Below are positions 1 through 64,000 of a stretch of DNA of 64,000 nt, piece by piece. The notes beneath the pieces were generated by a model. It saw only the letters and a program-made list of their open reading frames with translations, was not told the DNA's origin and made no database searches. Location of the stretch: assembly GCF_004208525.1 (NCBI RefSeq), contig NZ_SGIT01000004.1, positions 186,001-250,000 on the forward strand. The letters are read 5' to 3'. This DNA is from Sphingobacterium corticibacterium. GTDB lineage: Bacteria > Bacteroidota > Bacteroidia > Sphingobacteriales > Sphingobacteriaceae. Made by a program: the position numbers and the translations under genes. How positions within the stretch are numbered: the stretch's first letter is position 1; the number at the start of each line of letters is the position of its first letter.

Positions 1-2
1 AT

Positions 3-1025
3 GACGGTGTTTTAATACCCGGTTTTGTGAATGCGCATTGTCACATCGAATTGTCTCACATGTTTGGTAAAACAAAAAAAGGAACCGGACTGCCACGTTT
101 TCTGGCCGATGTTATGAAAAATCGGGACGCAAAAGAAAAAGATATTTTAGCGAAAATAGAATCGGCTGACGAAATGATGTATAATAACGGTATCCAAGCG
201 GTAGGAGATCATGTCAATACCGAATTATCTGCAAAGACGAAAACTGATAGCCGAATAAAGTACCATACCTTTGTCGAAGTGATGGCAATGACCAAGGAAG
301 ATATACAAGTCCGTGTGGATAAGGCACGTGATATTGAATTTTATTTTGATGCCAATCACGCTTCCATTACCCCGCACGCACCATATTCATGCTCAAAAGA
401 GCTGTTTAAGGCATTTCGCAAGTTGGTGAATGAAGATAATATCTTAAGTGTTCATAACCAAGAAAGCGATGAAGAGAATAAGCTTTATCGCTATAAACAA
501 GGAGAATTTCTCGATTTTTATAAAGAAATGGGGCTGAATGCGGATTCGTTTAAAGCACAGGCAAGAAATTCTATTCAGTCCTACCTGGCGCATTTGCCAA
601 AGAATAACCCGCTTATCTTGGTTCATAACACTTATATGTCGTTAAAGGATATTGATTTTATCGAACGCTTAGGCAGGGATGTGTATTTCTGTGTATGTCC
701 AAAAGCAAATCTATACATTGAAGGTAAATTGCCTAAGATACTCAATTTTGTTCCGAACCACAGCAGAATGGTGGTGGGTACAGATAGTTTGGCGTCTAAT
801 GATACGCTGGATATACTAGAGGAACTGAAGGTGATTTCCGCGCATTTTAGCCAATTAGATTTTTTACAAATCTTACCGTGGGCGACAATTAATGGCGCGG
901 AGGTACTGGGGCTGGCCGATCAGCTGGGATCTATCGAAGTAGGTAAAACCCCGGGGCTAGTCTTGTTGGAGGGAATGAATAATCTGCGTCTGACGGAACG
1001 GGTTACGTTGAAAAGAATAGCTTAG
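3..1025 (+). CDS. Amidohydrolase-family deaminase (5' truncated by window edge)
   Basis: This is the C-terminal part of a metal-dependent amidohydrolase of the cytosine/guanine/SAH-deaminase type; the reading frame is open from base 3 and the true start lies outside the window. It opens with the strand-1 metal motif PGFVNAHCHIELS (HxH), followed by TPHAPYS, a His in SVHNQES, a His in LILVHNTY and the catalytic Asp in VVGTDSLAS. That is the ordered ligand set of the family (four His and one Asp). The end, GSIEVGKTPGLVLL, is the usual return to the small beta domain. The substrate cannot be read from sequence; purine, aminofutalosine or SAH-type deamination are all possible. A TAnnTTTG box follows the gene, so acyP may have its own promoter. 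Confidence 0.85.
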   Translation, partial: DGVLIPGFVNAHCHIELSHMFGKTKKGTGLPRFLADVMKNRDAKEKDILAKIESADEMMYNNGIQAVGDHVNTELSAKTKTDSRIKYHTFVEVMAMTKEDIQVRVDKARDIEFYFDANHASITPHAPYSCSKELFKAFRKLVNEDNILSVHNQESDEENKLYRYKQGEFLDFYKEMGLNADSFKAQARNSIQSYLAHLPKNNPLILVHNTYMSLKDIDFIERLGRDVYFCVCPKANLYIEGKLPKILNFVPNHSRMVVGTDSLASNDTLDILEELKVISAHFSQLDFLQILPWATINGAEVLGLADQLGSIEVGKTPGLVLLEGMNNLRLTERVTLKRIA

Positions 1026-1061
1026 TTTCTTTCCTTTTTCTTCTTACATTTGCCTATAACA

Positions 1062-1340
1062 ATGAAACATCTGAATATTACGGTTACAGGCAAAGTACAG
1101 GGCGTATATTATCGAGCAACATGTAAGGCTGTTGCCGACCAACTCGGGGTAAAGGGATTTGTGATGAATCAACCCGACGGTTCGGTCTATATAGAGGCCG
1201 AAGGAGATGTTTTTGCATTGGATACATTGTTGGAATTTTGCCAAGAGGGACCTGACCACGCAGAAGTTGCAGAAGTAAGTTCTAGCGAAAGTCCGCTGCA
1301 GGGCTTTAAGAATTTTGAAGTCGTAAAAAAGAAAAAATAG
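1062..1340 (+). CDS. acyP: Acylphosphatase
   Basis: A cytosolic 92-residue enzyme that hydrolyses carboxyl-phosphate bonds of acyl phosphates. The family signature GKVQGVYYR is at residues 10-18 with catalytic Arg18, and catalytic Asn36 is in VMNQPDGSV. The length is normal for the family. An upstream in-frame TTG at 1050 exists, but the ATG at 1062 is preferred: a TACATTTG box at 1045-1052 resembles the Bacteroidota -7 element, and the family starts just before the first beta strand. The next gene starts 6 bp downstream, so the two are probably cotranscribed. Confidence 0.93.
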   Translation: MKHLNITVTGKVQGVYYRATCKAVADQLGVKGFVMNQPDGSVYIEAEGDVFALDTLLEFCQEGPDHAEVAEVSSSESPLQGFKNFEVVKKKK

Positions 1341-1345
1341 CCGTT

Positions 1346-2863
1346 GTGTCTTCCGTCAAAAAATTTGTGAGTGATACGGTGATATATGGTTTTACGACCA
1401 TTGTTCCCCGTATGATCGGTTTTTTGATGACGCCCATATATCTCCGTAAATTTGAGAATGCCGCGGTATATGGACTATATAACTATCTCTACTCTTGGGT
1501 TTCCATGTTGAATGCTATTTTGGCATTCGGAATGGAAACTACGTATTTCCGATTCTTGCAAAAAGTTGATTCCAAAGATAAGGATAGGGTTTTTAACAAC
1601 AGCTTTGTTGTCACCTTGATTACCTCCCTGCTGTTGCTAGTCTCTATTTTTACTTTTATTGATCCAATAGCAACTTGGTTTGCGGGAGATGAGAATGTCG
1701 ACGAATATGCAAAATATATCCAATATTTTGCATTTATTTTGGTAGCTGATGCGTTGGCAGTTGTACCCTTTGCCAAACTTCGCGCACAGGGACGTCCCAT
1801 CCGATATAGCTATCTGAAGTTTATCAATATTTTCATCACTGTTCTTTCAAACTTATTTTTTATAGTTTACTTATCTAACTGGACGAAATCGTCTGCCTTT
1901 TGGGCGAATTTTGCAGCGGAATGGTTTCAGGAGGGATGGATTGGTTATGTTTTTATTTCCAATTTGCTAGCCAGTATCATAACATTACTTTTGTTGGTGC
2001 CGGAGATGTTGACATTAAGGCTGCGTATCGATAGGCCGCTCATGAAAAATATGTTAGCTTACAGCTTCCCGATTTTGATCGCCAATATATCGTTTATTAT
2101 CAATGAGAATCTGGACAAAATGTTTTTTCCAAAATTACTACCTGGGGAATACGGAAGAACAGAACTTGGTATATACGGCGCTGTGAGCAAAATTGCTATT
2201 TTTCTAAACTTATTTATCACCGCTTTTCGCCTAGGCGCAGAGCCTTTCTTTTTTTCATACGCTAAACATGAAAATGCCTCCCGTACGTATGCCAAGATTA
2301 TGGAGTACTTCGTGATGGTCATGGTATTGGTCATGGTGGGTATCACCGTAAACCTGGATTGGCTTAAAGATTTTATAAGGGGAAATGAACTCCAGCCAGA
2401 CATCTACTGGACCGGACTAAAAGTCGTGCCGTTCATACTTTTAAACTTTGTATTATTAGGTATCTATATGAACCTATCCGTGTGGTACAAACTGACCGAC
2501 CAGACACGGTTTGCCTTATATATATCGTTGATCGGTGCGTTGGTGACAATTGCCTTGAATTTTCTGTTGATTCCCGTTTATTCCTATTCCGGAGCTGTGG
2601 CAACGACTACTATAGCCTATTTCGTGATGATTGGACTGTCGCTTTATTGGGGGCAGAAATACTATCCAATACCCTATCACTTCCTAAAAATAGTGCTTTA
2701 CCTTGTGAGTGGTTTGGCACTTTCGCTTATGAGCTTCTTTATCTTTGGTAGTAACTTTTGGATAGGCAATGGCTTACTATTATTGTTTTGTATAACAATT
2801 ATCTTTTTGGAACGGAAGAATATAGCACAATTGCTGTCAAAAGGTAAAAACAGTTTGAAATAA
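1346..2863 (+). CDS. Lipid-linked oligosaccharide flippase (MATE/Wzx-like)
   Basis: A 505-residue polytopic inner-membrane protein of the polysaccharide-biosynthesis/MVF superfamily, expected to flip undecaprenyl-linked sugars across the membrane. About a dozen to fourteen hydrophobic segments can be seen, starting with the amphipathic N-terminus VSDTVIYGFTTIVPRMIGF, with a Pro in TM1 as is usual for Wzx-type proteins. The start is a GTG at 1346; no upstream ATG is in frame after the acyP stop. It ends with a short basic tail (LLSKGKNSLK). The exact glycan is unknown and no glycosyltransferases flank it. Confidence 0.85.
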   Translation: MSSVKKFVSDTVIYGFTTIVPRMIGFLMTPIYLRKFENAAVYGLYNYLYSWVSMLNAILAFGMETTYFRFLQKVDSKDKDRVFNNSFVVTLITSLLLLVSIFTFIDPIATWFAGDENVDEYAKYIQYFAFILVADALAVVPFAKLRAQGRPIRYSYLKFINIFITVLSNLFFIVYLSNWTKSSAFWANFAAEWFQEGWIGYVFISNLLASIITLLLLVPEMLTLRLRIDRPLMKNMLAYSFPILIANISFIINENLDKMFFPKLLPGEYGRTELGIYGAVSKIAIFLNLFITAFRLGAEPFFFSYAKHENASRTYAKIMEYFVMVMVLVMVGITVNLDWLKDFIRGNELQPDIYWTGLKVVPFILLNFVLLGIYMNLSVWYKLTDQTRFALYISLIGALVTIALNFLLIPVYSYSGAVATTTIAYFVMIGLSLYWGQKYYPIPYHFLKIVLYLVSGLALSLMSFFIFGSNFWIGNGLLLLFCITIIFLERKNIAQLLSKGKNSLK

Positions 2864-2925
2864 TGTAGCATTCAACACGCGTGTATCGTTTACCTAATTT
2901 TAGTTATTAACATTAATATTCTTTT

Positions 2926-3465
2926 ATGAAATCAACTTTACTTTTATTTAGCTTACTGGCCTTTGTATTCGTTGGCCATGCCCAGGAATCGAGAAGGGAG
3001 CGAGCGGTTGCACGTCCTAACCACATTATGCTAGACCCAATTTCTTTAATTGCAGGGCCGGTGCTTAATTTCTCCTATGAGCGTGCTATCAATGAGGACG
3101 TAGGGCTGGGACTACATAGTCTTTTAGGATTAGGGGCAATGGATGAAATGATACAATTCTCCCCTTTCGGACGACTGTATGTTGGCGGCTCGCATGGGGC
3201 AGGTTTTTTTATGGAAGCTTTTGTGCCGATTACCAATATGGAGGAAACGTTTCAGAAATATAGTGATGCCCACGCCAACTATACAGAGGTTACGGAACGA
3301 CGGACATCAGCAGGACTGGGAGTAGGTTTAGGAGGTAAGTGGCTTTTTAAAAGAAACCTAATGTTGGAAGTCGGTGGTGGTATTGCTCGTAAGTTTATCA
3401 ATACGACCGACAACACAGAATCTATTACCGGTAAATGGATGATCGGGTTCGGGTATGCATTTTAA
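2926..3465 (+). CDS. Outer-membrane beta-barrel-like protein, uncharacterised
   Basis: A 179-residue secreted protein. The signal peptide spans residues 1-19, with cleavage after VGHAQ. The mature part is rich in short amphipathic strands with alternating Gly and aromatic residues (LDPISLIAGPVLNFSYERA, FGRLYVGG, GLGVGLGGKWLF) and ends in a C-terminal aromatic residue (GFGYAF). This is the pattern of a small outer-membrane barrel of the DUF3575 / porin-like type. No catalytic motif is seen. Its 3' end overlaps the convergent dusB by 41 bp. The family assignment is inference from strand pattern only. Confidence 0.7.
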   Translation: MKSTLLLFSLLAFVFVGHAQESRRERAVARPNHIMLDPISLIAGPVLNFSYERAINEDVGLGLHSLLGLGAMDEMIQFSPFGRLYVGGSHGAGFFMEAFVPITNMEETFQKYSDAHANYTEVTERRTSAGLGVGLGGKWLFKRNLMLEVGGGIARKFINTTDNTESITGKWMIGFGYAF

Positions 3466-4441
3466 ACCTCTCCTTTATTTCTTCTAATACTTCCAGAATT
3501 TCATTATGGTCTCCCAATCCCACTAATTTTGTGCGGTATTCCTTAAAATTCGGTATACCTTTAAAATAATTAGCGTAATGGCGGCGCATTTCGAAAATGC
3601 CGGTTTTATCCCCTTTCCACTCAATGGATTTGATCAAATGAGTTTTGCATACCTCCACGCGCTCGTCTATTGTCGGACCTTCTAGGTGTTCGCCCGTTTC
3701 AAAAAAATGTTTGATTTCCCGAAATATCCAAGGATATCCGATGGATGCACGTCCAATCATTATGCCATCAACTTCATATTCCATACGCCATGCGGCAGCT
3801 TTTTCCACCGAGTCGACATCGCCGTTTCCAAAAATAGGAATCTGGATGCGGGGATTACGTTTTACATCCCGTATCATACGCCAGTCGGCCTGCCCTTTAT
3901 ACATCTGGGCCCTTGTGCGACCGTGAATAGATAGTGCTTTGATACCTACGTCTTGCAGACGTTCCGCGACTTCATATACATTTTTGGTGTTATCATCCCA
4001 ACCTAGACGTGTTTTTACGGTCACAGGAAGAGTGGTGGCATCCACAACAGCTTTGGTCATAGCAACCATTTTGTCGATATCTTGTAGCAGACTGGCGCCT
4101 GCGCCACGACAGGCGACGTTCTTCACTGGGCAGCCATAATTGATATCGATTAAATCTGGATGAGCTAAGGTACATATCTCCGCCGATTGACGCATGCTTT
4201 CAATGTCAGAGCCAAATATCTGTATGCCGATAGGTCGCTCGTATTCAAAGATGTCAAGCTTTTGTTTAGACTTCGCTGCATCACGAATCAGTCCTTCCGA
4301 AGAGATGAATTCGGTATACATCATATCCACCCCGTTTTGTTTGCACACATAACGAAATGGTGGATCGCTGACATCCTCCATTGGAGCCAGTAGTAACGGA
4401 AATTTACCTAAATCAATATGCTCGCCGATCTTAACAGCCAT
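3425..4441 (-). CDS. dusB: tRNA-dihydrouridine synthase (DusB type)
   Basis: A flavoenzyme reducing specific uridines in the tRNA D-loop to dihydrouridine. From the ATG at 4441 the protein has 338 residues. The N-terminal TIM-barrel shows LAPMEDVSDPPFR (FMN loop), QIFGSD, INYGCPVKNV with catalytic Cys104, TVKTRLGWD, SIHGRTRAQMYKG and FGNGDVDS. These are the diagnostic DusB/Nifr3 motifs. A possible TTG start at 4459 is rejected because a TAACTTTG promoter-like box (4457-4464, minus strand) overlaps it. The gene is convergent with, and overlaps, the 2926 gene. Confidence 0.95.
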   Translation of the reverse strand: MAVKIGEHIDLGKFPLLLAPMEDVSDPPFRYVCKQNGVDMMYTEFISSEGLIRDAAKSKQKLDIFEYERPIGIQIFGSDIESMRQSAEICTLAHPDLIDINYGCPVKNVACRGAGASLLQDIDKMVAMTKAVVDATTLPVTVKTRLGWDDNTKNVYEVAERLQDVGIKALSIHGRTRAQMYKGQADWRMIRDVKRNPRIQIPIFGNGDVDSVEKAAAWRMEYEVDGIMIGRASIGYPWIFREIKHFFETGEHLEGPTIDERVEVCKTHLIKSIEWKGDKTGIFEMRRHYANYFKGIPNFKEYRTKLVGLGDHNEILEVLEEIKERFKMHTRTRSSIYR

Positions 4442-4557
4442 CTTGTTAATTTTTTGCAAAGTTACGGAAAAATTCTTCTACCCCATTTTCTTGATGTAAA
4501 AGAGGCAATATTATGTTAACTTTACCTCCCAAAGTAAGAATTTTTCGGATGCATCTA

Positions 4558-5478
4558 ATGAAGCGTATCTTTTTGAGTAGCATACTGTGTCTAATGACCA
4601 GCATAGTGTGGGGGCAAGAGGAAACGACCCGTTTGCCTGTAGCAATCGACAGCGTGGAAGTGTCGCATGTTGATACATTTAACTATGTGTTCCCGTCAGA
4701 AGATCGTCCAAACAAACTCCTAGAGCAATTTTTGTTTGATATTGCGCAGCGCAGTATAAATCCGATGGCCTCTTTGGAGTATATGGGATCCAGAAAGGAA
4801 TCCGTCCATGAACTGCAGCATAAGCAAGGGGAAACAAAAGCAGAACGCCCTGTATGGGTGCTGCTGGTTGTTTTTCTATTGTTCCTCGCTGTAGCACTTG
4901 TACGCTTAGCCTTTCCGGGTGATTTTAGTATGATCGTACAAGCCTATTACGACGAGCGGACCCTACAACAAGTAAGCAAAGAAGACAATATGTTAACATC
5001 CTGGCCGTATGTATTTCTGTATCTTGTTTTTAGTCTGGCGCTGGGGCTTTTTATTGTGCTCATGGAATCTTCTTTTGAGCGTTTGGATGTATTAAGTTGG
5101 GAAAATTACGTACGAACGTCCTTCCTTGTTGCGCTATTGTTTATTTTCAAAATACTCTTAATCAGGTTTATTTCGTTTGTATTTGAAATCGACCGTCTAG
5201 TAAGAGAGTACGTAACGGTACTCTACTTGGTTTACTTTAACAGCATGCTTTTTTTGATGCCTTTTCTGTTGACGGCTACACTTGTTCCCACTACGTATTT
5301 TAAGATTCTGTTAATTTTGTTCAGTGTATCTGTATCTATCTTGTTTATATATAGGTTTTTAAGGACGGCATTCCGTTTGTTCGGAAATCTAAAGTTTTCA
5401 ATTTTTTATTTAATTCTGTATCTTTGCGCACTTGAAGTAGCGCCGATTCTGATATTGGTTAGAACATTGAGCAATTAA
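4558..5478 (+). CDS. DUF4271 membrane protein
   Basis: An inner-membrane protein of about 306 residues of unknown function, found across Bacteroidota. The ATG at 4558 gives a clear signal peptide (MKRIFLSSILCLMTSIVWGQ); upstream ATGs at 4513 and 4549 would bury it. A periplasmic stretch follows, then about seven transmembrane segments (for example VWVLLVVFLLFLAVALVRL and YVFLYLVFSLALGLFIVL). It sits 11 bp before the HemD-like gene. That pairing is common in the phylum and suggests an operon, though it does not establish a role in tetrapyrrole synthesis. Confidence 0.85.
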   Translation: MKRIFLSSILCLMTSIVWGQEETTRLPVAIDSVEVSHVDTFNYVFPSEDRPNKLLEQFLFDIAQRSINPMASLEYMGSRKESVHELQHKQGETKAERPVWVLLVVFLLFLAVALVRLAFPGDFSMIVQAYYDERTLQQVSKEDNMLTSWPYVFLYLVFSLALGLFIVLMESSFERLDVLSWENYVRTSFLVALLFIFKILLIRFISFVFEIDRLVREYVTVLYLVYFNSMLFLMPFLLTATLVPTTYFKILLILFSVSVSILFIYRFLRTAFRLFGNLKFSIFYLILYLCALEVAPILILVRTLSN

Positions 5479-5489
5479 AAAAATTGAAT

Positions 5490-6257
5490 ATGCAAGTAGA
5501 TGAAGCAAGAGCCAAGAAGGTAAAAAGTATTTTAGTTACCTTGCCTAAACCTGAAAATGATAAGTCTCCGTATTTTGCGTTAGCAGAAAAATATAACTTA
5601 AAATTGGACTTTAGAGGGTTCATTCATGTAGAGGGCGTTCCGGCGAAGGATGTGCGTAAGGATAAGATTAATTTTGCAGATTTTACGGCGGTTATCTTTA
5701 CCAGTAAAAATGCAGTGGACCACTTCTTCCGTGTATGTGAGGAAATGCGGTATGATGTACCGGCAGACATGAAATATTTCTGTATCTCGGAGGCTATTGC
5801 GCTTTACTTGCAAAAGTATATCCAATATCGTAAACGTAAAATTTTCTTCGGTAAGCAAACAGCAAAAGATCTAGAAGAAGTGCTTACAAAACATAGTAAA
5901 GAAAAGTTCCTATTCCCGTGCTCGGATGTTGCTAATGAAGAAACACAAAAATGGTTGCAGGATAACGGATACGACTTTACGCCAGCTGTACTGTTCCGTA
6001 CAGTGATTAGCGATATTAAGGATCTGGAAAATGTATTTTATGATGTCATCGTTTTCTTTAGTCCGTCTAGCGTGCAGTCATTGTTCGAGAATTTCCCGGA
6101 TTTTAAGCAAAAAGATACTCGAATTGCGGCATTTGGCGCGACGACGCAGCAAGAGTTACTCAACCATAATTTAATTTTGGATATACCAGCTCCTACACCA
6201 GAAGCACCAAGCATGACCATGGCGGTTGAACAATACATCAAGCAAGCGAATAAATAG
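5490..6257 (+). CDS. hemD: Uroporphyrinogen-III synthase family protein
   Basis: A 255-residue HemD-family protein, expected to close and invert ring D of hydroxymethylbilane on the way to heme. Two alternating Rossmann-like lobes are visible: VKSILVTLPKPEN at the start of lobe 1, ADFTAVIFTSKNAVDHFF, then a second lobe with VIVFFSPSSVQSLFENF and RIAAFGATTQQELLNH. TSKNAV and SPSSV are the conserved positions of the family. The ATG at 5490 is preferred over a TTG at 5484. It directly follows the DUF4271 gene. HemD is weakly conserved, so the fold is more certain than the activity. Confidence 0.85.
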   Translation: MQVDEARAKKVKSILVTLPKPENDKSPYFALAEKYNLKLDFRGFIHVEGVPAKDVRKDKINFADFTAVIFTSKNAVDHFFRVCEEMRYDVPADMKYFCISEAIALYLQKYIQYRKRKIFFGKQTAKDLEEVLTKHSKEKFLFPCSDVANEETQKWLQDNGYDFTPAVLFRTVISDIKDLENVFYDVIVFFSPSSVQSLFENFPDFKQKDTRIAAFGATTQQELLNHNLILDIPAPTPEAPSMTMAVEQYIKQANK

Positions 6258-6409
6258 CGAGAATAATGACGCTTATCATTTCTTATTTAGAATATTTCTA
6301 TTTAATTTGTGCTTACGTAAAGATGAGGTGAAATTAAAATTAACGTATCATCATTTAAGAGGAATATTTTTTTAAGTTTGTAAATAGTAGTTGTTAAGCG
6401 TAAGAACTT

Positions 6410-7282
6410 GTGAAACTAAAACCAGTAAATAGTATATCAGGGATTGCTCCAAAGGATTTTGTTCGGGATTATCTCAACAAAGGACAGCCGGTAATCATCA
6501 AAGATTTTATCAGCAAAGATAGTCCTTGCTGGCAAAAATGGAGTTACGACTATTTCAAGGAAATAGCGGGTAATGAACAAGTAGATATATACGGACGTGA
6601 AGAAGAGTCGCAGAACCATGCTGCCAGCCCGCCGGTAGGAAGGATGAGTTTCGGTGAATATTTGGATAAAATAAGTGCCGAACCAACAGAGCTTCGTTTG
6701 TTTCTTTTCAATTTAATGAAGATTCAACCGGAGTTGAAAAAAGACGTCATTTATAATGATGTTACGGGGGGCAAAGTTCTGCAATGGTTGCCGTATATGT
6801 TTTTCGGTGGAGAAGGTTCGGCAACCCGTAACCATTTCGATATCGATATGTCCCATGTCTTTATTTCGCAGTTTCAAGGCGCCAAGCGGATTTGGCTCTT
6901 CCCAAATAATCAATCCGATTTGATGTACAAGCTGCCGTATAACTTTCATAGCATTGCTAATTTAAAAACAAGCAGCCATGCGGAGTATCCCGCTTTAAAA
7001 TTGTTGGATGGTTATGAAGCGGTTATCCACGCCGGTGATACGCTATATATGCCAGCGGGATGGTGGCACTATATACAATATGAAACAGAAGGATATTCCA
7101 TTTCTGTGCGTGCATTGGCGAATTCTCTTAGCGAAAAAATAAAAGGAGCCAGAAACCTATTTGTCACACGTCATTTTGATGATACAATGCGGAAGATATT
7201 TAAGGATAAATGGCTGTCATACAAAATAAAGGTTGCACAGAAACGTGCCAATCGTGGCATACGGAAACGAGAAAAGAAATGA
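6410..7282 (+). CDS. Cupin-like (JmjC-related) Fe(II)/2-oxoglutarate oxygenase
   Basis: A 290-residue Cupin_8 family protein starting at GTG. The double-stranded beta-helix core carries an Fe(II)-binding triad: H142-x-D144 in TRNHFDID and the distal His220 in MPAGWWHYIQY. A 2-oxoglutarate-contacting region follows (SISVRALANS). Members hydroxylate proteins or small molecules, and the substrate here is unknown. The C-terminus is a basic helix (KRANRGIRKREKK). A bidirectional terminator separates it from trpC. The region 6258-6409 upstream has no other gene. Confidence 0.85.
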   Translation: MKLKPVNSISGIAPKDFVRDYLNKGQPVIIKDFISKDSPCWQKWSYDYFKEIAGNEQVDIYGREEESQNHAASPPVGRMSFGEYLDKISAEPTELRLFLFNLMKIQPELKKDVIYNDVTGGKVLQWLPYMFFGGEGSATRNHFDIDMSHVFISQFQGAKRIWLFPNNQSDLMYKLPYNFHSIANLKTSSHAEYPALKLLDGYEAVIHAGDTLYMPAGWWHYIQYETEGYSISVRALANSLSEKIKGARNLFVTRHFDDTMRKIFKDKWLSYKIKVAQKRANRGIRKREKK

Positions 7283-7320
7283 AAAGAGGGGCGTTTAATA
7301 TGCCCCTCTTTTCATTTCTT
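7273..7320. terminator. Bidirectional terminator between cupin gene and trpC
   Basis: An inverted repeat of about 19 bp per arm (GAAATGAAAAGAGGGGC and its complement GCCCCTCTTTTCATTTC) has a 9-base loop at 7293-7301. Flanking A/T tracts on both sides make it a Rho-independent terminator in either direction. It overlaps the stop codons of both convergent genes, so it closes the trp operon and the cupin transcript. Confidence 0.9.
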
Positions 7321-8092
7321 TTACAAAATCCTTTATCGCTTTGCTTGGGGCTTCGGTCTTCATAAAATTTTCGCCGATCAGAAATCCCTGGAAACCTGTT
7401 TTTCGCAATGTATTGATGGTATTGGGGTCAGATATACCACTTTCCGATACCTTGATGAATCTGTCGGGAATTTTATCGACCAAATCATAAGAATGATTTA
7501 AATCTACTACAAAATCCTTTAGGTTACGATTGTTCACGCCGATAGCATCGATGCTATCAAAAAGGCTACGTTGAAGTTCTTCTTGGTTATGTACCTCCAA
7601 AAGCACATTTAACCCTAGCGATTTTGCATAATCCGCAAGTGTTTCAATTTCCTTGCTATTGAGGCAAGCCGCAATCAATAGGATAATATCAGCACCATAG
7701 GCTTTGGCCTCGGCTATTTGGTACTTGTCGACAATAAACTCTTTGCGTAGCAAGGGAATGGTCAATACCTCCCGTGCCGCACGGATATCCGCAAGAGAAC
7801 CTTGGAAAAAATCCGAGTCTGTCAGTACCGATACCGCAGACGCTCCAGCATCTTGGTAACCTCGAACAACGTCCGCTACACCCGATGTACCGTTAATGAG
7901 TCCTTTCGATGGAGAGGCCCGTTTAAACTCCGCAATAATGCCTGTCCGCTGCGGGTGCAATATCGAGTCTTTCAGCGAATAGCAAGTTCTATTAAAAAGT
8001 GGGTATCCCTCCAGCTCGCTTAAGGAAGCCTGTTCTTTAGCTTCCGCTACTTCGATTCTTTTCCGCGCTATTATTTTATCTAGTATCGTCAT
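7295..8092 (-). CDS. trpC: Indole-3-glycerol-phosphate synthase
   Basis: A 265-residue TIM-barrel enzyme converting CdRP to indole-3-glycerol phosphate in tryptophan synthesis. Diagnostic motifs are AEFKRASPSKG (catalytic Glu55 and Lys57), PLLRKEF (catalytic Lys117), DIILLIAACL, LLEVHNQEE, IGVNNRNLKDF and SESGI. The length is normal for a monofunctional enzyme without fused TrpF. It is the last gene of the local trpE-trpG-trpC unit, ending at a strong terminator. The 55 bp between trpG and trpC contain no trpD. Confidence 0.97.
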   Translation of the reverse strand: MTILDKIIARKRIEVAEAKEQASLSELEGYPLFNRTCYSLKDSILHPQRTGIIAEFKRASPSKGLINGTSGVADVVRGYQDAGASAVSVLTDSDFFQGSLADIRAAREVLTIPLLRKEFIVDKYQIAEAKAYGADIILLIAACLNSKEIETLADYAKSLGLNVLLEVHNQEELQRSLFDSIDAIGVNNRNLKDFVVDLNHSYDLVDKIPDRFIKVSESGISDPNTINTLRKTGFQGFLIGENFMKTEAPSKAIKDFVKEMKRGAY

Positions 8093-8147
8093 AATATTCT
8101 ATTTATTCGGAGCCATATATTTATTGATGATGTCCCCCCAATTAACA

Positions 8148-8720
8148 CTAAAATAACCAATTCGCTATTAACTTTTTTCCATTTGTTGTCAATACGGATT
8201 CTGGATGAAACTGCACACTGCGCACGTCGTATTCCCTATGGCGTAACGCCATGATAATGCCGTCTGGATCCAGCGCCGTTACCTGTAGGCAATCCGGCAT
8301 ATTTTCTTTGGATACCGCCCATGAATGATATCGTCCGATTTTAGAATCCTTAGGAAAACCTTGAAAGAGTTTCTCCGTTTCGTCGGTAATGACGATATCA
8401 GTAGCTACACCATGTAAGGGCTTCGGCATGTTGTATAGTGAGCCTCCGAATACCTCGGCAATAGCCTGCTGCCCCAAGCAGATGCCTAAGATACGTTTAG
8501 TAGGAGCATATCGACGGATAACATCCATTAAAAGCCCTGCTTCTTCCGGTATTCCTGGTCCGGGTGACAGTAATATGCTGTTGAATGGTTCTACATCGTC
8601 AAGTTCGAACTTGTCATTTCTCCATACCGTATAATCTTGTCCTAATTCCTGTAATAAGTGGACAAGGTTGTAGGTAAATGAATCGTAATTGTCGATTACT
8701 AATATTTTATTGTTACTCAT
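8148..8720 (-). CDS. trpG: Anthranilate synthase component II (glutamine amidotransferase)
   Basis: A 190-residue class I glutamine amidotransferase supplying ammonia to TrpE. The catalytic triad is visible: Cys81 in GICLGQQ, and His172 and Glu174 in QFHPESVLT. The oxyanion loop LSPGPGIPEEAG and the start VIDNYDSFTYN are typical of TrpG/PabA. It lies 6 bp after trpE, so translation is probably coupled. In many bacteria the same subunit also serves aminodeoxychorismate synthase, and that cannot be excluded here. Confidence 0.95.
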   Translation of the reverse strand: MSNNKILVIDNYDSFTYNLVHLLQELGQDYTVWRNDKFELDDVEPFNSILLSPGPGIPEEAGLLMDVIRRYAPTKRILGICLGQQAIAEVFGGSLYNMPKPLHGVATDIVITDETEKLFQGFPKDSKIGRYHSWAVSKENMPDCLQVTALDPDGIIMALRHREYDVRSVQFHPESVLTTNGKKLIANWLF

Positions 8721-8726
8721 TTCTTA

Positions 8727-10130
8727 TTATAGCGTTTCTGCAATTTCTAAAGCGCGACGTAAAGCCGCAATTTTGTTGTTAACTTCCTGTAGCTCTTTTT
8801 CAGGGTCAGAGTCCAGCACGATCCCTGCCCCTGCTTGGTAGTGCAGTACATTCTGTTTGCTCAGAAAGGAGCGGATCATGATAGCATGATTGAAATCACC
8901 ATTAAACCCCATATAGCCAATAGCACCAGAATAGAAAGATCGTTGCAAACCTTCGTAACGGTCTATCAGCGTGAGTGCTTTATGTTTGGGAGCACCCGAT
9001 AATGTTCCCGCGGGGAAGGTGTCGCCTACGACATCAAAAGGGTTAGAGGTGGGGTTTAGTTTTCCTGAAACCTTGGATACCAGATGGATAATATGCGAAT
9101 AATATTGTGCCTCTTTATATGATTTCACCTTTACGTGGGTACAGTGGCGGCTCAAATCATTTCGTGCCAAATCAACGAGCATCACATGCTCTGCAGATTC
9201 CTTCGGATCATTTTTCAACTCTTCTGCGATCATTTCATCCTTTTCCATGTCGCCCGTACGTTTGAACGTTCCGGCAATGGGATATATCGTGGCTTCTCCT
9301 TTTTTGATGGTCAGCTGCGCCTCTGGCGAGGAACCAAATAACTTGAAGTCGCCATAATCAAAATAGAAAAGATAAGGTGAGGGGTTAACCGACCGCAATG
9401 CGCGGTATACGTTAAATTCATCTCCCGCAAACGGCGTGGAAAATGCGCGCGATGGGACAATTTGGAAAACATCTCCGCGCTGTATATGTTGTTTCATCTT
9501 TTCGACCAAGCTTCTGAAGTCCTCGTCTGCCATATTAGAAGCCTCTTCACCCTGACGTTTAAAATTATATTCGGGGAAATTTTTATTCTGTATTAAATAT
9601 TCCAGTCTATCTAGATCAGAAGATTCGTCGGTTAATAGATTTTCGAAAATATAGAGTTGGTTTCTGAAATGGTCGATCGCGATGACATAGCGATATACAT
9701 GGTATTGCATATAAGGGATTTCGCGCGCAGAATGTGTGCCTGCTGTTAGCGCAATATCTTCAAAGTGCTCGACGGCATCGAAGGTGAAATACCCGAATAA
9801 CCCGGAGGAAATAACGTTCACGCCTTCTATGTCCGATTGAGAGAACTGTTTACGGAATGCTGATACCTCTTCTCGGAGATTAATTTCATTGGCGCTCTTA
9901 TAAACGGGTTTTGCGCTAGGTTCTATAATGCGAAGATGTTCCTTGTCGAGGGTAATGCCCGCAATCGGTTCACAGCAAATATAGCTGATATTGTTATCGC
10001 GACTGTGGTATTCCGAACTCTCCAACAGCAAACTGTTTGGGAATGTATCCCGCAGGCGGAGATAGATGCTTACTGGCGTCGTTGTGTCGGCCAGTATCTT
10101 TCTGTAATTCGTTTTCAGTTTATATTTCAT
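8727..10130 (-). CDS. trpE: Anthranilate synthase component I
   Basis: A 467-residue chorismate-utilising enzyme forming anthranilate, the first committed step to tryptophan. The N-terminal domain has the LLLES tryptophan feedback site at residues 34-38. The C-terminal chorismate-binding domain shows FQIVPSRAF, FGSSPEAQ, PIAGTFKRTGD, NDPKESAEHVMLVDLARND and GTLSGAPK. It heads a unit with trpG and trpC. The 186 bp upstream carry a leader peptide and attenuator (separate entries), so the gene should respond to charged tRNA-Trp as well as to feedback inhibition. Confidence 0.97.
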   Translation of the reverse strand: MKYKLKTNYRKILADTTTPVSIYLRLRDTFPNSLLLESSEYHSRDNNISYICCEPIAGITLDKEHLRIIEPSAKPVYKSANEINLREEVSAFRKQFSQSDIEGVNVISSGLFGYFTFDAVEHFEDIALTAGTHSAREIPYMQYHVYRYVIAIDHFRNQLYIFENLLTDESSDLDRLEYLIQNKNFPEYNFKRQGEEASNMADEDFRSLVEKMKQHIQRGDVFQIVPSRAFSTPFAGDEFNVYRALRSVNPSPYLFYFDYGDFKLFGSSPEAQLTIKKGEATIYPIAGTFKRTGDMEKDEMIAEELKNDPKESAEHVMLVDLARNDLSRHCTHVKVKSYKEAQYYSHIIHLVSKVSGKLNPTSNPFDVVGDTFPAGTLSGAPKHKALTLIDRYEGLQRSFYSGAIGYMGFNGDFNHAIMIRSFLSKQNVLHYQAGAGIVLDSDPEKELQEVNNKIAALRRALEIAETL

Positions 10131-10181
10131 TATTTCCCTGATTTTATCTTTTTACTTCTTTTCAAGCGTCGTAATTTAACT

Positions 10182-10211
10182 AAAAAAGCCCGACGTTTAA
10201 TCGCCGGGCTT
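10182..10211 (-). terminator. trp attenuator terminator hairpin
   Basis: On the minus strand a 10-bp stem (AAGCCCGGCG paired with CGTCGGGCTT, one G-U pair) has a six-base loop ATTAAA and is followed by a run of Ts. It lies between the trpL stop and the trpE start (10130). Its 5' arm (CCCGGCG, 10202-10208) can pair instead with CGTCGGG at 10267-10273 inside the leader ORF, giving a mutually exclusive antiterminator of seven base pairs. This is the classical ribosome-mediated attenuation layout. Confidence 0.9.
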
Positions 10212-10248
10212 ACTTTCAAAATGGTTTTGGTTGATTATGAATATTTAG

Positions 10249-10317
10249 TTACATACCAAACGCATTCCCGACGCTACTTGCTTCGAGCCACCACCAGTTT
10301 GTATGTAATTTTTTCAT
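10249..10317 (-). CDS. trpL: trp operon leader peptide (three consecutive Trp codons)
   Basis: A 22-codon ORF reads MKKLHTNWWWLEASSVGNAF followed by GM and TAA, with Trp codons 8-10 as TGG TGG TGG. Trp is rare and three in a row in so short an ORF is the hallmark of a tryptophan-sensing leader. Codons 15-17 (AGC GTC GGG) contain the segment that can sequester the terminator 5' arm. A ribosome stalled at the Trp codons would leave it free and allow read-through. A ribosome reaching the stop would cover it and let the terminator form. A promoter lies just upstream. Confidence 0.9.
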   Translation of the reverse strand: MKKLHTNWWWLEASSVGNAFGM

Positions 10318-10333
10318 GATCATTTGTGTAGCG

Positions 10334-10363
10334 CAAATTTATGAATATTTTTTATTTGGCAAA
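10334..10363 (-). promoter_or_regulatory. Predicted trp operon promoter (Bacteroidota sigma-70 type)
   Basis: On the minus strand TTTG (10360-10363) is separated by 18 bp from TAAATTTG (10334-10341), matching the Bacteroidota -33 TTTG and -7 TAnnTTTG elements. Transcription would begin near 10328, about ten bases before the trpL ATG. There is no terminator between the trmD stop (10401) and this site, so read-through from trmD is possible and would also pass through the attenuator. Confidence 0.75.
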
Positions 10364-10400
10364 CTTTTTTTGATAAAAAAATAAAAAATATCGATTAATC

Positions 10401-11078
10401 TTAGTCATTTAGCAAATCTGGGCGACGTTCTTCGGTACGTTTAAGCTGTTGCTCGTAGCGCCAGGTGGTAATTTTTGCTTCGTGACCGCTAAGTAGTACC
10501 TCTGGAACACGATGCCCTCGCCATTCTGCCGGCCGTGTATATATAGGTGCATCCAGCAATCCGTCTTGAAAAGAATCTGATAAGGCAGAAGTCTCGTCGG
10601 ACAATACACCGGGTATCACACGAGCCACGGCATCTACCAATATCGCGGCGGGTAGTTCACCACCAGACAGTACATAATCCCCAATGGAAATTTCTTTAGT
10701 CACAAATATATCGCGGATACGTTGGTCAATCCCCTTGTAATGTCCACATAGTATAATGACGTTCTCTACGGAAGACAGTGTATTGGCGATTTCTTGGTTG
10801 AGGGTTTCACCATCCGGTGTCATATAAATTACCTCGTCATAGGATCGTTCTGCCTGTAATTTTTCGATGCAGGCCGCAAAAGGTTCTATTTGCATGACCA
10901 TGCCCGAGCCGCCTCCATAAGGATAGTCGTCAACAGACTTGTGTTTGTTTGTTGCATAATCCCGCAGATTGTGTACGTGGATTTCCACCAGACCTTTGTG
11001 CTGGGCACGTTGCAGGATAGAATGTGCAAAAGGACTCTCCAATAAGCCGGGTAATACGGTAATGATATCAAAACGCAT
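10401..11078 (-). CDS. trmD: tRNA (guanine37-N1)-methyltransferase
   Basis: A 225-residue SPOUT-class methyltransferase making m1G37 in tRNAs with a G36, which prevents +1 frameshifting. Motifs seen are [24 protein letters not shown], the knotted SAM loop [11 protein letters not shown] (110-120) and [11 protein letters not shown] (131-141). Length is normal. It is not flanked by rpsP or rimM as in many phyla. A TATCTTTG box lies at 11083-11090 on the minus strand, only 5 bp before the ATG, so the mRNA may have a very short leader. Confidence 0.97.
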
Positions 11079-11346
11079 AATGCAAAGATAGCTTTAAAAA
11101 AACATGTCATGTCGCTTTTTTTCTACAAAGCAAACATTTCTATATACGGTTTGGAGAGATTATATCCAGTTTTGGTCTTCGGTATGCTGTTTTTATATTC
11201 TTGTTTTGATTGTTTTGTTAGAATATAATTTTGTTTTAATTTGTTTGTGGTGTTCTATTATTTTGTGATGTTTTGTTTGTGATTTTACATTCTTTCCGTT
11301 AGTTTGTTGATACGGTGTCAGTGATTGTGTAAGTTTTTTTGAAAAG

Positions 11347-11377
11347 TTGCAAGAACAAAGTTATTTTTTTATGTTTG
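11347..11377 (+). promoter_or_regulatory. Predicted promoter of the 11720 SusC/SusD operon
   Basis: TTG at 11347-11349 and TATGTTTG at 11370-11377, separated by 20 bp, fit the Bacteroidota vegetative promoter consensus. The predicted start near 11384 gives an unusually long leader of about 335 nt before the SusC ATG. The stretch 11079-11346 is AT-rich and holds nothing else I can recognise. Confidence 0.65.
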
Positions 11378-11478
11378 CATAGTTTAACAATTTTTAACAG
11401 TATAGAGAGCGCTGTTGACGCTTTTTCCGATAGCGGGAGAGATAGAAAAAATGATTAACTAAACAAACAACAACACAA

Positions 11479-11523
11479 ATGAAACGGAATTTATTAACTA
11501 CTCCATCGCATTTTCTTTGTTAG
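11479..11523 (+). CDS. Short leader ORF (14 codons) upstream of susC
   Basis: A 14-codon ORF reads MKRNLLTTPSHFLC and ends TAG. The bases before its ATG (AACTAAACAAACAACAACAC then AAATGAAAC) closely match those before the SusC ATG at 11720 (AACTAAACAACACAAACATG then AAAC). So the translation start region appears twice in the leader. It is followed at once by two hairpins. It may be a leader peptide or a relic of a duplicated start; translation is unproven. Confidence 0.4.
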   Translation: MKRNLLTTPSHFLC

Positions 11524-11525
11524 AT

Positions 11526-11583
11526 ACAGCACCGTTTTCATACGGCTGTTCAGGATTTCGACTTTCAAGTTGCTTGAACTTCG
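11526..11583 (+). promoter_or_regulatory. Two tandem hairpins in the susC leader
   Basis: Hairpin 1 (11526-11549) pairs ACAG/CTGT and CCGT/ACGG with a two-base bulge and loop TTTCAT. Hairpin 2 (11559-11583) pairs CGA/TCG and TTCAAG/CTTGAA across a symmetric CT/CT internal loop and a three-base TTG loop. Neither is followed by a U-tract, so they are not ordinary terminators. Together with the short ORF just upstream they suggest a structured regulatory leader. From 11584 to 11719 I see no further strong structure. Confidence 0.5.
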
Positions 11584-11719
11584 GTTTGTATTAATTTGAT
11601 CGTTCATTAATGTAATAGTTTTGTGATAGTGTGCGGTGTCCAAACAAAAGTGTGCAGATGTTAGTTAATGTCCGTAACAACACAAACAATCAACAAATTA
11701 ATAACTAAACAACACAAAC

Positions 11720-14700
11720 ATGAAACAAAAATTACTCAGTTTAATTTTTGTGCTGACCTGCCTAGTAGGGGTGTCGGTCGCACAAAATCGACAAGTGAGT
11801 GGTCGCGTGACTTCGGCCGGCGATGGAACTCCGATTGCAGGGGTATCTGTAGCTGTTGTCGGAACGTCAAACGCTACTCAAACAGACGGCTCCGGAAATT
11901 ATTCCATTCAAGTTCCCGGGAACGATGCCACTTTAGCATTTTCCTACATCGGCTATGATAGCCAACGCGTGGCGGTAGGTAGTCGTGCTGTAGTGAATGT
12001 ACAACTAGCAGGCGGCGGTGAGGCACTAGAAGAGGTGGTGGTAACCGCAATGGGGATCACGAGAGAAAAACGTGCGTTGGCTACTGCAACGCAAGAGGTA
12101 AAAGGAGAAGCCTTGACTCAAGCTGCAAATAGCAATTTAGCAACTGCCATTCAAGGTAAAGTTTCCGGTGTGGAAGTGACACCTTCATCAGGTATGCCGG
12201 GTGCGTCTGCGAAAATTACTATTCGCGGTGCCAGATCGTTTACGGGTGACAATACACCTTTATATGTGGTCGATGGTATGCCTATTACGTCTGTTTCGGA
12301 TGTCTCTACCGGGAACTCTGTTACCGGGTCAGATTATTCGGCTAGAGGATTGGATATTGATCCAAATGATATTGAGAGTATTAACATTCTGAAAGGACAA
12401 GCAGCATCTGCTTTGTACGGTATGCGCGCATCCAATGGTGCGATCATCATTACCACGAAAAGCGGGAAGAATGCTCCGAAAGGGAGAGCGCAGATTTCGT
12501 TTAACTCCAATGTGTCTTTTGACAGGATCTCGGTATTGCCCGATTTTCAGACAACGTATGCACAGGGTTCACAGGATGTAAATACAAATTATGTACCCAC
12601 TTTTAATCCGACAACTTCTACGGTTTGGGGGCCTCGTATTGATCAGTTGCACCTTAATCCTTCGTACGGAGGTGAAACGGACAATCAATATACACAACGG
12701 GATGGCAGACAACCAGGAAAATACTACGTTCCACAGCGTGCAACAGCAGGATTAGATCCTTGGGCGACGCCACAGGCTTATGATAATGCGAAAGAATTTT
12801 TTGATGTAGGTAATACGTATAACAACTCATTAAATATAATGCAAGGTTTTGATAAAGGGCATTATTCCATGAGTTTAGGATCGACTAATTCACAAGGTAT
12901 CGTGCCATCAACAGGCTTAGATCGTTACAATGCTAAACTAGCGACACAGCTTAGCTTGTCGGATCAGTGGACAACTGGTTTTTCAGGAAACTATGTGAAC
13001 TCTAGCGTTTCTAAGCAGACGAGCGCGAACGATGGTATTATCGCGACGATTTTCGGCGCACCTGCGTCCTACGATCTGAAAGGTATTCCGAACCACGTAG
13101 CTGACAATCCGTATTCGCAAGTTAATTATAGAGGCGGTGCTTTCGATAACCCTTACTGGGCGACACAGCACAATAGTTTTACAGAAAAGACACAACGCTT
13201 CTTCGGAAACGGTTTTGCTCAGTTTGCTACGCAATTAGCAGATAACCAAAAATTAACATTAAAATATCAACTGGGAGTAGATTCTTATACGGCTAATTAT
13301 ACTGATCTTTGGGGGTATGGTAAAGCAGGATTGACTAGAGGACAAGTGGAAAATTATCACTATTCGGTTACTGAGTTAAACTCATTAGCTACAGCTGTCT
13401 ATAACTGGGAGATAAACGAGGATTTAGTTTTCGATGCCATGATTGGTAATGAGATTGTGGATAGAAACAGGAGATATGACTATGGTTATGGCGGCGGATT
13501 TAACTTTGCAGGTTGGAACCATATGAACAATGCAACTACCTACACTGCTGAGCAAAATTTACGGCATACACGTACCTTTGGTCTGTTCGGAAACTTAAAT
13601 TTGGCATATAAAAACATGTTGTATTTGAACGTTACAGGACGTAACGACGTAGTATCCAATATGCCTCGTGATAGCCGTTCATTCTTTTATCCATCTGTAT
13701 CGGCATCCTTTGTTTTCACCGAATTGGAAGGTCTTCAGAGTGAGGTGTTGAATTTCGGTAAGTTGAGAGCATCATATGCGGAAGTAGGACAGGCTGGTAA
13801 CTACTATGAGTCTTATTATTCTACACCAACTTATAGCGGAGGTTTTTCTACTGGTTTCCCGATCATTTATCCATTAGGCTCAACGGTGGCATTTACACCC
13901 TACCCTATTTTGTATGATCCGGAATTAGTACCTCAAAATACTAGGTCGTATGAGATTGGTACAGATTTAACCTTCTTAAACGGTCTTTTTGATCTAAGCT
14001 ATACTTTCTCCCGTCAAGACGTGAAAAACCAGATTTTTGAAGTACCGTTAGGGGGGTCAAGTGGTTTCCAAAGTGTGGTAACGAATGGCGGAAAAATCCA
14101 CACTAATGCGCATGAAACGACATTGAGCATTGCACCTTTCCGTGAGGGAGATTTCCGTTGGGATTTTGCTTTTAATTTCACAAAAATAGACAACTATGTA
14201 GATGAGTTGGCGGAAGGCGTAGAAAGCATATTTCTGGGAGGTTTTGTGGAACCGCAAGTGCGTGCTGGTATTGGCGAGAAATTTCCAGTGATTTATGGTA
14301 ATTCTTACTTGAGAAACGATGCCGGACAAATTGTGGTAGATGCTCGTGGATTACCTCAAATTGGTGAAGAGAGAGTCATTGGATCTGTAGCACCCGATTT
14401 TATCTTAGGGTTCAATACTAGATTGGAGTATAAAAAAGTAAGACTTGGTGCTGTTTTGGATTGGAAACAAGGTGGACAGATGCTGAATGCAACTTCATCT
14501 CTCTTGGATTTCTATGGCACATCGCAAAAATCGGCTGATTTTAGAGGAGGTGATTCGTTTTTATTTGAAAAAGCAGCGGTGAAAGAAACATCACCTGGTT
14601 CTGGCGAATATGTTGAAAATGATATATCAATTGATCCAAGTAGGGCATTTGACTATTTTAATAGATTGAACAACATTTCTGAAAGTTCGATTAGAGGAAC

Positions 14701-14926
14701 TTCTTTTGTAAAGTTAAGAGAGATAACAGTAGGATATCCTGTGTATTCCAATACACGGTTTACAGTGGACGTAAATGCATTTGCACGTAACCTAATTTTG
14801 TGGTCAGAATTGAAAGGTTTTGATCCGGAAGCTTCTCAGGGTAACACGAATATGTCGGGAGCTTTTGAGCGATTCTCTTTACCGGGAGCATCGAGCTATG
14901 GTTTAGGGGTGAATATTAAATTTTAA
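11720..14926 (+). CDS. SusC/RagA-type TonB-dependent transporter
   Basis: A 1068-residue outer-membrane transporter that, with its SusD lid, imports oligosaccharides or peptides using TonB energy. The signal peptide is residues 1-21 (LVGVSVAQ), followed by a carboxypeptidase-regulatory-like domain (VSGRVTSAGDGTPIAGVSV), the TonB-box region EALEEVVVTAMG, a plug with IRGARSF and PLYVVDGMPI, SINILKGQAASALYGMRASN, and a barrel ending NIKF. There is no STN domain, so no direct link to an anti-sigma factor is expected. No enzyme gene is adjacent, so the substrate is unknown. Confidence 0.95.
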   Translation: MKQKLLSLIFVLTCLVGVSVAQNRQVSGRVTSAGDGTPIAGVSVAVVGTSNATQTDGSGNYSIQVPGNDATLAFSYIGYDSQRVAVGSRAVVNVQLAGGGEALEEVVVTAMGITREKRALATATQEVKGEALTQAANSNLATAIQGKVSGVEVTPSSGMPGASAKITIRGARSFTGDNTPLYVVDGMPITSVSDVSTGNSVTGSDYSARGLDIDPNDIESINILKGQAASALYGMRASNGAIIITTKSGKNAPKGRAQISFNSNVSFDRISVLPDFQTTYAQGSQDVNTNYVPTFNPTTSTVWGPRIDQLHLNPSYGGETDNQYTQRDGRQPGKYYVPQRATAGLDPWATPQAYDNAKEFFDVGNTYNNSLNIMQGFDKGHYSMSLGSTNSQGIVPSTGLDRYNAKLATQLSLSDQWTTGFSGNYVNSSVSKQTSANDGIIATIFGAPASYDLKGIPNHVADNPYSQVNYRGGAFDNPYWATQHNSFTEKTQRFFGNGFAQFATQLADNQKLTLKYQLGVDSYTANYTDLWGYGKAGLTRGQVENYHYSVTELNSLATAVYNWEINEDLVFDAMIGNEIVDRNRRYDYGYGGGFNFAGWNHMNNATTYTAEQNLRHTRTFGLFGNLNLAYKNMLYLNVTGRNDVVSNMPRDSRSFFYPSVSASFVFTELEGLQSEVLNFGKLRASYAEVGQAGNYYESYYSTPTYSGGFSTGFPIIYPLGSTVAFTPYPILYDPELVPQNTRSYEIGTDLTFLNGLFDLSYTFSRQDVKNQIFEVPLGGSSGFQSVVTNGGKIHTNAHETTLSIAPFREGDFRWDFAFNFTKIDNYVDELAEGVESIFLGGFVEPQVRAGIGEKFPVIYGNSYLRNDAGQIVVDARGLPQIGEERVIGSVAPDFILGFNTRLEYKKVRLGAVLDWKQGGQMLNATSSLLDFYGTSQKSADFRGGDSFLFEKAAVKETSPGSGEYVENDISIDPSRAFDYFNRLNNISESSIRGTSFVKLREITVGYPVYSNTRFTVDVNAFARNLILWSELKGFDPEASQGNTNMSGAFERFSLPGASSYGLGVNIKF

Positions 14927-14930
14927 GACA

Positions 14931-16529
14931 ATGAAATTCAGAAATAATATATATAGACTTTTAGCTTTAGGACTACTTATAGCGCCTATCGCGTTTAACT
15001 CTTGTTCAGAGGACAGGATGGATGAGATTAACTTCAATCCTAACAATCCGCTAGATGTCGAAGCTAAATTTATTTTAGCAGATGTTATTGTGTCGACGGC
15101 GGTAAGAAGTGTTGGAGGTGACTTGAATACCTATCTTTCTGCGTATGTTGAGCACGAAGCAGGATCGCATAATCAATTGTGGAACGCTGAACATCGTGAA
15201 GGTGAACCGCAGAGAGCGTCTACTTTCAATAACAGTTGGAACAGCATTTACGAGACGATAAAAAATGCACGTATTATTGTAGAGAAATGTTCGGAAGGTG
15301 GTTCTCAGGAAGGAAACTTCTCTACATTAGGAGTTGGACAAATTATGTTAGCGTATAACATGGCTATTTTGACCGATATGTATGGTGATGTTCCTTTTTC
15401 AGAGGCTTTTGATCCATTAGGCAACAAGACCCCTAAAATCGACAAGCAAGAAGAACTGTATTCACAAATTTTGGCATTGTTGGATGCTGCTATCGACAAT
15501 ATTCCTAAAGGAGATACGCATGTTACAGGTAATTATACGAGTCATGACTTGTTGTTTAGTGGTACTTTTGATGTCCGTAACGATCGATGGATAAAATTGG
15601 CTTACGGTCTTAAAGCACGGTACACGATGCGTCTGTTGAACATCACATCCAATAAAACGCAGGCATTAGAGGATGTAATCGAGTTTGTAGATAATTCTTT
15701 TGCTAGTGCATCCGAGGAAGCTGCATTTAATGTCTACGATGCTCAGAATCTGAATCCATTGTTTGATTTTCAATGGTCAAGAGATGCTTTAGCAGCAAGT
15801 AAAAGTATTGCCGATAAAATGATCGAACGCAACGACCCTCGTCGCAACCGGAATTTTACAGGTGGGGATTGGGTGCAAGTGGACAACATGGAAACAGGTA
15901 GTGATTCGTATGAATTATTAGCGACCAACGGAGGGAATGCTCAAATACAAGCTCCCCCGCTAACCTCTACTTTCGTTTATTCACAAACTGCGTCAACACA
16001 ATTGTTAAGCTATCATGAGTTGTTGTTTTTAAAAGCAGAAGCTATGCAACGTTTAGGTAGGTCTACTGCAGTCATAGAGCCTGTTTTAAAAGCAGCTGTA
16101 ACAGCGGCAATCATTAATTCTGAAAAATCAATCGAAACTGCTTTTATTGCACCGGCGCCTGCTCAATACGGTGGTATTTCGGAGACTTCTCCGGATATTA
16201 CTGATGCCGATATCGATACCTATTTCGAAGATGAAGTAAAGCCATTGTTCCAAGAAAACTCGTTAAAGGAAATTGCGGTGCAGAAATACCTAGCATTTTT
16301 CGGCGCATCCGGTGAATCTACAGAGATGTATAACGATATCCGCAGATGGAAAGCGTTGGGAGAAGATGATTTGATCGAATTGAAGAATCCAAATAATGCG
16401 AGTCAGTTCCCGTTACGGTTACCTTATGGTTCTTCAGAAACAACAACTAACCCGAATGTCCAAGCAGCATACGGAAACGGTGCGTATGTTTATACTGAAA
16501 ATGTATGGTGGGCAGGCGGAACCCGCTAA
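14931..16529 (+). CDS. SusD/RagB-like nutrient-binding lipoprotein (SusD-like_2 type)
   Basis: A 532-residue surface lipoprotein forming the lid over the SusC partner 4 bp upstream. The signal peptide ends in a lipobox (APIAFNSC). The mature N-terminus, EDRMDEINFNPNNP, and the helical TPR-like region (ILADVIVSTAVRS, TDMYGDVPFSEAFDP, ELYSQILALLDAAI, RWIKLAYGLKARYTMRL) match the SusD-like_2 subgroup rather than classical starch SusD. Near the C-terminus KALGEDDLIELKNP precedes FPLRLPYGSSETTTNPN, the usual pattern. A 30-bp palindrome follows as terminator. Confidence 0.93.
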   Translation: MKFRNNIYRLLALGLLIAPIAFNSCSEDRMDEINFNPNNPLDVEAKFILADVIVSTAVRSVGGDLNTYLSAYVEHEAGSHNQLWNAEHREGEPQRASTFNNSWNSIYETIKNARIIVEKCSEGGSQEGNFSTLGVGQIMLAYNMAILTDMYGDVPFSEAFDPLGNKTPKIDKQEELYSQILALLDAAIDNIPKGDTHVTGNYTSHDLLFSGTFDVRNDRWIKLAYGLKARYTMRLLNITSNKTQALEDVIEFVDNSFASASEEAAFNVYDAQNLNPLFDFQWSRDALAASKSIADKMIERNDPRRNRNFTGGDWVQVDNMETGSDSYELLATNGGNAQIQAPPLTSTFVYSQTASTQLLSYHELLFLKAEAMQRLGRSTAVIEPVLKAAVTAAIINSEKSIETAFIAPAPAQYGGISETSPDITDADIDTYFEDEVKPLFQENSLKEIAVQKYLAFFGASGESTEMYNDIRRWKALGEDDLIELKNPNNASQFPLRLPYGSSETTTNPNVQAAYGNGAYVYTENVWWAGGTR

Positions 16530-16570
16530 TTAAAATTACTTATTAGTAGATTCACTATCTGATTTATAAA

Positions 16571-16600
16571 AGAAATCCCAGGCATATGCCTGGGATTTCT
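16571..16600. terminator. Perfect 30-bp palindrome, bidirectional terminator
   Basis: AGAAATCCCAGGCAT followed by its exact reverse complement has no spacer. The RNA would fold as a long stem with a tight central loop, flanked by A/T-rich sequence on both sides. It lies between the convergent SusD gene and the 16620 lipoprotein gene and fits a shared terminator. Confidence 0.75.
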
Positions 16601-16619
16601 CGTTTTATATGGCTTATAT

Positions 16620-17327
16620 CTATTGATGTGCTATTTTTATGGTCGGCTTGCCATTCATACAGGAGAGGGTGTTTGTTGTGGCTTCACAGTTAATTTGAAT
16701 ACACGATGTATTTTCAAGCTGATGCTTCCGTTCCATTAATCGATTGTAGATATCTATTTTTTCATTTATCTCGATTGAATCGATTGTTTTATGTTTAGCG
16801 ATGGGTTCATAGCAACATTCTGAACGTAGTAACAAACCAACACTCCATTCTTCAGAATCGGTGCAGGATACATCGTTATAGAAATTTTTGATTTCCTCAT
16901 AACGAATAGGCAGCTCTTCGTTTATCTTCTCCAGAGACAAATCCTGGGCGAAAATGAGTTTTGCCTTGCCGTCCTTACATGCTTTGTGTAAGGGTGGGTT
17001 AGGCATCCATATACCAGAATAAATTCCCTCTCTAGCTGCGGCCCGTATCCTCTCATTTTGTAAGTGATCTAACTCGGCTAACAGCTTATCAAACGCTAGT
17101 TGAATCGAGAAATGTCGTAAATAATATTGCGGAGCCATGTATGCACCAAAAGGAATAATTTCGAATTCTTCTATATCTGTACAGGTTACCGATTCGGTTA
17201 GAGCTACTATTTCTTTATGCTTTTCATCGACCAATCGCGACCAATATTCATAAGGATATTCTTTGTCACTTTTGCAAGACAGTAAGAGTAGTAATGTAGT
17301 GAGCAATAAAAAGGTGTTTTTTTTCAT
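16620..17327 (-). CDS. Hypothetical lipoprotein with an internal repeat
   Basis: A 235-residue protein I do not recognise. A short signal peptide ends in a lipobox (LLLLLSCKS), so it should be membrane-anchored. Two similar segments are visible: SVTCTDIEEFEIIPFG (around 46-61) and DVSCTDSEEWSVGLLL (around 152-167). Each follows a charged helix and precedes another helical stretch (KLLAELDHLQNE and IYNRLMERKHQLE), suggesting two copies of one small domain. Seven or more cysteines in the mature protein could form disulphides. Monocistronic by appearance; function unknown. Confidence 0.75.
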   Translation of the reverse strand: MKKNTFLLLTTLLLLLSCKSDKEYPYEYWSRLVDEKHKEIVALTESVTCTDIEEFEIIPFGAYMAPQYYLRHFSIQLAFDKLLAELDHLQNERIRAAAREGIYSGIWMPNPPLHKACKDGKAKLIFAQDLSLEKINEELPIRYEEIKNFYNDVSCTDSEEWSVGLLLRSECCYEPIAKHKTIDSIEINEKIDIYNRLMERKHQLENTSCIQINCEATTNTLSCMNGKPTIKIAHQ

Positions 17328-17870
17328 GTTAGTTGGAATTTCTGTTTTGATAATTGATATTGAAGAAACGTATGATTATGTCATAACGTTACACATAGTT
17401 AATATTATAAAATAATTTTGTTTTACCTTTTTTTAAATTATTCCTATATTTAGTCAATAAACTGATAGCTTCTCCCCTGTGGGAGCTGACCAAATAACTT
17501 GTATAAACTGAATAAGCAATTACATGATATTAAATAATGACGTTAAATTAAAATTATGAACCGGTTTATCCTTCGGGATAGCGGGATGATTGTGTTGTAA
17601 GCCAGTTACGGAATAAATGACGGGTATTAACCACCGGGCGATCTGTTCCATTGGATAGCCCTAAACCATGCTCAATTATGAAGAAGCAATTCGAAGGGAT
17701 GCATGCGCGATACATACGAAGAATCATATGCTTGAAAATGGCTACACAATCCAAATCTTTACAACATCATATCTAATGAAATCAGCTTTGTGTTCTCTGC
17801 TTCCTTTGTTTCAGATTAAAACTCGTATCTTTATAAGTAGAATCTGGTTATACTAGTCTTAGATTATATC
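17328..17870. other. AT-rich intergenic stretch with no recognisable intact gene
   Basis: No supported gene is found here. A small hairpin (CTCCC CTGT GGGAG) sits at 17472-17485. Open frames of about 60 codons occur on both strands around 17566-17856, but they lack recognisable motifs. With the decayed nucleotidyltransferase just downstream, this looks like a region of gene decay. Confidence 0.6.
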
Positions 17871-17929
17871 ATGCGTGGAAAAAAAGAACATATCTCCCCG
17901 GCGCTCAGTGAAGCTGAAATTGCACTATA

Positions 17930-18061
17930 GGAGGTTATGCTACAAATTTACACGGCTTTCAAAGATTTATCGGGGATCTGGATATATGGATCAAAGATTC
18001 GGTGTATGGCAAAATTGGTGTACCTCTTTTAGGTGATCTCTTCTTTGTAATGCTACAGTAG
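17930..18061 (+). pseudogene. Remnant of a nucleotidyltransferase (MNT/AbiEii-like) gene
   Basis: From 17930 the frame reads GGYATNLHGFQRFIGDLDIW then IKDS. GGYA with a following D-x-D (GDLDIW) is the active-site signature of polymerase-beta-type nucleotidyltransferases of the AbiEii/MNT toxin-like group, where it sits near the N-terminus. An in-frame TGA lies just upstream at 17915 and similarity fades after KDS, so only about 24 residues of core remain. The frame stops at 18059-18061. A short out-of-frame ORF (17871-17930) abuts it. Full-length relatives run to roughly 200 residues. Confidence 0.6.
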
Positions 18062-18124
18062 CAAAAACTTGCGTTTTTTCAAAAAAAAGCGTTTCTTTAA
18101 CCCTCTATAGCTATCACGAACAAC

Positions 18125-19156
18125 ATGAGCGACATTGATTTTATCAAAAGCATTCAGATCAGTGAATTTTCGTCTACGCCGAAGTATCTGCAATTAGCAG
18201 ATGCGGTCATCGAAGGTGTACGGAAAAATCAATTGAAGCAAGGCGATATCCTACCCTCCATTAACGAAGTAAGCGTGTATTTTGATATTTCCAGAGATAC
18301 GGTAGAAAAGGGTTACCGCCATCTTAAAAGCTTGGATATTATTTCCTCTACACCGGGGAAAGGGTATTTTGTTGCTAAATCCGATGTGGTTAGCAAGCAG
18401 AAGATAGCCCTATTTCTGAATAAACTGAGCGCACATAAAAAAATCATTTACGACGCCTTTGCCCGCGAGCTGGGTGACGAAGCTTCTTTGGATCTATTTG
18501 TGTATAACAGTGATATCTCACACCTGCGAAGCCTCTTGTTGAATCTGACAAAGCAATATGACCATTATGTGGTGTTTCCACATTTCAAAGAGGGGAGTGA
18601 TCAAGCTCCGGAGGTACTCGGACTTATACCGATCGACAAGTTGATGTTGTTAGGGAAGCTGATCGACGGATTGAGCGGAAATTTTGATGCGGTCTATGAA
18701 AATTATGAAAAGGATATTTATGAAGCGTTGGAAAAGATGCTGTCTGCTCTTTCGCGGTACCGTACGTTGAAACTTGTTTTTCCTGACCATAGTGACTATC
18801 CGAAAGCAATTATCAAAGGTTTTTACAGGTTTTGTCAACAATATGCATTTGATCATCTGCTCGTAGGCAATCTTTCTACAGAGCCATTAAAAAGAGGAGA
18901 ATGCTACATTATGCTGGCCGAAGATGATTTGGTTCATATGCTCGAAAAATCGATTGCAAAAGACTATCAAATTGGCAAAGATATAGGCGTAATTTCTTAT
19001 AATGAAACACCCCTTAAAAAATTTATCCTCAACGGGATAGCAACGATCTCCACAGATTTTGAGCTGATGGGGAAATATGCTGCACAAATCATCAAGCAAC
19101 AAAAAAAGGAACAGAAGGAAAATCCATTCTATGTTAATATCCGACCATCGTTGTAA
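18125..19156 (+). CDS. GntR-family regulator with sugar-binding (LacI-like) C-terminal domain
   Basis: A 343-residue one-component regulator. Residues about 15-80 form the GntR winged helix (YLQLADAVIEGVRKNQLKQG, DILPSINEVSVYFDISRDTV, GKGYFVA). The remainder resembles a periplasmic-binding/LacI effector domain (DLFVYNSDISHLRSLL, DHYVVFPHF, IPIDKLMLLGKLI, IGVISYNETPLKKFILNGIA). This is the architecture of Bacillus AraR and of many Bacteroidota sugar regulators. It is tail-to-tail with the NrtR-type AraR and near araBDA, so a pentose effector is plausible but unproven. Confidence 0.88.
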   Translation: MSDIDFIKSIQISEFSSTPKYLQLADAVIEGVRKNQLKQGDILPSINEVSVYFDISRDTVEKGYRHLKSLDIISSTPGKGYFVAKSDVVSKQKIALFLNKLSAHKKIIYDAFARELGDEASLDLFVYNSDISHLRSLLLNLTKQYDHYVVFPHFKEGSDQAPEVLGLIPIDKLMLLGKLIDGLSGNFDAVYENYEKDIYEALEKMLSALSRYRTLKLVFPDHSDYPKAIIKGFYRFCQQYAFDHLLVGNLSTEPLKRGECYIMLAEDDLVHMLEKSIAKDYQIGKDIGVISYNETPLKKFILNGIATISTDFELMGKYAAQIIKQQKKEQKENPFYVNIRPSL

Positions 19157-19174
19157 GTCAGTGGTTAGTCTTCA

Positions 19175-19876
19175 TCACTCATCCACAGACCAGCTGGGTA
19201 GATAACGCAGGAACGACATGATTTTCTCCTTATAAATATCCATATTTAAGCGGTAAAAAAACGCACCCTTTCTCGAATTCTCTTTGTCTTTTTCATTTAG
19301 CTTGATGAGAAGGCCAGAAGAAAGAAGCTTACGGCTGAAATTCCGCTTATCCAAATCGATATTGTATACACATTCATATAGCGAAGCGATTTGTGGAATC
19401 GTAAACTTTTCCGGCAATAACTCGAACAGAATAGGATACAGTGCTGCCTTTGTGCGTAGGGTATGCTTGGCGGTAGAAATCATATCTTCGTGGTCGAAGA
19501 TAAGTTTGGGATGCTTATCCAGCGGAAACCATTTTGCTTCGTACTCTTCGCTCAGAATATGCCTGTACTGTGTAGCGTCGATGAGTGCAAAATAAACAAT
19601 ACTCACTACACGGCGCTCCTCGCGACCTGGTTCGCCAAATATGCCACAATTCTCCATATAGAGATCCTCTAGATTGGTGAGCTTTTTGAGTACACGTGAT
19701 GCCGCTTTTTCGGGACTTTCATCTTCATATACAAAACCACCCATCAAACTCCATTTATTACGTTCTGGCGCAATTCCTCTTTTAACTAATAATATTTCCA
19801 GTGATTCGCCGTTAAAACCTAGAATAACACAATCCACGGCTAGTAATGTCTGGGGTTCATTTTTGTAAAAATCCAT
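19175..19876 (-). CDS. araR: NrtR-family (Nudix-HTH) arabinose regulator AraR
   Basis: A 233-residue protein with an N-terminal Nudix fold and a C-terminal winged helix. The Nudix box is degenerate: GGFVYEDESPEKAASRVLKK keeps the first Gly and Glu but lacks the REUxEE core, so hydrolysis is not expected. That is as described for the Bacteroides AraR, where the Nudix domain senses L-arabinose. The HTH region is IPQIASLYECVYN to FSRKLLSSGLL. It is divergent from araB, the expected target. The ATG at 19876 is chosen; a GTG at 19900 would add eight residues. Confidence 0.88.
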   Translation of the reverse strand: MDFYKNEPQTLLAVDCVILGFNGESLEILLVKRGIAPERNKWSLMGGFVYEDESPEKAASRVLKKLTNLEDLYMENCGIFGEPGREERRVVSIVYFALIDATQYRHILSEEYEAKWFPLDKHPKLIFDHEDMISTAKHTLRTKAALYPILFELLPEKFTIPQIASLYECVYNIDLDKRNFSRKLLSSGLLIKLNEKDKENSRKGAFFYRLNMDIYKEKIMSFLRYLPSWSVDE

Positions 19877-19917
19877 ATGTTGCTTGAAAGGTCTTCCCAC
19901 GTTAACAAATTATTGAT

Positions 19918-19940
19918 TTGTCCGGTCAATATATGGACAA
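19918..19940. promoter_or_regulatory. Inverted repeat, candidate AraR operator
   Basis: TTGTCC and GGACAA are separated by 11 bp in the araR-araB intergenic region, next to the araR start. This is the only clear dyad in that interval. Its location and roughly two-turn size suit a dimeric regulator. Assignment to AraR rather than the GntR protein is inference. Confidence 0.45.
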
Positions 19941-20007
19941 TTATATTTATTCTCATGAAAATAAAATAAAATTTTCACTTTTCTAAAATTAAGTGTTAAT
20001 TTGACAT

Positions 20008-20015
20008 TAATTTTG
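20008..20015 (+). promoter_or_regulatory. Possible -7 element of the araBDA operon
   Basis: TAATTTTG fits TAnnTTTG and lies 86 bp before the araB ATG. No good TTTG -33 element is found about 20 bp upstream, which would suit a promoter needing activation or relief of repression. Confidence 0.35.
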
Positions 20016-20101
20016 AAAGGGAAGTTCTTGAATCTATACCGTAGGTGATATGTTGAAAGGACAGAAAAAAGGTGTTATAAACCAGAAAAGGTGTTCAATA
20101 A

Positions 20102-21775
20102 ATGGAAAAATCGTATGTAATTGGATTGGATTACGGTAGCGACTCAGTTCGGGCCGTATTGGTTGATGCAAGTAATGGAAACGAGATGACTTCGTCCGTG
20201 TTCTATTATCCTAGATGGAAAAAAGGCGAATTTTGTAATGCATCGGCTAGTCAGTTCCGCCAGCATCCAATGGATTATATAGAAGGATTGGAAGCGACTG
20301 TAAAAGATTGCTTGAAAAAAACGGAAGGTGTGCTTACCCCACAGCAGGTAAAAGCTATTTCGGTAGATACGACCGGCTCTACACCCGTAGCCGTAGATGA
20401 ACGTGGTGTGCCGTTGGCGTTGCTGGATGAATTTGCGAATAATCCCAACGCTATGTTTGTTTTGTGGAAAGACCATACGGCTGTAGAAGAAGCGCAGCAA
20501 ATTAATGATCATGCGGAGAAATTCGATATCAATTATCTACAATATGTAGGCGGTGTTTATTCTTCTGAATGGTTTTGGGCAAAATTACTACGTACATTGC
20601 GGGTAGATGAAAGCGTTCGTAAAGCCATGTATACCTGGGTGGAGCATTGTGATTATATCCCTTTTTTGCTGACAGGCGGAACGCGCGCTGTGGATATCAA
20701 GCGCAGTGTTTGTGCAGCAGGACATAAATCTTTGTGGGCTGCGGAATTTGGCGGTCTACCTCCTAATACATTTTTTAGTGCATTGGATCCGCTACTGGAT
20801 GGCGTGACAGATCGACTGTTTACAGATACGTATACTTCCGATCAGTCTGCCGGTACATTATCAACCGAATGGGCGGAAAGACTGGGGCTAACCACGGAAG
20901 TGGTGGTGGGTGTCGGGGCTTTTGATTGCCACATGGGGGCTGTAGGTGGAGAGATTGAACCTTATTATGTAAGTAAAGTAATCGGTACCTCCACCTGTGA
21001 TATTTTAGTCGCACCGAAAGAAGAAATCGCCAATACACTGGTAAAGGGTATTTGTGGACAAGTAGATGGTTCGGTTATCCCGGGTATGATCGGTATGGAA
21101 GCCGGTCAGTCGGCTTTTGGGGATGCTTATGCCTGGTTCAAACAAATATTGCTATGGCCTGTGAAGAATTTATTGGCAGATAGTGGGATATTGCCCGATG
21201 GGGATTTAAAGAAAGTACTTGATTTTGTGGATGATCAGGTCATTCCTCAGCTTGGCAGACAGGCCGAAGCTTTGCCCGTAACGGCAACGTCGGAATTGGC
21301 ATTGGATTGGTTCAATGGACGTCGTACACCGGATGCCGACCAAACCTTGAAAGCAGCTTTGCAGGGCTTGAATCTGGGAACGGATGCGCCCCGTATTTTC
21401 CGTGCCATCGTAGAAGCAACTTGTTTTGGTGCCAAAAGTATTGTCGATCGTTTTAAAAACGAAGGCATTCCTGTTAAAGGAATTATTGGGCTGGGCGGAG
21501 TCGCAAAAAAATCACCGTATATTATGCAGACCATGGCCGATGTGATTAATATGCCGATACGTGTACACAAGTCGGAACAAACTTGTGCACTGGGGGCAGC
21601 CATGTTTGCGGCGACAGCAGCAGGTATTTACGATAAAGTGGAAGATGCCATGCAAGCTATGGGGCAAGGTTTTGAGCATACCTACGAACCTCGTCCGGAA
21701 ATGGTGGCCATTTATGCAGAACGATATCTGCAGTATAGAAAATTAGGCATTTTCGTGGAAAATATAAAGGAATAA
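20102..21775 (+). CDS. araB: Ribulokinase
   Basis: A 557-residue FGGY-family kinase phosphorylating L-ribulose to L-ribulose 5-phosphate. The N-terminal phosphate loop GLDYGSDSVRAVLVD and second-domain motifs VDTTGSTPVAVDERG, LWKDHTA, GVGAFDCHMGAVGG and the ATP-binding GLGGVAKKSPYIMQTMADV are all visible. EQTCALGAAMFAA closes the C-terminal FGGY domain. The length is that of AraB rather than xylulokinase. First gene of araB-araD-araA-symporter-epimerase. Confidence 0.97.
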   Translation: MEKSYVIGLDYGSDSVRAVLVDASNGNEMTSSVFYYPRWKKGEFCNASASQFRQHPMDYIEGLEATVKDCLKKTEGVLTPQQVKAISVDTTGSTPVAVDERGVPLALLDEFANNPNAMFVLWKDHTAVEEAQQINDHAEKFDINYLQYVGGVYSSEWFWAKLLRTLRVDESVRKAMYTWVEHCDYIPFLLTGGTRAVDIKRSVCAAGHKSLWAAEFGGLPPNTFFSALDPLLDGVTDRLFTDTYTSDQSAGTLSTEWAERLGLTTEVVVGVGAFDCHMGAVGGEIEPYYVSKVIGTSTCDILVAPKEEIANTLVKGICGQVDGSVIPGMIGMEAGQSAFGDAYAWFKQILLWPVKNLLADSGILPDGDLKKVLDFVDDQVIPQLGRQAEALPVTATSELALDWFNGRRTPDADQTLKAALQGLNLGTDAPRIFRAIVEATCFGAKSIVDRFKNEGIPVKGIIGLGGVAKKSPYIMQTMADVINMPIRVHKSEQTCALGAAMFAATAAGIYDKVEDAMQAMGQGFEHTYEPRPEMVAIYAERYLQYRKLGIFVENIKE

Positions 21776-21788
21776 TAATATTACAACA

Positions 21789-22484
21789 ATGTATACAGCA
21801 ATAAAAGAAGAGGCATACCATTGCAACATGCAGTTACCCAAATTGGGGCTGGTTTTGTTTACTTTTGGTAATGTCAGCGTGGCAGACCGGGAAAAAGGCG
21901 TTTTTGCTATTAAACCGAGCGGTGTGCCCTATGAAGAATTAACACCGGATCATATGGTTATCGTGGATTTCGATGGAAATACCGTAGAAGGCGATTTACG
22001 TCCGTCGTCGGATACAAGGACGCATGCCGTGCTTTATAAGCACTGGGACGGTATCGGTGGGATTACCCATACGCATTCTACCTATGGCACCGCATGGGCG
22101 CAAAGCCAACGGGATATCCCTATTTTCGGGACAACCCATGCAGACCATCTAACGGTAGATATCCCCTGCGCACCACCAATGAGCGATAAGATGATCGTGG
22201 GAAACTATGAATACGAAACAGGTTTCCAGATCATGAATCACTTTGAAGCACAACAGCTGGATTATAAAGAAGTGGAAATGGTATTGGTTGGAAATCATGC
22301 ACCATTTGCGTGGGGAAAGACAGGTATCAAATCGGTCTATAACAGTGCGGTATTGGAAACGGTAGCGCAAATGGCTTATTTAACGGAACAAATCAACCCA
22401 AAAGCTCCACGGCTTAAAGATGCGTTGATCAATAAGCATTATGACCGCAAACATGGTGCGGATGCATATTATGGACAGAAGTAA
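21789..22484 (+). CDS. araD: L-ribulose-5-phosphate 4-epimerase
   Basis: A 231-residue class II aldolase-family enzyme converting L-ribulose-5-P to D-xylulose-5-P. Zinc ligands His94 and His96 (THTHSTYG) and His170 (VGNHAPFAWG) and catalytic Asp75 (RPSSDTRTH) are one residue offset from the E. coli AraD numbering. FTFGNVSVADRE and IKPSGVPYEEL form the phosphate-binding region. It begins 13 bp after araB, so it is in the same operon. Confidence 0.97.
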   Translation: MYTAIKEEAYHCNMQLPKLGLVLFTFGNVSVADREKGVFAIKPSGVPYEELTPDHMVIVDFDGNTVEGDLRPSSDTRTHAVLYKHWDGIGGITHTHSTYGTAWAQSQRDIPIFGTTHADHLTVDIPCAPPMSDKMIVGNYEYETGFQIMNHFEAQQLDYKEVEMVLVGNHAPFAWGKTGIKSVYNSAVLETVAQMAYLTEQINPKAPRLKDALINKHYDRKHGADAYYGQK

Positions 22485-22538
22485 AGGAGTGATGAGTAAA
22501 GAGAGCCTGACGAGCTATAAAAAATTAAATAACGACTA

Positions 22539-24041
22539 ATGAATATCGCATTAAACAAATTACAAGTCTGGTTCCTGACGGGAAGCCAGGATTTATATGG
22601 AGAGGAAACACTACGGGAAGTAGCTGTGCATGCTGCAGAAATTGCAGGCTATCTTTCCGCGCACGAAAAAATACCGGTTGAGGTTATTTATAAGCCAATT
22701 GTAAAGAACAGCGACGAGATATATGACACTATTGTGGCAGCTAACGCTAGCCGCGAATGTATTGGATTGGTGACGTGGATGCATACCTTCTCTCCGGCAA
22801 AAATGTGGATAAGAGGGTTGAAAGCATTGCAAAAGCCCTTATTGCATTTGCATACGCAATACAATAGAGACATTCCATGGGAAACGATGGATATGGATTT
22901 CATGAACCTAAATCAGAGTGCGCATGGTGATCGGGAGTTCGGGCACATTGTAACGCGTTTAAATATTGGACGTAAGGTCGTGACTGGTCACTGGCAAGAT
23001 GAGGAGGTAATCGACCGTATTAACGTGTGGACACGGGCTGCTGCTGCATGGCAGGATTGGCAAGGTGCTAAATTTGCACGTTTCGGCGATAATATGCGTT
23101 TTGTGGCGGTTACCGACGGGGATAAGGTAGAAGCGGAAACCAAATTCGGCTTCTCCGTGAATACCTATGCTATCGGTGACCTAGTGGCCGTAATCAACGA
23201 AACAACCGACGAAGAGCTGCAGGCTTTACTACAGGAATATGAAGAAACGTATGAGCTGGCGGAGAATGTAGTTGAAGGTGGTGCAGACCGCAAAAGTTTG
23301 GTCGAAGCAGCTAAAATTGAAATCGGTCTTCGTAAATTCTTGGAAGCGGGAAACTTTAAAGGGTTTACAGATACTTTCGAAGACTTGCACGGTATGGTGC
23401 AATTACCGGGCTTGCCTGTTCAGCGTTTAATGGCCGATGGATATGGATTCGCGGGTGAAGGTGATTGGAAAACACCGGCATTGGTTCGTGCTTGTAAAGT
23501 TATGGGTGCAGGATTACCGGGAACTACGGCCTTTATGGAGGATTATACCTATCATTTTGACCCCGAAAATGCGATGGTGTTGGGATCGCATATGTTGGAG
23601 GTAGATGCGGCACTGGCGGCACATAAGCCGAGGATAGAAGTACATCCCTTGGGTATCGGCGGAAAGGCTGATCCGGCGCGTCTGGTATTTAACGGTATCA
23701 GCGGTCCGGCGCTAAATGCCTCTATCGTCGATATGGGAACACGGTTCCGTTTAATTGTGAATAAAGTAGAAGGTGTACCCGTAGTCGAGAAACTCCCAAA
23801 GCTGCCTGTTGCACGGGTGTTATGGAGACCGCTACCGGATATGAAAACAGGCTGTAGTGCCTGGATATACGCCGGAGGTGCACACCACACGGCTTATAGT
23901 CTAAGTTTGACGCCAGAATATTTGGAAGACTTTGCCAGAATTGCCGGACTGGAATATGTCGCTATTGATGAAAATACGACATTGACAGGCCTGGAAAATC
24001 AACTCAAATGGAATGAACTATATTACCTGTTAAAAAAATAA
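22539..24041 (+). CDS. araA: L-arabinose isomerase
   Basis: A 500-residue isomerase converting L-arabinose to L-ribulose, with a Mn(II) site. The start [16 protein letters not shown] and the stretches [40 protein letters not shown] and [10 protein letters not shown] are diagnostic of AraA. Length is full for the family. It follows araD by 54 bp. A strong hairpin terminator follows immediately, before the symporter gene, so araA may end the major transcript. Confidence 0.97.
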
Positions 24042-24048
24042 CCTAACC

Positions 24049-24089
24049 AAGGCTTCCCACCACATGATGATGTAACGGGAAGCCTTTTT
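24049..24089 (+). terminator. Terminator-like hairpin between araA and the symporter gene
   Basis: AAGGCTTCCC (24049-24058) pairs with GGGAAGCCTT (24077-24086) followed by TTT. A ten-bp stem, 18-base loop and short T-run fit a Rho-independent terminator. It splits the ara cluster, so the transporter would be made by partial read-through or from an unseen promoter. Confidence 0.7.
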
Positions 24090-24112
24090 GTATCAATAAA
24101 GCTGTATAATAA

Positions 24113-25813
24113 ATGGAAAAATTTGCAACAGTAGACTACATTATCTTTGTAATCTACTTTTTTGTGGTAGCCGGATATGGCTATTGGATCTACCGTAAGA
24201 AGACGGCGGCACAAAACACCAGTAAAGATTATTTTCTTGCGGAAGGTTCACTAACCTGGTGGGCTATCGGTGCGTCCTTAATTGCGTCGAATATTTCGGC
24301 AGAGCAATTCATCGGAATGAGTGGGAACGGTTTCGAAGTAGGTATCGCTGTGGCGGCCTACGAAATTATTGCCGCCTTGGCACTGATCATCGTTGCGGTC
24401 TGGTTTATTCCGGTTTATCTGAAAAACAAGATCTTCACGATGCCGCAGTTCTTGAACAACCGTTATAATGAAACGACGAGCTTGATTATGGCCGTGTTCT
24501 GGTTGTTCTTATATGTATTCGTGAACCTGACGTCTATCCTTTATCTGGGCGCAATAGCCATCTCCAGCCTTGCGGGCGGAGGGGATACCTTCCACTTAAT
24601 TATGGTTGCGTTGGCGGTATTTGCCGTTATCATTACGCTTGGTGGTATGCGTGTTATTGGTTTTACCGACGTTATCCAAGTGGTTGTACTTATCATTGGG
24701 GGTATCGCTACAACCTATGTGGCGCTGACATTGGTTAGCGAACACTTCGGATTAGGTAAGGATGTGCTTGCCGGTTTCAATGCGTTGATGACCGATGCGC
24801 CGGAGCATTTCAATATGATCGTTGAGAAACCGGGTCCAGGAGCAACGCAGGAGGAGATCAACAAATATTTGATGTTGCCGGGTATAGGAATGTACCTTGC
24901 CGGGATATGGATCGTGAACCTAAACTATTGGGGTTGTAATCAGTATATCACGCAGCGTGCATTGGGAGCAGATCTTAATACGGCACGTAAGGGTATTCTT
25001 TTTGCGGGTTTCCTTAAGCTTTTCATGCCGATCATCGTGATGTTACCGGGTATTGCAGCTTATGTATTGTATAAGAATGGCGCTTTGCAGGAAGAAATGG
25101 CACCGGGAGGGGTATTCCATGCGGATAATGCTTATTCAGCGATCTTAGGTTACTTACCGAATGGTATGAAAGGATTAGCATTAGCGGCATTAACAGCTGC
25201 TATCGTTGCGGGTCTCGCTGGTAAAGCGAATAGTATAGCGACTATCTTTACGCTGGATATCTATAAGAAATATATGAATAAGGATGCCAGCGAAGGCAAA
25301 ATGGTATGGGTTGGTAAATTAACGATTATTGCATCTATCGTGGTTGCTGTTCTCTTTACGTGGAACGATACCTTAGGTATTGGAGGTGCGGGTGGATTTA
25401 CCTTTATCCAGAAATATACCGGCTTTATCAGTCCGGGTGTTTTTGCTATGTTCTTATTAGGGATGTTCTGGAAGCGGACAACCGGGCCAGCAGCTATTGC
25501 GGGGCTTATCACCGGTTTTGTGCTTTCTGTTTTCTTTAACGAGTTTGCCGTGAACGTCTTTGGGCCTGAAACGTGGATCTATACAGCCTACCTCAATAAA
25601 TTTGGCGTATACGAGATTCCTTTTCAAATTTGTATGGGATTAGCTTTTGCATTTACGATGTTGGTGATGGTGGGAATAAGCCTATTTGGTCCGAAGGTTA
25701 ATCCGAAAGCATTTGAACTCGATCGGAAAATGTTTAAGGTAGAGCCTTCCATTCTTGTGATGATTGTGATAACTTTACTGCTTGTAACAGCTATTTACGT
25801 GCGGTTTTGGTAG
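24113..25813 (+). CDS. Sodium:solute symporter (SSS family), probable arabinose importer
   Basis: A 566-residue inner-membrane SSS/SGLT-type transporter with about 14 transmembrane segments, beginning YIIFVIYFFVVAGYGYWIY. Family motifs include DYFLAEGSLTWWAIGASLIA, SNISAEQFIGMSG, AAYEIIAALALI, the sodium-site region GLALAALTAAIVAGLAGKAN and SPGVFAMFLLGMFWKR. A position directly after araBDA and before an aldose epimerase points to L-arabinose. The substrate is inferred from context only. Confidence 0.88.
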   Translation: MEKFATVDYIIFVIYFFVVAGYGYWIYRKKTAAQNTSKDYFLAEGSLTWWAIGASLIASNISAEQFIGMSGNGFEVGIAVAAYEIIAALALIIVAVWFIPVYLKNKIFTMPQFLNNRYNETTSLIMAVFWLFLYVFVNLTSILYLGAIAISSLAGGGDTFHLIMVALAVFAVIITLGGMRVIGFTDVIQVVVLIIGGIATTYVALTLVSEHFGLGKDVLAGFNALMTDAPEHFNMIVEKPGPGATQEEINKYLMLPGIGMYLAGIWIVNLNYWGCNQYITQRALGADLNTARKGILFAGFLKLFMPIIVMLPGIAAYVLYKNGALQEEMAPGGVFHADNAYSAILGYLPNGMKGLALAALTAAIVAGLAGKANSIATIFTLDIYKKYMNKDASEGKMVWVGKLTIIASIVVAVLFTWNDTLGIGGAGGFTFIQKYTGFISPGVFAMFLLGMFWKRTTGPAAIAGLITGFVLSVFFNEFAVNVFGPETWIYTAYLNKFGVYEIPFQICMGLAFAFTMLVMVGISLFGPKVNPKAFELDRKMFKVEPSILVMIVITLLLVTAIYVRFW

Positions 25814-25851
25814 ATAAATAAATAAACACAATAACTATAAACATAAAGAAT

Positions 25852-27000
25852 ATGAAAAGAAACGTTTTCATGGCATTATTGGCTACGGCTTCATTGACGT
25901 ATGCTTGTCAACAGGGAGCCAATAAAGGCGAAGCAGGAGAAACAACAAGCGACAGTATCGAACAGACATCTTTTGATGCGGTTATCGACGGAACAGACGT
26001 TAAACTGTACGCGCTACAGAATGACAGGCTGCACGTAACCCTGACAAATTACGGGGCGAGGTTGGTTAGCTTACATGTAAAAGGTAAAGAAGGCAAAGAA
26101 ACGGATGTCATCCTAGGTTACGATACAGCAGATGAGTTTAAGCAAAACGCCAGCAATTATTACGGCGCCATTGTGGGGCGATACGGCAATCGTATCGGCA
26201 ACGCTACTTTTACGTTGAATGGCACTACCTATGAGCTGGAGAAAAACAACGGCGAAAACTCGTTACATGGTGGTACAAATGGTGTGTATAACAAAGTATG
26301 GACCGTAGAGCAAACTTCGGATACGGCCATTACCTTGGCGTATACGTCTCCCGATGGAGAGGCTGGATATCCAGGCACCGTAACCATGAAAGTAACGTAT
26401 TCCTTAACGGATGAAGGAGGGTTGGTTATCGATTACGAAGGGTCTACGGACAAAGAAACGGTACTGAACTTAACCAATCACGCTTATTTTAATCTCAATG
26501 GAGAAGGAGATTCGACGATATTGGATCATGAGTTGCAGATAGATGCTGACGCTATAACCGAAGTCGATGCGGCGTTGATTCCGACAGGTAAGAGCCTCAC
26601 GGTAGCCGGTACGGCGTTTGACTTTCGTAAACCGCAGACGATCGGATCACGTATCGATACAGATAACGAACAGTTAAAGGTAGGGAAAGGATATGATCAT
26701 AACTTTGAGTTGGTGAAAGGGGAAGGATTCCGTAAAGTAGCTACCGTTTATGCCCCTAAAACAGGGATAGAAATGCAGATATTAACCACCGAGCCAGGAT
26801 TGCAGTTTTATAGCGGTAATTTTATGACGGATAGCGATCCGAAAGGTAAGGGAGGGAAAGGTTATCCGTTCCGTTCTGCATTTTGTTTGGAAACGCAACA
26901 TTTTCCAGATGCACCTAATCAGCCATCTTTTTCGTCTACGGTCTTGAAGCCGGGCGAACAATACACATCAAAAACAGAATATCGGTTTTTTGTAAAATAA
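25852..27000 (+). CDS. galM: Aldose 1-epimerase (mutarotase), lipoprotein form
   Basis: A 382-residue enzyme interconverting alpha and beta anomers of free sugars. A lipobox signal peptide (ATASLTYACQQ) places it on a membrane outside the cytoplasm. The mutarotase motifs NYGARLVSL, YYGAIVGRYGNRIGNA, NGENSLHGGTNGVYNKVW, LTNHAYFNL (catalytic His), KGYDHNFEL and CLETQHFPDAPNQPSF (catalytic Glu in LETQ) are intact. It follows the symporter by 38 bp and probably supplies the transported anomer of arabinose. Confidence 0.93.
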   Translation: MKRNVFMALLATASLTYACQQGANKGEAGETTSDSIEQTSFDAVIDGTDVKLYALQNDRLHVTLTNYGARLVSLHVKGKEGKETDVILGYDTADEFKQNASNYYGAIVGRYGNRIGNATFTLNGTTYELEKNNGENSLHGGTNGVYNKVWTVEQTSDTAITLAYTSPDGEAGYPGTVTMKVTYSLTDEGGLVIDYEGSTDKETVLNLTNHAYFNLNGEGDSTILDHELQIDADAITEVDAALIPTGKSLTVAGTAFDFRKPQTIGSRIDTDNEQLKVGKGYDHNFELVKGEGFRKVATVYAPKTGIEMQILTTEPGLQFYSGNFMTDSDPKGKGGKGYPFRSAFCLETQHFPDAPNQPSFSSTVLKPGEQYTSKTEYRFFVK

Positions 27001-27003
27001 GAA

Positions 27004-27041
27004 AATAATAAGGGCGATGATTGATCATCGCCCTTATTATT
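27004..27041. terminator. Bidirectional terminator between galM and the sigma-factor gene
   Basis: AATAATAAGGGCGATGA pairs with TCATCGCCCTTATTATT around a four-base TTGA loop. A and T runs on both sides make it functional in either direction. It ends both the ara cluster and the ECF sigma transcript. Confidence 0.9.
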
Positions 27042-27640
27042 TAGAGAATTAACCACCATAATAAGAGCATACTTATTACCTTCAGTTGTATCCTGATATG
27101 ACGTAACGCTGCGGTCAGTTGATTTTCAACGGTACGTTTCGATATCCCCAATTTGTTTGCGATTTCATCGTTTGTCAAATTTTCTTTTCTACTCATAAAG
27201 TATATTTCCTGACATCGAGCAGGTAGTGATTGCAAGCTACTGTCAACGTATCTTTCGGCGTCTTGATAAATAAGGCGGTCTTCACCCTGGTTAGTCATGA
27301 CTTCCTCCGTTTCGGTAAGCTCGTCCGTATACACAATGTTGGATGCTTTCCTTTTTTTAAGTTCTTTGTATACATGATAGCGGGCCGCCGCCCGAAGATA
27401 GGCGGAGAACGACTGAATAGTCAATGTTTCCCGTTTTTGCCAAAGATTGAGGAAGATGTCATGCGTAATCTCTTCGCTTTTTTCTCGGTCTTTTAAATAT
27501 GAAAATGCGGTGCTGTATAGCGTCTCCCAATACCGGTCAAAAAGAAACGAAAAAGACTGGGAACAACTTTTCTGTTGTACCTTCTCCCAATACGCGTGGT
27601 CTTTGAGGCGAGATGAATCTATAAGCTTATTGTCTCCCAT
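27041..27640 (-). CDS. ECF RNA polymerase sigma factor (Bacteroidota PUL type)
   Basis: A 199-residue sigma-70 factor of the ECF group. Region 2 is FSFLFDRYWETLYSTAFSYL followed by EITHDIFLNLWQKRE; region 4 is LQSLPARCQEIYFMSRKENL and an HTH (TNDEIANKLGISKRTVENQL). A hydrophobic C-terminus (MLLLWWLIL) is common in FecR-partnered members. It should be held by the adjacent FecR and released when the STN-domain SusC binds substrate. It is divergent from fecR rather than in line with it. Confidence 0.92.
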   Translation of the reverse strand: MGDNKLIDSSRLKDHAYWEKVQQKSCSQSFSFLFDRYWETLYSTAFSYLKDREKSEEITHDIFLNLWQKRETLTIQSFSAYLRAAARYHVYKELKKRKASNIVYTDELTETEEVMTNQGEDRLIYQDAERYVDSSLQSLPARCQEIYFMSRKENLTNDEIANKLGISKRTVENQLTAALRHIRIQLKVISMLLLWWLIL

Positions 27641-27838
27641 CGATTAGCAAAACGTTTTTTGTCTTCGTTTATGTGCCTGTGGCTTCCTGTTAGCAATATC
27701 GAATATAGATTAAAAAAACTATAAAAAATAAAATATACCTCATTATTTAATACAGGACGGAGCAGGATGGGAAAAATTAAAAAATGTATGTGTGTGTTCC
27801 TTAAAAAAAGACTCTAGTATATAAAGGGACACAAAAAC

Positions 27839-28981
27839 ATGTTAACCAAAGAGGAGTACATCAAATTATACGAGAAATACATAGCCGGTCACTGTTCAGC
27901 GGAAGAGTTGAGCCAATTGCAAGATTACCAGGATAAATTTCAATTGGAAGAGACGATATGGGACGAGGAAGCTATGGGTGATAAAGCGGATGTCAAGGCT
28001 CGTCTTTATGCACGTTTGCACAGAGAAATGCAAACGGATAATGACAATCAAGCCACCTATTGGAAGTCTATGCGAAAATGGTGGGGCTACGCTGCGGCGG
28101 CTATCTTACTTGTCATCGGAGGATTATATTGGCTCGTTGCGGATAAGGATACTTCATTTGTTGACAAAACAGAAACAATTGTGATAGCACCGGGAGGTGA
28201 TAACGCGATACTTGTATTGGATGATGGAACAGAAGTCTCGCTGAACGAACTTCATTTAGGTAATGTCACCATTAATGGAAAAGTATGGGCAAATAAGGCG
28301 GGAGAAGGTGAATTACGTTATGGAGAAATGGCGGAAGGTGAGATCAGATATCATACGATCCGCACACCACGCGGCGGACAATACCAAGTGATATTAGCTG
28401 ATGGAACAAAAGTATGGTTGAATGCGTCGTCATCTATACGTTTTCCGACCGCATTTATCGGAACTGAGCGGCTTGTTGAAATAGAGGGTGAAGTTTTTTT
28501 TGACGTACAAAAGGATACAGAAAAGCCCTTTGTCGTGAAATCGGATAACCAAGAGATAACCGTTTTGGGTACGCAGTTTAACGTCATGGCTTACCCGGAT
28601 GAAGAGGGTGTAAAAACCTCCCTTATCGAAGGGAAGGTAGCGGTAGATATCGCCGGATCTAGCTATACGCTTAGACCGGGTGAACGGAGTGTGTATGATA
28701 AGACGAAGAGACAGGTAACAAAGGAAACTTTTGACCCGGAAGAGATTCTAGCTTGGCAAGAAGGCTATTTTATGTTCAACGAGGAAAGCATCGAACACGT
28801 CATGCGGAAAATTGCTAGATGGTATGATGTGGAAGTGGAATATAAAGGAAATATGAAAGGCAAGCTTTTTTCAGGAACGGTCTCCCGGTTTGGGCAAGTG
28901 GATGAGGTTTTGGATATGCTTGAACTGACTGGAACCGTAACATTTAAAATAGAAGGAAGGAGGATTTTGGTTATGGGCTAG
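27839..28981 (+). CDS. FecR-family anti-sigma factor
   Basis: A 380-residue inner-membrane protein that binds the ECF sigma in the cytoplasm and relays the signal from the SusC STN domain. The N-terminal cytoplasmic region runs to about residue 82, with one transmembrane helix at about 83-100 (YAAAAILLVIGGLYWLV). The periplasmic FecR domain includes TIRTPRGGQYQVILADGTKV, WLNASSSIRFP and EVFFDVQKDTEKPF. The DUF4974 C-terminus is ESIEHVMRKIARWYDVEV. The 198-bp divergent gap to the sigma gene should hold both promoters. Confidence 0.94.
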   Translation: MLTKEEYIKLYEKYIAGHCSAEELSQLQDYQDKFQLEETIWDEEAMGDKADVKARLYARLHREMQTDNDNQATYWKSMRKWWGYAAAAILLVIGGLYWLVADKDTSFVDKTETIVIAPGGDNAILVLDDGTEVSLNELHLGNVTINGKVWANKAGEGELRYGEMAEGEIRYHTIRTPRGGQYQVILADGTKVWLNASSSIRFPTAFIGTERLVEIEGEVFFDVQKDTEKPFVVKSDNQEITVLGTQFNVMAYPDEEGVKTSLIEGKVAVDIAGSSYTLRPGERSVYDKTKRQVTKETFDPEEILAWQEGYFMFNEESIEHVMRKIARWYDVEVEYKGNMKGKLFSGTVSRFGQVDEVLDMLELTGTVTFKIEGRRILVMG

Positions 28982-29106
28982 ACATGTACACAAGATAAAA
29001 AACAAAAAGCAAATACCGAGAGCGATGCCGCGCCCCCGGTGGTTCAGCTAATGCAATTAAAAAAATAAACCGAGTTCTTAATCACATTTAAAAACTAAAC
29101 ACCCAA

Positions 29107-32100
29107 ATGTACAAAAATTATGAGGTGCCTCCAAGTCTATATGTCCGTAGGCGAGGTGCAAAAATCTGGAAAATAATGAAACTGATAGCATTCTTTATGG
29201 TGCTCGGAACGATGTGTTTACATGCGTCAGGTTACGCACAACGGGTTACGCTCGACCTAAAAAATTCTTCTTTGGAGCAAGCCTTAAAAACTATCGGGAA
29301 GCAGAGCGGATATCACGTTCTCTATAACCCATTGACGATTGACAAGTCGAAGCGTGTATCGTTAAATCTAAAAAATGCATCATTGGATGATGCTTTGAAA
29401 CGTGTATTTGCAGATCAACCACTGGTATATACCGTCAGTAAGAAAACAATTGTAGTGAAGGAGAAACCACGCGTTAAACCTGTTCCCGTTAAAATTATAG
29501 CGGAAGAAAGTAAACAACAGCAACCGGTTATTGGCGTGGTATCAGATTCCATCGGCCCCATACAGGGAGTGTCTGTTGTGGTGAAGGGTGGCTCTGCAAA
29601 TGGTACGACAACAAATCAGCAGGGGTATTTTACCGTTCAAGTACCCGATAATAACGTCACGTTGATTTTTACGATGGTGGGTTATGAAACGCAGGAGATT
29701 CCGTTGAATGGGCGAACGGAATTACAGGTTAAACTGCGTTCCGTCAACGCTGATTTGGAGGAAGTCGTTGTCGTAGGTTACGGAACCCAACGGAGATCGG
29801 ATGTTACAGGGGCGATTAGTTCCGTGGAATCGACGACTATTGCCCGAGCTGCAACAGCCGACGCAACAGGAGCATTGCAAGGACAAACACCAGGTGCAGT
29901 CGTTGTCAAAAATGTGGGCAAACCCGGTTCGGGTTATAATATTAATATCCGTGGTATAAGTTCTTTCGGAGGTTCTAACTCTCCTTTGTTCGTAATCGAT
30001 GGAATACCGACCACGTCCGGACTGAATGATATTAATCCGGCAGATATCGAAAAAATAGACGTTTTGAAAGATGCTTCTGCAACGGCGATTTATGGCTCCC
30101 GTGGAGCCAAAGGGGTAGTGATTGTGACCACTAAAAGGGGAAAACAAGGGCAAACGACGATTGCATACGATGGCTATGCCGGAGCGAGAAAACCTACAAA
30201 TTTGCCGGATATGATGAACGGAGAACAATATGTAAAATATCGTACCGATCAGTTTTTGGCAACAGGACGGGATACTTCCCGTAGTAACAATGCTTTCTTT
30301 ACACCAGCGCAATGGGCAAATATCGACGCAGGTCGTTTTACCGATTGGCCGGGAATGTTTCTTAAAGATGGCAGGCAGATGAACCATAATGTTTCCGCTA
30401 GTGGCGGAGATGAACAAACCCGCTTTTCGTTAGGACTTGGATTTTTACAAGAGGGCGGTAACGTTAGTCCAGAGGATTTTAAACGGTATTCCTTTCGTGG
30501 AAATATAGACAAGAATATCGGAGAGAAATGGATGGCTGGAATGAGTTTTTATGCGGCGCAAAATTTACAAAATCTAGGAAGTTCCGAAACGTTGCGTTCA
30601 GCCTATCGACTACCGCCCACGGTATCACCTTATGATAGCGATGGCAACTCTGTTTTTCGTGTTCTTGGAGGCGACGGTGTGACCAACCCTTTATTTGATG
30701 CTGACAATGATATACGGGATAGCCGAGGCATCAGGGCATTCGGGCAGATATACTTACAGGTAAAGCCGTTACCCTACTTAACGCTGAAAACAACTTTTTC
30801 ACCCAGTCTTAATACCGATAGGTTTGCTTGGTATTTTGGTTCGGAATCAAAAGAAGGGGCAGGAAATGGCGGTTATAATTCATCAAGAAATAATAGCACA
30901 AGTGAACAGGTTAACTGGCTTTGGGATAACCAGGCAATTTATGAGCGAACGTTGGAAGGAGGTCATAAATTAACGGCAACGGTTATACAAAGTATGCAAA
31001 AAGACCGGACCGAATCTAGCGGAATAGATGTTTATAACTTACCTTATAATTCGCTGTGGTATAATTTTGGGTCTGCAACAAATACAGACTTTAACGGCAC
31101 TTTTCGCGGTCCAACGGTTCGCTCAGATTTTGTGCAGTACACCTTGGCTTCTGTCCGTGGACGGGTGAATTATAGTTTCAATGATATGTACCTATTAACG
31201 TTATCGGGTACATGGGACGGTTCTTCTAGACTGGCGGAAGGGAATAAATGGGGTTTTTTCCCCTCCGCATCGGCCGCATGGCGTATTTCGCAAACAGAAT
31301 TTATACAACAAATAGGTGCGATTAATGATCTGAAACTTCGATTAAGCTACGGAGCGTCCGGAAACGACAGAGTAGACCCCTATATTACGCAGGCAACTTT
31401 GGGAGCATCGACTTATTTTTTTGGAAATGCACTGGTTCAGGGATATTCTCCTAATAGGCTTGCAAATAAATTGCTGACTTGGGAAACGACCAAGGAAATT
31501 AACCTAGGTTTAGATTTCGGATTTTTAGGGAATCGGATATACGGAACGATTGATCTTTACGATCGCAAAATTCACGATATATTACTGAATCGCAATCTAC
31601 CAGCACCATCAGGCTGGGAATCGGTAAGTGCAAATATGGGAAAACTCAGAAATCGTGGTCTAGAAGTGGGATTGACTACGGTGAACGTACAGACAGATAA
31701 ATTTTCTTGGAAGACGGATTTTGTATTCGATGCGAATAAGAATGAAATCCTCGAAACCGCCAATGGGAAAGCTGATGATATTGGAAACGCTTTTTTTATT
31801 GGGCATCCGGTACAAGTAAATTATAATTATGTGTTTGATGGAGTTTGGCAAGAATCGGAACGTGATATCGCGGCGGGATATAACCAGCTACCCGGGCAAG
31901 TGCGTGTAAAAGACCTTGATAATAATGGGGTCATCAATGCGGAGGACCGGCAAATTATTGGCAAGCGTGTGCCCACTTGGACAGGTTCTTTTGCGACAAC
32001 ATTTCGATATGGTAATATCGATCTTTATGCAATGGCCTATACTCGTCGGGGAGAACAATTTAATTCATCGTTCAACAGTAGTTTTATGAATTACAATCAG

Positions 32101-32430
32101 ATTTATAATCAGGTGAATGTTGATTATTGGACGCCAGATAATCCGTCGCAGACGCATTTTCAACCCGGCACACCCGGTACATTTGTAAACGTCGCTTATT
32201 TTCGGAAAGCAGATTTTGTGCGTATCAGTAATATAACATTGGGTTATACGGTTCCTACCAGTTTAATTAGTAAATATAAGATTAATAGTTTGCGGTTTTA
32301 TGCGACCGCGACTAATCCGTTTTTGTTTACCGACTATGAAGGATATGATCCCGAATGGGCTGCCCAAAATACCTATGGGACGGCTATAAGCACGAGTAGT
32401 TATCTTTTTGGGGTAAATGTTTCATTTTAA
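29107..32430 (+). CDS. SusC/RagA-type TonB-dependent transporter with STN signalling domain
   Basis: A 1107-residue outer-membrane transporter. A long basic N-terminus precedes the signal sequence (LIAFFMVLGTMCLHASGYAQ). An STN domain follows (LDLKNSSLEQALKTIGKQSG, VSLNLKNASLDDALKRVF), then the carboxypeptidase-like domain, EEVVVVGYGTQRRSD, a plug with IRGISSFGGSNSPLFVIDG and IDVLKDASATAIYGSRGAKG, and a barrel ending VNVSF. The STN domain lets it signal through the upstream FecR and ECF sigma. The SusD partner starts 13 bp downstream. Confidence 0.96.
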   Translation: MYKNYEVPPSLYVRRRGAKIWKIMKLIAFFMVLGTMCLHASGYAQRVTLDLKNSSLEQALKTIGKQSGYHVLYNPLTIDKSKRVSLNLKNASLDDALKRVFADQPLVYTVSKKTIVVKEKPRVKPVPVKIIAEESKQQQPVIGVVSDSIGPIQGVSVVVKGGSANGTTTNQQGYFTVQVPDNNVTLIFTMVGYETQEIPLNGRTELQVKLRSVNADLEEVVVVGYGTQRRSDVTGAISSVESTTIARAATADATGALQGQTPGAVVVKNVGKPGSGYNINIRGISSFGGSNSPLFVIDGIPTTSGLNDINPADIEKIDVLKDASATAIYGSRGAKGVVIVTTKRGKQGQTTIAYDGYAGARKPTNLPDMMNGEQYVKYRTDQFLATGRDTSRSNNAFFTPAQWANIDAGRFTDWPGMFLKDGRQMNHNVSASGGDEQTRFSLGLGFLQEGGNVSPEDFKRYSFRGNIDKNIGEKWMAGMSFYAAQNLQNLGSSETLRSAYRLPPTVSPYDSDGNSVFRVLGGDGVTNPLFDADNDIRDSRGIRAFGQIYLQVKPLPYLTLKTTFSPSLNTDRFAWYFGSESKEGAGNGGYNSSRNNSTSEQVNWLWDNQAIYERTLEGGHKLTATVIQSMQKDRTESSGIDVYNLPYNSLWYNFGSATNTDFNGTFRGPTVRSDFVQYTLASVRGRVNYSFNDMYLLTLSGTWDGSSRLAEGNKWGFFPSASAAWRISQTEFIQQIGAINDLKLRLSYGASGNDRVDPYITQATLGASTYFFGNALVQGYSPNRLANKLLTWETTKEINLGLDFGFLGNRIYGTIDLYDRKIHDILLNRNLPAPSGWESVSANMGKLRNRGLEVGLTTVNVQTDKFSWKTDFVFDANKNEILETANGKADDIGNAFFIGHPVQVNYNYVFDGVWQESERDIAAGYNQLPGQVRVKDLDNNGVINAEDRQIIGKRVPTWTGSFATTFRYGNIDLYAMAYTRRGEQFNSSFNSSFMNYNQIYNQVNVDYWTPDNPSQTHFQPGTPGTFVNVAYFRKADFVRISNITLGYTVPTSLISKYKINSLRFYATATNPFLFTDYEGYDPEWAAQNTYGTAISTSSYLFGVNVSF

Positions 32431-32443
32431 TTTTAAAACGACG

Positions 32444-34126
32444 ATGAAAAAGAATCTTTTCATATTCATTTTTATATTGTCTGCTGCCTTTTCTTCTTGT
32501 GCGAAATTCTTGGAAGAAAAGAATATAAGCGGAATAACGGCAGAGAACTACTACGTGGACGTTGCCGGTTATGAATCCTTGGTTAACTCTTGTTATGCTT
32601 CCTTGCGAGATATCTATGGAATCAACCCCAGTTTGTTTGAGTGGGGAACAGATATTGGTACACGTGGAGAAATTGAACTGGTAAGTGGTTCGGCGAACGA
32701 TGTGCCAGCAGAACAGCTCAATGAATACCGTACGTTGACACCCGATAATGGTCCTATTAATACTTTTTTCTCCGCTGCTTTCAGTGGAATTCAGAGCTGT
32801 AATACGGCGATTCACAGAGCAGATGCAATTCCCGATTTAGGAGAGGAGCTGAAAGCGAGAAGAACAGCTGAAGTTCGTTTTTTGAGAGCTTATTATTACT
32901 ATCTGTTGGTGGAGAATTTTGGTGCGGTGCCTATTGTCGAAGAAGAATTTACAGAGCCTGTAACCCATTTTGAACCCGTATCTGAACAAACGGTATACGA
33001 GTTTTTAGCGAATGAGCTATCGGCCATTATACCATCATTGGAAGCTGATCCGACCAAAGTGGAAGCTGGAAGAGTTACACAAGGAGCAGCAAAGCAGTTG
33101 CATGCCTTACTTTATTTAACAAAAGGATATAAATCGTTCGGTAGCGACGCAGATTTTGTTCGGGCAGCACAGATAGGAGAGGAGCTCATTAATGGTTCTG
33201 CTTATAGTTTACAGCCTTCTTTTGCGGAAGTCTTTGAACCAGGGAATGAAAAAAATCGGGAAATTATTTTTTCGGTGCAGTATGGACCGCAACCGGGCTA
33301 TAATGGCAACGCGCAGAATATTATGTTTGGATGGCGTTATTGGCGAGAACAGGGATTTGATGAAGTTAGTGCCGTGACAGATTATAATAGGAGGAGGTCA
33401 GATTTCATGCCTACGCAATTTTTGTACACCTTGTTCAACACAGCGAAGGACGCCCGGTATGAAGCGACGTTTCTTAGTGAACTTTATGCAACAAAAGATG
33501 AAGGAAACATAAGAAAAGGGGATTTAAGATATTATTTTCCTTTTCCTGACCAACCATTCACGTCAACAGATGAAGCAAATTTGAAGGCTAATAATCCTCG
33601 TGTGGAGGTAATCCGTTTTGAGCGGTGGAAGCAGGCATTCAGCAATGTGGGAGGTGCAGAAAAGTTCCCGATGATCAATAAGTTTTATGCACCAGATGCA
33701 GGTCTTCCCTATAACAATGAATTTACTTATGCCAGTACAAAAGATGTATTCTTATTTCGACTGGGAGAAACATACTTAATTACCGCAGAAGCTTACTATA
33801 ATGCTGGGGAAACGGGCAAAGCTGTAGAAAAACTGAATGTTCTTAGAGAGAGAGCGGCGAAAGCAGGACAAAGTCTTGCTATCACTGCTGCAGATGTTGA
33901 TTTGGATTTTATATTAGATGAACGGGCAAGAGAGATGGCAGGAGAGTATAAAAGATGGCTGGATTTAAAACGTACCCGAAAGTTAGAGAGGGCTTTTGAA
34001 CACAACATATTGACAAAAATGGCGAATCCTTCAGGAATAGTGGATAACAAATATTATTTGAGACCAATTCCGCAATCAGTAATCGATAGGGATACGGGAG
34101 AATATCCACAGAATGACGGGTATTAA
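32444..34126 (+). CDS. SusD/RagB-family glycan-binding lipoprotein
   Basis: A 560-residue surface lipoprotein pairing with the STN-type SusC. The ATG at 32444 gives a proper signal peptide and lipobox (LSAAFSSC); an earlier in-frame ATG at 32417 overlaps susC and is unlikely. SusD hallmarks are FLEEKNISGITAENYY, EVRFLRAYYYYLLVENFGAVPI, an AKQLHALLYLTKGY helix, FLFRLGETYLITAEAYYNAG, LDFILDERAREMAGEYKRWL and the C-terminal RPIPQSVIDR. Aromatic residues likely line the glycan-binding face, but the specific ones cannot be assigned. Confidence 0.95.
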   Translation: MKKNLFIFIFILSAAFSSCAKFLEEKNISGITAENYYVDVAGYESLVNSCYASLRDIYGINPSLFEWGTDIGTRGEIELVSGSANDVPAEQLNEYRTLTPDNGPINTFFSAAFSGIQSCNTAIHRADAIPDLGEELKARRTAEVRFLRAYYYYLLVENFGAVPIVEEEFTEPVTHFEPVSEQTVYEFLANELSAIIPSLEADPTKVEAGRVTQGAAKQLHALLYLTKGYKSFGSDADFVRAAQIGEELINGSAYSLQPSFAEVFEPGNEKNREIIFSVQYGPQPGYNGNAQNIMFGWRYWREQGFDEVSAVTDYNRRRSDFMPTQFLYTLFNTAKDARYEATFLSELYATKDEGNIRKGDLRYYFPFPDQPFTSTDEANLKANNPRVEVIRFERWKQAFSNVGGAEKFPMINKFYAPDAGLPYNNEFTYASTKDVFLFRLGETYLITAEAYYNAGETGKAVEKLNVLRERAAKAGQSLAITAADVDLDFILDERAREMAGEYKRWLDLKRTRKLERAFEHNILTKMANPSGIVDNKYYLRPIPQSVIDRDTGEYPQNDGY

Positions 34127-34149
34127 ATATTGTCTGTGAGGTCACAGGT

Positions 34150-34173
34150 TACCACGGGTTGCGACCCGTGGTA
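34150..34173 (+). terminator. Perfect hairpin between susD and the GH43 gene
   Basis: TACCACGGGT pairs with ACCCGTGGTA around a TGCG loop. The ten-bp stem is followed by TTATTA rather than a T-run, so termination would be weak. It may instead stabilise or process the mRNA and so separate abundant susCD transcript from the enzyme genes. Confidence 0.6.
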
Positions 34174-34197
34174 TTATTACATACATTTATAGATTAC

Positions 34198-35601
34198 ATG
34201 AAAATACTAACGATAATCTTCTTGTTTGCCTGTATAGCCGTTTGTAGCTACGGGCAAACTCGTTTTGAGCAACCCGCTTACGAAGCGATTTATTCGGGCG
34301 TGCCTTGGTTTGAACAACATGGGAATACCGTGAGTGCACATGGCGCAGGTGTCATCAAAGATAATGGTCGATATTATTTGTTCGGCGAGTTTAAGACTGA
34401 TTCGGCGAATGTGTTTAACGGTTTCGCCTGCTATTCCTCGGCGGATCTCTATAACTGGACGTTTGAGCGCATGGCACTTCCGTTGCAGGAAGAAGGGAAA
34501 TTAGGCAAGAACCGTGTTGGGGAACGACCCAAGGTAATGAAATCGCCGGCTACGGGCGAGTATGTTATGTTTATGCACGTCGATTCCTTGAACTACAAAG
34601 ATCAATACGTCGGGTACGCAACAGCACAACATATCACCGGGCCTTATACGTTCCAAGGTCCCATCCTGTACGAAGGAAAGCCGATCCGGAGATGGGATAT
34701 GGGCGTGTTTCAGGATGAAGATGGAACGGGTTATCTATTGGTTCACCATGGCGATATTTATCAATTGACCGCGGATTACCGTGGGATTGACAAGCAAGTC
34801 GCTAGCCGTGTTCCGGGTATGGGTGAATCCCCCGCGATGTTAAAGAAAAATGGGGTGTACTTCTTGCTGAGTTCAAACCTAACCAGTTGGGAGCGTAACG
34901 ATAATCAGTATCATACCGCACGGAACATCGCTGGCCCTTGGACAGAACAAGGTTTGTTTGCGCCGGAAGGTAGCCTGACCTGGAATTCCCAGTGTTCGTT
35001 TGTATTACCGATTATCGGTACACAGGATACTACTTTTATGTATATGGGCGATCGTTGGTCATTTCCGAAGCAGAATTCGGCGGCTACTTATGTATGGCAA
35101 CCCTTGGAGATAAATGGCGAGCACTTATCTATTCCGGCTTATCGAGACGCTTGGACCATCGATTTGTTTACAGGGCAGCATAAGTCCGTGCAAACCCAAG
35201 GAACGGAGATCGAACTGAAAGATATGGATGCGGTGAGTTTCCAAGGCAATTGGAAAGCAGACAGCATGGCGGTTTATCGGTCAGATAATAAAGACGATCA
35301 TTTTTCGTACACGTTTACCGGAACGGGTCTAAAATTATACGGTCTGGCGCGGCCGGACGGTGGGTATGCAAAAGTTTGCATACGGGATCCAAAAGGTAAC
35401 ACGGTCGTAGAATCTATTGTCGATATGTATTGTTTATATCCTGCCGAAACGCTCAAATTTGTGAGCCCGGCATTACCGAAAGATACGTATACTATAATCG
35501 TTACCGTAATGGGCGAACGTGGAAACTGGGCGGATAAAAGAAGAAACAACTACGGTAGTACAGGCTATAGTGTTGCTTTGAACAAAATAGTAGTCGAATA
35601 A
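34198..35601 (+). CDS. Glycoside hydrolase family 43 (exo-beta-1,3-galactanase-like subfamily)
   Basis: A 467-residue secreted enzyme. Signal peptide MKILTIIFLFACIAVCSYGQ from the ATG at 34198; an earlier in-frame start at 34159 is unlikely. The five-bladed propeller shows SAHGAGVIKDNGRYYLFGEF, the SAHGxG plus YYLFGE pattern of GH43 subfamilies 24/34, then ERPKVMKSPATGEYVMFMHV, DMGVFQDEDGTGYLLV and ESPAMLKKNGVYFLLSS. The last 130 residues look like a beta-sandwich binding module. Subfamily 24 members cleave beta-1,3-galactan of arabinogalactan; exact specificity is uncertain. Confidence 0.82.
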   Translation: MKILTIIFLFACIAVCSYGQTRFEQPAYEAIYSGVPWFEQHGNTVSAHGAGVIKDNGRYYLFGEFKTDSANVFNGFACYSSADLYNWTFERMALPLQEEGKLGKNRVGERPKVMKSPATGEYVMFMHVDSLNYKDQYVGYATAQHITGPYTFQGPILYEGKPIRRWDMGVFQDEDGTGYLLVHHGDIYQLTADYRGIDKQVASRVPGMGESPAMLKKNGVYFLLSSNLTSWERNDNQYHTARNIAGPWTEQGLFAPEGSLTWNSQCSFVLPIIGTQDTTFMYMGDRWSFPKQNSAATYVWQPLEINGEHLSIPAYRDAWTIDLFTGQHKSVQTQGTEIELKDMDAVSFQGNWKADSMAVYRSDNKDDHFSYTFTGTGLKLYGLARPDGGYAKVCIRDPKGNTVVESIVDMYCLYPAETLKFVSPALPKDTYTIIVTVMGERGNWADKRRNNYGSTGYSVALNKIVVE

Positions 35602-35610
35602 TAAATTTAA

Positions 35611-36996
35611 ATGATGATGAGTACAATGTGGAATACATATACGATGACGGTGCTGTTGTTTCTATTCCTGACTGCAGAACACCTTTCTGCACAGAAAAGC
35701 CAAGTAACCTTACAACAAGTCAGCGTGGAGGCTCCTTTTAAGATGCCGAAGATCAAAACACCGAGCTTTACACGGGTTGCGGATTTTGTCATTACAGATT
35801 ACGGTGCAGAACCGGGAGACAAAGAAAAAAATGCTGTAGCCCTCGAAAAAGCTATAGCTGCCGCTACCGTTGCCGGAGGTAATGTGATTATCCCGGCGGG
35901 CGAATGGAAAACCAAGAAAATCCATTTGAAGAGCAATGTGAATCTCCACCTTTCCGAAGGTGCTGTATTGTTGTTCTCTCCCGATCCACAAGATTACTTG
36001 CCGGCTGTATTTACCACCTGGGAAGGGTTGGAATGCTACAACTATTCGCCGTTGATCTATGCTTTCGAGGCAAAGAACGTTGCGATTACGGGAAAAGGCG
36101 AGGTTAGGGCAGATATTAGTCAATGGCGTAAATGGTTCCCGCGTCCATCGGCACACATGGAAAGTATCAAACGCTTATATAACTGGGCACAAGATCGCGT
36201 GCCGGTAGAAGATAGAAACATGGTCAACGACACCTCGAATATGCGTCCGCAGTTTATACAGTTTAACCGTTGTGAGAATGTATTGGTAGAAGATATCAAG
36301 ATCCGTAACAGCCCATTTTGGACCGTACATCTTTATTTATCTAAGAATATTATCGTGCGTGGTATTGATGTTTACGCACATGGTCATAACAACGATGGTA
36401 TTGATCCGGAAATGAGTCAAAATGTACTGATTGAGAACTGCGTATTCGATCAGGGAGATGATGCCATTGCCATTAAATCGGGGAGGAATCCGGAAGGCTG
36501 GCGACTGAAAACGCCATCTAAGAATATCGTTATCCGAGATTGTCTCGTGAAAGACGGCCATCAATTAGTCGCGATAGGCAGTGAGTTATCGGGAGGTATC
36601 GAAAATGTCTATGTCGAAAATTGTAAAGTGGCAGATGATAACGAGAAACTGATGCACCTGTTGTTTATCAAAACAAATGAGCGGATGGGCGGTCATGTTA
36701 AGCAGGTATATTTCAAAAATATTGAAGCTAATGCGATCCGGGAAGGTATTTTGGGAATTGATACGGATGTTTTATATCAGTGGCGTACTTTGGTACCCAC
36801 GGTAGTTCGAAAATTGACCCCAATTCAGGATATTTACTTAGAAAACGTACAAGCAACGGAGGCCAAGTTTGTAAGCAAGATAAACGGAAATGCGGATTTG
36901 CCGGTACGTCATATCCACTTAAAAAATGTGACCCTCCGTCATGCTTCCGAAGAAGAAATTCAGACAAAAAATGTAGAAGGGTTTGTGCTAAATTAG
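35611..36996 (+). CDS. Glycoside hydrolase family 28 (polygalacturonase-type)
   Basis: A 461-residue right-handed beta-helix enzyme with an N-terminal signal peptide (ending EHLSAQ). The catalytic aspartates are visible in GHNNDGIDPE (Asp262) and DQGDDAIAIKSGR (Asp283 and Asp284), with KDGHQLVAIGSELSGG around His317. Repeated parallel-strand coils (NVLVEDIKIRNSPFWTVHL, NIVIRDCLVKDG, IENVYVENCKV) fit the fold. GH28 enzymes cleave galacturonic-acid linkages in pectin or rhamnogalacturonan. It follows the GH43 gene by 9 bp and precedes GH115. Confidence 0.92.
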   Translation: MMMSTMWNTYTMTVLLFLFLTAEHLSAQKSQVTLQQVSVEAPFKMPKIKTPSFTRVADFVITDYGAEPGDKEKNAVALEKAIAAATVAGGNVIIPAGEWKTKKIHLKSNVNLHLSEGAVLLFSPDPQDYLPAVFTTWEGLECYNYSPLIYAFEAKNVAITGKGEVRADISQWRKWFPRPSAHMESIKRLYNWAQDRVPVEDRNMVNDTSNMRPQFIQFNRCENVLVEDIKIRNSPFWTVHLYLSKNIIVRGIDVYAHGHNNDGIDPEMSQNVLIENCVFDQGDDAIAIKSGRNPEGWRLKTPSKNIVIRDCLVKDGHQLVAIGSELSGGIENVYVENCKVADDNEKLMHLLFIKTNERMGGHVKQVYFKNIEANAIREGILGIDTDVLYQWRTLVPTVVRKLTPIQDIYLENVQATEAKFVSKINGNADLPVRHIHLKNVTLRHASEEEIQTKNVEGFVLN

Positions 36997-37045
36997 CAGT
37001 CATAGCGGCACAGGTTGCATCCCGCCATTATAAAATATAATTTTA

Positions 37046-39454
37046 ATGATGATGAAAAGAGTAATAGGAACGTTCTTCCTTTTGTTTATTGCTTTTAGCA
37101 ATTATGCACAGGATGGATTTAAACTAATAGCCGACGGACAAGGTGCCTCCCTGCATTATAGTGGTACAGCATCTTTGGTGGAAACGGCAATTGACTTGAT
37201 TGTGGAAGATTCGAAAAGTGTCTCCGAGCAGCCGTTCCGATTAACTGATAAGCCAGCGAGCGGATCAGTGATCATTGGTATTCCGGGAGAAAGCAAGTCA
37301 TTTGATCAGCTCCTGGCTGCAAATCAAATTGATATATCTGAGATTAAAGGGCAATGGGAAGCTTTCCATATACAAGCGATAAGAGTTGGAAACACACAAT
37401 CCCTTTTTGTGGTTGGAAGTGATCCACATGGAGCGGCTTATGGCGTGTTGGAGTTGTCCCGATTAATTGGTGTATCGCCCTGGGTCTGGTGGGCCGACGC
37501 AGCACCTGAACGCAAATCGGATGTTATTTTGCCAGCTGATTTTAAAGATACGCAATATCCTAATGTACAATACAGAGGGATTTTTCTAAACGACGAAGAT
37601 TGGGGTTTAACGCCTTGGAGCGCCCATACATTTGAACCCGAAGCGAAAATAAAAGAGGGTATTGATCCTGCCAAAACAAAAAAAATGCAGACCATAGGTC
37701 CGAAGACCTATAGCAAAATCTTTGAACTCTTATTGCGGTTACGGGCGAATACTATCTGGCCGGCCATGCATGAAGTAACGGTTCCGTTTTATTTTGTGCA
37801 GGGCAATCGGGAAGCTGCTGAAAAATATGGCATCTATATCGGTTCTTCGCATTGCGAACCCTTAGCCAGAAACAGTGCCACAGAATGGGATATCGTGGGA
37901 GAAGGACGGTATAACTATATCAGCAATAAAGAAAATGTCGTGTCGTATTGGACAGACCGTCTAAAAGAGCTGGGTGGCTCAAATAATATATTTACACTTG
38001 GCATGCGCGGTAAGCATGATGGCGCTATGGAAGGGGTAAAAGGTGTTGCAGAATATAGAGATGCTATAGATAAAGTTATCGTCGATCAAACGGCATTGTT
38101 GAAGACGTATATTAACCCTGATCCGTCCCAGATTCCGCAGGTTGTGATCCCCTATAAGGAAATACTTGACGTGTACCGAGCAGGTATGAAGGTGCCTGAC
38201 TACGCCACCTTGATGTGGTGTGATGACAACTATGGATACATTACGCATTTCCCTGATGCGGAGGAGAAACAGCGAAGTGGCGGAAACGGTGTATATTATC
38301 ATATTTCCTATTGGGGACGTCCCCACGACTATTTATGGTTATCCACCGCGAGTCCCGCATTGATCCATCAACAGATGAAAACAGCTTATGAACATGATGT
38401 TCGTAAAATATGGATTGTAAATGTCGGTGATATCAAACCGGGGGAATATCAAACAGAGCTGTTTCTGGATATGGCGTGGAATATAGAGGAAATCAACAAT
38501 AAGGGGGTTAACCAACATCTTCGAGATTGGTTGACACGTGAGTTTGGACGTGAGACTGGTGAAAAACTGCTGCCCATGATGCAAGAACACTACCGATTAG
38601 CACATATCCGTAAACCGGAATTTATGGGCAATACGCGTGAGGAGGAAGCAGACCGTGCGTATTACAGAACGGTGCGTGATTTGCCTTGGAGTGAAGAAGA
38701 AGTGCGTGACCGGTTACAATCCTACAGAGATCTTTCGACAGCGGTATCCGCGATAGAAAATTTTATTCCACAGAACAAAAGAGAAGCTTTTTTTCAATTA
38801 ATAGCGTATCCTATTCAAGGGGCAGCGGAAATGAACCATAAGATGCTACATGCACAATTAGCGCGTCATGGGAAAGTCGACTGGAAAGAAAGCCATGATG
38901 CCTTTGATCGTATCATAGCGCTAACGGATAAATATAATAACCTGCATGGTGGAAAGTGGAATCGTATGATGGATTATAAACCTCGAAATTTGCCGGTATT
39001 TCAGCGTGTGAAGGAGGAGCAGGCCACTGAACCTATGATAAGCCATATTAAACCAAACCTGACGTTGAATGGAGCAGATCTACACGGCAAGTCTACCTCT
39101 CTAGAAGGACTTGGTTATGAGGGGAAAGCAGTTTCCGTGGCCAAAGGCGAAGAATTATATTATGATTTGAAGGAAATACAAGGCGATTCTGTTCTCGTGG
39201 AAGTACGATTGTTACCGAGCCATCCCGTAGAGGGAGGGGATATCCGTTTCGCCATTTCGCTGGGTGATACCGCTACACAGGAAATATCCTATAAGACTGT
39301 GGGGCGTAGCGAAGAGTGGAAAATGAATGTGCTGCGTAATCAAGCTATTCGAAAGATAAGGTTCCCTTTGCAAGGAAAAGATAAAGCAAGAATTAGAATC
39401 TCCGCGTTAGATGAGGGTGTTGTGTTGGATCAGGTGTTGGTGTTTGGATTATAA
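37046..39454 (+). CDS. Glycoside hydrolase family 115 (alpha-glucuronidase)
   Basis: An 802-residue secreted enzyme, signal peptide ending FSNYAQ. GH115 hallmarks are YGVLELSRLIGVSPWVWWAD, VQYRGIFLNDEDWGLTPW, the catalytic-domain region LLLRLRANTIWPAMHEV, GSSHCEPLARN, FTLGMRGKHDGAM, LMWCDDNYGYI and YHISYWGRPHDYLWL. Characterised members remove (4-O-methyl)glucuronic acid from xylan or arabinogalactan side chains. At this length the protein is at the short end of the family. Three consecutive ATGs open the gene. It is the last gene of the locus before a terminator. Confidence 0.94.
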   Translation: MMMKRVIGTFFLLFIAFSNYAQDGFKLIADGQGASLHYSGTASLVETAIDLIVEDSKSVSEQPFRLTDKPASGSVIIGIPGESKSFDQLLAANQIDISEIKGQWEAFHIQAIRVGNTQSLFVVGSDPHGAAYGVLELSRLIGVSPWVWWADAAPERKSDVILPADFKDTQYPNVQYRGIFLNDEDWGLTPWSAHTFEPEAKIKEGIDPAKTKKMQTIGPKTYSKIFELLLRLRANTIWPAMHEVTVPFYFVQGNREAAEKYGIYIGSSHCEPLARNSATEWDIVGEGRYNYISNKENVVSYWTDRLKELGGSNNIFTLGMRGKHDGAMEGVKGVAEYRDAIDKVIVDQTALLKTYINPDPSQIPQVVIPYKEILDVYRAGMKVPDYATLMWCDDNYGYITHFPDAEEKQRSGGNGVYYHISYWGRPHDYLWLSTASPALIHQQMKTAYEHDVRKIWIVNVGDIKPGEYQTELFLDMAWNIEEINNKGVNQHLRDWLTREFGRETGEKLLPMMQEHYRLAHIRKPEFMGNTREEEADRAYYRTVRDLPWSEEEVRDRLQSYRDLSTAVSAIENFIPQNKREAFFQLIAYPIQGAAEMNHKMLHAQLARHGKVDWKESHDAFDRIIALTDKYNNLHGGKWNRMMDYKPRNLPVFQRVKEEQATEPMISHIKPNLTLNGADLHGKSTSLEGLGYEGKAVSVAKGEELYYDLKEIQGDSVLVEVRLLPSHPVEGGDIRFAISLGDTATQEISYKTVGRSEEWKMNVLRNQAIRKIRFPLQGKDKARIRISALDEGVVLDQVLVFGL

Positions 39455-39455
39455 C

Positions 39456-39493
39456 AAAAGAGGCGATGCACTCTACTGCGCATCGCCTCTTTT
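39456..39493. terminator. Bidirectional terminator after the GH115 gene
   Basis: AAAAGAGGCGATGC pairs with GCATCGCCTCTTTT across a ten-base loop, followed by a T-run on the plus strand. The A-run gives a T-run for the minus strand. It ends the polysaccharide locus and the convergent DUF4136 gene. Confidence 0.9.
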
Positions 39494-40057
39494 TTATTTC
39501 TGTATCGGATACTGTTTGAATATTCCGTTGACAATCTGTGGAAGTTTATTAATGGTCTTTTCGGGAGATTTAACCTCAGATGAACCCCTAGCTTGCCATA
39601 CAACACTGTTGGTTCGTCTATCCACTGCCTCGATAATGAGATGGGCATAACGGTATTTTTCATGACCTACAGGATAGCTGTAACCACCCCAGCCCATTCC
39701 CCAGCCCCAACCCATACCCCAAGGACCCCAGCCGCCCCATCCGTAAGATGGGCTATATACCATACGGCTTTTGTTATTCACAATCGTGACATAGCGAAAA
39801 AGAATATCCGGGTTGTCTTTGGAATATTGCATACCCAATGCTTCCAATTCCTTATTGGCAGCATTCAGGATATTGCTTTTGGCAATATCATTGTTGAAAT
39901 AATTTTTAGATAGCGAATCCACCGGTGGAAGCCAACTATACGTTTTGTATTGGCCAAAATCTTGGTGCTGAACCCGCGTGGTATTATACTTCACAGAAGC
40001 ACAGGAAGCAAGAATGGCCACAATACCCAATAGGAAAATATATTTTATCGTATTCAT
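39494..40057 (-). CDS. DUF4136 lipoprotein with a Trp/Gly-rich segment
   Basis: A 187-residue lipoprotein (lipobox IVAILASCAS) of the DUF4136 family, function unknown. The conserved start DFGQYKTYSWLPP and the end IIEAVDRRTNSVVWQARGSS to IFKQYP are intact. Between them, residues about 106-126 are almost only Trp, Gly and Met (GWGGWGPWGMGWGWGMGWGG). Such segments occur in some homologues and may interact with membrane or ligand; that is inference. It stands alone between nadE and the GH115 gene. Confidence 0.88.
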   Translation of the reverse strand: MNTIKYIFLLGIVAILASCASVKYNTTRVQHQDFGQYKTYSWLPPVDSLSKNYFNNDIAKSNILNAANKELEALGMQYSKDNPDILFRYVTIVNNKSRMVYSPSYGWGGWGPWGMGWGWGMGWGGYSYPVGHEKYRYAHLIIEAVDRRTNSVVWQARGSSEVKSPEKTINKLPQIVNGIFKQYPIQK

Positions 40058-40139
40058 AATAACCCCATTTTATTTTATTAGACAGGTGAATTGATAAAAG
40101 GTTTAAAGAGTTTTATGTTCTTTTTTCCCTCAAAAAAGA

Positions 40140-41786
40140 TTAAAAATACTTCGCTACCAATGGCATGACCCGTCCGCTACCGAAAGCTTTGGGACTTACC
40201 CGAAGTATAGGCGGCGCCTGAAATCGCTTAAATTCGGCATTGTTTAGTAACGCGGCAATACGTTTTACCAAGGTCTCCTCGAATCCCGATTGAACGACTG
40301 CCTTCACTGATTTTTCCAGTTCAATAAGTTGATACAATATACTGTCCAATATATCGTAAGGAGGCAAGGAATCGGAATCCTTCTGATCTGGACGTAACTC
40401 GGCCGAAGGTGGTTTAACAATAGTATTCACCGGAATGATTTCCCGTTCACGGTTAATATAACCGGCCAATGTGTAGGCTTGGGTTTTGTAAACATCACCA
40501 ATGACACTCAAAGAACCCGCCATATCGCCGTATAATGTTCCATATCCAACGGCTGCTTCGCTCTTATTGGACGTGTTTAATAGGATATGACCAAATTTAT
40601 TAGAAAGAGCCATAAGGATCGTTCCTCGAATACGGGCTTGTATATTTTCTTCCGTAAGATCAGGAGCGCGATCCCTGAACGGCTCGGAGAGCGTTTGTTC
40701 AAAAGCCTCTGCAACGTCTTTTATAGGGATAATTTGGTAGGAACAACCGGTGTTTTCGACCAAATCCAAAGCGTCTTTTAGGGAATGGTCACTGGAATAG
40801 ACAGATGGCATCAGGACGGCAAGGACATTTTCTGCACCTAGTGCTTCGCAGGCCAAAGCAGCCACAACTGCCGAGTCTAACCCTCCTGATAGGCCCAGGA
40901 CAGCCTTTTTGAAACCAGACTTCTGAAAGTAATCTCGAATTCCTAAAAGGAGCGCCTGGTGGATTAACGCTATTTCCGACGGTTTATCGTGTTTTTCTAC
41001 CGGTAAGCCTTTAGAAGTAGCTTGCGATTGGGCATACATGTCCACTATGGTGTAATCTTCCGAAAAGCCTTCTAACGCGGACAGTATGTTACCATTTCTA
41101 TCCAGCGCCAACGAACGTCCATCAAAAATAATATCGGTATGTGCACCGATTTGGTTGACATACACCAATGGACATCCTGCTTTAATGACATTGCGTTTTA
41201 ATACATTGATCCGATTGTCGAAATGGGTATACGAAAAAGGGGAGGCGGCAATATTGATAATAAGCGAGGGATTTTCCTTCCGTAATTCCGCCATTAAGTC
41301 GCCCACATAGGAGTTTGATACCTCGTCGTCCCACAAGTCTTCGCAGACCGTTAGTGCCACCTTTTCTCCTGCGATTTCAATACAAGAGGCAGAACGGTTA
41401 GGTTCGAAGTATCGGTATTCATCAAACACATCGTAATCCGGTAATAAGCTTTTCTTACAGATGTGTTGAATTTGGCCATCCGCCAGTACGATGGCGGCAT
41501 TGTAAAGTGGTTTGCCCTCTGGATCCATATTTGCCACAGGCGAGCCAATGACGCAATGAATGCCTTGGCATGCTTGTGCAATTTCCTGCAAGCTATCGGT
41601 GCACTGTTGAATAAATTGGGTGTTTCGCAACAGATCCTTTGCAGGGTAACCACCTACGGCGAGTTCAGCGAAAACAATTAAATCAGCACCATCTGCTTTG
41701 GCGCGCGTAATATGACGGATAATTTTTTCGTTATTGGCGGCAAAATTCCCGATATGATAGTTTAGTTGAGCAAGCGCTATCTTCAT
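40140..41786 (-). CDS. nadE: Glutamine-dependent NAD+ synthetase
   Basis: A 548-residue two-domain enzyme amidating deamido-NAD with glutamine. The N-terminal nitrilase-type glutaminase has the triad Glu41 (FAELAVGGYP), Lys112 (CKKSLLP) and Cys148 (VCEDLWDDE). The C-terminal synthetase has the ATP pyrophosphatase loop LGLSGGLDSAVVAALA (about 298-313), LLNTSNKSEAAVGYGTLYGD and the deamido-NAD region SAELRPDQKDSDSLPPYD. Length and order are those of the bacterial glutamine-hydrolysing form. Confidence 0.97.
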   Translation of the reverse strand: MKIALAQLNYHIGNFAANNEKIIRHITRAKADGADLIVFAELAVGGYPAKDLLRNTQFIQQCTDSLQEIAQACQGIHCVIGSPVANMDPEGKPLYNAAIVLADGQIQHICKKSLLPDYDVFDEYRYFEPNRSASCIEIAGEKVALTVCEDLWDDEVSNSYVGDLMAELRKENPSLIINIAASPFSYTHFDNRINVLKRNVIKAGCPLVYVNQIGAHTDIIFDGRSLALDRNGNILSALEGFSEDYTIVDMYAQSQATSKGLPVEKHDKPSEIALIHQALLLGIRDYFQKSGFKKAVLGLSGGLDSAVVAALACEALGAENVLAVLMPSVYSSDHSLKDALDLVENTGCSYQIIPIKDVAEAFEQTLSEPFRDRAPDLTEENIQARIRGTILMALSNKFGHILLNTSNKSEAAVGYGTLYGDMAGSLSVIGDVYKTQAYTLAGYINREREIIPVNTIVKPPSAELRPDQKDSDSLPPYDILDSILYQLIELEKSVKAVVQSGFEETLVKRIAALLNNAEFKRFQAPPILRVSPKAFGSGRVMPLVAKYF

Positions 41787-41972
41787 TGTGCATGGATTTG
41801 TTGGAAGTAAAAATAAGAAAACCGACCGGATACACGAAATCTCTTAGCGAAAAGGTGGAAGGCTGTAGAATGGGAAGAAGCTTTTTTTGCAGAACTCTTT
41901 TCGTTATATTTGCGTAAGACTAAATTTTAGTGATATATGCTAAATATTTAAGCTCTTGCAACAAGATTTGGA

Positions 41973-42185
41973 ATGATTATGAAAGTACTATTGGACATAA
42001 AAGATAGCAAAGCATTGCACTTATTAGAAGTGCTTAAAGAGTTGCCTTATGTGAAAACCAAGCAGCTTACTGATTCAAAGGCGCAGCTTATGAGTGAGAT
42101 TCGGGAAGCTGTCGAGGAGATGAAACTTATCCGGGCGGGTAAAAAACAAGCCCGTGATGCGGAAGATTTTCTGAATGGGCTATAG
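41973..42185 (+). CDS. Orphan type II antitoxin-like protein
   Basis: A 70-residue protein of a common Bacteroidota antitoxin-like family: MKVLLDIKDSKALHLLEVL, then a charged helical tail EIREAVEEMKLIRAGKKQAR ending DAEDFLNGL. Such proteins are normally encoded just before a RelE/ParE-type toxin with which they overlap by a few bases. Here only the first codons of a toxin remain (next entry). A TATATTTG -7 box is at 41905-41912. It starts at 41973 or, two codons later, at the ATG of 41979. Confidence 0.75.
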   Translation: MIMKVLLDIKDSKALHLLEVLKELPYVKTKQLTDSKAQLMSEIREAVEEMKLIRAGKKQARDAEDFLNGL

Positions 42186-42261
42186 CGTAAAATCTATTGA
42201 GGTTTTTGAACGGCAAGCAAAAAGCCCGCGATTTGAATCAGCGGGCTTCGGTTTCGTATAG
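42175..42261 (+). pseudogene. Truncated RelE/ParE-type toxin gene
   Basis: An ATG overlapping the antitoxin stop opens the frame MGYSVKSIEVFERQAK, which matches the N-terminal start of RelE/ParE-family toxins (typically M-x-Y-x-V-K-x-I-x-x-F-E-K-Q-A-K). After this 16-codon segment the frame runs straight into the terminator hairpin of the next gene and stops at 42259-42261. All catalytic residues are missing. A deletion between the toxin core and the fklB-like gene's terminator is the simplest explanation. Confidence 0.7.
42220..42248 (-). terminator. Terminator of the 42270 FKBP gene
   Basis: On the minus strand AAGCCCGC pairs with GCGGGCTT around an 11-base loop and is followed by TTTGC. 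It lies just after the FKBP stop codon and contains the breakpoint of the truncated toxin. Confidence 0.85.
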
Positions 42262-42269
42262 CGAATAAA

Positions 42270-42908
42270 TTATTTTATATCCACGACCTCTATACGGAAA
42301 TGCAACGGCGAATTTGCCGGAATATCATCCGAGGTCGCATTGTCGTAACAGTAAGGTGATGGCGCAACGAATTCGATGATTGCACCTTTCTGTAGCCCCT
42401 TTTCGGTAAGACCGCCGATCTCAAAATCTCGAGAATCTTGGCGTATTTTTGTTGGATAGAAAGCAAGGTTCCATGCCCGGATAAGCCCGCCAAGTTGGAA
42501 AGAACGGGTTTTATCTTCGGGATCGTCGGCAGACGTTTCGTCAAATATATCTCCGTTCAATAATCTACCAACATATTTTACTTCTACTGTCGGTCTAGCA
42601 AGTGTTAAGCCTCCCATGGAACTAGGAACTACTCGATAGATATATGATCCCTCTTCTCCCGGTTCATGGATTTTGAACCAAATGCCGGTAGAATCATCTA
42701 ATACTGCTCCCGGGATATGTTCTTCTGCAAAATCTTTCAGCCTCGGCGCTTGTTCTTTTAGTAAGGCTTCTATACGGGCATTGTTAATGGAATCTCTAAT
42801 TCGTTGTTCTTCTGCCCAATCGGGTCCATTATCGTCGGATTTGCTACAAGATGTGACGCCGACCATTACCAGCGTAAAGAAAAAAAGAAATTTTGATAGG
42901 TTATTCAT
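42270..42908 (-). CDS. FKBP-type peptidyl-prolyl isomerase lipoprotein
   Basis: A 212-residue lipoprotein (lipobox GVTSCSKS) with a helical segment and a C-terminal FKBP domain (PTVEVKYVGRLLNGDIFDET, REFE-like RDFEIGGLTEKGLQKGAIIE, FVAPSPYCYDN, IPANSPLHFRIEVVDI). These match the usual FKBP strands, including the Asp of IFDET and the terminal IPANSPL. It acts in the periplasm, probably as a folding factor. It is a divergent paralogue of the next gene upstream and shares its orientation. Confidence 0.88.
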   Translation of the reverse strand: MNNLSKFLFFFTLVMVGVTSCSKSDDNGPDWAEEQRIRDSINNARIEALLKEQAPRLKDFAEEHIPGAVLDDSTGIWFKIHEPGEEGSYIYRVVPSSMGGLTLARPTVEVKYVGRLLNGDIFDETSADDPEDKTRSFQLGGLIRAWNLAFYPTKIRQDSRDFEIGGLTEKGLQKGAIIEFVAPSPYCYDNATSDDIPANSPLHFRIEVVDIK

Positions 42909-42926
42909 TGTTTTGATTAAAAAAGA

Positions 42927-42954
42927 GCGTGTCCAAAAGCTTTTTTGAACACGC
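42927..42954 (-). terminator. Terminator between the two FKBP genes
   Basis: GCGTGT pairs with ACACGC, then CAAAA with TTTTG after one mismatch. On the minus strand it is followed by TCTTTTTTAATC, a proper T-run. It ends the 42986 gene, so the two FKBP genes are probably separate transcripts. Confidence 0.8.
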
Positions 42955-42985
42955 CCACTGTATACGTGTATTTGTGATTGTTTTA

Positions 42986-43648
42986 TTATTCGATGCTTAA
43001 TACTTCAAACTCGTAGACTAATGGTGAGTTAGCAGGGATGTCTTCTACCGCTTGACTCCGAAATGCCCAAATCGAAGGAGCTACCACGCGAATTTTACTG
43101 CCTTTTTTCAAACCTTTAGCCGTTAAACCACCTACCTCGATGTCTCGACCATCTAGGCGGATTGATTTTGGAAAAAAAGAATAGAACCAAGTTTCATTAT
43201 ATATCTTATTGTTGTTGGAAAGTGTGGCAAAATCAAAATCACCATTTACTTCCGACTGTACTTCGGTGCCGTTTAGTAAGGAAGCCGTATACGTTAATTT
43301 TACTTTTGGCGCCTTATAACCTTGTCCGGAAAATTCATATTTATAAGCCTCATCATCTTCTTCCGTGGGTGTTTCTAATACTTCAAACCAAAATCCTCTT
43401 AAAGGTTTTTTCCCTATCAGTGTCAAGGTAACTTCTGTCTTATCTTCCTGCCAGCCTTCCGGTGCTTCCGATGGATTTGCAGCTAAATAGGTTTCAATCT
43501 TGGTTTTATCCGTAGCTAAAGAAGCTGCAATAGCTTCTTCTTGTTGGCGTTGTTCCGCTTCATTTTCAGCACTGTTGTCTTTCATACAAGAACTGAACGC
43601 AACTGCCGCAAATGCTAATACTAATAGTGGTTTAAATAGAGTTTTCAT
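42986..43648 (-). CDS. FKBP-like peptidyl-prolyl isomerase lipoprotein
   Basis: A 220-residue lipoprotein (lipobox VAFSSCMK) with a Glu/Gln-rich linker and a degenerate FKBP domain (KVKLTYTASLLNGTEVQSEV, RDIEVGGLTAKGLKKGSKIR, VVAPSIWAFRSQAVEDIPAN, SPLVYEFEVLSIE). The Asp/Phe pair of the active FKBP pocket (normally FDxS) is replaced by VQSEV, so catalytic activity is doubtful. It is a paralogue of the 42270 gene. The long region upstream (43649-44241) carries a repeat array and an inverted repeat. Confidence 0.82.
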   Translation of the reverse strand: MKTLFKPLLVLAFAAVAFSSCMKDNSAENEAEQRQQEEAIAASLATDKTKIETYLAANPSEAPEGWQEDKTEVTLTLIGKKPLRGFWFEVLETPTEEDDEAYKYEFSGQGYKAPKVKLTYTASLLNGTEVQSEVNGDFDFATLSNNNKIYNETWFYSFFPKSIRLDGRDIEVGGLTAKGLKKGSKIRVVAPSIWAFRSQAVEDIPANSPLVYEFEVLSIE

Positions 43649-43761
43649 CTGTTATTTTCTTTTTGTCTTTTCTAAAGGATAGAACGCAGGTCTATTCCGT
43701 AATGCTACAGCAAAAGTAATAAAATTATACAAAGACAATCAATTTGTATCGTTACCATTAT

Positions 43762-44050
43762 CTGTTAAACCAAAAGAATATGTTTGTGTATGGCATAGAA
43801 GTTTTGTTATACAATTACGTTTCTGTTTCTGGAATAACATGTTGTTTGTATGTCATTAGATGTATTTGTTAAACCAAAAGAATCATTTTGTTGGCAATAA
43901 GCATATTTTGTTTGACAATAAGGATTCCATTTCCGGCATATAAACCTGTTTGTAAACCATGATGTTTATTTGTTAAGCAAAAAGGATCTTTTTGTAGGCA
44001 AAAAAGAAGTTTTTTAGGGGAAAAAGTAAATTTGCCAAACTTTTAAAAAC
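43762..44050. repeat. Array of degenerate ~21-bp tandem repeats
   Basis: About a dozen imperfect units of 20-22 bp resemble TTTTGTTaggCAAaAAGgATt. Clear copies begin near 43762, 43802, 43866, 43887, 43907, 43969, 43989 and 44009. Three longer copies starting TGTTAA recur exactly 104 bp apart (43763, 43867, 43971), that is five units. Many units are small dyads of the form TTTG-N(4-6)-CAAA. The ~21-bp spacing is two helical turns, so the sites lie on one DNA face. Not CRISPR: spacers are absent. Confidence 0.6.
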
Positions 44051-44066
44051 GTTGTTTCTGAGCTGT

Positions 44067-44179
44067 GAGGGCATAAAATTAGGGGTTTTTAGCAGCTAGG
44101 GGGTCAAATTGCGACAAAATTTTCCGAAAAAGTGAAAAATTTTGGCACGATTTGACCCCCTGTTTCGTACCGTGCCCTC
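44067..44179. repeat. Large nested inverted repeat
   Basis: The core (44098-44161) pairs AGGGGGTCAAAT with ATTTGACCCCCT, 12 bp without mismatch. Inside it CAAAATTTT (44115-44123) pairs with AAAATTTTG (44136-44144). The whole is enclosed by GAGGGCA (44067-44073) and TGCCCTC (44173-44179). A -7-like box follows directly, so the structure lies upstream of or across the promoter of the 44242 gene. It could be a cruciform or operator, or a folded RNA if transcription starts further upstream. Confidence 0.75.
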
Positions 44180-44180
44180 C

Positions 44181-44188
44181 TATATTTG
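44181..44188 (+). promoter_or_regulatory. Possible -7 element before the 44242 gene
   Basis: TATATTTG fits TAnnTTTG exactly and lies 54 bp before the ATG. The usual TTG about 20 bp upstream is absent; the nearest TTTG (44151-44154) is inside the inverted-repeat arm, 26 bp away. Confidence 0.4.
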
Positions 44189-44241
44189 CGTCTGTTGGTC
44201 AACATAGACATTATTTTTTTAATCTTTAAAAACTAGGCATC

Positions 44242-44865
44242 ATGGCAAAAACAACATTAAAAACCGGCGCGACGGGCAACAGCGAAGCAGCATATGTAAA
44301 GTTTGTTGAAAATATCGTGGTTAAATTAACAGAAAACATAGCTTTATTCCCGGATGTAGAACCAGAACGGGATGTTTTGGAACAGCTACTCTCGGAATTC
44401 AAACGGACGCAGGCCGATGCCGCATACCGCGATAAGCGGATGGTTGTCATCAAAAATCAGGCTTATGCCACATTGAAAGCGGAGGTATACCGTATGTCAC
44501 TTTATGTAGAACGTCAGGCAGCGGGGGATGAGGCCATGATCTTGGCCGCAGGTTTTATCCCCTCCAAAAGAGGTATGCGTGTGCTGGAGCCGGCCCCCAA
44601 ACCGAAAATTTTTATCGTCGAGGTCAATGCACAAATTTCCGGTGTCGCGGATCTCAAGGTAAACGGCTGGAGACGGGTGCTTGCCTATCGATTTGAATAC
44701 CGGAAGAAGAACAGCGATAGCCATTGGAACCCGGTGTTGAGCTCGAAATCCAAAGTGACGATAACCGGGTTGGAGCCCGTACAGGAATATGAGTTTCGGG
44801 TAGCCTATATTGGTCGAAATCCGCAGATAACCTATAGTGATATCGTCAGCTCGTATGTATTTTGA
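44242..44865 (+). CDS. Fibronectin type III-like protein of unknown function
   Basis: A 207-residue protein without signal peptide or membrane segment. Residues 1-110 are predicted helical (YVKFVENIVVKLTENIALF, VLEQLLSEFKRTQADAAYRD, LKAEVYRMSLYVERQAAGDE). A short linker (GFIPSKRGMRVLEPAPKPK) leads to a C-terminal beta domain (WRRVLAYRFEYRKKNSDSHW, KVTITGLEPVQEYEFRVAYI) that looks like one FnIII module. Similar helical-plus-FnIII proteins recur in Bacteroidota; I know of no assigned function. It is monocistronic and preceded by the repeat array and inverted repeat. The interval 44866-45022 after it contains no gene. Confidence 0.8.
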   Translation: MAKTTLKTGATGNSEAAYVKFVENIVVKLTENIALFPDVEPERDVLEQLLSEFKRTQADAAYRDKRMVVIKNQAYATLKAEVYRMSLYVERQAAGDEAMILAAGFIPSKRGMRVLEPAPKPKIFIVEVNAQISGVADLKVNGWRRVLAYRFEYRKKNSDSHWNPVLSSKSKVTITGLEPVQEYEFRVAYIGRNPQITYSDIVSSYVF

Positions 44866-45022
44866 TCGCTATTTTTTTAATAGGAACAAAACCGTTATCT
44901 TTAAACAGTAATCCCCAATTTTCCGTTGTCGATACGCTTTTTTATCGTGCTACGGTATTTTGGAAAGCCGTTCCTGATACAATCAGGAGCCTGTTCATCA
45001 GCCATTATAAATTGATAATAAT

Positions 45023-45451
45023 ATGAAAACCGTAAAACACATCCTCCAGACAAAGGGCGCTGTGGTGTACGCTGTAAGCCAAAGCACCTCCGTTTTTGAC
45101 GCTTTACAAACGATGATGGAAAAAAACATCAGTGCGTTGTTGATTATGGAACAGGAAACATTAGTGGGTATCTTCACCGAACGGGATTATGCCCGGAAAA
45201 TTATCCTGCAAGGAAAATCGTCCAAAGAGACACCTGTCCAGCTCGTCATGACACCTAACCCACGCACGATTACAACCGACGAAAAAGTGGAGAATTGCAT
45301 GGAACTGATGACCAATAACCACGTGCGGCATTTGCCTGTCGTAGAAAGTGGTCAGGTGGTCGGCATGATTTCTATCGGTGACCTCGTGAAACATATCATC
45401 GAAGATCAAAAGCAGACCATTGACCAGCTCCAAAACTATATCAGTAGCTAG
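45023..45451 (+). CDS. CBS-domain pair protein
   Basis: A 142-residue soluble protein made of two CBS motifs in tandem (a Bateman module) with no attached catalytic domain: SVFDALQTMMEKNISALLIM to VGIFTERDYARKIILQG, and VENCMELMTNNHVRHLPVVE to VGMISIGDLVKHIIEDQ. Such modules bind adenine nucleotides such as AMP, ATP or NAD and act as energy sensors. TERDYARKIILQGKSS is characteristic of the stand-alone type. It overlaps the convergent thioredoxin-like gene by 4 bp. Confidence 0.92.
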   Translation: MKTVKHILQTKGAVVYAVSQSTSVFDALQTMMEKNISALLIMEQETLVGIFTERDYARKIILQGKSSKETPVQLVMTPNPRTITTDEKVENCMELMTNNHVRHLPVVESGQVVGMISIGDLVKHIIEDQKQTIDQLQNYISS

Positions 45452-45933
45452 GGATTCATATCACCGATAGCATCTAGTAGTTTCTTTAATTGGATAGGTG
45501 TTAATACGCCACCATGACGGAATAACACCTGATAGTTTCTGTCAAGAAGTACCCAACTTGGAAAAGCGAGTGTTCCGGGGCCGTTTAATGTCCGGGCGAG
45601 TTCGTGTGTTCCGGTATTTTTACCCGTCGGCTTGAACGTATAGCTCTTGCCTTGAAACAAAATATCATCCTTACTTTCTGCATCAAATTCTACATAATAG
45701 AATAAGTCGGCTTTTTTTGCAAAATCCTTGTTCTTGCGTAGCTGGTTTTTCTGCATCCGGCAATATTGACACCAATCAGTAGATAGCAGGATCAGTATAG
45801 GTTTCGCGTGCTGTGCCAGAAGACTATCTACCTTCTCGATGCCCACAGGATTGATCTGCGCGTTACAAAACGACGTGAACAGTCCCATAATGGCTAGCCA
45901 TACTATATAACGTTTACCGAATCCTGCTATCAT
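45448..45933 (-). CDS. Secreted thioredoxin-like protein
   Basis: A 161-residue protein with a signal peptide (LFTSFCNAQ) and a thioredoxin fold. The redox motif is CQYC (Cys55 and Cys58) in STDWCQYCRMQKNQLRKN, followed by VEFDAESKDDILF and a cis-Pro-like LAFPSWVLLDR. Its start lies 8 bp after the TonB-receptor stop codon (45942), so the two are cotranscribed. A periplasmic thiol reductase beside a receptor with a CxxC plug suggests it keeps those cysteines or a bound metal in the right state; that is inference. Confidence 0.85.
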   Translation of the reverse strand: MIAGFGKRYIVWLAIMGLFTSFCNAQINPVGIEKVDSLLAQHAKPILILLSTDWCQYCRMQKNQLRKNKDFAKKADLFYYVEFDAESKDDILFQGKSYTFKPTGKNTGTHELARTLNGPGTLAFPSWVLLDRNYQVLFRHGGVLTPIQLKKLLDAIGDMNP

Positions 45934-45941
45934 GATACTTT

Positions 45942-48179
45942 CTATCGTAATAAATTATACCGGACACCTAAGAATCCACGAATCCCTTGGTTTGGTCCGT
46001 AAACGTAACTAGGGTCAAACGGTAGAAGATTCGGATCATCAATTTTTTCAAACGGGTCGTGGGCACGGGAGATGATAAAAGGAATCCCTTTAGTGGGCGT
46101 CCAGTTTAGTAAATTCTTTACACCACCGAAAACCTCCAATCCGTTACGGAAATGCTTCGTAACCTGTATATTCTGGATGCTCCATGCTTTCGACTCGTCC
46201 GGTCTAGGATCATCCTCGCCCAACACAGGTAAACGCATAGGGCCTATGACATTACCCGTGTAATCAAAACTTAATCCTAAACGATTCCAGTTATAGCCAA
46301 TAGTCCAAGTACCCATGTATTTCTCCGTCAGCATCTGCCATTCCCGTTCGCCCTCTTCTTCACTGTGGACATCCATTACAGTTCCGCCGACCATGGCTTT
46401 AAAACCGCTTGGATGTGCCCAATCTAAGTTGACCGAAATACCCTGTGAAACGGCGTGTCCATCTAAATTGGAGTAGATGATTTTATTGATATCGGTATCA
46501 TAGTCGGGGATAATTTTATTGGTGAAATACGTATAGAATGCAGTCGCATCAATACCAAATATAGCGCCATTATCTGCGTAGAACTTCTTGACATAGTTAA
46601 CATTGGTGTTCCACGAAGTTTCGGGTTTCAGGTCCCCAATGAACACCACATCGCGCGCACCGGTCAAAGCCGCATGGTCTTCGGTGAATACATTCGCGAC
46701 ACGATAGCCATTCCCTACACCCATACGTAGCACTTGGCTCTTATCCTTGGAGTTCCATTTGTAATTCAAACGCGGTGATAAGATGCTCCCGTGAATCGAG
46801 TTATAATCGTATCGTGCGCCGAGCAACAGCTTGTGCTGTGGATGTAAAGTAATTTCATCTTGCACAAATAGCCCCGGTAAATGGGTGTGTGATACGTCGG
46901 TCGTTGCAGGTGTGTTATCGTCGTAATAGGTGTAACGATAAGCGAGTCCGGTCAATAAATCATGATTTTTAAGTTGTTTACGCCATGTTAATTGACCAAA
47001 CACAATTTTTTGGTCCGCCATATACTCGGTATCGCCATAAACGCTATTTTGGTCGTGCCCGTTGGCACTGAAGGAGAAGGAGAGATCTTCGCTACCGGGT
47101 AAATCATAGACACCCATTACCTCCCATCGTTTGGTATAGATGCTTTCGCCATATACCTCATCACCTCCACGATATTGCCTACTCCAGTTCATCTCTCCAC
47201 CCCAGCGGTCTTCATAGATGTACCGTCCGGCCAGCGAGAACGTTTTGTTGTCCTTACGGGCGAAATTCCATTTATTAAAGATGGATATCCTGTCTTGCAG
47301 GGTGACGTCTGTAAAATTATCTCCGTTTTTATCCAACGGATTCGAATAGTTGAAGTAATTTACACCTAACAACGACTGTGCAGAACCTACGTTAAACTTG
47401 CCTCCGAGGTCTAGATTGTATTCCTGCCAGGTGGTGCCGAAGGTCTCTAAACTAAATAATGGAGCGTTGTCGGGTGTTTTCGTAATGATATTGATGAGAC
47501 CGCCCACGGCTTCGCTACCATATAATGTGGAAGCTGGTCCTTTGACTATTTCTACGCGTTCGATTAAAGCTTGTGGGATCCCATTCAACCCGTATACAGT
47601 GGACAGACCGGACACAATGGGCATACCATCGATCAGTACCATGGTGTACGGGCCCTCCAGGCCATTGATGTGGATGTCGCCGGTATTACACACGCTACAG
47701 TTGATCTGTGGGCGTACACCATTTATATTTTGGAGCGATTCGAAAATTGTCGGTGCCGGATTAGCCCTGAAAAATTTAGCAGAATATACCTCGACCGGTA
47801 TAGGGCTTTCTAATTTGGAAACTTCCCGCAGTGTTCCCGATACGACTACCTCATCTAGATTGCGATTGTCCTTTTGTAATATAATGGGGAGTTGTGTGTT
47901 GTTTTGGGTGAGATGGATAGGTTGTTTGATGGGTAAGTAACCTATAGCGCGGACTACTAATGTCGCTTTTCCAGTTGGAATGTCTTCCAATTGGAAATTT
48001 CCATCTTTATCTGTTGTTGTTCCTATGGTAGATCCTTCTAGTAGTACACTAGCCGCGAAAATAGGTTGATTATCCGCATCCGTAATCTGTCCCTGTATTT
48101 GTGTTTGGGCAAAAAGTGCGAGTGGGAATATATAGAGTAAGGCTATTAGACAAAGCCTGTAATTGTATCTTTTTGTCAT
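45942..48179 (-). CDS. TonB-dependent outer-membrane receptor with CxxC in the plug
   Basis: A 745-residue receptor of the single-ligand type, not SusC. Signal peptide to about residue 24 (ALFAQ), a carboxypeptidase-like domain (GQITDADNQPIFAASVLLEG), TonB-box-like NLDEVVVSGT, and a plug with INCSVCNTGDIHINGLEGPY, VLIDGMPIVSGLS and VEIVKGPASTLYGSEAVGG. The barrel ends LGVRYNLLR. Cys161 and Cys164 in the plug are unusual. Neighbours are a thioredoxin-like and a His-rich protein, pointing to a metal or metal complex as ligand. Confidence 0.93.
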   Translation of the reverse strand: MTKRYNYRLCLIALLYIFPLALFAQTQIQGQITDADNQPIFAASVLLEGSTIGTTTDKDGNFQLEDIPTGKATLVVRAIGYLPIKQPIHLTQNNTQLPIILQKDNRNLDEVVVSGTLREVSKLESPIPVEVYSAKFFRANPAPTIFESLQNINGVRPQINCSVCNTGDIHINGLEGPYTMVLIDGMPIVSGLSTVYGLNGIPQALIERVEIVKGPASTLYGSEAVGGLINIITKTPDNAPLFSLETFGTTWQEYNLDLGGKFNVGSAQSLLGVNYFNYSNPLDKNGDNFTDVTLQDRISIFNKWNFARKDNKTFSLAGRYIYEDRWGGEMNWSRQYRGGDEVYGESIYTKRWEVMGVYDLPGSEDLSFSFSANGHDQNSVYGDTEYMADQKIVFGQLTWRKQLKNHDLLTGLAYRYTYYDDNTPATTDVSHTHLPGLFVQDEITLHPQHKLLLGARYDYNSIHGSILSPRLNYKWNSKDKSQVLRMGVGNGYRVANVFTEDHAALTGARDVVFIGDLKPETSWNTNVNYVKKFYADNGAIFGIDATAFYTYFTNKIIPDYDTDINKIIYSNLDGHAVSQGISVNLDWAHPSGFKAMVGGTVMDVHSEEEGEREWQMLTEKYMGTWTIGYNWNRLGLSFDYTGNVIGPMRLPVLGEDDPRPDESKAWSIQNIQVTKHFRNGLEVFGGVKNLLNWTPTKGIPFIISRAHDPFEKIDDPNLLPFDPSYVYGPNQGIRGFLGVRYNLLR

Positions 48180-48384
48180 GTAAATAATTCATATGAAGCT
48201 ACATCCCATGACACCATCATGAAACAGCGTTTTGCCATGTAAAGACATCACGGGTGATAGGTGCTAGGCGAATGAGCCGTCAAGGTATGCAGGAAGTGAA
48301 AAAAATCACAATATGATGCAGACCTTATCCTGTAATAATAAATGTGTTTCGTTAAATTTCCGATGAATATTCGGAAAGTGGAAA

Positions 48385-48756
48385 TTAGGATAGAGAAGAG
48401 GCAGGAGGACCCCGTAAATCGTAGTGAAAGAGTAGGGTGGAAGGTGTGCTTTCCGTTAGTTCTGCATAATGTATACAAAGTAACAGCGGGGTAATGACAA
48501 GCTCGAAAGCCTGTAGATCACCAGCGACGAAAACACCTGCAAATACAACATTCAGAAATTGAATTTCATCATCGGATTCATGATGATGAGGCTCGCCTTT
48601 TTTGGTAAAGTCGTACGGGTGAATGTGGGTAACCATTTCCCCGGTAGACGTGATCTCCTTGTGCATAAATACCACACCACTGGTGATAATCGCTACCATC
48701 CACACACTTAATGACCAAGCGATGAAATTGCGATATGTGGTACTTAATTTATGCAT
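48385..48756 (-). CDS. Small His-rich membrane protein
   Basis: A 123-residue protein with an N-terminal transmembrane helix (IAWSLSVWMVAIITSGVVFM), then a His-rich segment (HKEITSTGEMVTHIHPYDFT, GEPHHHESDDE), a second hydrophobic stretch (VVFAGVFVAGDLQAFELVIT) and a polar tail. Histidine spacing suggests metal binding. It lies 205 bp upstream of the TonB receptor on the same strand and may be part of that operon. I do not recognise a named family with certainty. The 205 bp between contain no gene or riboswitch I can identify. Confidence 0.7.
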   Translation of the reverse strand: MHKLSTTYRNFIAWSLSVWMVAIITSGVVFMHKEITSTGEMVTHIHPYDFTKKGEPHHHESDDEIQFLNVVFAGVFVAGDLQAFELVITPLLLCIHYAELTESTPSTLLFHYDLRGPPASSLS

Positions 48757-48802
48757 ATAATATTACGCCGTTTAGTGGCAAAGATACAAAATGATCTGGA
48801 GA

Positions 48803-49153
48803 CTACAGTGTCAATTTATTGTTATGGTCCGGGAAAAGTAAACTGGGCTTGTGTATTTTAGCCTCTTCCGGGGTCATACTTGCATAAGAAATGATAATAA
48901 TGATATCACCCACCTGAACTAACCGAGCGGCAGCTCCATTCAGGCAAATAGTACCTGTTCCACGTTCACCCGGAATAACATAAGTCTCCAATCGAGCCCC
49001 GTTATTGTTGTTTACAATCTGCACTTTTTCGTTCGCAACAATATTTGCTGCATCCATCAAATCTTCATCAATCGTGATGCTTCCCACGTAGTTCAGTTCC
49101 GCTTGCGTAACACGAACCCGATGAATCTTTGATTTCATTACTTCAATCAACAT
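48803..49153 (-). CDS. panD: Aspartate 1-decarboxylase
   Basis: A 116-residue pyruvoyl-dependent enzyme making beta-alanine for pantothenate. Self-cleavage is expected between Gly24 and Ser25 in [10 protein letters not shown], and the pyruvoyl group forms on Ser25. Conserved features are [49 protein letters not shown] and [12 protein letters not shown]. It follows panC by 22 bp on the minus strand, forming a panC-panD unit that supplies both late steps of pantothenate synthesis. Confidence 0.97.
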
Positions 49154-49175
49154 AATACAAAATTACGCTTTTTTT

Positions 49176-50021
49176 TTAATCCAGTAACATATTATCTATC
49201 AACCGTACGCCTTCTACCCATGCTACCAATAGGGCTACGTGGTTTTTCGCAGGGTCGATGCGGTCTATTTCTTGTAACGAACGTGTCTCACAAATAGCCA
49301 GATATTCGATGTCAATTTCCTTCTCCTGATGCAGGATGTCCAAAGCTTCCTGTCGAAGTATGTTCAAATCGTGGTCTTTAAAATGGCGCTTTATATGGTT
49401 TAACGCACGATATAATACCAATGCTTTTCGCTTTCCCACTTCCGAAAGGCGCATATTACGTGAGCTTAATGCGAGTCCTTCCTCGTTTCGGACCGTTGGG
49501 ACGATATGTAGGCGGACGGGCAGTTTTTTTAACTCAATGAGGCGTTGAATAACCATCACCTGTTGGAAGTCTTTTTGACCAAAACAAGCTATATCGGGTT
49601 CCACTAAACGGAACAATTTGTATACGATCTGTGTTACCCCTTGAAAATGGCCTCGCCGTTTCTCACCCTCCCATACCTGCTCCAGATTCCCGAGATCAAG
49701 GTGCCAAGGTTCTTCCGCTGGGCCGTACATTTCTTCCACAGAAGGTAGGAAGGCTACATCACAACCTATTTCCTGTAATAACCGCAAGTCGTTTTCTTCC
49801 GGACGGGGGTATTTTTCGAGGTCACCCGGGTCATTAAATTGGGTGGGATTTACAAAAATACTGCAGACGACGATGTCTGCAATTTGTTGTGCCTCTTTTA
49901 GGAGTGAAAGATGCCCCTCATGGAGCGCCCCCATTGTTGGTATAAGCGCTATGCGCAGTGTGGCTTTACGGGGTCCGTCGAGGTAAGTTTGAAGGGCCTG
50001 TCTTGTTCTAAATATGTTCAC
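49176..50021 (-). CDS. panC: Pantothenate synthetase
   Basis: A 281-residue enzyme condensing pantoate and beta-alanine with ATP. Class I-like nucleotidyl motifs are seen: IPTMGALHEGHLSLL (HxGH), VCSIFVNPTQFNDPGDLEKY, EWEGEKRRGHFQGV-type GEKRRGHFQGVTQIVYKLF, CFGQKDFQQVMVIQRL and LALSSRNMRLS (KMSKS-like). Length is normal. It is divergent from the GT5-like gene at 50167, an arrangement common in Bacteroidota, and upstream of panD in one transcript. Confidence 0.97.
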   Translation of the reverse strand: MNIFRTRQALQTYLDGPRKATLRIALIPTMGALHEGHLSLLKEAQQIADIVVCSIFVNPTQFNDPGDLEKYPRPEENDLRLLQEIGCDVAFLPSVEEMYGPAEEPWHLDLGNLEQVWEGEKRRGHFQGVTQIVYKLFRLVEPDIACFGQKDFQQVMVIQRLIELKKLPVRLHIVPTVRNEEGLALSSRNMRLSEVGKRKALVLYRALNHIKRHFKDHDLNILRQEALDILHQEKEIDIEYLAICETRSLQEIDRIDPAKNHVALLVAWVEGVRLIDNMLLD

Positions 50022-50093
50022 GGCAAAACGTTGAAATAAGGGCGCAAATTTGCAGAAATAAATTCGTAATATAAAGTGATGAAACTTAATGAA

Positions 50094-50124
50094 TTGTAAA
50101 ATTCATAAAATAATCGTATCTTTG
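50094..50124 (+). promoter_or_regulatory. Predicted promoter of the GT5-like gene
   Basis: TTG (50094-50096) and TATCTTTG (50117-50124) are separated by 20 bp, an excellent match to the Bacteroidota consensus. Transcription would start near 50131, giving a leader of about 36 nt before the ATG at 50167. Confidence 0.75.
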
Positions 50125-50166
50125 TAGACCGATTTTACTGTTCGATAAATAAAAAAAGAATTGGAG

Positions 50167-50991
50167 ATGGCAAAAACGAAAATATTGTTTGTAACCCATG
50201 AGATGTCGCCTTTCCTTGAAAAAAGTAAAATTTCTGAAATAACACGCCAGTTACCACAAGCAATGCAAGAAAAAGGATTTGAAATCCGTATTCTGATGCC
50301 ACGTTTTGGTAATATTAATGAGCGCAGAAATCGTCTTCATGAAGTGATAAGGTTGTCGGGAATGAACATCGTGGTGGATAGCAATGACAATCCGCTCATT
50401 ATTAAAGTTGCTTCATTACCTGCTGCACGGATGCAGGTGTATTTTTTAGATAATGAAGAGTATTTTCAACGGAAAAAGGTTTTTCGTGATGAAAAGGGTG
50501 AATTTTTTGCCGACAACAACGAACGTTCGTTGTTCTTCTGTAAAGGCGTCTTAGAGACGGTGAAGAAGTTGGGTTGGTCACCGGATGTGGTGCACTGCCA
50601 TGGTTGGTTTTCGGCTATGGTTCCGGCCTATTTGAAAACGGCTTACAAAGATGATCCTACATTTAAGGATGCCAAAGTGATGTATTCGCTTTATGCGGAC
50701 GAAGATTTTGATACGGTAGGCGCTAAATACCGGACGATGGCAGCACAAACAGATATGCGTGCGGAGGAAGCAGCTCCTTATGGTGACGGCTCGTACGTAG
50801 ACCTATACAAAGGGGCGCTGTCATACACGGACATTGCTGTATTTGCGGGCGGAGATATACACCCCGAATTGAAAGCATATGTAGTAGAAAATGGAATCCG
50901 TAGTTTTTCTCCGGATGGCGACGTTGATTATGAGGGTTTTGCGGAAGTGTTTGAGGAGTTTTCCACGGCTGACATAGAGGAAACGGCATAA
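50167..50991 (+). CDS. GT5 (glycogen/starch synthase) N-terminal-domain protein
   Basis: A 274-residue protein resembling only the N-terminal lobe of glycogen/starch synthase: KILFVTHEMSPFLEKSKISE, the substrate-loop region EITRQLPQAMQEKGFEIRIL, VYFLDNEEYFQRK, NERSLFFCKGVLET and DVVHCHGWFSAMVP. Complete GT5 enzymes run about 470-500 residues and carry a second GT-B lobe that binds ADP-glucose. That lobe is absent, and the usual KxGG motif reads KSKISE. It probably has lost transferase activity. Homologues of this size beside panC are frequent in Bacteroidota. The ATG at 50167 is preferred to a TTG at 50161. Confidence 0.85.
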   Translation: MAKTKILFVTHEMSPFLEKSKISEITRQLPQAMQEKGFEIRILMPRFGNINERRNRLHEVIRLSGMNIVVDSNDNPLIIKVASLPAARMQVYFLDNEEYFQRKKVFRDEKGEFFADNNERSLFFCKGVLETVKKLGWSPDVVHCHGWFSAMVPAYLKTAYKDDPTFKDAKVMYSLYADEDFDTVGAKYRTMAAQTDMRAEEAAPYGDGSYVDLYKGALSYTDIAVFAGGDIHPELKAYVVENGIRSFSPDGDVDYEGFAEVFEEFSTADIEETA

Positions 50992-51024
50992 AGTTTTTTC
51001 ATAATTTTAAGTTTTAAATGTTAG

Positions 51025-51055
51025 AAAGACGCGATTCATATCGCGTCTTTTTTTG
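51025..51055 (+). terminator. Terminator of the GT5-like gene
   Basis: AAAGACGCGAT pairs with ATCGCGTCTTT around a four-base TCAT loop and is followed by TTTTT. A strong Rho-independent terminator, 34 bp after the stop codon. Confidence 0.93.
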
Positions 51056-51140
51056 TTGATACAAAGTTTTTTCTTATTTTGGATCTGCTAACTGTATTGT
51101 CGGATACAAAAGAGGAATAGACTATTATAAACGAAAGAAC

Positions 51141-52538
51141 ATGGAAAGTTTTTCAAGAAGATCATTTTTACAAGCCGTTGCCCTGCTCGCCGCAGGATCG
51201 GTCGTGTCGTTGCCCGCAAATGCATTTGGATTGCATCGAAAACTAAGAGTCACCTTGGTCGGTACTGGTGTTAGAGGTATCTCCTTTTGGGGCCGCCGTT
51301 TGGTAGAACAGTATCCAGACCAACTGGAATTTGTGGGTCTAAGTGATGTCAATCCTGGTAGATTGCAGTATGCGAAGGAATACATGAAAGTGGATTGTCC
51401 GACCTTTGTCAATTTCAAAGAGATGCTGCGCACGGCCAAACCTGATTTGGTGATCGTGTGTACGACAGACTCTTCTCATCATGAGCAGATCATTGGGGGG
51501 CTGGCGGCTGGCTGTGACGTACTTACCGAAAAGCCGCTAACGACCGATGAAATAAAAGCACAAGCTATCCTGGATGCGGAACGACAATATGGGAAAAACC
51601 TAATTGTGGGGTTTAATTATAGGTGGAGTCCTTATATGACGAAAATCAAGGAACTGCTTATGAACGGGGAAATTGGTGAAATTACATCGGTTGATTTCAA
51701 TTGGTATCTCAATACCCATCATGGCGCGTCTTATTTCCGTCGTTGGCACGGACTGATGAACAAAGGCGGATCTTTATGGATACATAAAGCTACGCACCAT
51801 TTTGATTTGCTCAATTGGTGGTTGGATTCCGAACCTGATGAAGTGTTTGCTTATGGTGCGCTGGAGCACTATGGCAAAAACGGGCCATTCAGAGGAACCA
51901 GTTGCCGGAGTTGCTCGTATAAAAAAGAATGTGATTACTATTGGGATATTACGGGTGACGCGCATGCTATGAAACTGTATGTGGCTAATGAAGCACATGA
52001 TGGGTATATTCGTGATGGCTGTGTTTATCGGAAGGAGATCGATATTTACGACAAGATGTCGGCGCAAATTAAATATGCAAATGGCGCGATCGCTAATTAT
52101 TCGCTAACTACGTATTCGCCGTTTGAGGGTTGGCGAATTGCTTTTAACGGGCAAAAAGGACGTGTTGAGGCATGGTTAGATATTCCATGGATGAAAAATG
52201 ATAGTGTGGATCAGGAGAGTTTGCACGCCGCAGAAATGCAACAGGCGGAAAATGTCGATGTTATTCATGAGCCGGTTGTGCTGTATAAAAACTGGAAGGA
52301 TTACCAGATTATCCAGGTCGCTAGCGAACGCGCCGGTCATGGTGGTGGCGACCGCCGCTTACACGATAAACTGTTCAAGCAAACCGAGGCCCCTGATCCT
52401 TACGGACATTCAGCGGGTTTGCGGGATGGCGTAATGTCTATTTTAATTGGTGTAGCTGCACGCCATAGTATCGAGCAAGGCAGTCCAATAAAAATTGCTT
52501 CGTTGACAGATTTAAAACCCCAAGCCAAACGAACGTAG
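51141..52538 (+). CDS. Tat-exported Gfo/Idh/MocA-family oxidoreductase
   Basis: A 465-residue NAD(P)-dependent oxidoreductase with a twin-arginine signal (SRRSFLQAVALLAAGSVVSL). The Rossmann fold shows VTLVGTGVRGISFWG, then VIVCTTDSSHHEQI and the catalytic-region EKPLTTDEIKAQ. The C-terminal domain has GGSLWIHKATHHFDLLNWWL, a likely sugar site. A Cys cluster (TSCRSCSYKKECDYYWD) is seen at about 255-270 and occurs in several exported relatives. Export with pre-bound cofactor fits carbohydrate modification in the periplasm. No neighbour names the substrate. Confidence 0.9.
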   Translation: MESFSRRSFLQAVALLAAGSVVSLPANAFGLHRKLRVTLVGTGVRGISFWGRRLVEQYPDQLEFVGLSDVNPGRLQYAKEYMKVDCPTFVNFKEMLRTAKPDLVIVCTTDSSHHEQIIGGLAAGCDVLTEKPLTTDEIKAQAILDAERQYGKNLIVGFNYRWSPYMTKIKELLMNGEIGEITSVDFNWYLNTHHGASYFRRWHGLMNKGGSLWIHKATHHFDLLNWWLDSEPDEVFAYGALEHYGKNGPFRGTSCRSCSYKKECDYYWDITGDAHAMKLYVANEAHDGYIRDGCVYRKEIDIYDKMSAQIKYANGAIANYSLTTYSPFEGWRIAFNGQKGRVEAWLDIPWMKNDSVDQESLHAAEMQQAENVDVIHEPVVLYKNWKDYQIIQVASERAGHGGGDRRLHDKLFKQTEAPDPYGHSAGLRDGVMSILIGVAARHSIEQGSPIKIASLTDLKPQAKRT

Positions 52539-52794
52539 TGAATAGCGCTAAAATATCAGTATCGACATTAAGACCGCTAATAGCTATCGAAATGAAGTGG
52601 GGTTATGATCAGATCACTAACTTAAGTACAATGTGCTTCCTAAGGTGCCTAACTATTTTTTTGTCAAATTTGATGGCGCGTTACCGCTCCTTGGTGAAGA
52701 GGTTTATATATCAATCGTTTAAACGAATTATGATTGGTATTCAGCTTTTTAGATTGAGTATAACTTTAAAAACCGAGGGAAAATCAAAATAACT

Positions 52795-53520
52795 ATGTTA
52801 AGAATTGCAAAAAGAATAGGATGGACACTGGTATTTATTAGTGCTAATGTTGGCGGACTTTACGCGCAGAGCAATTGGAGGAATACCGACGATGATCGAA
52901 AAAAAGCCGTTGCGGTAGATACCATACGGCAGAAGGGTTTTACGTTGATTTGGATCAACAAGGACGAAAATTTCGGTCCGAAGCTGACGAAAAAATTAAT
53001 TGATGTTCATTTTATGAACTATCCGAAGCTCGTGGAAAAGTTTAATATAGACGCACGTAAGGAAATTACGTTTGTTATCGATCCAGATTACGACGGTATC
53101 GCCGCAACATCTGGTGGTATCGTACGCTATAATCCTGCCTGGTTTGTGAAGAACCCGAACGATATAGATATCGTTACGCATGAAGTGATGCACATTGTGC
53201 AGGCATACCCCTCCGGCAGTGGTCCTGGATGGCTCGTAGAGGGTATTGCGGACTACGTTCGGGAAGTTTATGGTGTCGACAACGCTGCCGCCAGCTGGTC
53301 ATTGCCCGATTTGAAGGCAGACCAACATTATACGAATAGTTATCGTATTGCTGCACGTTTTCTGTTATGGATAGAAAAGAATAAAAGGAATGGTATTGTC
53401 GAAAAATTGGATGCGGCATTGCGCAACAAAAGCTATACGGAGGAGCTGTGGGCAGAATATACGACGATGTCTTTAGATGAGCTTTGGGATACCTATGCAC
53501 AAACTGCAATAAGCGAATAA
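52795..53520 (+). CDS. Secreted metallopeptidase of the basic secretory protein family
   Basis: A 241-residue secreted protein; the signal peptide ends GGLYAQ. It carries the gluzincin motif HEVMH (129-133) in IVTHEVMHIVQAYPSG, with WLVEGIADYVRE giving Glu149 as the probable third-ligand region. Upstream ITFVIDPDYDGIAATSGGIV and YNPAWF are typical of the BSP family (plant basic secretory protein, bacterial members). Substrate unknown. The 256 bp before it hold no convincing gene. Confidence 0.85.
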   Translation: MLRIAKRIGWTLVFISANVGGLYAQSNWRNTDDDRKKAVAVDTIRQKGFTLIWINKDENFGPKLTKKLIDVHFMNYPKLVEKFNIDARKEITFVIDPDYDGIAATSGGIVRYNPAWFVKNPNDIDIVTHEVMHIVQAYPSGSGPGWLVEGIADYVREVYGVDNAAASWSLPDLKADQHYTNSYRIAARFLLWIEKNKRNGIVEKLDAALRNKSYTEELWAEYTTMSLDELWDTYAQTAISE

Positions 53521-53610
53521 AACATCGTGATATCGTGAACGGTGCGCTTCTGAAGTTTAAGATGGGAGCGAAGGCGCAAAAGCAAGGTGATCTACTGTAA
53601 GCATAAATAA

Positions 53611-53645
53611 AAAAAAGGTATCTCTATTAAAAAGATACCTTTTTT
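53611..53645. terminator. Bidirectional terminator between the BSP gene and tRNA-Asp
   Basis: AAAAAAGGTATCT pairs with AGATACCTTTTTT around a nine-base A/T loop. T-runs occur in both directions, so it ends the plus-strand peptidase gene and the minus-strand tRNA transcript. Confidence 0.9.
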
Positions 53646-53651
53646 ATTGAG

Positions 53652-53725
53652 CGGTCTGGACGGGACTCGAACCCGCGACCCCATGCGTGACAGGCATGTA
53701 TTCTAACCAGCTGAACTACCAGACC
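53652..53725 (-). tRNA. tRNA-Asp (GTC)
   Basis: On the minus strand a 74-base cloverleaf begins GGTCTGGTAGTTCAGCTGGT and ends CCGTCCAGACC plus discriminator G. The anticodon loop CTGTCAC within GCCTGTCACGC gives anticodon GTC. The T-arm GGGTTCGAGTCCC is intact. CCA is not encoded. Identical in sequence to the copy 66 bp upstream on the same strand. Confidence 0.97.
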
Positions 53726-53791
53726 TAATTTCTTCCGTTTATGCGGAAATATATGCTAAGAACGTTTTGAAGCAATGCTTCTTTTATGGAG

Positions 53792-53865
53792 CGGTCTGGA
53801 CGGGACTCGAACCCGCGACCCCATGCGTGACAGGCATGTATTCTAACCAGCTGAACTACCAGACC
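53792..53865 (-). tRNA. tRNA-Asp (GTC), second identical copy
   Basis: Same 74-base sequence as the copy at 53652-53725, anticodon GTC, discriminator G. The two are in tandem with a 66-bp spacer and share one terminator, so they probably form a single precursor downstream of prfA. Confidence 0.97.
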
Positions 53866-53938
53866 TTTTATCCTTCCCGTTTGAAGGTGTGCAAATATAG
53901 GTGTATTTTGCAGAATGTCGAAATTTTTTTGAAAAAAT

Positions 53939-55012
53939 TTAGTCTACCGCACCCTCTTTCATTTTCTCTGCATTCTCCGCAAATTGGAGCGCGTCTATAA
54001 TGCCTTGAATATCACCATCCATAACGGTAGGAAGGTTATAGAGCGTCAAGCCGATGCGGTGTTCCGTAACACGTCCTTGTGGATAATTGTATGTCCGTAC
54101 TTTGGCAGAACGGTCTCCGGTAGATACCATCGTTTTACGTTTAGCTGCGACATCACCATGTTTTTTCTGCACCTCAAGTTCGTATAATTTATTTCGAAGC
54201 ATCTCCATGGCCAGTTCGCGGTTTGCTAATTGGGAGCGTTCAACTTGGCACACAACTACAATTCCAGAAGGTTTGTGTGTCAACTGCACCTTCGTTTCCA
54301 CTTTGTTGACATTTTGTCCCCCAGCACCGCCCGAACGGGATGTTTGCATTTCAATGTCACCAGGGTTCAACTCGACATCAACATCTTCCGCTTCCGGCAA
54401 AACAGCTACCGAAGCTGCAGATGTATGGACCCGACCTTGCGTTTCGGTATCTGGAACACGCTGTACACGATGGACCCCGGATTCATATTTTAATTGACCA
54501 TACACGTCCTCGCCGAGGACTTTTAAAATAACCTCCTTATATCCACCGGATGTTCCTTCCGTTACATCCATTACTTCCGTGCGCCAACCTTTTGTTTCGA
54601 AATATCGTGTGTACATTCTATATAGGTCGCCAGCGAATAGGGCAGCTTCATCGCCACCAGTGCCGCCGCGAATCTCGATAATAGCATTCTTGGCATCCTC
54701 GGGATCTTTCGGGATAAGCATTAAGCGAACTTCTTCCTCTTTTTCTTCCTTTTGATCTAAAAGGATGTCCAATTCTTCTTTCGCCATCTCCCGGAGTTCT
54801 TGGTCTTTTTCGTTGGCGAGTATATCTTTGTTGGTGTCGATATTACTAACGATATTTTTATAGATATGATATTGCTCCACAATTTTCCCCAAGTCTTTAT
54901 ATTCTTTATTCAACTTGGCAAAACGCTTCATATCATTGATGGTATCTGGGTTGCTTAATTCAGCCTCTACCTCTTCCCACCGTTCTTTTATAGCTTGTAG
55001 TTTCTCTAACAT
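53939..55012 (-). CDS. prfA: Peptide chain release factor 1
   Basis: A 357-residue class I release factor reading UAA and UAG. The codon-recognition tripeptide is PDT (187-189) in [19 protein letters not shown], and the catalytic GGQ is at 231-233 in [14 protein letters not shown]. The acidic PCRF domain ([20 protein letters not shown]) is normal. Its length and PxT motif separate it from RF2, which has SPF. A TACTTTTG box at 55064-55071 (minus) is a likely -7 element, and a hairpin (AACGGAAA/TTTCCGTT, about 55032-55053) lies in the leader. Confidence 0.97.
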
Positions 55013-55086
55013 AGTGCGTAATGCTCTTCATAACGGAAAGGTGTTTTCCGTTTTTATTAGGCACAAAAGTACGTATTTTTTTGGTA

Positions 55087-55416
55087 TTAATGCGTGGAAA
55101 CCACTTTGAGGCCAATAATAGAAGCGATCAATGTAAAAATGAAAAATACACGCCAAAAATCGGCCGGCTCTTTAAAGATAAAAATACCAACTAAGACAGT
55201 TCCTACTGCGCCAATGCCTGTCCAAACCGCATAGGCGGTTCCAAGCGGCAGCGCTTGGGTAGCTTTCATCAACAGTAGCATGCTGATGGTCAAACATACA
55301 CCAAATCCACCGTACCAAAAGTACATTTCCGTTCCTGTTGTGTGTTTAGCTTTTCCTAAGCAGGATGTGAATCCCACTTCAAATAGACCTGCAATAATTA
55401 ATATAATCCAATTCAT
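55087..55416 (-). CDS. Small multidrug resistance (SMR) family transporter
   Basis: A 109-residue, four-helix inner-membrane exporter. Essential Glu13 is in IIAGLFEVGFTSCLGKA; GTAYAVWTGIGAVGTVLVG (TM3) and FWRVFFIFTLIASIIGLKVV (TM4) are the conserved core. Members export quaternary ammonium compounds or guanidinium (Gdx/SugE branch). I see no guanidine riboswitch upstream. The exact substrate is therefore left open. It works as an antiparallel dimer in the family. Confidence 0.92.
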   Translation of the reverse strand: MNWIILIIAGLFEVGFTSCLGKAKHTTGTEMYFWYGGFGVCLTISMLLLMKATQALPLGTAYAVWTGIGAVGTVLVGIFIFKEPADFWRVFFIFTLIASIIGLKVVSTH

Positions 55417-55645
55417 AGTCCTTCATATTATGTATGCTACAAATATCTATATCCGAAAACAGAATACTTTTTACAAATGATAAAAAAATAAATGATTTCC
55501 CATGTCTATCGCTGCACTCGTCATTAACATCTTATTAACAAGTCTGTCTGTATAACACTGTAACTTTATTGCTACAATATGTAGGCGGGGAATCTATACA
55601 CAAAAGTAAAACAGACCTATCTACATAACAGCTGACAATAAAACT

Positions 55646-58600
55646 ATGATTAATATGCCAAACATTTACAGTTTAAACAGGTATCGGACAGGTTTTGTAA
55701 GGGGCAGTATGCTGTGCTTTGCTTTACTAGCCTGTCATTATGGTCATGCAGAGAGCAGACCCTATCGGGATGCAGCAGAAATAACAGCCTCGATGGCTCA
55801 ACAACAAACTATTACGGGTACGGTTCAAAATGCGACAACGGGTGACCCGCTGTCGGGCGTAACGGTCAAGGTGAAAGGAGAAGACGTCGCCACGCAAACG
55901 GATGGTGCGGGTAACTTTGAAATTGCAGCGGAAATTGGTGATGTGCTGCAAATTCGTTTCATTGGTTTTTCTACCCAAGAGATCACGGTGCGGGGAACAA
56001 CGGTACAGGTCAGGTTAACTTCCGATGAAGAAATATTGGATGAGGTCGTGGTGGTCGGTTATGGTACGCAGCGGCGGAAAGAAATTACTTCTGCTGTTGC
56101 CTCAGTCAAAGAAGAGGATTTCAATCGAGGGGGAATGAGAAACCCTATGGAACTTGTTCAGGGTAAAGTGGCGGGTTTGAATATTACACGTGCTCAGGGG
56201 AGTAATCCAAATTCGGCGACGAATATCCAATTAAGGGGTATGGCCTCTATGAAAGGAACAAACAGCCCACTCATTGTTATTGATGGGATTCCTGGTGGGA
56301 ATCTGGACTTGGTCAAGCAAGGAGATATTGAGTCGATCGACGTACTGAAAGACGGGTCGGCAGCAGCTATTTACGGTACCCGGGGAAATGGTGGTGTAAT
56401 TCTGGTAACGACTAAAAAAGGAAAGGCTGGTACGCCACAATTTGAATATTTGACCTATGGTCAAACCGAAGTAGTGAACCGTAGACCCTCCATGCTTAAT
56501 GCGACACAATTTCGTGAAAAAGTGGTTGATGGACTGAACCGACCGTCGTATGACTTGGGATCTGATACCGATCTTTATAATGAACTCATAAACAAAAATA
56601 ATTTTTCGCACTTCCATAATTTTATAGCCAGTGGTGGTGGTGAAAATTCAACTTATCGTGCTTCCTTTAACTATGAACAGGCACAGGGTATTGCCAAATC
56701 GAATAGTAAAGATCAGTTTGGAGGGCGGATTAATTTTAATCAGACTGGACTTAACGACCGATTGACGTTGTCTGCGAATATTGCTGCTAATTTCAGTAAG
56801 GCGGACTTATTGGGTGGTCGGAAGGATGATGATTCCGAGAATGTTCCAGATTTCGAGCAAGCTGTCCAACGTAATCCTACCGCCCCTATTTATGGGGAAG
56901 ATGGATCTTTTTATCAGACCCAGGAATTCAATAACTATAACCCAATGAGCCGATTGGCACATCGTCTCAATGACCGTAACCAACAAACTTTCTCGGGGGA
57001 CGCCCGTCTAAAATATCAGATTTTAGAAGAACTGAGCGCGTCTGCTTTCGGATCCTATGTCCGCGATAACTGGAATGATCGTCAGTATCGTTCTACGGAA
57101 GATTGGGACCAGCGACTTAATTCTGACTATCAGGGGATGGCTTATGCTTATAAACGCAATGAATTGAACTGGACCAAGACATTCGAGAGCACAATTGATT
57201 ATAATAAGACTTTTAACGACCTGCATACCATAACAGGTCTATTGGGTTATAGCTATCAATATGCTACAGCGGAATGGTTTGATATGTCTAATAACGGATT
57301 TACCACCGATGGTTTTCTGGATTGGAATTTTGGGTCTGGAACCGCGCTTACAAATGATCAGCTGCCACGTCCCACCATGGGATCCTTTAAAGAAGATAAT
57401 ACCTTGATCGCCTTCTTTGGTCGTGTGAACTATAATTATGCGGATAAATACTTTATTACCGCGATCCTACGTCGTGAAGGTTCGTCCAGATTTGGGGCGA
57501 ATAATAAATGGGGTAATTTCCCCGCAGTCTCGGCGGGTTGGAATATCTCCAATGAGGAGTTCTTTGCCAACAAAGAAGTGGTTAATGACCTGAAGTTACG
57601 TGTAGGCTATGGGGTAACCGGTAATCAAGGTATTCCAAACTACCTTTCGTTAATTACATTGGGAACCGGCGGTGTGTACCCACAAGGCGGTATTTATTAT
57701 CAAACCTACGGACTTTCACGTAACCCGAACCCTGATTTGCGTTGGGAACAGAAAGCGGAAACGAATATCGGCGTCGACTTCGGTTTGTTCAACAATAGGG
57801 TGACCGGAGCGCTTGATGTATACCACCGGAAAACTTCCGATTTGCTGTATGAGTATCGTGCGCAACAACCATCTTACGGACAGTCAACCATCTGGTACAA
57901 CGTAGGTGAAGTCGTTAACAAGGGAATCGAGTTGCAGCTGAGTGGTTCGCCGATTAGAAATGACAACGTACATTGGCAGATCGATTTTACCGGCAATTAT
58001 CAACAGAATGAATTGACAAAGCTGTCTAGTGATGTCTTCCAAAGCGATTATTTAGAATTTGGTGGTCTTCCTTCTCCAGGTAACTTAGGCTCCGCAATTC
58101 GCTTGGAAGAGGGAGGAGAAATTGGGTCTTTTTACGGAAAGCGCTTTGCCGGATATGATGATGCAGGGAAATGGCTGTTTTACAAAGCGGACGGATCTAC
58201 TGCACATGCGGGAGACATGAATAACGATGATCTGACCTATATCGGAAATGGGGTGCCCAAATTTCAGGCATCTTTGGGTAACCGCGTTAGTTACAAGGGA
58301 TTTGATTTGACGGTATTCCTCCGTGGTAAATTTAAATATGACATCCTGAATACCGCGGATATGTTCTTTGGGAACAAAAAATGGTTGCCTAATAATGTTC
58401 TTGAATCTGCTTTTGGCAAACACGATCAGTTAGACGATGATCCGCAGTACTCAGACTACTATTTGGAAAATGGCTCATTTGTCAAGATTGACAATGTTAC
58501 CTTGGGATATAACGTCAGTTTGAAAAGCGAACATGTCAGAAATCTTTATGTTTATCTAACGGCTAGAAATTTGGCTACCATCACCTCCTATTCTGGATTG

Positions 58601-58702
58601 GACCCTGAACTACAAGATACGGGATTCGATGCGGGGATTGACTCAAGAGGTTTTTATCCGAGAACACAGTCTTGGTCATTTGGGGTGAATATTGGCTTTT
58701 AA
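55646..58702 (+). CDS. SusC/RagA-type TonB-dependent transporter
   Basis: A 1018-residue outer-membrane transporter. A long N-terminal signal (MLCFALLACHYGHAES) precedes the carboxypeptidase-like domain (ITGTVQNATTGDPLSGVTVK), EEILDEVVVVGYGTQRRKE, a plug with LRGMASMKGTNSPLIVIDG and IDVLKDGSAAAIYGTRGNGG, and a barrel ending FGVNIGF. There is no STN domain. With its SusD partner 10 bp downstream it forms a pair without local enzymes or sigma factor. The 229 bp upstream contain no gene. Substrate unknown. Confidence 0.95.
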   Translation: MINMPNIYSLNRYRTGFVRGSMLCFALLACHYGHAESRPYRDAAEITASMAQQQTITGTVQNATTGDPLSGVTVKVKGEDVATQTDGAGNFEIAAEIGDVLQIRFIGFSTQEITVRGTTVQVRLTSDEEILDEVVVVGYGTQRRKEITSAVASVKEEDFNRGGMRNPMELVQGKVAGLNITRAQGSNPNSATNIQLRGMASMKGTNSPLIVIDGIPGGNLDLVKQGDIESIDVLKDGSAAAIYGTRGNGGVILVTTKKGKAGTPQFEYLTYGQTEVVNRRPSMLNATQFREKVVDGLNRPSYDLGSDTDLYNELINKNNFSHFHNFIASGGGENSTYRASFNYEQAQGIAKSNSKDQFGGRINFNQTGLNDRLTLSANIAANFSKADLLGGRKDDDSENVPDFEQAVQRNPTAPIYGEDGSFYQTQEFNNYNPMSRLAHRLNDRNQQTFSGDARLKYQILEELSASAFGSYVRDNWNDRQYRSTEDWDQRLNSDYQGMAYAYKRNELNWTKTFESTIDYNKTFNDLHTITGLLGYSYQYATAEWFDMSNNGFTTDGFLDWNFGSGTALTNDQLPRPTMGSFKEDNTLIAFFGRVNYNYADKYFITAILRREGSSRFGANNKWGNFPAVSAGWNISNEEFFANKEVVNDLKLRVGYGVTGNQGIPNYLSLITLGTGGVYPQGGIYYQTYGLSRNPNPDLRWEQKAETNIGVDFGLFNNRVTGALDVYHRKTSDLLYEYRAQQPSYGQSTIWYNVGEVVNKGIELQLSGSPIRNDNVHWQIDFTGNYQQNELTKLSSDVFQSDYLEFGGLPSPGNLGSAIRLEEGGEIGSFYGKRFAGYDDAGKWLFYKADGSTAHAGDMNNDDLTYIGNGVPKFQASLGNRVSYKGFDLTVFLRGKFKYDILNTADMFFGNKKWLPNNVLESAFGKHDQLDDDPQYSDYYLENGSFVKIDNVTLGYNVSLKSEHVRNLYVYLTARNLATITSYSGLDPELQDTGFDAGIDSRGFYPRTQSWSFGVNIGF

Positions 58703-58712
58703 TGAAAGAATT

Positions 58713-60347
58713 ATGAAAACAGTTAAAAAACATACGATACGATTTACGGCAGCGGTATTGGTTGCGACGGCCGGTTTTTCTAGTTGTACAAACTTGGATG
58801 AAAACCTATACAGCGAGCTTGAGGAAGCTAGCTTCTACAAAAATAAATTGGAAGTAATGCAGGCAGCATTGCGACCATTTACGCATATGCAGGCTTGGTT
58901 GGCACCGACGGGAGGTAATGGCTTTTACTACCATTCAGAATTGGCCGCAGATCAAGTGGCATGGCCTCAAAAAGGTCGCCATGGATATGATGGAGGAGAC
59001 CATTTTCGGATGCATTATCATACCTGGACCGACAACGAGAACCGGATGAGAACCGCTTGGGAATTGATGTGGACTGGAGTCGGATTTATAAACAACGCAT
59101 TAGCTGATATTGAAGCACTTGATATTGAAGCTATCGGCATGACGCAGGAAGAGATCGATGAAGTGTTTGCACAGTTGAGAGTTTTGCGCGCTTATCACTA
59201 CATGCGCATTATGGATATGTGGGGAAATGTTCCCGTCGCTACAAAGGTGTCAGAAACGCCTGAAAACCCCGAAACGAGGCCGCGGGCGGAAGTCTTTGAA
59301 TTTGTAAAGACGGAGCTTGAAGCGGAAGTGGAGAAGTTGCCGGATTTATCTGCGGAAACGGTGGGTAAAGTAAACAAGGCAGCAGGATACGCAATGCTTT
59401 CGGAGTTATATCTGAATGCCGACAAGTGGTCTGGTACAGCGATGTGGGATGAATGTATCGCCGCTTCGGAAAAAGTGATATCCGGCGCGGGTGGTGGTAT
59501 AGGCGGAACACCGCAATTATCCGAGGATATTAACGCTATCTTTAGCAATACGAATAGCGCAAACCCAGAAGCACTTTTCCAGTTCCAGTATAGCCGCAAA
59601 GGAGGTTTTACGTTTGATTGGGGAGGTTTCTACATGAGCTATGACTATATGAAGGAAGTGTTAGATGTAGGGTACGGTGGTTGGAATGCTTTCGTGGTGG
59701 TCCCAACAGCTTTTGATGCCTATCAGGAGAGTGATCTACGTAAACAAGACTGGTTTCTCTTTGGGCCACAGTACAAATATGGAACACAAACACCGGTAAA
59801 AGGAACGGAAGAGTATGCAGGACAAGATCTGGTCTTTGTCAACGCCATCCGCCGAGAAAGTGAGGGCGACACGAATTCAGAAGGCTCTATGGCCGAAGGA
59901 GAAGAAAACTCGGGTGCGAGGTTCCATAAATATAAGTCTGGACGCTTAAGCGACGTAAACTATCAGGAAAACGATTACATTATTTATCGTTTAACGGAAA
60001 TGTATTTCAATAAGGCTGAGGCGCTCATGCGTAAGAATGGTGGTACCGCTGATCAGGAAGCTGTTGATTTAATCAACGTGTCCAAAGAACGCGCTTTTGA
60101 GGCGGCCGACTGGAATGCGAATAAATACACCACGGCGAACTTAACGCTTGATGAACTTCTAGCCGAAAGAGGACGGGAGTTTATCTTCGAAGGTAAGCGT
60201 AGGACGGATTTGATCCGTTTCGGTAAATTTGCAACCGGATCCTGGTGGGATCATGAAGCCACAAATGATGAGCAGAAGGAATTGTTCCCCATTCCGCAGA
60301 CGCAGCTGGCCATCAATCCTAACTTGCAACAGAATCCCGGCTATTAA
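58713..60347 (+). CDS. SusD/RagB-family nutrient-binding lipoprotein
   Basis: A 544-residue lipoprotein; the ATG at 58713 gives a proper signal peptide with lipobox (TAGFSSCTN). SusD features are LDENLYSELEEASFYKNK, ELMWTGVGFINNALADIEAL, QLRVLRAYHYMRIMDMWGNV, PRAEVFEFVKTELEAEVEKL, IYRLTEMYFNKAEALMRKNG, LLAERGREFIFEGKRRTDLI and the C-terminal FPIPQTQLAINPNLQQNPGY. This is the classical SusD architecture. An earlier ATG-like start at 58692 would overlap susC. Confidence 0.95.
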   Translation: MKTVKKHTIRFTAAVLVATAGFSSCTNLDENLYSELEEASFYKNKLEVMQAALRPFTHMQAWLAPTGGNGFYYHSELAADQVAWPQKGRHGYDGGDHFRMHYHTWTDNENRMRTAWELMWTGVGFINNALADIEALDIEAIGMTQEEIDEVFAQLRVLRAYHYMRIMDMWGNVPVATKVSETPENPETRPRAEVFEFVKTELEAEVEKLPDLSAETVGKVNKAAGYAMLSELYLNADKWSGTAMWDECIAASEKVISGAGGGIGGTPQLSEDINAIFSNTNSANPEALFQFQYSRKGGFTFDWGGFYMSYDYMKEVLDVGYGGWNAFVVVPTAFDAYQESDLRKQDWFLFGPQYKYGTQTPVKGTEEYAGQDLVFVNAIRRESEGDTNSEGSMAEGEENSGARFHKYKSGRLSDVNYQENDYIIYRLTEMYFNKAEALMRKNGGTADQEAVDLINVSKERAFEAADWNANKYTTANLTLDELLAERGREFIFEGKRRTDLIRFGKFATGSWWDHEATNDEQKELFPIPQTQLAINPNLQQNPGY

Positions 60348-60376
60348 CGAAATAAGAATAGCGTGGTTATGATCGG

Positions 60377-60416
60377 AAACGGGTAGGTACTTTAACGTAC
60401 GTGCCCGTTTTTTTGC
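60377..60416. terminator. Terminator after the third susD
   Basis: AAACGGG pairs with CCCGTTT and GGTAC with GTACG across a six-base loop, followed by a T-run on the plus strand. It overlaps the 3' end of the convergent response-regulator gene. Confidence 0.85.
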
Positions 60417-61084
60417 TTTAAAATGAACCCTACCTTGAAGACGGTCTCTAGGGTCAGAAATTGTGAATGCTGTAAAATTTTTCGAATCCGGCTGATAAAA
60501 ACATCTAAGCTGCGACCGAGAAAATAATCGTTGTCACCCCACACGCTGATCAAAATATCTTCTCGCTTTAATACCTGTTCTACATGCTCCAACAGATATT
60601 TCCACAGTTCAAATTCACGTGCAGTGAGTTTATATACCTTGCTATCGTCGATCACTAACTCCATGGTGTTATTGCGGAGGTAAACATCACATACCTTCAG
60701 TTCATCCCGTGTCGATCCCTGATATCGGTTCAAGATATTATGGATGCGCCAGGCAAGTTCTTCGACGTCAAACGGCTTTGTGATATAATCCGCAGCACCT
60801 AATTTCAATCCTTTCAACCGACTTGTTTTTTGATTTCTCGCCGTTAGAAACAGAAAATGTAAATGTGGCTTTATTTTACGGATGCTCTCAATGAGTTCGA
60901 AACCATCTTTTCCCGGTAAATGAATGTCGACTAATAACAAATCGTAATCGTTTGCTTTACAGTATTCTAAGGCTCCGAAGCTGCTTGGAACCAACTGGGT
61001 TGTAAACCCCACGGCATTCAAATAATTTTTTACTTCTTGACCGAGGTCTTGATCGTCTTCTATCAACAACAACTTACCTTTCAT
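60392..61084 (-). CDS. OmpR-family response regulator
   Basis: A 230-residue two-component regulator. The receiver domain has IEDDQDLG, the phospho-acceptor Asp53 in LLVDIHLPGKDG, and FLTARN plus ADYITKPFDVEEL. The C-terminal winged helix is of the OmpR/PhoB type (YKLTAREFELWKYLLEHVEQ, VLKREDILISVWGDNDYFLG, RSLDVFISRIRKIL). It overlaps the histidine kinase by 4 bp, so the two form a cognate pair. The signal and regulon are not evident. Confidence 0.96.
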   Translation of the reverse strand: MKGKLLLIEDDQDLGQEVKNYLNAVGFTTQLVPSSFGALEYCKANDYDLLLVDIHLPGKDGFELIESIRKIKPHLHFLFLTARNQKTSRLKGLKLGAADYITKPFDVEELAWRIHNILNRYQGSTRDELKVCDVYLRNNTMELVIDDSKVYKLTAREFELWKYLLEHVEQVLKREDILISVWGDNDYFLGRSLDVFISRIRKILQHSQFLTLETVFKVGFILKQKNGHVR

Positions 61085-62544
61085 CCTTCGTGTTTTTTAT
61101 CGTTTTTGGGAATGATGATTCGAATCTCCGTTCCGCGCGTGTCACGCAGACGTATCTCTTGCTTCCATTGATGAATTTTTATCATTTGATCAACATAATA
61201 TAGCCCTAGTCCTAATCCGCCTTTTTCTTTGCCTTGTCTACCCTGATAAAACTTATGGAAGACGTATTGTCGTTCTTCTGGAAGTATTCCCTCGCCATTA
61301 TCGGAAATTTCTAGCAGAATGTTTGCTTTTCTTTCTATAAGCCGTACCGTGACTTCTTTATCGGTACTATTATTATGTTTTATGCCATTCTCCATGAGGT
61401 TGTTTACGGCTGTTGTAAAATAAAAAAAATCATATTTTGAAAAAAACTGCTGTAAATCGGTCTCAAATTTTATGTGAACATGTGGATGATGTATATATTT
61501 TAGACGCAAATCATGCAGACTATTTTCTATATCTTCGACCAGGTTACGATGTTCCTTACGAACATTACTGGGATCGAACATCGATATGTCAATGGCTTGA
61601 TCTACTAGTTGATCAATTCGTTTAGATTGCCTTTCGATGACGGCAATGCTTTGCGTGACGCGCGTATTGTTGTATGGTTTTGTTTCTCGTATCAGGTTTT
61701 TGACGGAAACGGATATAGATGATATGGGTGTTTTAAATTCATGGGTAATGCTATTCAAAAAATCTTGTGTGACTTCATTCAGTTTTTTCTGTTTTTGCCA
61801 ACGCCGAAAGGTCAAAATATAAGTTGTCGCAATAATCAATGTACAAATAGCTGTTAGAAGAAAAAGTGGGAATATCTTCTTGTAGACCGTGAACTTTTGT
61901 GAATGATTTAATCCGTAAAGGGTGAATTTTACCCCGTAGCTATAGGGCATATAAGAAGAAACGGAAATATTGGATACTACCTCATTTGGACCGATATAAC
62001 GCTCGTTCCCGTCAATACGAAGGGGTAGAAGAACGTCGTTCCAAATCGTTAGATCGATATAGTTTTTACCATCGAAAGAGATCGAAATTTCATCGAGTGT
62101 TATCGCATACCCATAATTTTCCAGATCCAGGTGGATCGATTTCAGGATAGCGGACATCACGGAATCCATATTGGATGCTGCGGTCAATTCTTTCAAAATA
62201 TGATTGCTGATCAGACGTGTAGAGTCATTAAACATTCGTCTATCCGTTTTATAAAGGTGTTCTAACGCCATAAGACGCTCTTTATCCAAGTAATTATCAA
62301 ACACGTTTTGACCTCCCGGATATAGTTTGTCATTGATGATCGCCTCCCCGTAGAGACGCTTGATTACATCTTTTTCTTTCTGTGCAATTTCACGGCTTTC
62401 AATATGATAAGAGCTTGATATGAGCTTGTATTGTAGAATTAGAAGTATAAAAAAGCATAGCGTAGCAAGAAGCCGCAACGCCATATCTCGGTGGGTAGTG
62501 TGGAAGATCTTTTTCGTCATGCGTGCAAAACTTCTGTATAGCAT
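61081..62544 (-). CDS. Sensor histidine kinase
   Basis: A 487-residue membrane kinase. One transmembrane helix (MALRLLATLCFFILLILQY) and a second near residue 230 (FPLFLLTAICTLIIATTYIL) bracket a periplasmic sensor of about 200 residues without a recognised fold. The H-box is FLNSITHEFKTPISSISVSV, the N-box VNNLMENGIKHN, with G-boxes DNGEGILPE and KGGLGLGLYYV. Start at 62544; an alternative ATG at 62520 is equally possible. It is cotranscribed with the OmpR-type regulator. Confidence 0.95.
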   Translation of the reverse strand: MLYRSFARMTKKIFHTTHRDMALRLLATLCFFILLILQYKLISSSYHIESREIAQKEKDVIKRLYGEAIINDKLYPGGQNVFDNYLDKERLMALEHLYKTDRRMFNDSTRLISNHILKELTAASNMDSVMSAILKSIHLDLENYGYAITLDEISISFDGKNYIDLTIWNDVLLPLRIDGNERYIGPNEVVSNISVSSYMPYSYGVKFTLYGLNHSQKFTVYKKIFPLFLLTAICTLIIATTYILTFRRWQKQKKLNEVTQDFLNSITHEFKTPISSISVSVKNLIRETKPYNNTRVTQSIAVIERQSKRIDQLVDQAIDISMFDPSNVRKEHRNLVEDIENSLHDLRLKYIHHPHVHIKFETDLQQFFSKYDFFYFTTAVNNLMENGIKHNNSTDKEVTVRLIERKANILLEISDNGEGILPEERQYVFHKFYQGRQGKEKGGLGLGLYYVDQMIKIHQWKQEIRLRDTRGTEIRIIIPKNDKKHEG

Positions 62545-62566
62545 CTTCTGGAATAAATTTATCGCA

Positions 62567-63127
62567 TCATTTCTTTGCGCGAATCCTACTTAATGTAACT
62601 TGTGAGATACCCAGATACGAAGCGATAAATCCTAGTTTAATCTGATTAACCAATTCCGGCGCCCGCTCCAACAGGTCTTGATAGCTTTCACGTGCTGTTT
62701 TAAATAGTTTTGACATGAGCCGATATTCAATTTTTAGTGTTTCTACTTCGGCAAGTTTTCTACCCCAATTAGCTATACCTAAGGTATTGGAAAAGAGTGA
62801 TTGCAATTGAGCGGAATGGATTCTATACACCGTGACAGGCTCGAGGGATTGTATAGTTTCATAACCCGGTTTACCATGTACGTAACTATTTAAAGATACA
62901 AGGGCATCACCCGGAAAAGCAAAATCTAAAATGACCTCCCGATCCTCTTTATAATAAAATATACGACAAGATCCGGTTTTCAGAAAATAGAGATAGCGGG
63001 AATTTTTGCCTGTTTCTATAATATTATGCTGTTTATTGAATGTAACTTCTTCAAAAAGCGCTAATAGGGCTTGTTGGTCTGCTGTATGGAGAGGAGCAAT
63101 ACGTTGAATGATGGTTAGGGCTTCCAT
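62567..63127 (-). CDS. Crp/Fnr-family transcriptional regulator
   Basis: A 186-residue regulator from the ATG at 63127. The N-terminal cyclic-nucleotide-binding-like domain (VTFNKQHNIIETGKNSRYLY, FLKTGSCRIFYY, FAFPGDALVSLNSYV) leads to a C-terminal HTH (IKLGFIASYLGISQVTLSRI). No Fnr-type cysteines are present in the N-terminus, so it is not an iron-sulfur sensor. It overlaps the end of lpxH by 13 bp. Members of this short Bacteroidota subgroup often respond to unknown ligands. Confidence 0.92.
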   Translation of the reverse strand: MEALTIIQRIAPLHTADQQALLALFEEVTFNKQHNIIETGKNSRYLYFLKTGSCRIFYYKEDREVILDFAFPGDALVSLNSYVHGKPGYETIQSLEPVTVYRIHSAQLQSLFSNTLGIANWGRKLAEVETLKIEYRLMSKLFKTARESYQDLLERAPELVNQIKLGFIASYLGISQVTLSRIRAKK

Positions 63128-63858
63128 TTTTTTAATTCCAATTTTGTGCCATCCCATACAGCATAGGTGCAGGCATGTATCCACTCGCCGAGGTTAGTGA
63201 TATGGCTGTTTCCGGGCAGTTGAATATCGTAGGCGAGATGACGATGTCCAAAGATGAAATAATCGAAATGCTCCTGTTGCAGCAGCTCTTTCGCATATTG
63301 AATAAGCCATTCCTGGTCTTCTCCTAAAAAATGTTCTTCCCCTAAACTAGCCGCTCGGCTGTGACGAGACCATCTTTGCGCAATACCAATGCCGAGGTTT
63401 GGGTGTAATCTTGCAAAAAGCCACTGGCAGACCTTGCTGCGGAAGAAAGCTTTCAGAAATTTGTACTTTGCATCTCCAGGACCAAGTCCATCGCCATGAT
63501 GTATATAAAATCGTTTGCCGTCGAGTTGGAGGATTAGTTCATTATCGACAATATGGGCATTTAATTGTTCTTTTAAATAGCCGAACATCCACATGTCATG
63601 GTTGCCTTTAAAGAGCGTGATCTCCACACCGAGGTCGGATAGCTCCGCTAATTTGCCCAGAAAACGGATAAATCCTTTGGGAACTACGGTGCTGTATTCA
63701 AACCAGAAGTCAAAAATATCGCCTACTAAAAAAAGAGCTTTTGCGTCATGCTTGATATGGTCTAGCCAGGAGACAAGCTGCCGCTCCCGCGCTGTAGAGG
63801 TTGTTCTGGATGTGACACCCAAATGAAAATCCGAAGCAAAGTATATTTTATCTCTCAT
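63115..63858 (-). CDS. lpxH: UDP-2,3-diacylglucosamine diphosphatase (LpxH-like)
   Basis: A 247-residue calcineurin-type metallophosphoesterase releasing lipid X from UDP-2,3-diacylglucosamine in lipid A synthesis. The metal motifs are in order: FASDFHLG, VGDIFDFWFE, FKGNHDMWM, IHHGDGLGPGD and FGHRHLA. The two-helix insertion between HGDG and GHRH fits LpxH/LpxH2 relatives. The 142 bp to the window end hold only AT-rich sequence and its promoter. Confidence 0.93.
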   Translation of the reverse strand: MRDKIYFASDFHLGVTSRTTSTARERQLVSWLDHIKHDAKALFLVGDIFDFWFEYSTVVPKGFIRFLGKLAELSDLGVEITLFKGNHDMWMFGYLKEQLNAHIVDNELILQLDGKRFYIHHGDGLGPGDAKYKFLKAFFRSKVCQWLFARLHPNLGIGIAQRWSRHSRAASLGEEHFLGEDQEWLIQYAKELLQQEHFDYFIFGHRHLAYDIQLPGNSHITNLGEWIHACTYAVWDGTKLELKKWKP

Positions 63859-64000
63859 GGAGCGTCAAAATTAATCAATTTTTGATTAAAGTTGTTGTTT
63901 TAAGCCGAACCCCTCCTTTAACATTCAAGGTCGCATCCAAATATTTTACAACTGCACAAACTTATTTTTAGTACTATCCCTAATGTAAAATATTTGAAGC

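Follow-up and report, generated by a model that had tools for sequence, protein, structure and literature searches.

Control of tryptophan genes by a ribosome translating a leader peptide is a classical principle, and the E. coli trp attenuator (Rfam RF00513, Trp_leader) is among the closest known systems to the one described here. Attenuation of amino acid genes has been predicted outside Proteobacteria, including trp leader-peptide attenuators in Actinobacteria (PMC1262725), which resemble the present leader by their description in that paper and belong to another phylum. A 2010 paper lists leader-peptide systems as shown in Proteobacteria and Actinobacteria only (PMC2965389). The earlier note on this DNA had asked whether such a form was already described in Bacteroidota: it is, as the predicted motif RF01692 (Bacteroid-trp, "Bacteroidete tryptophan peptide leader RNA"), given in Table 1 of Weinberg et al. 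2010 (PMC2864571). This phylum prediction has a narrower range than the leaders reported below, and other earlier predictions besides RF01692 are possible. In the literature, we found no experimental attenuation study for Bacteroidota or for this leader.

We analyzed a 64,000-nucleotide stretch of Sphingobacterium corticibacterium DNA (the window), in which trpE is preceded by a leader that, judging from comparative evidence and predicted folding, is very probably a tryptophan attenuator that works through the ribosome, as in the E. coli trp operon. Like RF01692, it stands before trpE in a member of Bacteroidota, encodes a Trp-rich leader peptide, and is predicted to form a hairpin between the Trp-codon region and the next segment; its antiterminator and terminator lie outside the RF01692 model or are unlike it, and it scores 27.0 bits, under the curated cut-off of 49. 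With the E. coli attenuator it shares adjacent Trp codons and a four-segment logic of protective hairpin, antiterminator, and terminator. Unlike in E. coli, the antiterminator lies within the leader open reading frame (ORF) and the start codon is very near the presumed transcription start; the score against RF00513 is 16.5 bits (curated cut-off, 41). No riboswitch family matches the window leader.

Leader architecture at the trpE locus

The leader and the genes around it comprise the following features, in window coordinates.

10401-11078, minus strand: trmD, the upstream neighbor of the leader
10360-10363, minus strand: promoter -33-type element TTTG, kept in the family alignment
10334-10341, minus strand: promoter -7-type element TAAATTTG, of the form TAnnTTTG kept in most relatives
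10249-10317, minus strand: leader peptide ORF, MKKLHTNWWWLEASSVGNAFGM, 22 codons from ATG at 10317 to the stop TAA at 10249; an ORF is kept in relatives
10283-10308, minus strand: segment 1, comprising TTACATACAAAC (10308-10297), the Trp codons, and CTCGA (10287-10283); from the predicted fold, with relatives alike
10288-10296, minus strand: three consecutive UGG (Trp) codons, codons 8-10, the putative control codons (sequence and shuffles)
10249-10273, minus strand: segment 2, comprising the predicted antiterminator CGTCGGG (10273-10267) and GTTTGGTATGTAA (10261-10249); from the fold and pairing tests
10223-10237, minus strand: conserved box TAATCAACCAAAACC, past the leader stop and ahead of the terminator, from the family alignment and a common-word comparison
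10202-10211, minus strand: segment 3, terminator 5' arm AAGCCCGGCG, common to the antiterminator and terminator pairings
10182-10195, minus strand: segment 4, terminator 3' arm CGTCGGGCTT and T-run (sequence and terminator scan)
8727-10130, minus strand: trpE, anthranilate synthase component I, the presumed regulated gene (best NCBIfam model TIGR00564, 430 bits, cut-off 518; trpG-trpC context)
8148-8720, minus strand: trpG, glutamine amidotransferase of anthranilate synthase (TIGR00566, above cut-off)
7295-8092, minus strand: trpC, indole-3-glycerol-phosphate synthase (NF001377, above cut-off)

The promoter, leader ORF, triple TGG, terminator, and antiterminator had been proposed in the earlier note, and all are present on the minus strand with every coordinate right. 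The two promoter elements, TTTG and TAAATTTG, are separated by an 18-nt spacer; from this Bacteroidota promoter form, we take transcription to start approximately 7 to 15 nt upstream of the leader ATG. A second in-frame ATG at 10323 offers an alternative leader start that would add M-I to the peptide. The terminator hairpin (AAGCCCGGCG-ATTAAA-CGTCGGGCTT, 10211-10186, followed by the T-run) is the sole terminator-like site in the region (0.2 in shuffles), and the RNA fold of the leader has a z score of -3.5. CGTCGGG begins 23 nt past the first UGG, inside the leader ORF, and 15 nt separate it from the leader stop codon. In the predicted fold, segment 1 pairs with segment 2, which forms the 3' side of a protective hairpin, and relatives have the same architecture. 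An ORF with adjacent Trp codons lies upstream of a trp gene, an intrinsic terminator precedes the first structural gene, and, by sequence and predicted folding, an antiterminator exposed by stalling would compete for the terminator 5' arm, as expected of this class of attenuators. The name trpE rests partly on gene context, since its best NCBIfam model falls below cut-off; among named organisms, S. micropteri has the closest TrpE (98%).

The box TAATCAACCnAAACC (10223-10237) is part of none of the three helices. Its core occurs in approximately 40% of Sphingobacteriaceae trpE leaders; it is restricted to them and is not among the common words of trpD leaders or of other families. When the box TAATCAACC was tried as a marker for more attenuators, it turned up at four other sites as a near match, and no leader ORF was evident at any of them. 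The one-mismatch form TAATCAACCTAAACC lies near position 1500 of L120, upstream of a riboflavin-synthase-like ORF, and near position 1500 of L121, next to an elongation-factor-P-like ORF, each with a hairpin beside it; these sites may be due to chance (approximately 0.7 expected by a rough hand estimate).

Conservation and pairing among relatives

TrpE was searched in 121 Sphingobacteriaceae and 168 phylum genomes, and the upstream regions were extracted. An ATG-started short ORF with WW or WxW precedes trpE in 98 of 106 Sphingobacteriaceae (3.4 in dinucleotide shuffles) and in 68 of 71 other Bacteroidota (1.5 in shuffles), the phylum figure referring to genomes with a recognizable trpE (99 of the 168 searched). 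Leader ORFs with WWW were found in 50/106 family trpE regions, 64/71 regions from other Bacteroidota, and 50/70 trpD regions, and never in the shuffled counterparts of any set. Most of the family members that lack an ATG-started WW or WxW ORF either start the leader with GTG or TTG or have fewer Trp codons. A second genome set of named organisms, overlapping the first, had a WW or WxW leader ORF in 76 of 80 regions. All 239 leaders with an assigned ORF carry a T-tailed terminator between leader and gene. Outside the family, the Trp codons and their spacing are kept with little other sequence conservation.

In genus g14 (L077, L079, L081, L087, L090-L099), W-x-W leaders (HTWLWQ, NTWHWR) replace WWW, with the second Trp at the usual distance from the antiterminator. 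The trpE leaders of genus g3 (L073, L075, L078) have one Trp codon only at the control site, and trpD in that genus was seen without a Trp leader (L258, L259), possibly reflecting decay of the system.

The pairing of CGTCGGG with the terminator 5' arm (CCCGGCG), first noted from the window alone, holds across the family alignment, where pairing with the arm is found in 77.8% of the cells of the seven antiterminator columns compared to 21 to 43% for slid partners, with pairs changed on both sides (e.g., T-A/C-G and G-C/A-T). CGTCGGG/CCCGACG is the combination in most leaders, and CATCGGG/CCCGATG, CGCAGGC/CCCTGCG, and, in genus g5, GCGACAAG/CTTGTCGC also occur, such that altered terminators go with matching antiterminators. 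When terminators were swapped between genera, pairing weakened from -14.1 to -6.1 kcal/mol in g5 and from -13.4 to -5.9 kcal/mol in g8; among genera sharing the common terminator, the swap caused no strong weakening. In g16, g18, and g21, the antiterminator pairing is weak or has a central mismatch. The spacing between the first Trp codon and the antiterminator varies little (median, 22 nt; middle half, 20 to 23); given the size of a ribosome footprint, an antiterminator at this distance would stay uncovered by a stalled ribosome. Relatives therefore retain both the Trp codons and the exclusive stems, the loss of which would have counted against attenuation.

In predicted folds of most leaders, the Trp-codon region pairs with the antiterminator segment. 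When the Trp codons are covered, the predicted fold moves from the protective hairpin to the antiterminator, which is not so in shuffles: with the leader covered to the stall point, the predicted number of pairs between the terminator arm and upstream RNA changes by +2.9 bp in family trpE leaders (-0.8 in shuffles), +5.0 bp in trpD leaders (-0.6), and +3.1 bp in other Bacteroidota (-1.3). Before the 3' arm of the window leader is made, 6.9 antiterminator pairs are expected with a stalled ribosome compared to 1.1 without. By the folding index, about half of trpE leaders are without a clear switch. At equilibrium, the complete terminator of the window leader beats the antiterminator with or without a stalled ribosome, so the model needs folding during transcription and coupling of ribosome and polymerase. 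In E. coli, the mechanism likewise depends on events during transcription.

A second leader before trpD

The trp genes of this genome are split, with trpD, trpF, trpB, and trpA on a contig other than that of trpE-G-C. Upstream of trpD (L152 1138-1270; contig C4, approximately 438.9-439.0 kb) lies another candidate attenuator, with the leader peptide MKLNNVNRAWWWHNS containing WWW and ending at a stop codon, the terminator GGCTTGCC...GGCAAGCC-T7, and the antiterminator GGCAA. Such a leader occurs before trpD in 65 of 70 family regions (1.2 in shuffles), and in most trpD leaders the stop codon is at or near the antiterminator. The trpD pair type, GGCAACC/GGGTTGCC, is distinct from that of trpE, and swapping the trpE and trpD partners within a genome gives the best internal check on the antiterminator. 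Where both leaders are present, a genome's own pairings jointly beat the swapped ones in 61 of 66 cases; by genus, own pairing is better in 18 of 19 (Wilcoxon P = 8e-6). The swap rule is a statistical one: taken singly, the trpE leader of the present genome follows it, and the trpD leader goes against it (own, -9.5; swapped, -10.8). With a second, similar attenuator before trpD-F-B-A, the two parts of the split pathway would respond to one signal.

Of the genome's 50 TGGTGGTGGY places, the first 30, to which the window's own does not belong, were checked for a third Trp leader; among them, a WWW ORF together with a strong terminator was present solely at the trpD leader. No His-run leader with a terminator was found at the 12 places examined out of 31.

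Proposed mechanism, alternatives, and range

From the parts, their conservation, the compensatory pairing, and the mutually exclusive predicted folds, we infer that the leader would be translated and that stalling and termination would respond to tryptophan. When charged tRNA-Trp is scarce, a ribosome would stall at UGG codons 8-10 and cover segment 1, leaving CGTCGGG free to pair with the terminator 5' arm as it emerges; the terminator would then not form, and trpE-G-C would be transcribed. When tryptophan is plentiful, the ribosome would reach the stop codon and then leave, and the antiterminator, either partly masked or folded onto the Trp-codon region in the protective hairpin, would permit the terminator to form. 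Masking by a ribosome at the stop had been proposed in the earlier note. It could be at best marginal, reaching the antiterminator's last bases, because of the 15-nt gap, so the off state is more likely to be the protective hairpin; the attenuator reading itself is favored by conservation, compensatory pairing, spacing, and the alternative-folding test alike.

The hairpin could instead be a plain intrinsic terminator of the trmD transcript, with the WWW ORF incidental. It is a good terminator, and trmD ends upstream at 10401 on the same strand, but WWW ORFs never arise in shuffles, the antiterminator and terminator arm change together, and a second copy stands before trpD. Moreover, leader and terminator are retained ahead of trpE throughout the phylum, also in genera so far apart that an accidentally shared upstream gene is improbable (upstream genes being compared in no systematic way). 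This explanation is highly improbable. An effect chiefly on translation or mRNA stability, through coupling to trpE translation, is suggested by the trpE start approximately 50 nt beyond the terminator and by bacterial leader peptides that can work through reinitiation (PMC4833913). However, every one of the 239 leaders has a T-tailed terminator before the gene, and the segment that pairs is the terminator arm and not the trpE start, so such an effect is very unlikely to be the main one. The chance that a riboswitch or an RNA-binding protein senses tryptophan, with the ORF secondary, appears negligible: the conserved box that fits no helix would suit such a sensor, but it is confined to this family's trpE leaders, the Trp codons and spacing are what is conserved elsewhere, and riboswitch families give no match.

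Attenuation of this kind works only if a ribosome closely follows the polymerase, and if it is true of Bacteroidota, it implies close coupling of the two. In line with this expectation, Bacteroidota are not listed among the phyla for which a 2026 study predicts runaway transcription (PMC13323073). With the trpE leader, transcription-translation coupling in the phylum could be put to a concrete genetic test, and the twin attenuators are a natural experiment in which one genome carries two unlinked leaders with different antiterminator-terminator pairs.

We consider it likely that attenuation is ancestral and near-universal on Bacteroidota trpE and mostly missed by RNA models, and that in Sphingobacteriaceae a second matched attenuator co-regulates the unlinked trpD-F-B-A without a shared protein regulator. 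Near-universality and the twin attenuators on a split pathway are the main interest here, taking a sparse prediction to phylum-wide, strong comparative support. As a detector in relatives, RF01692 failed for most: its cut-off is passed by just 27 of 296 Bacteroidota genomes, mainly of one family, with matches directly upstream of trpE where present. A search of the whole S. corticibacterium genome gave no match, nor did 20 other diverse Sphingobacteriaceae leaders even at a loose threshold. The model needs rebuilding from wider members. RF00513 gives sub-threshold matches (28 to 36 bits; cut-off, 41) at WWW leaders in three other Bacteroidota families (L145 2984-3099, L147 1393-1490, and L159 468-572).
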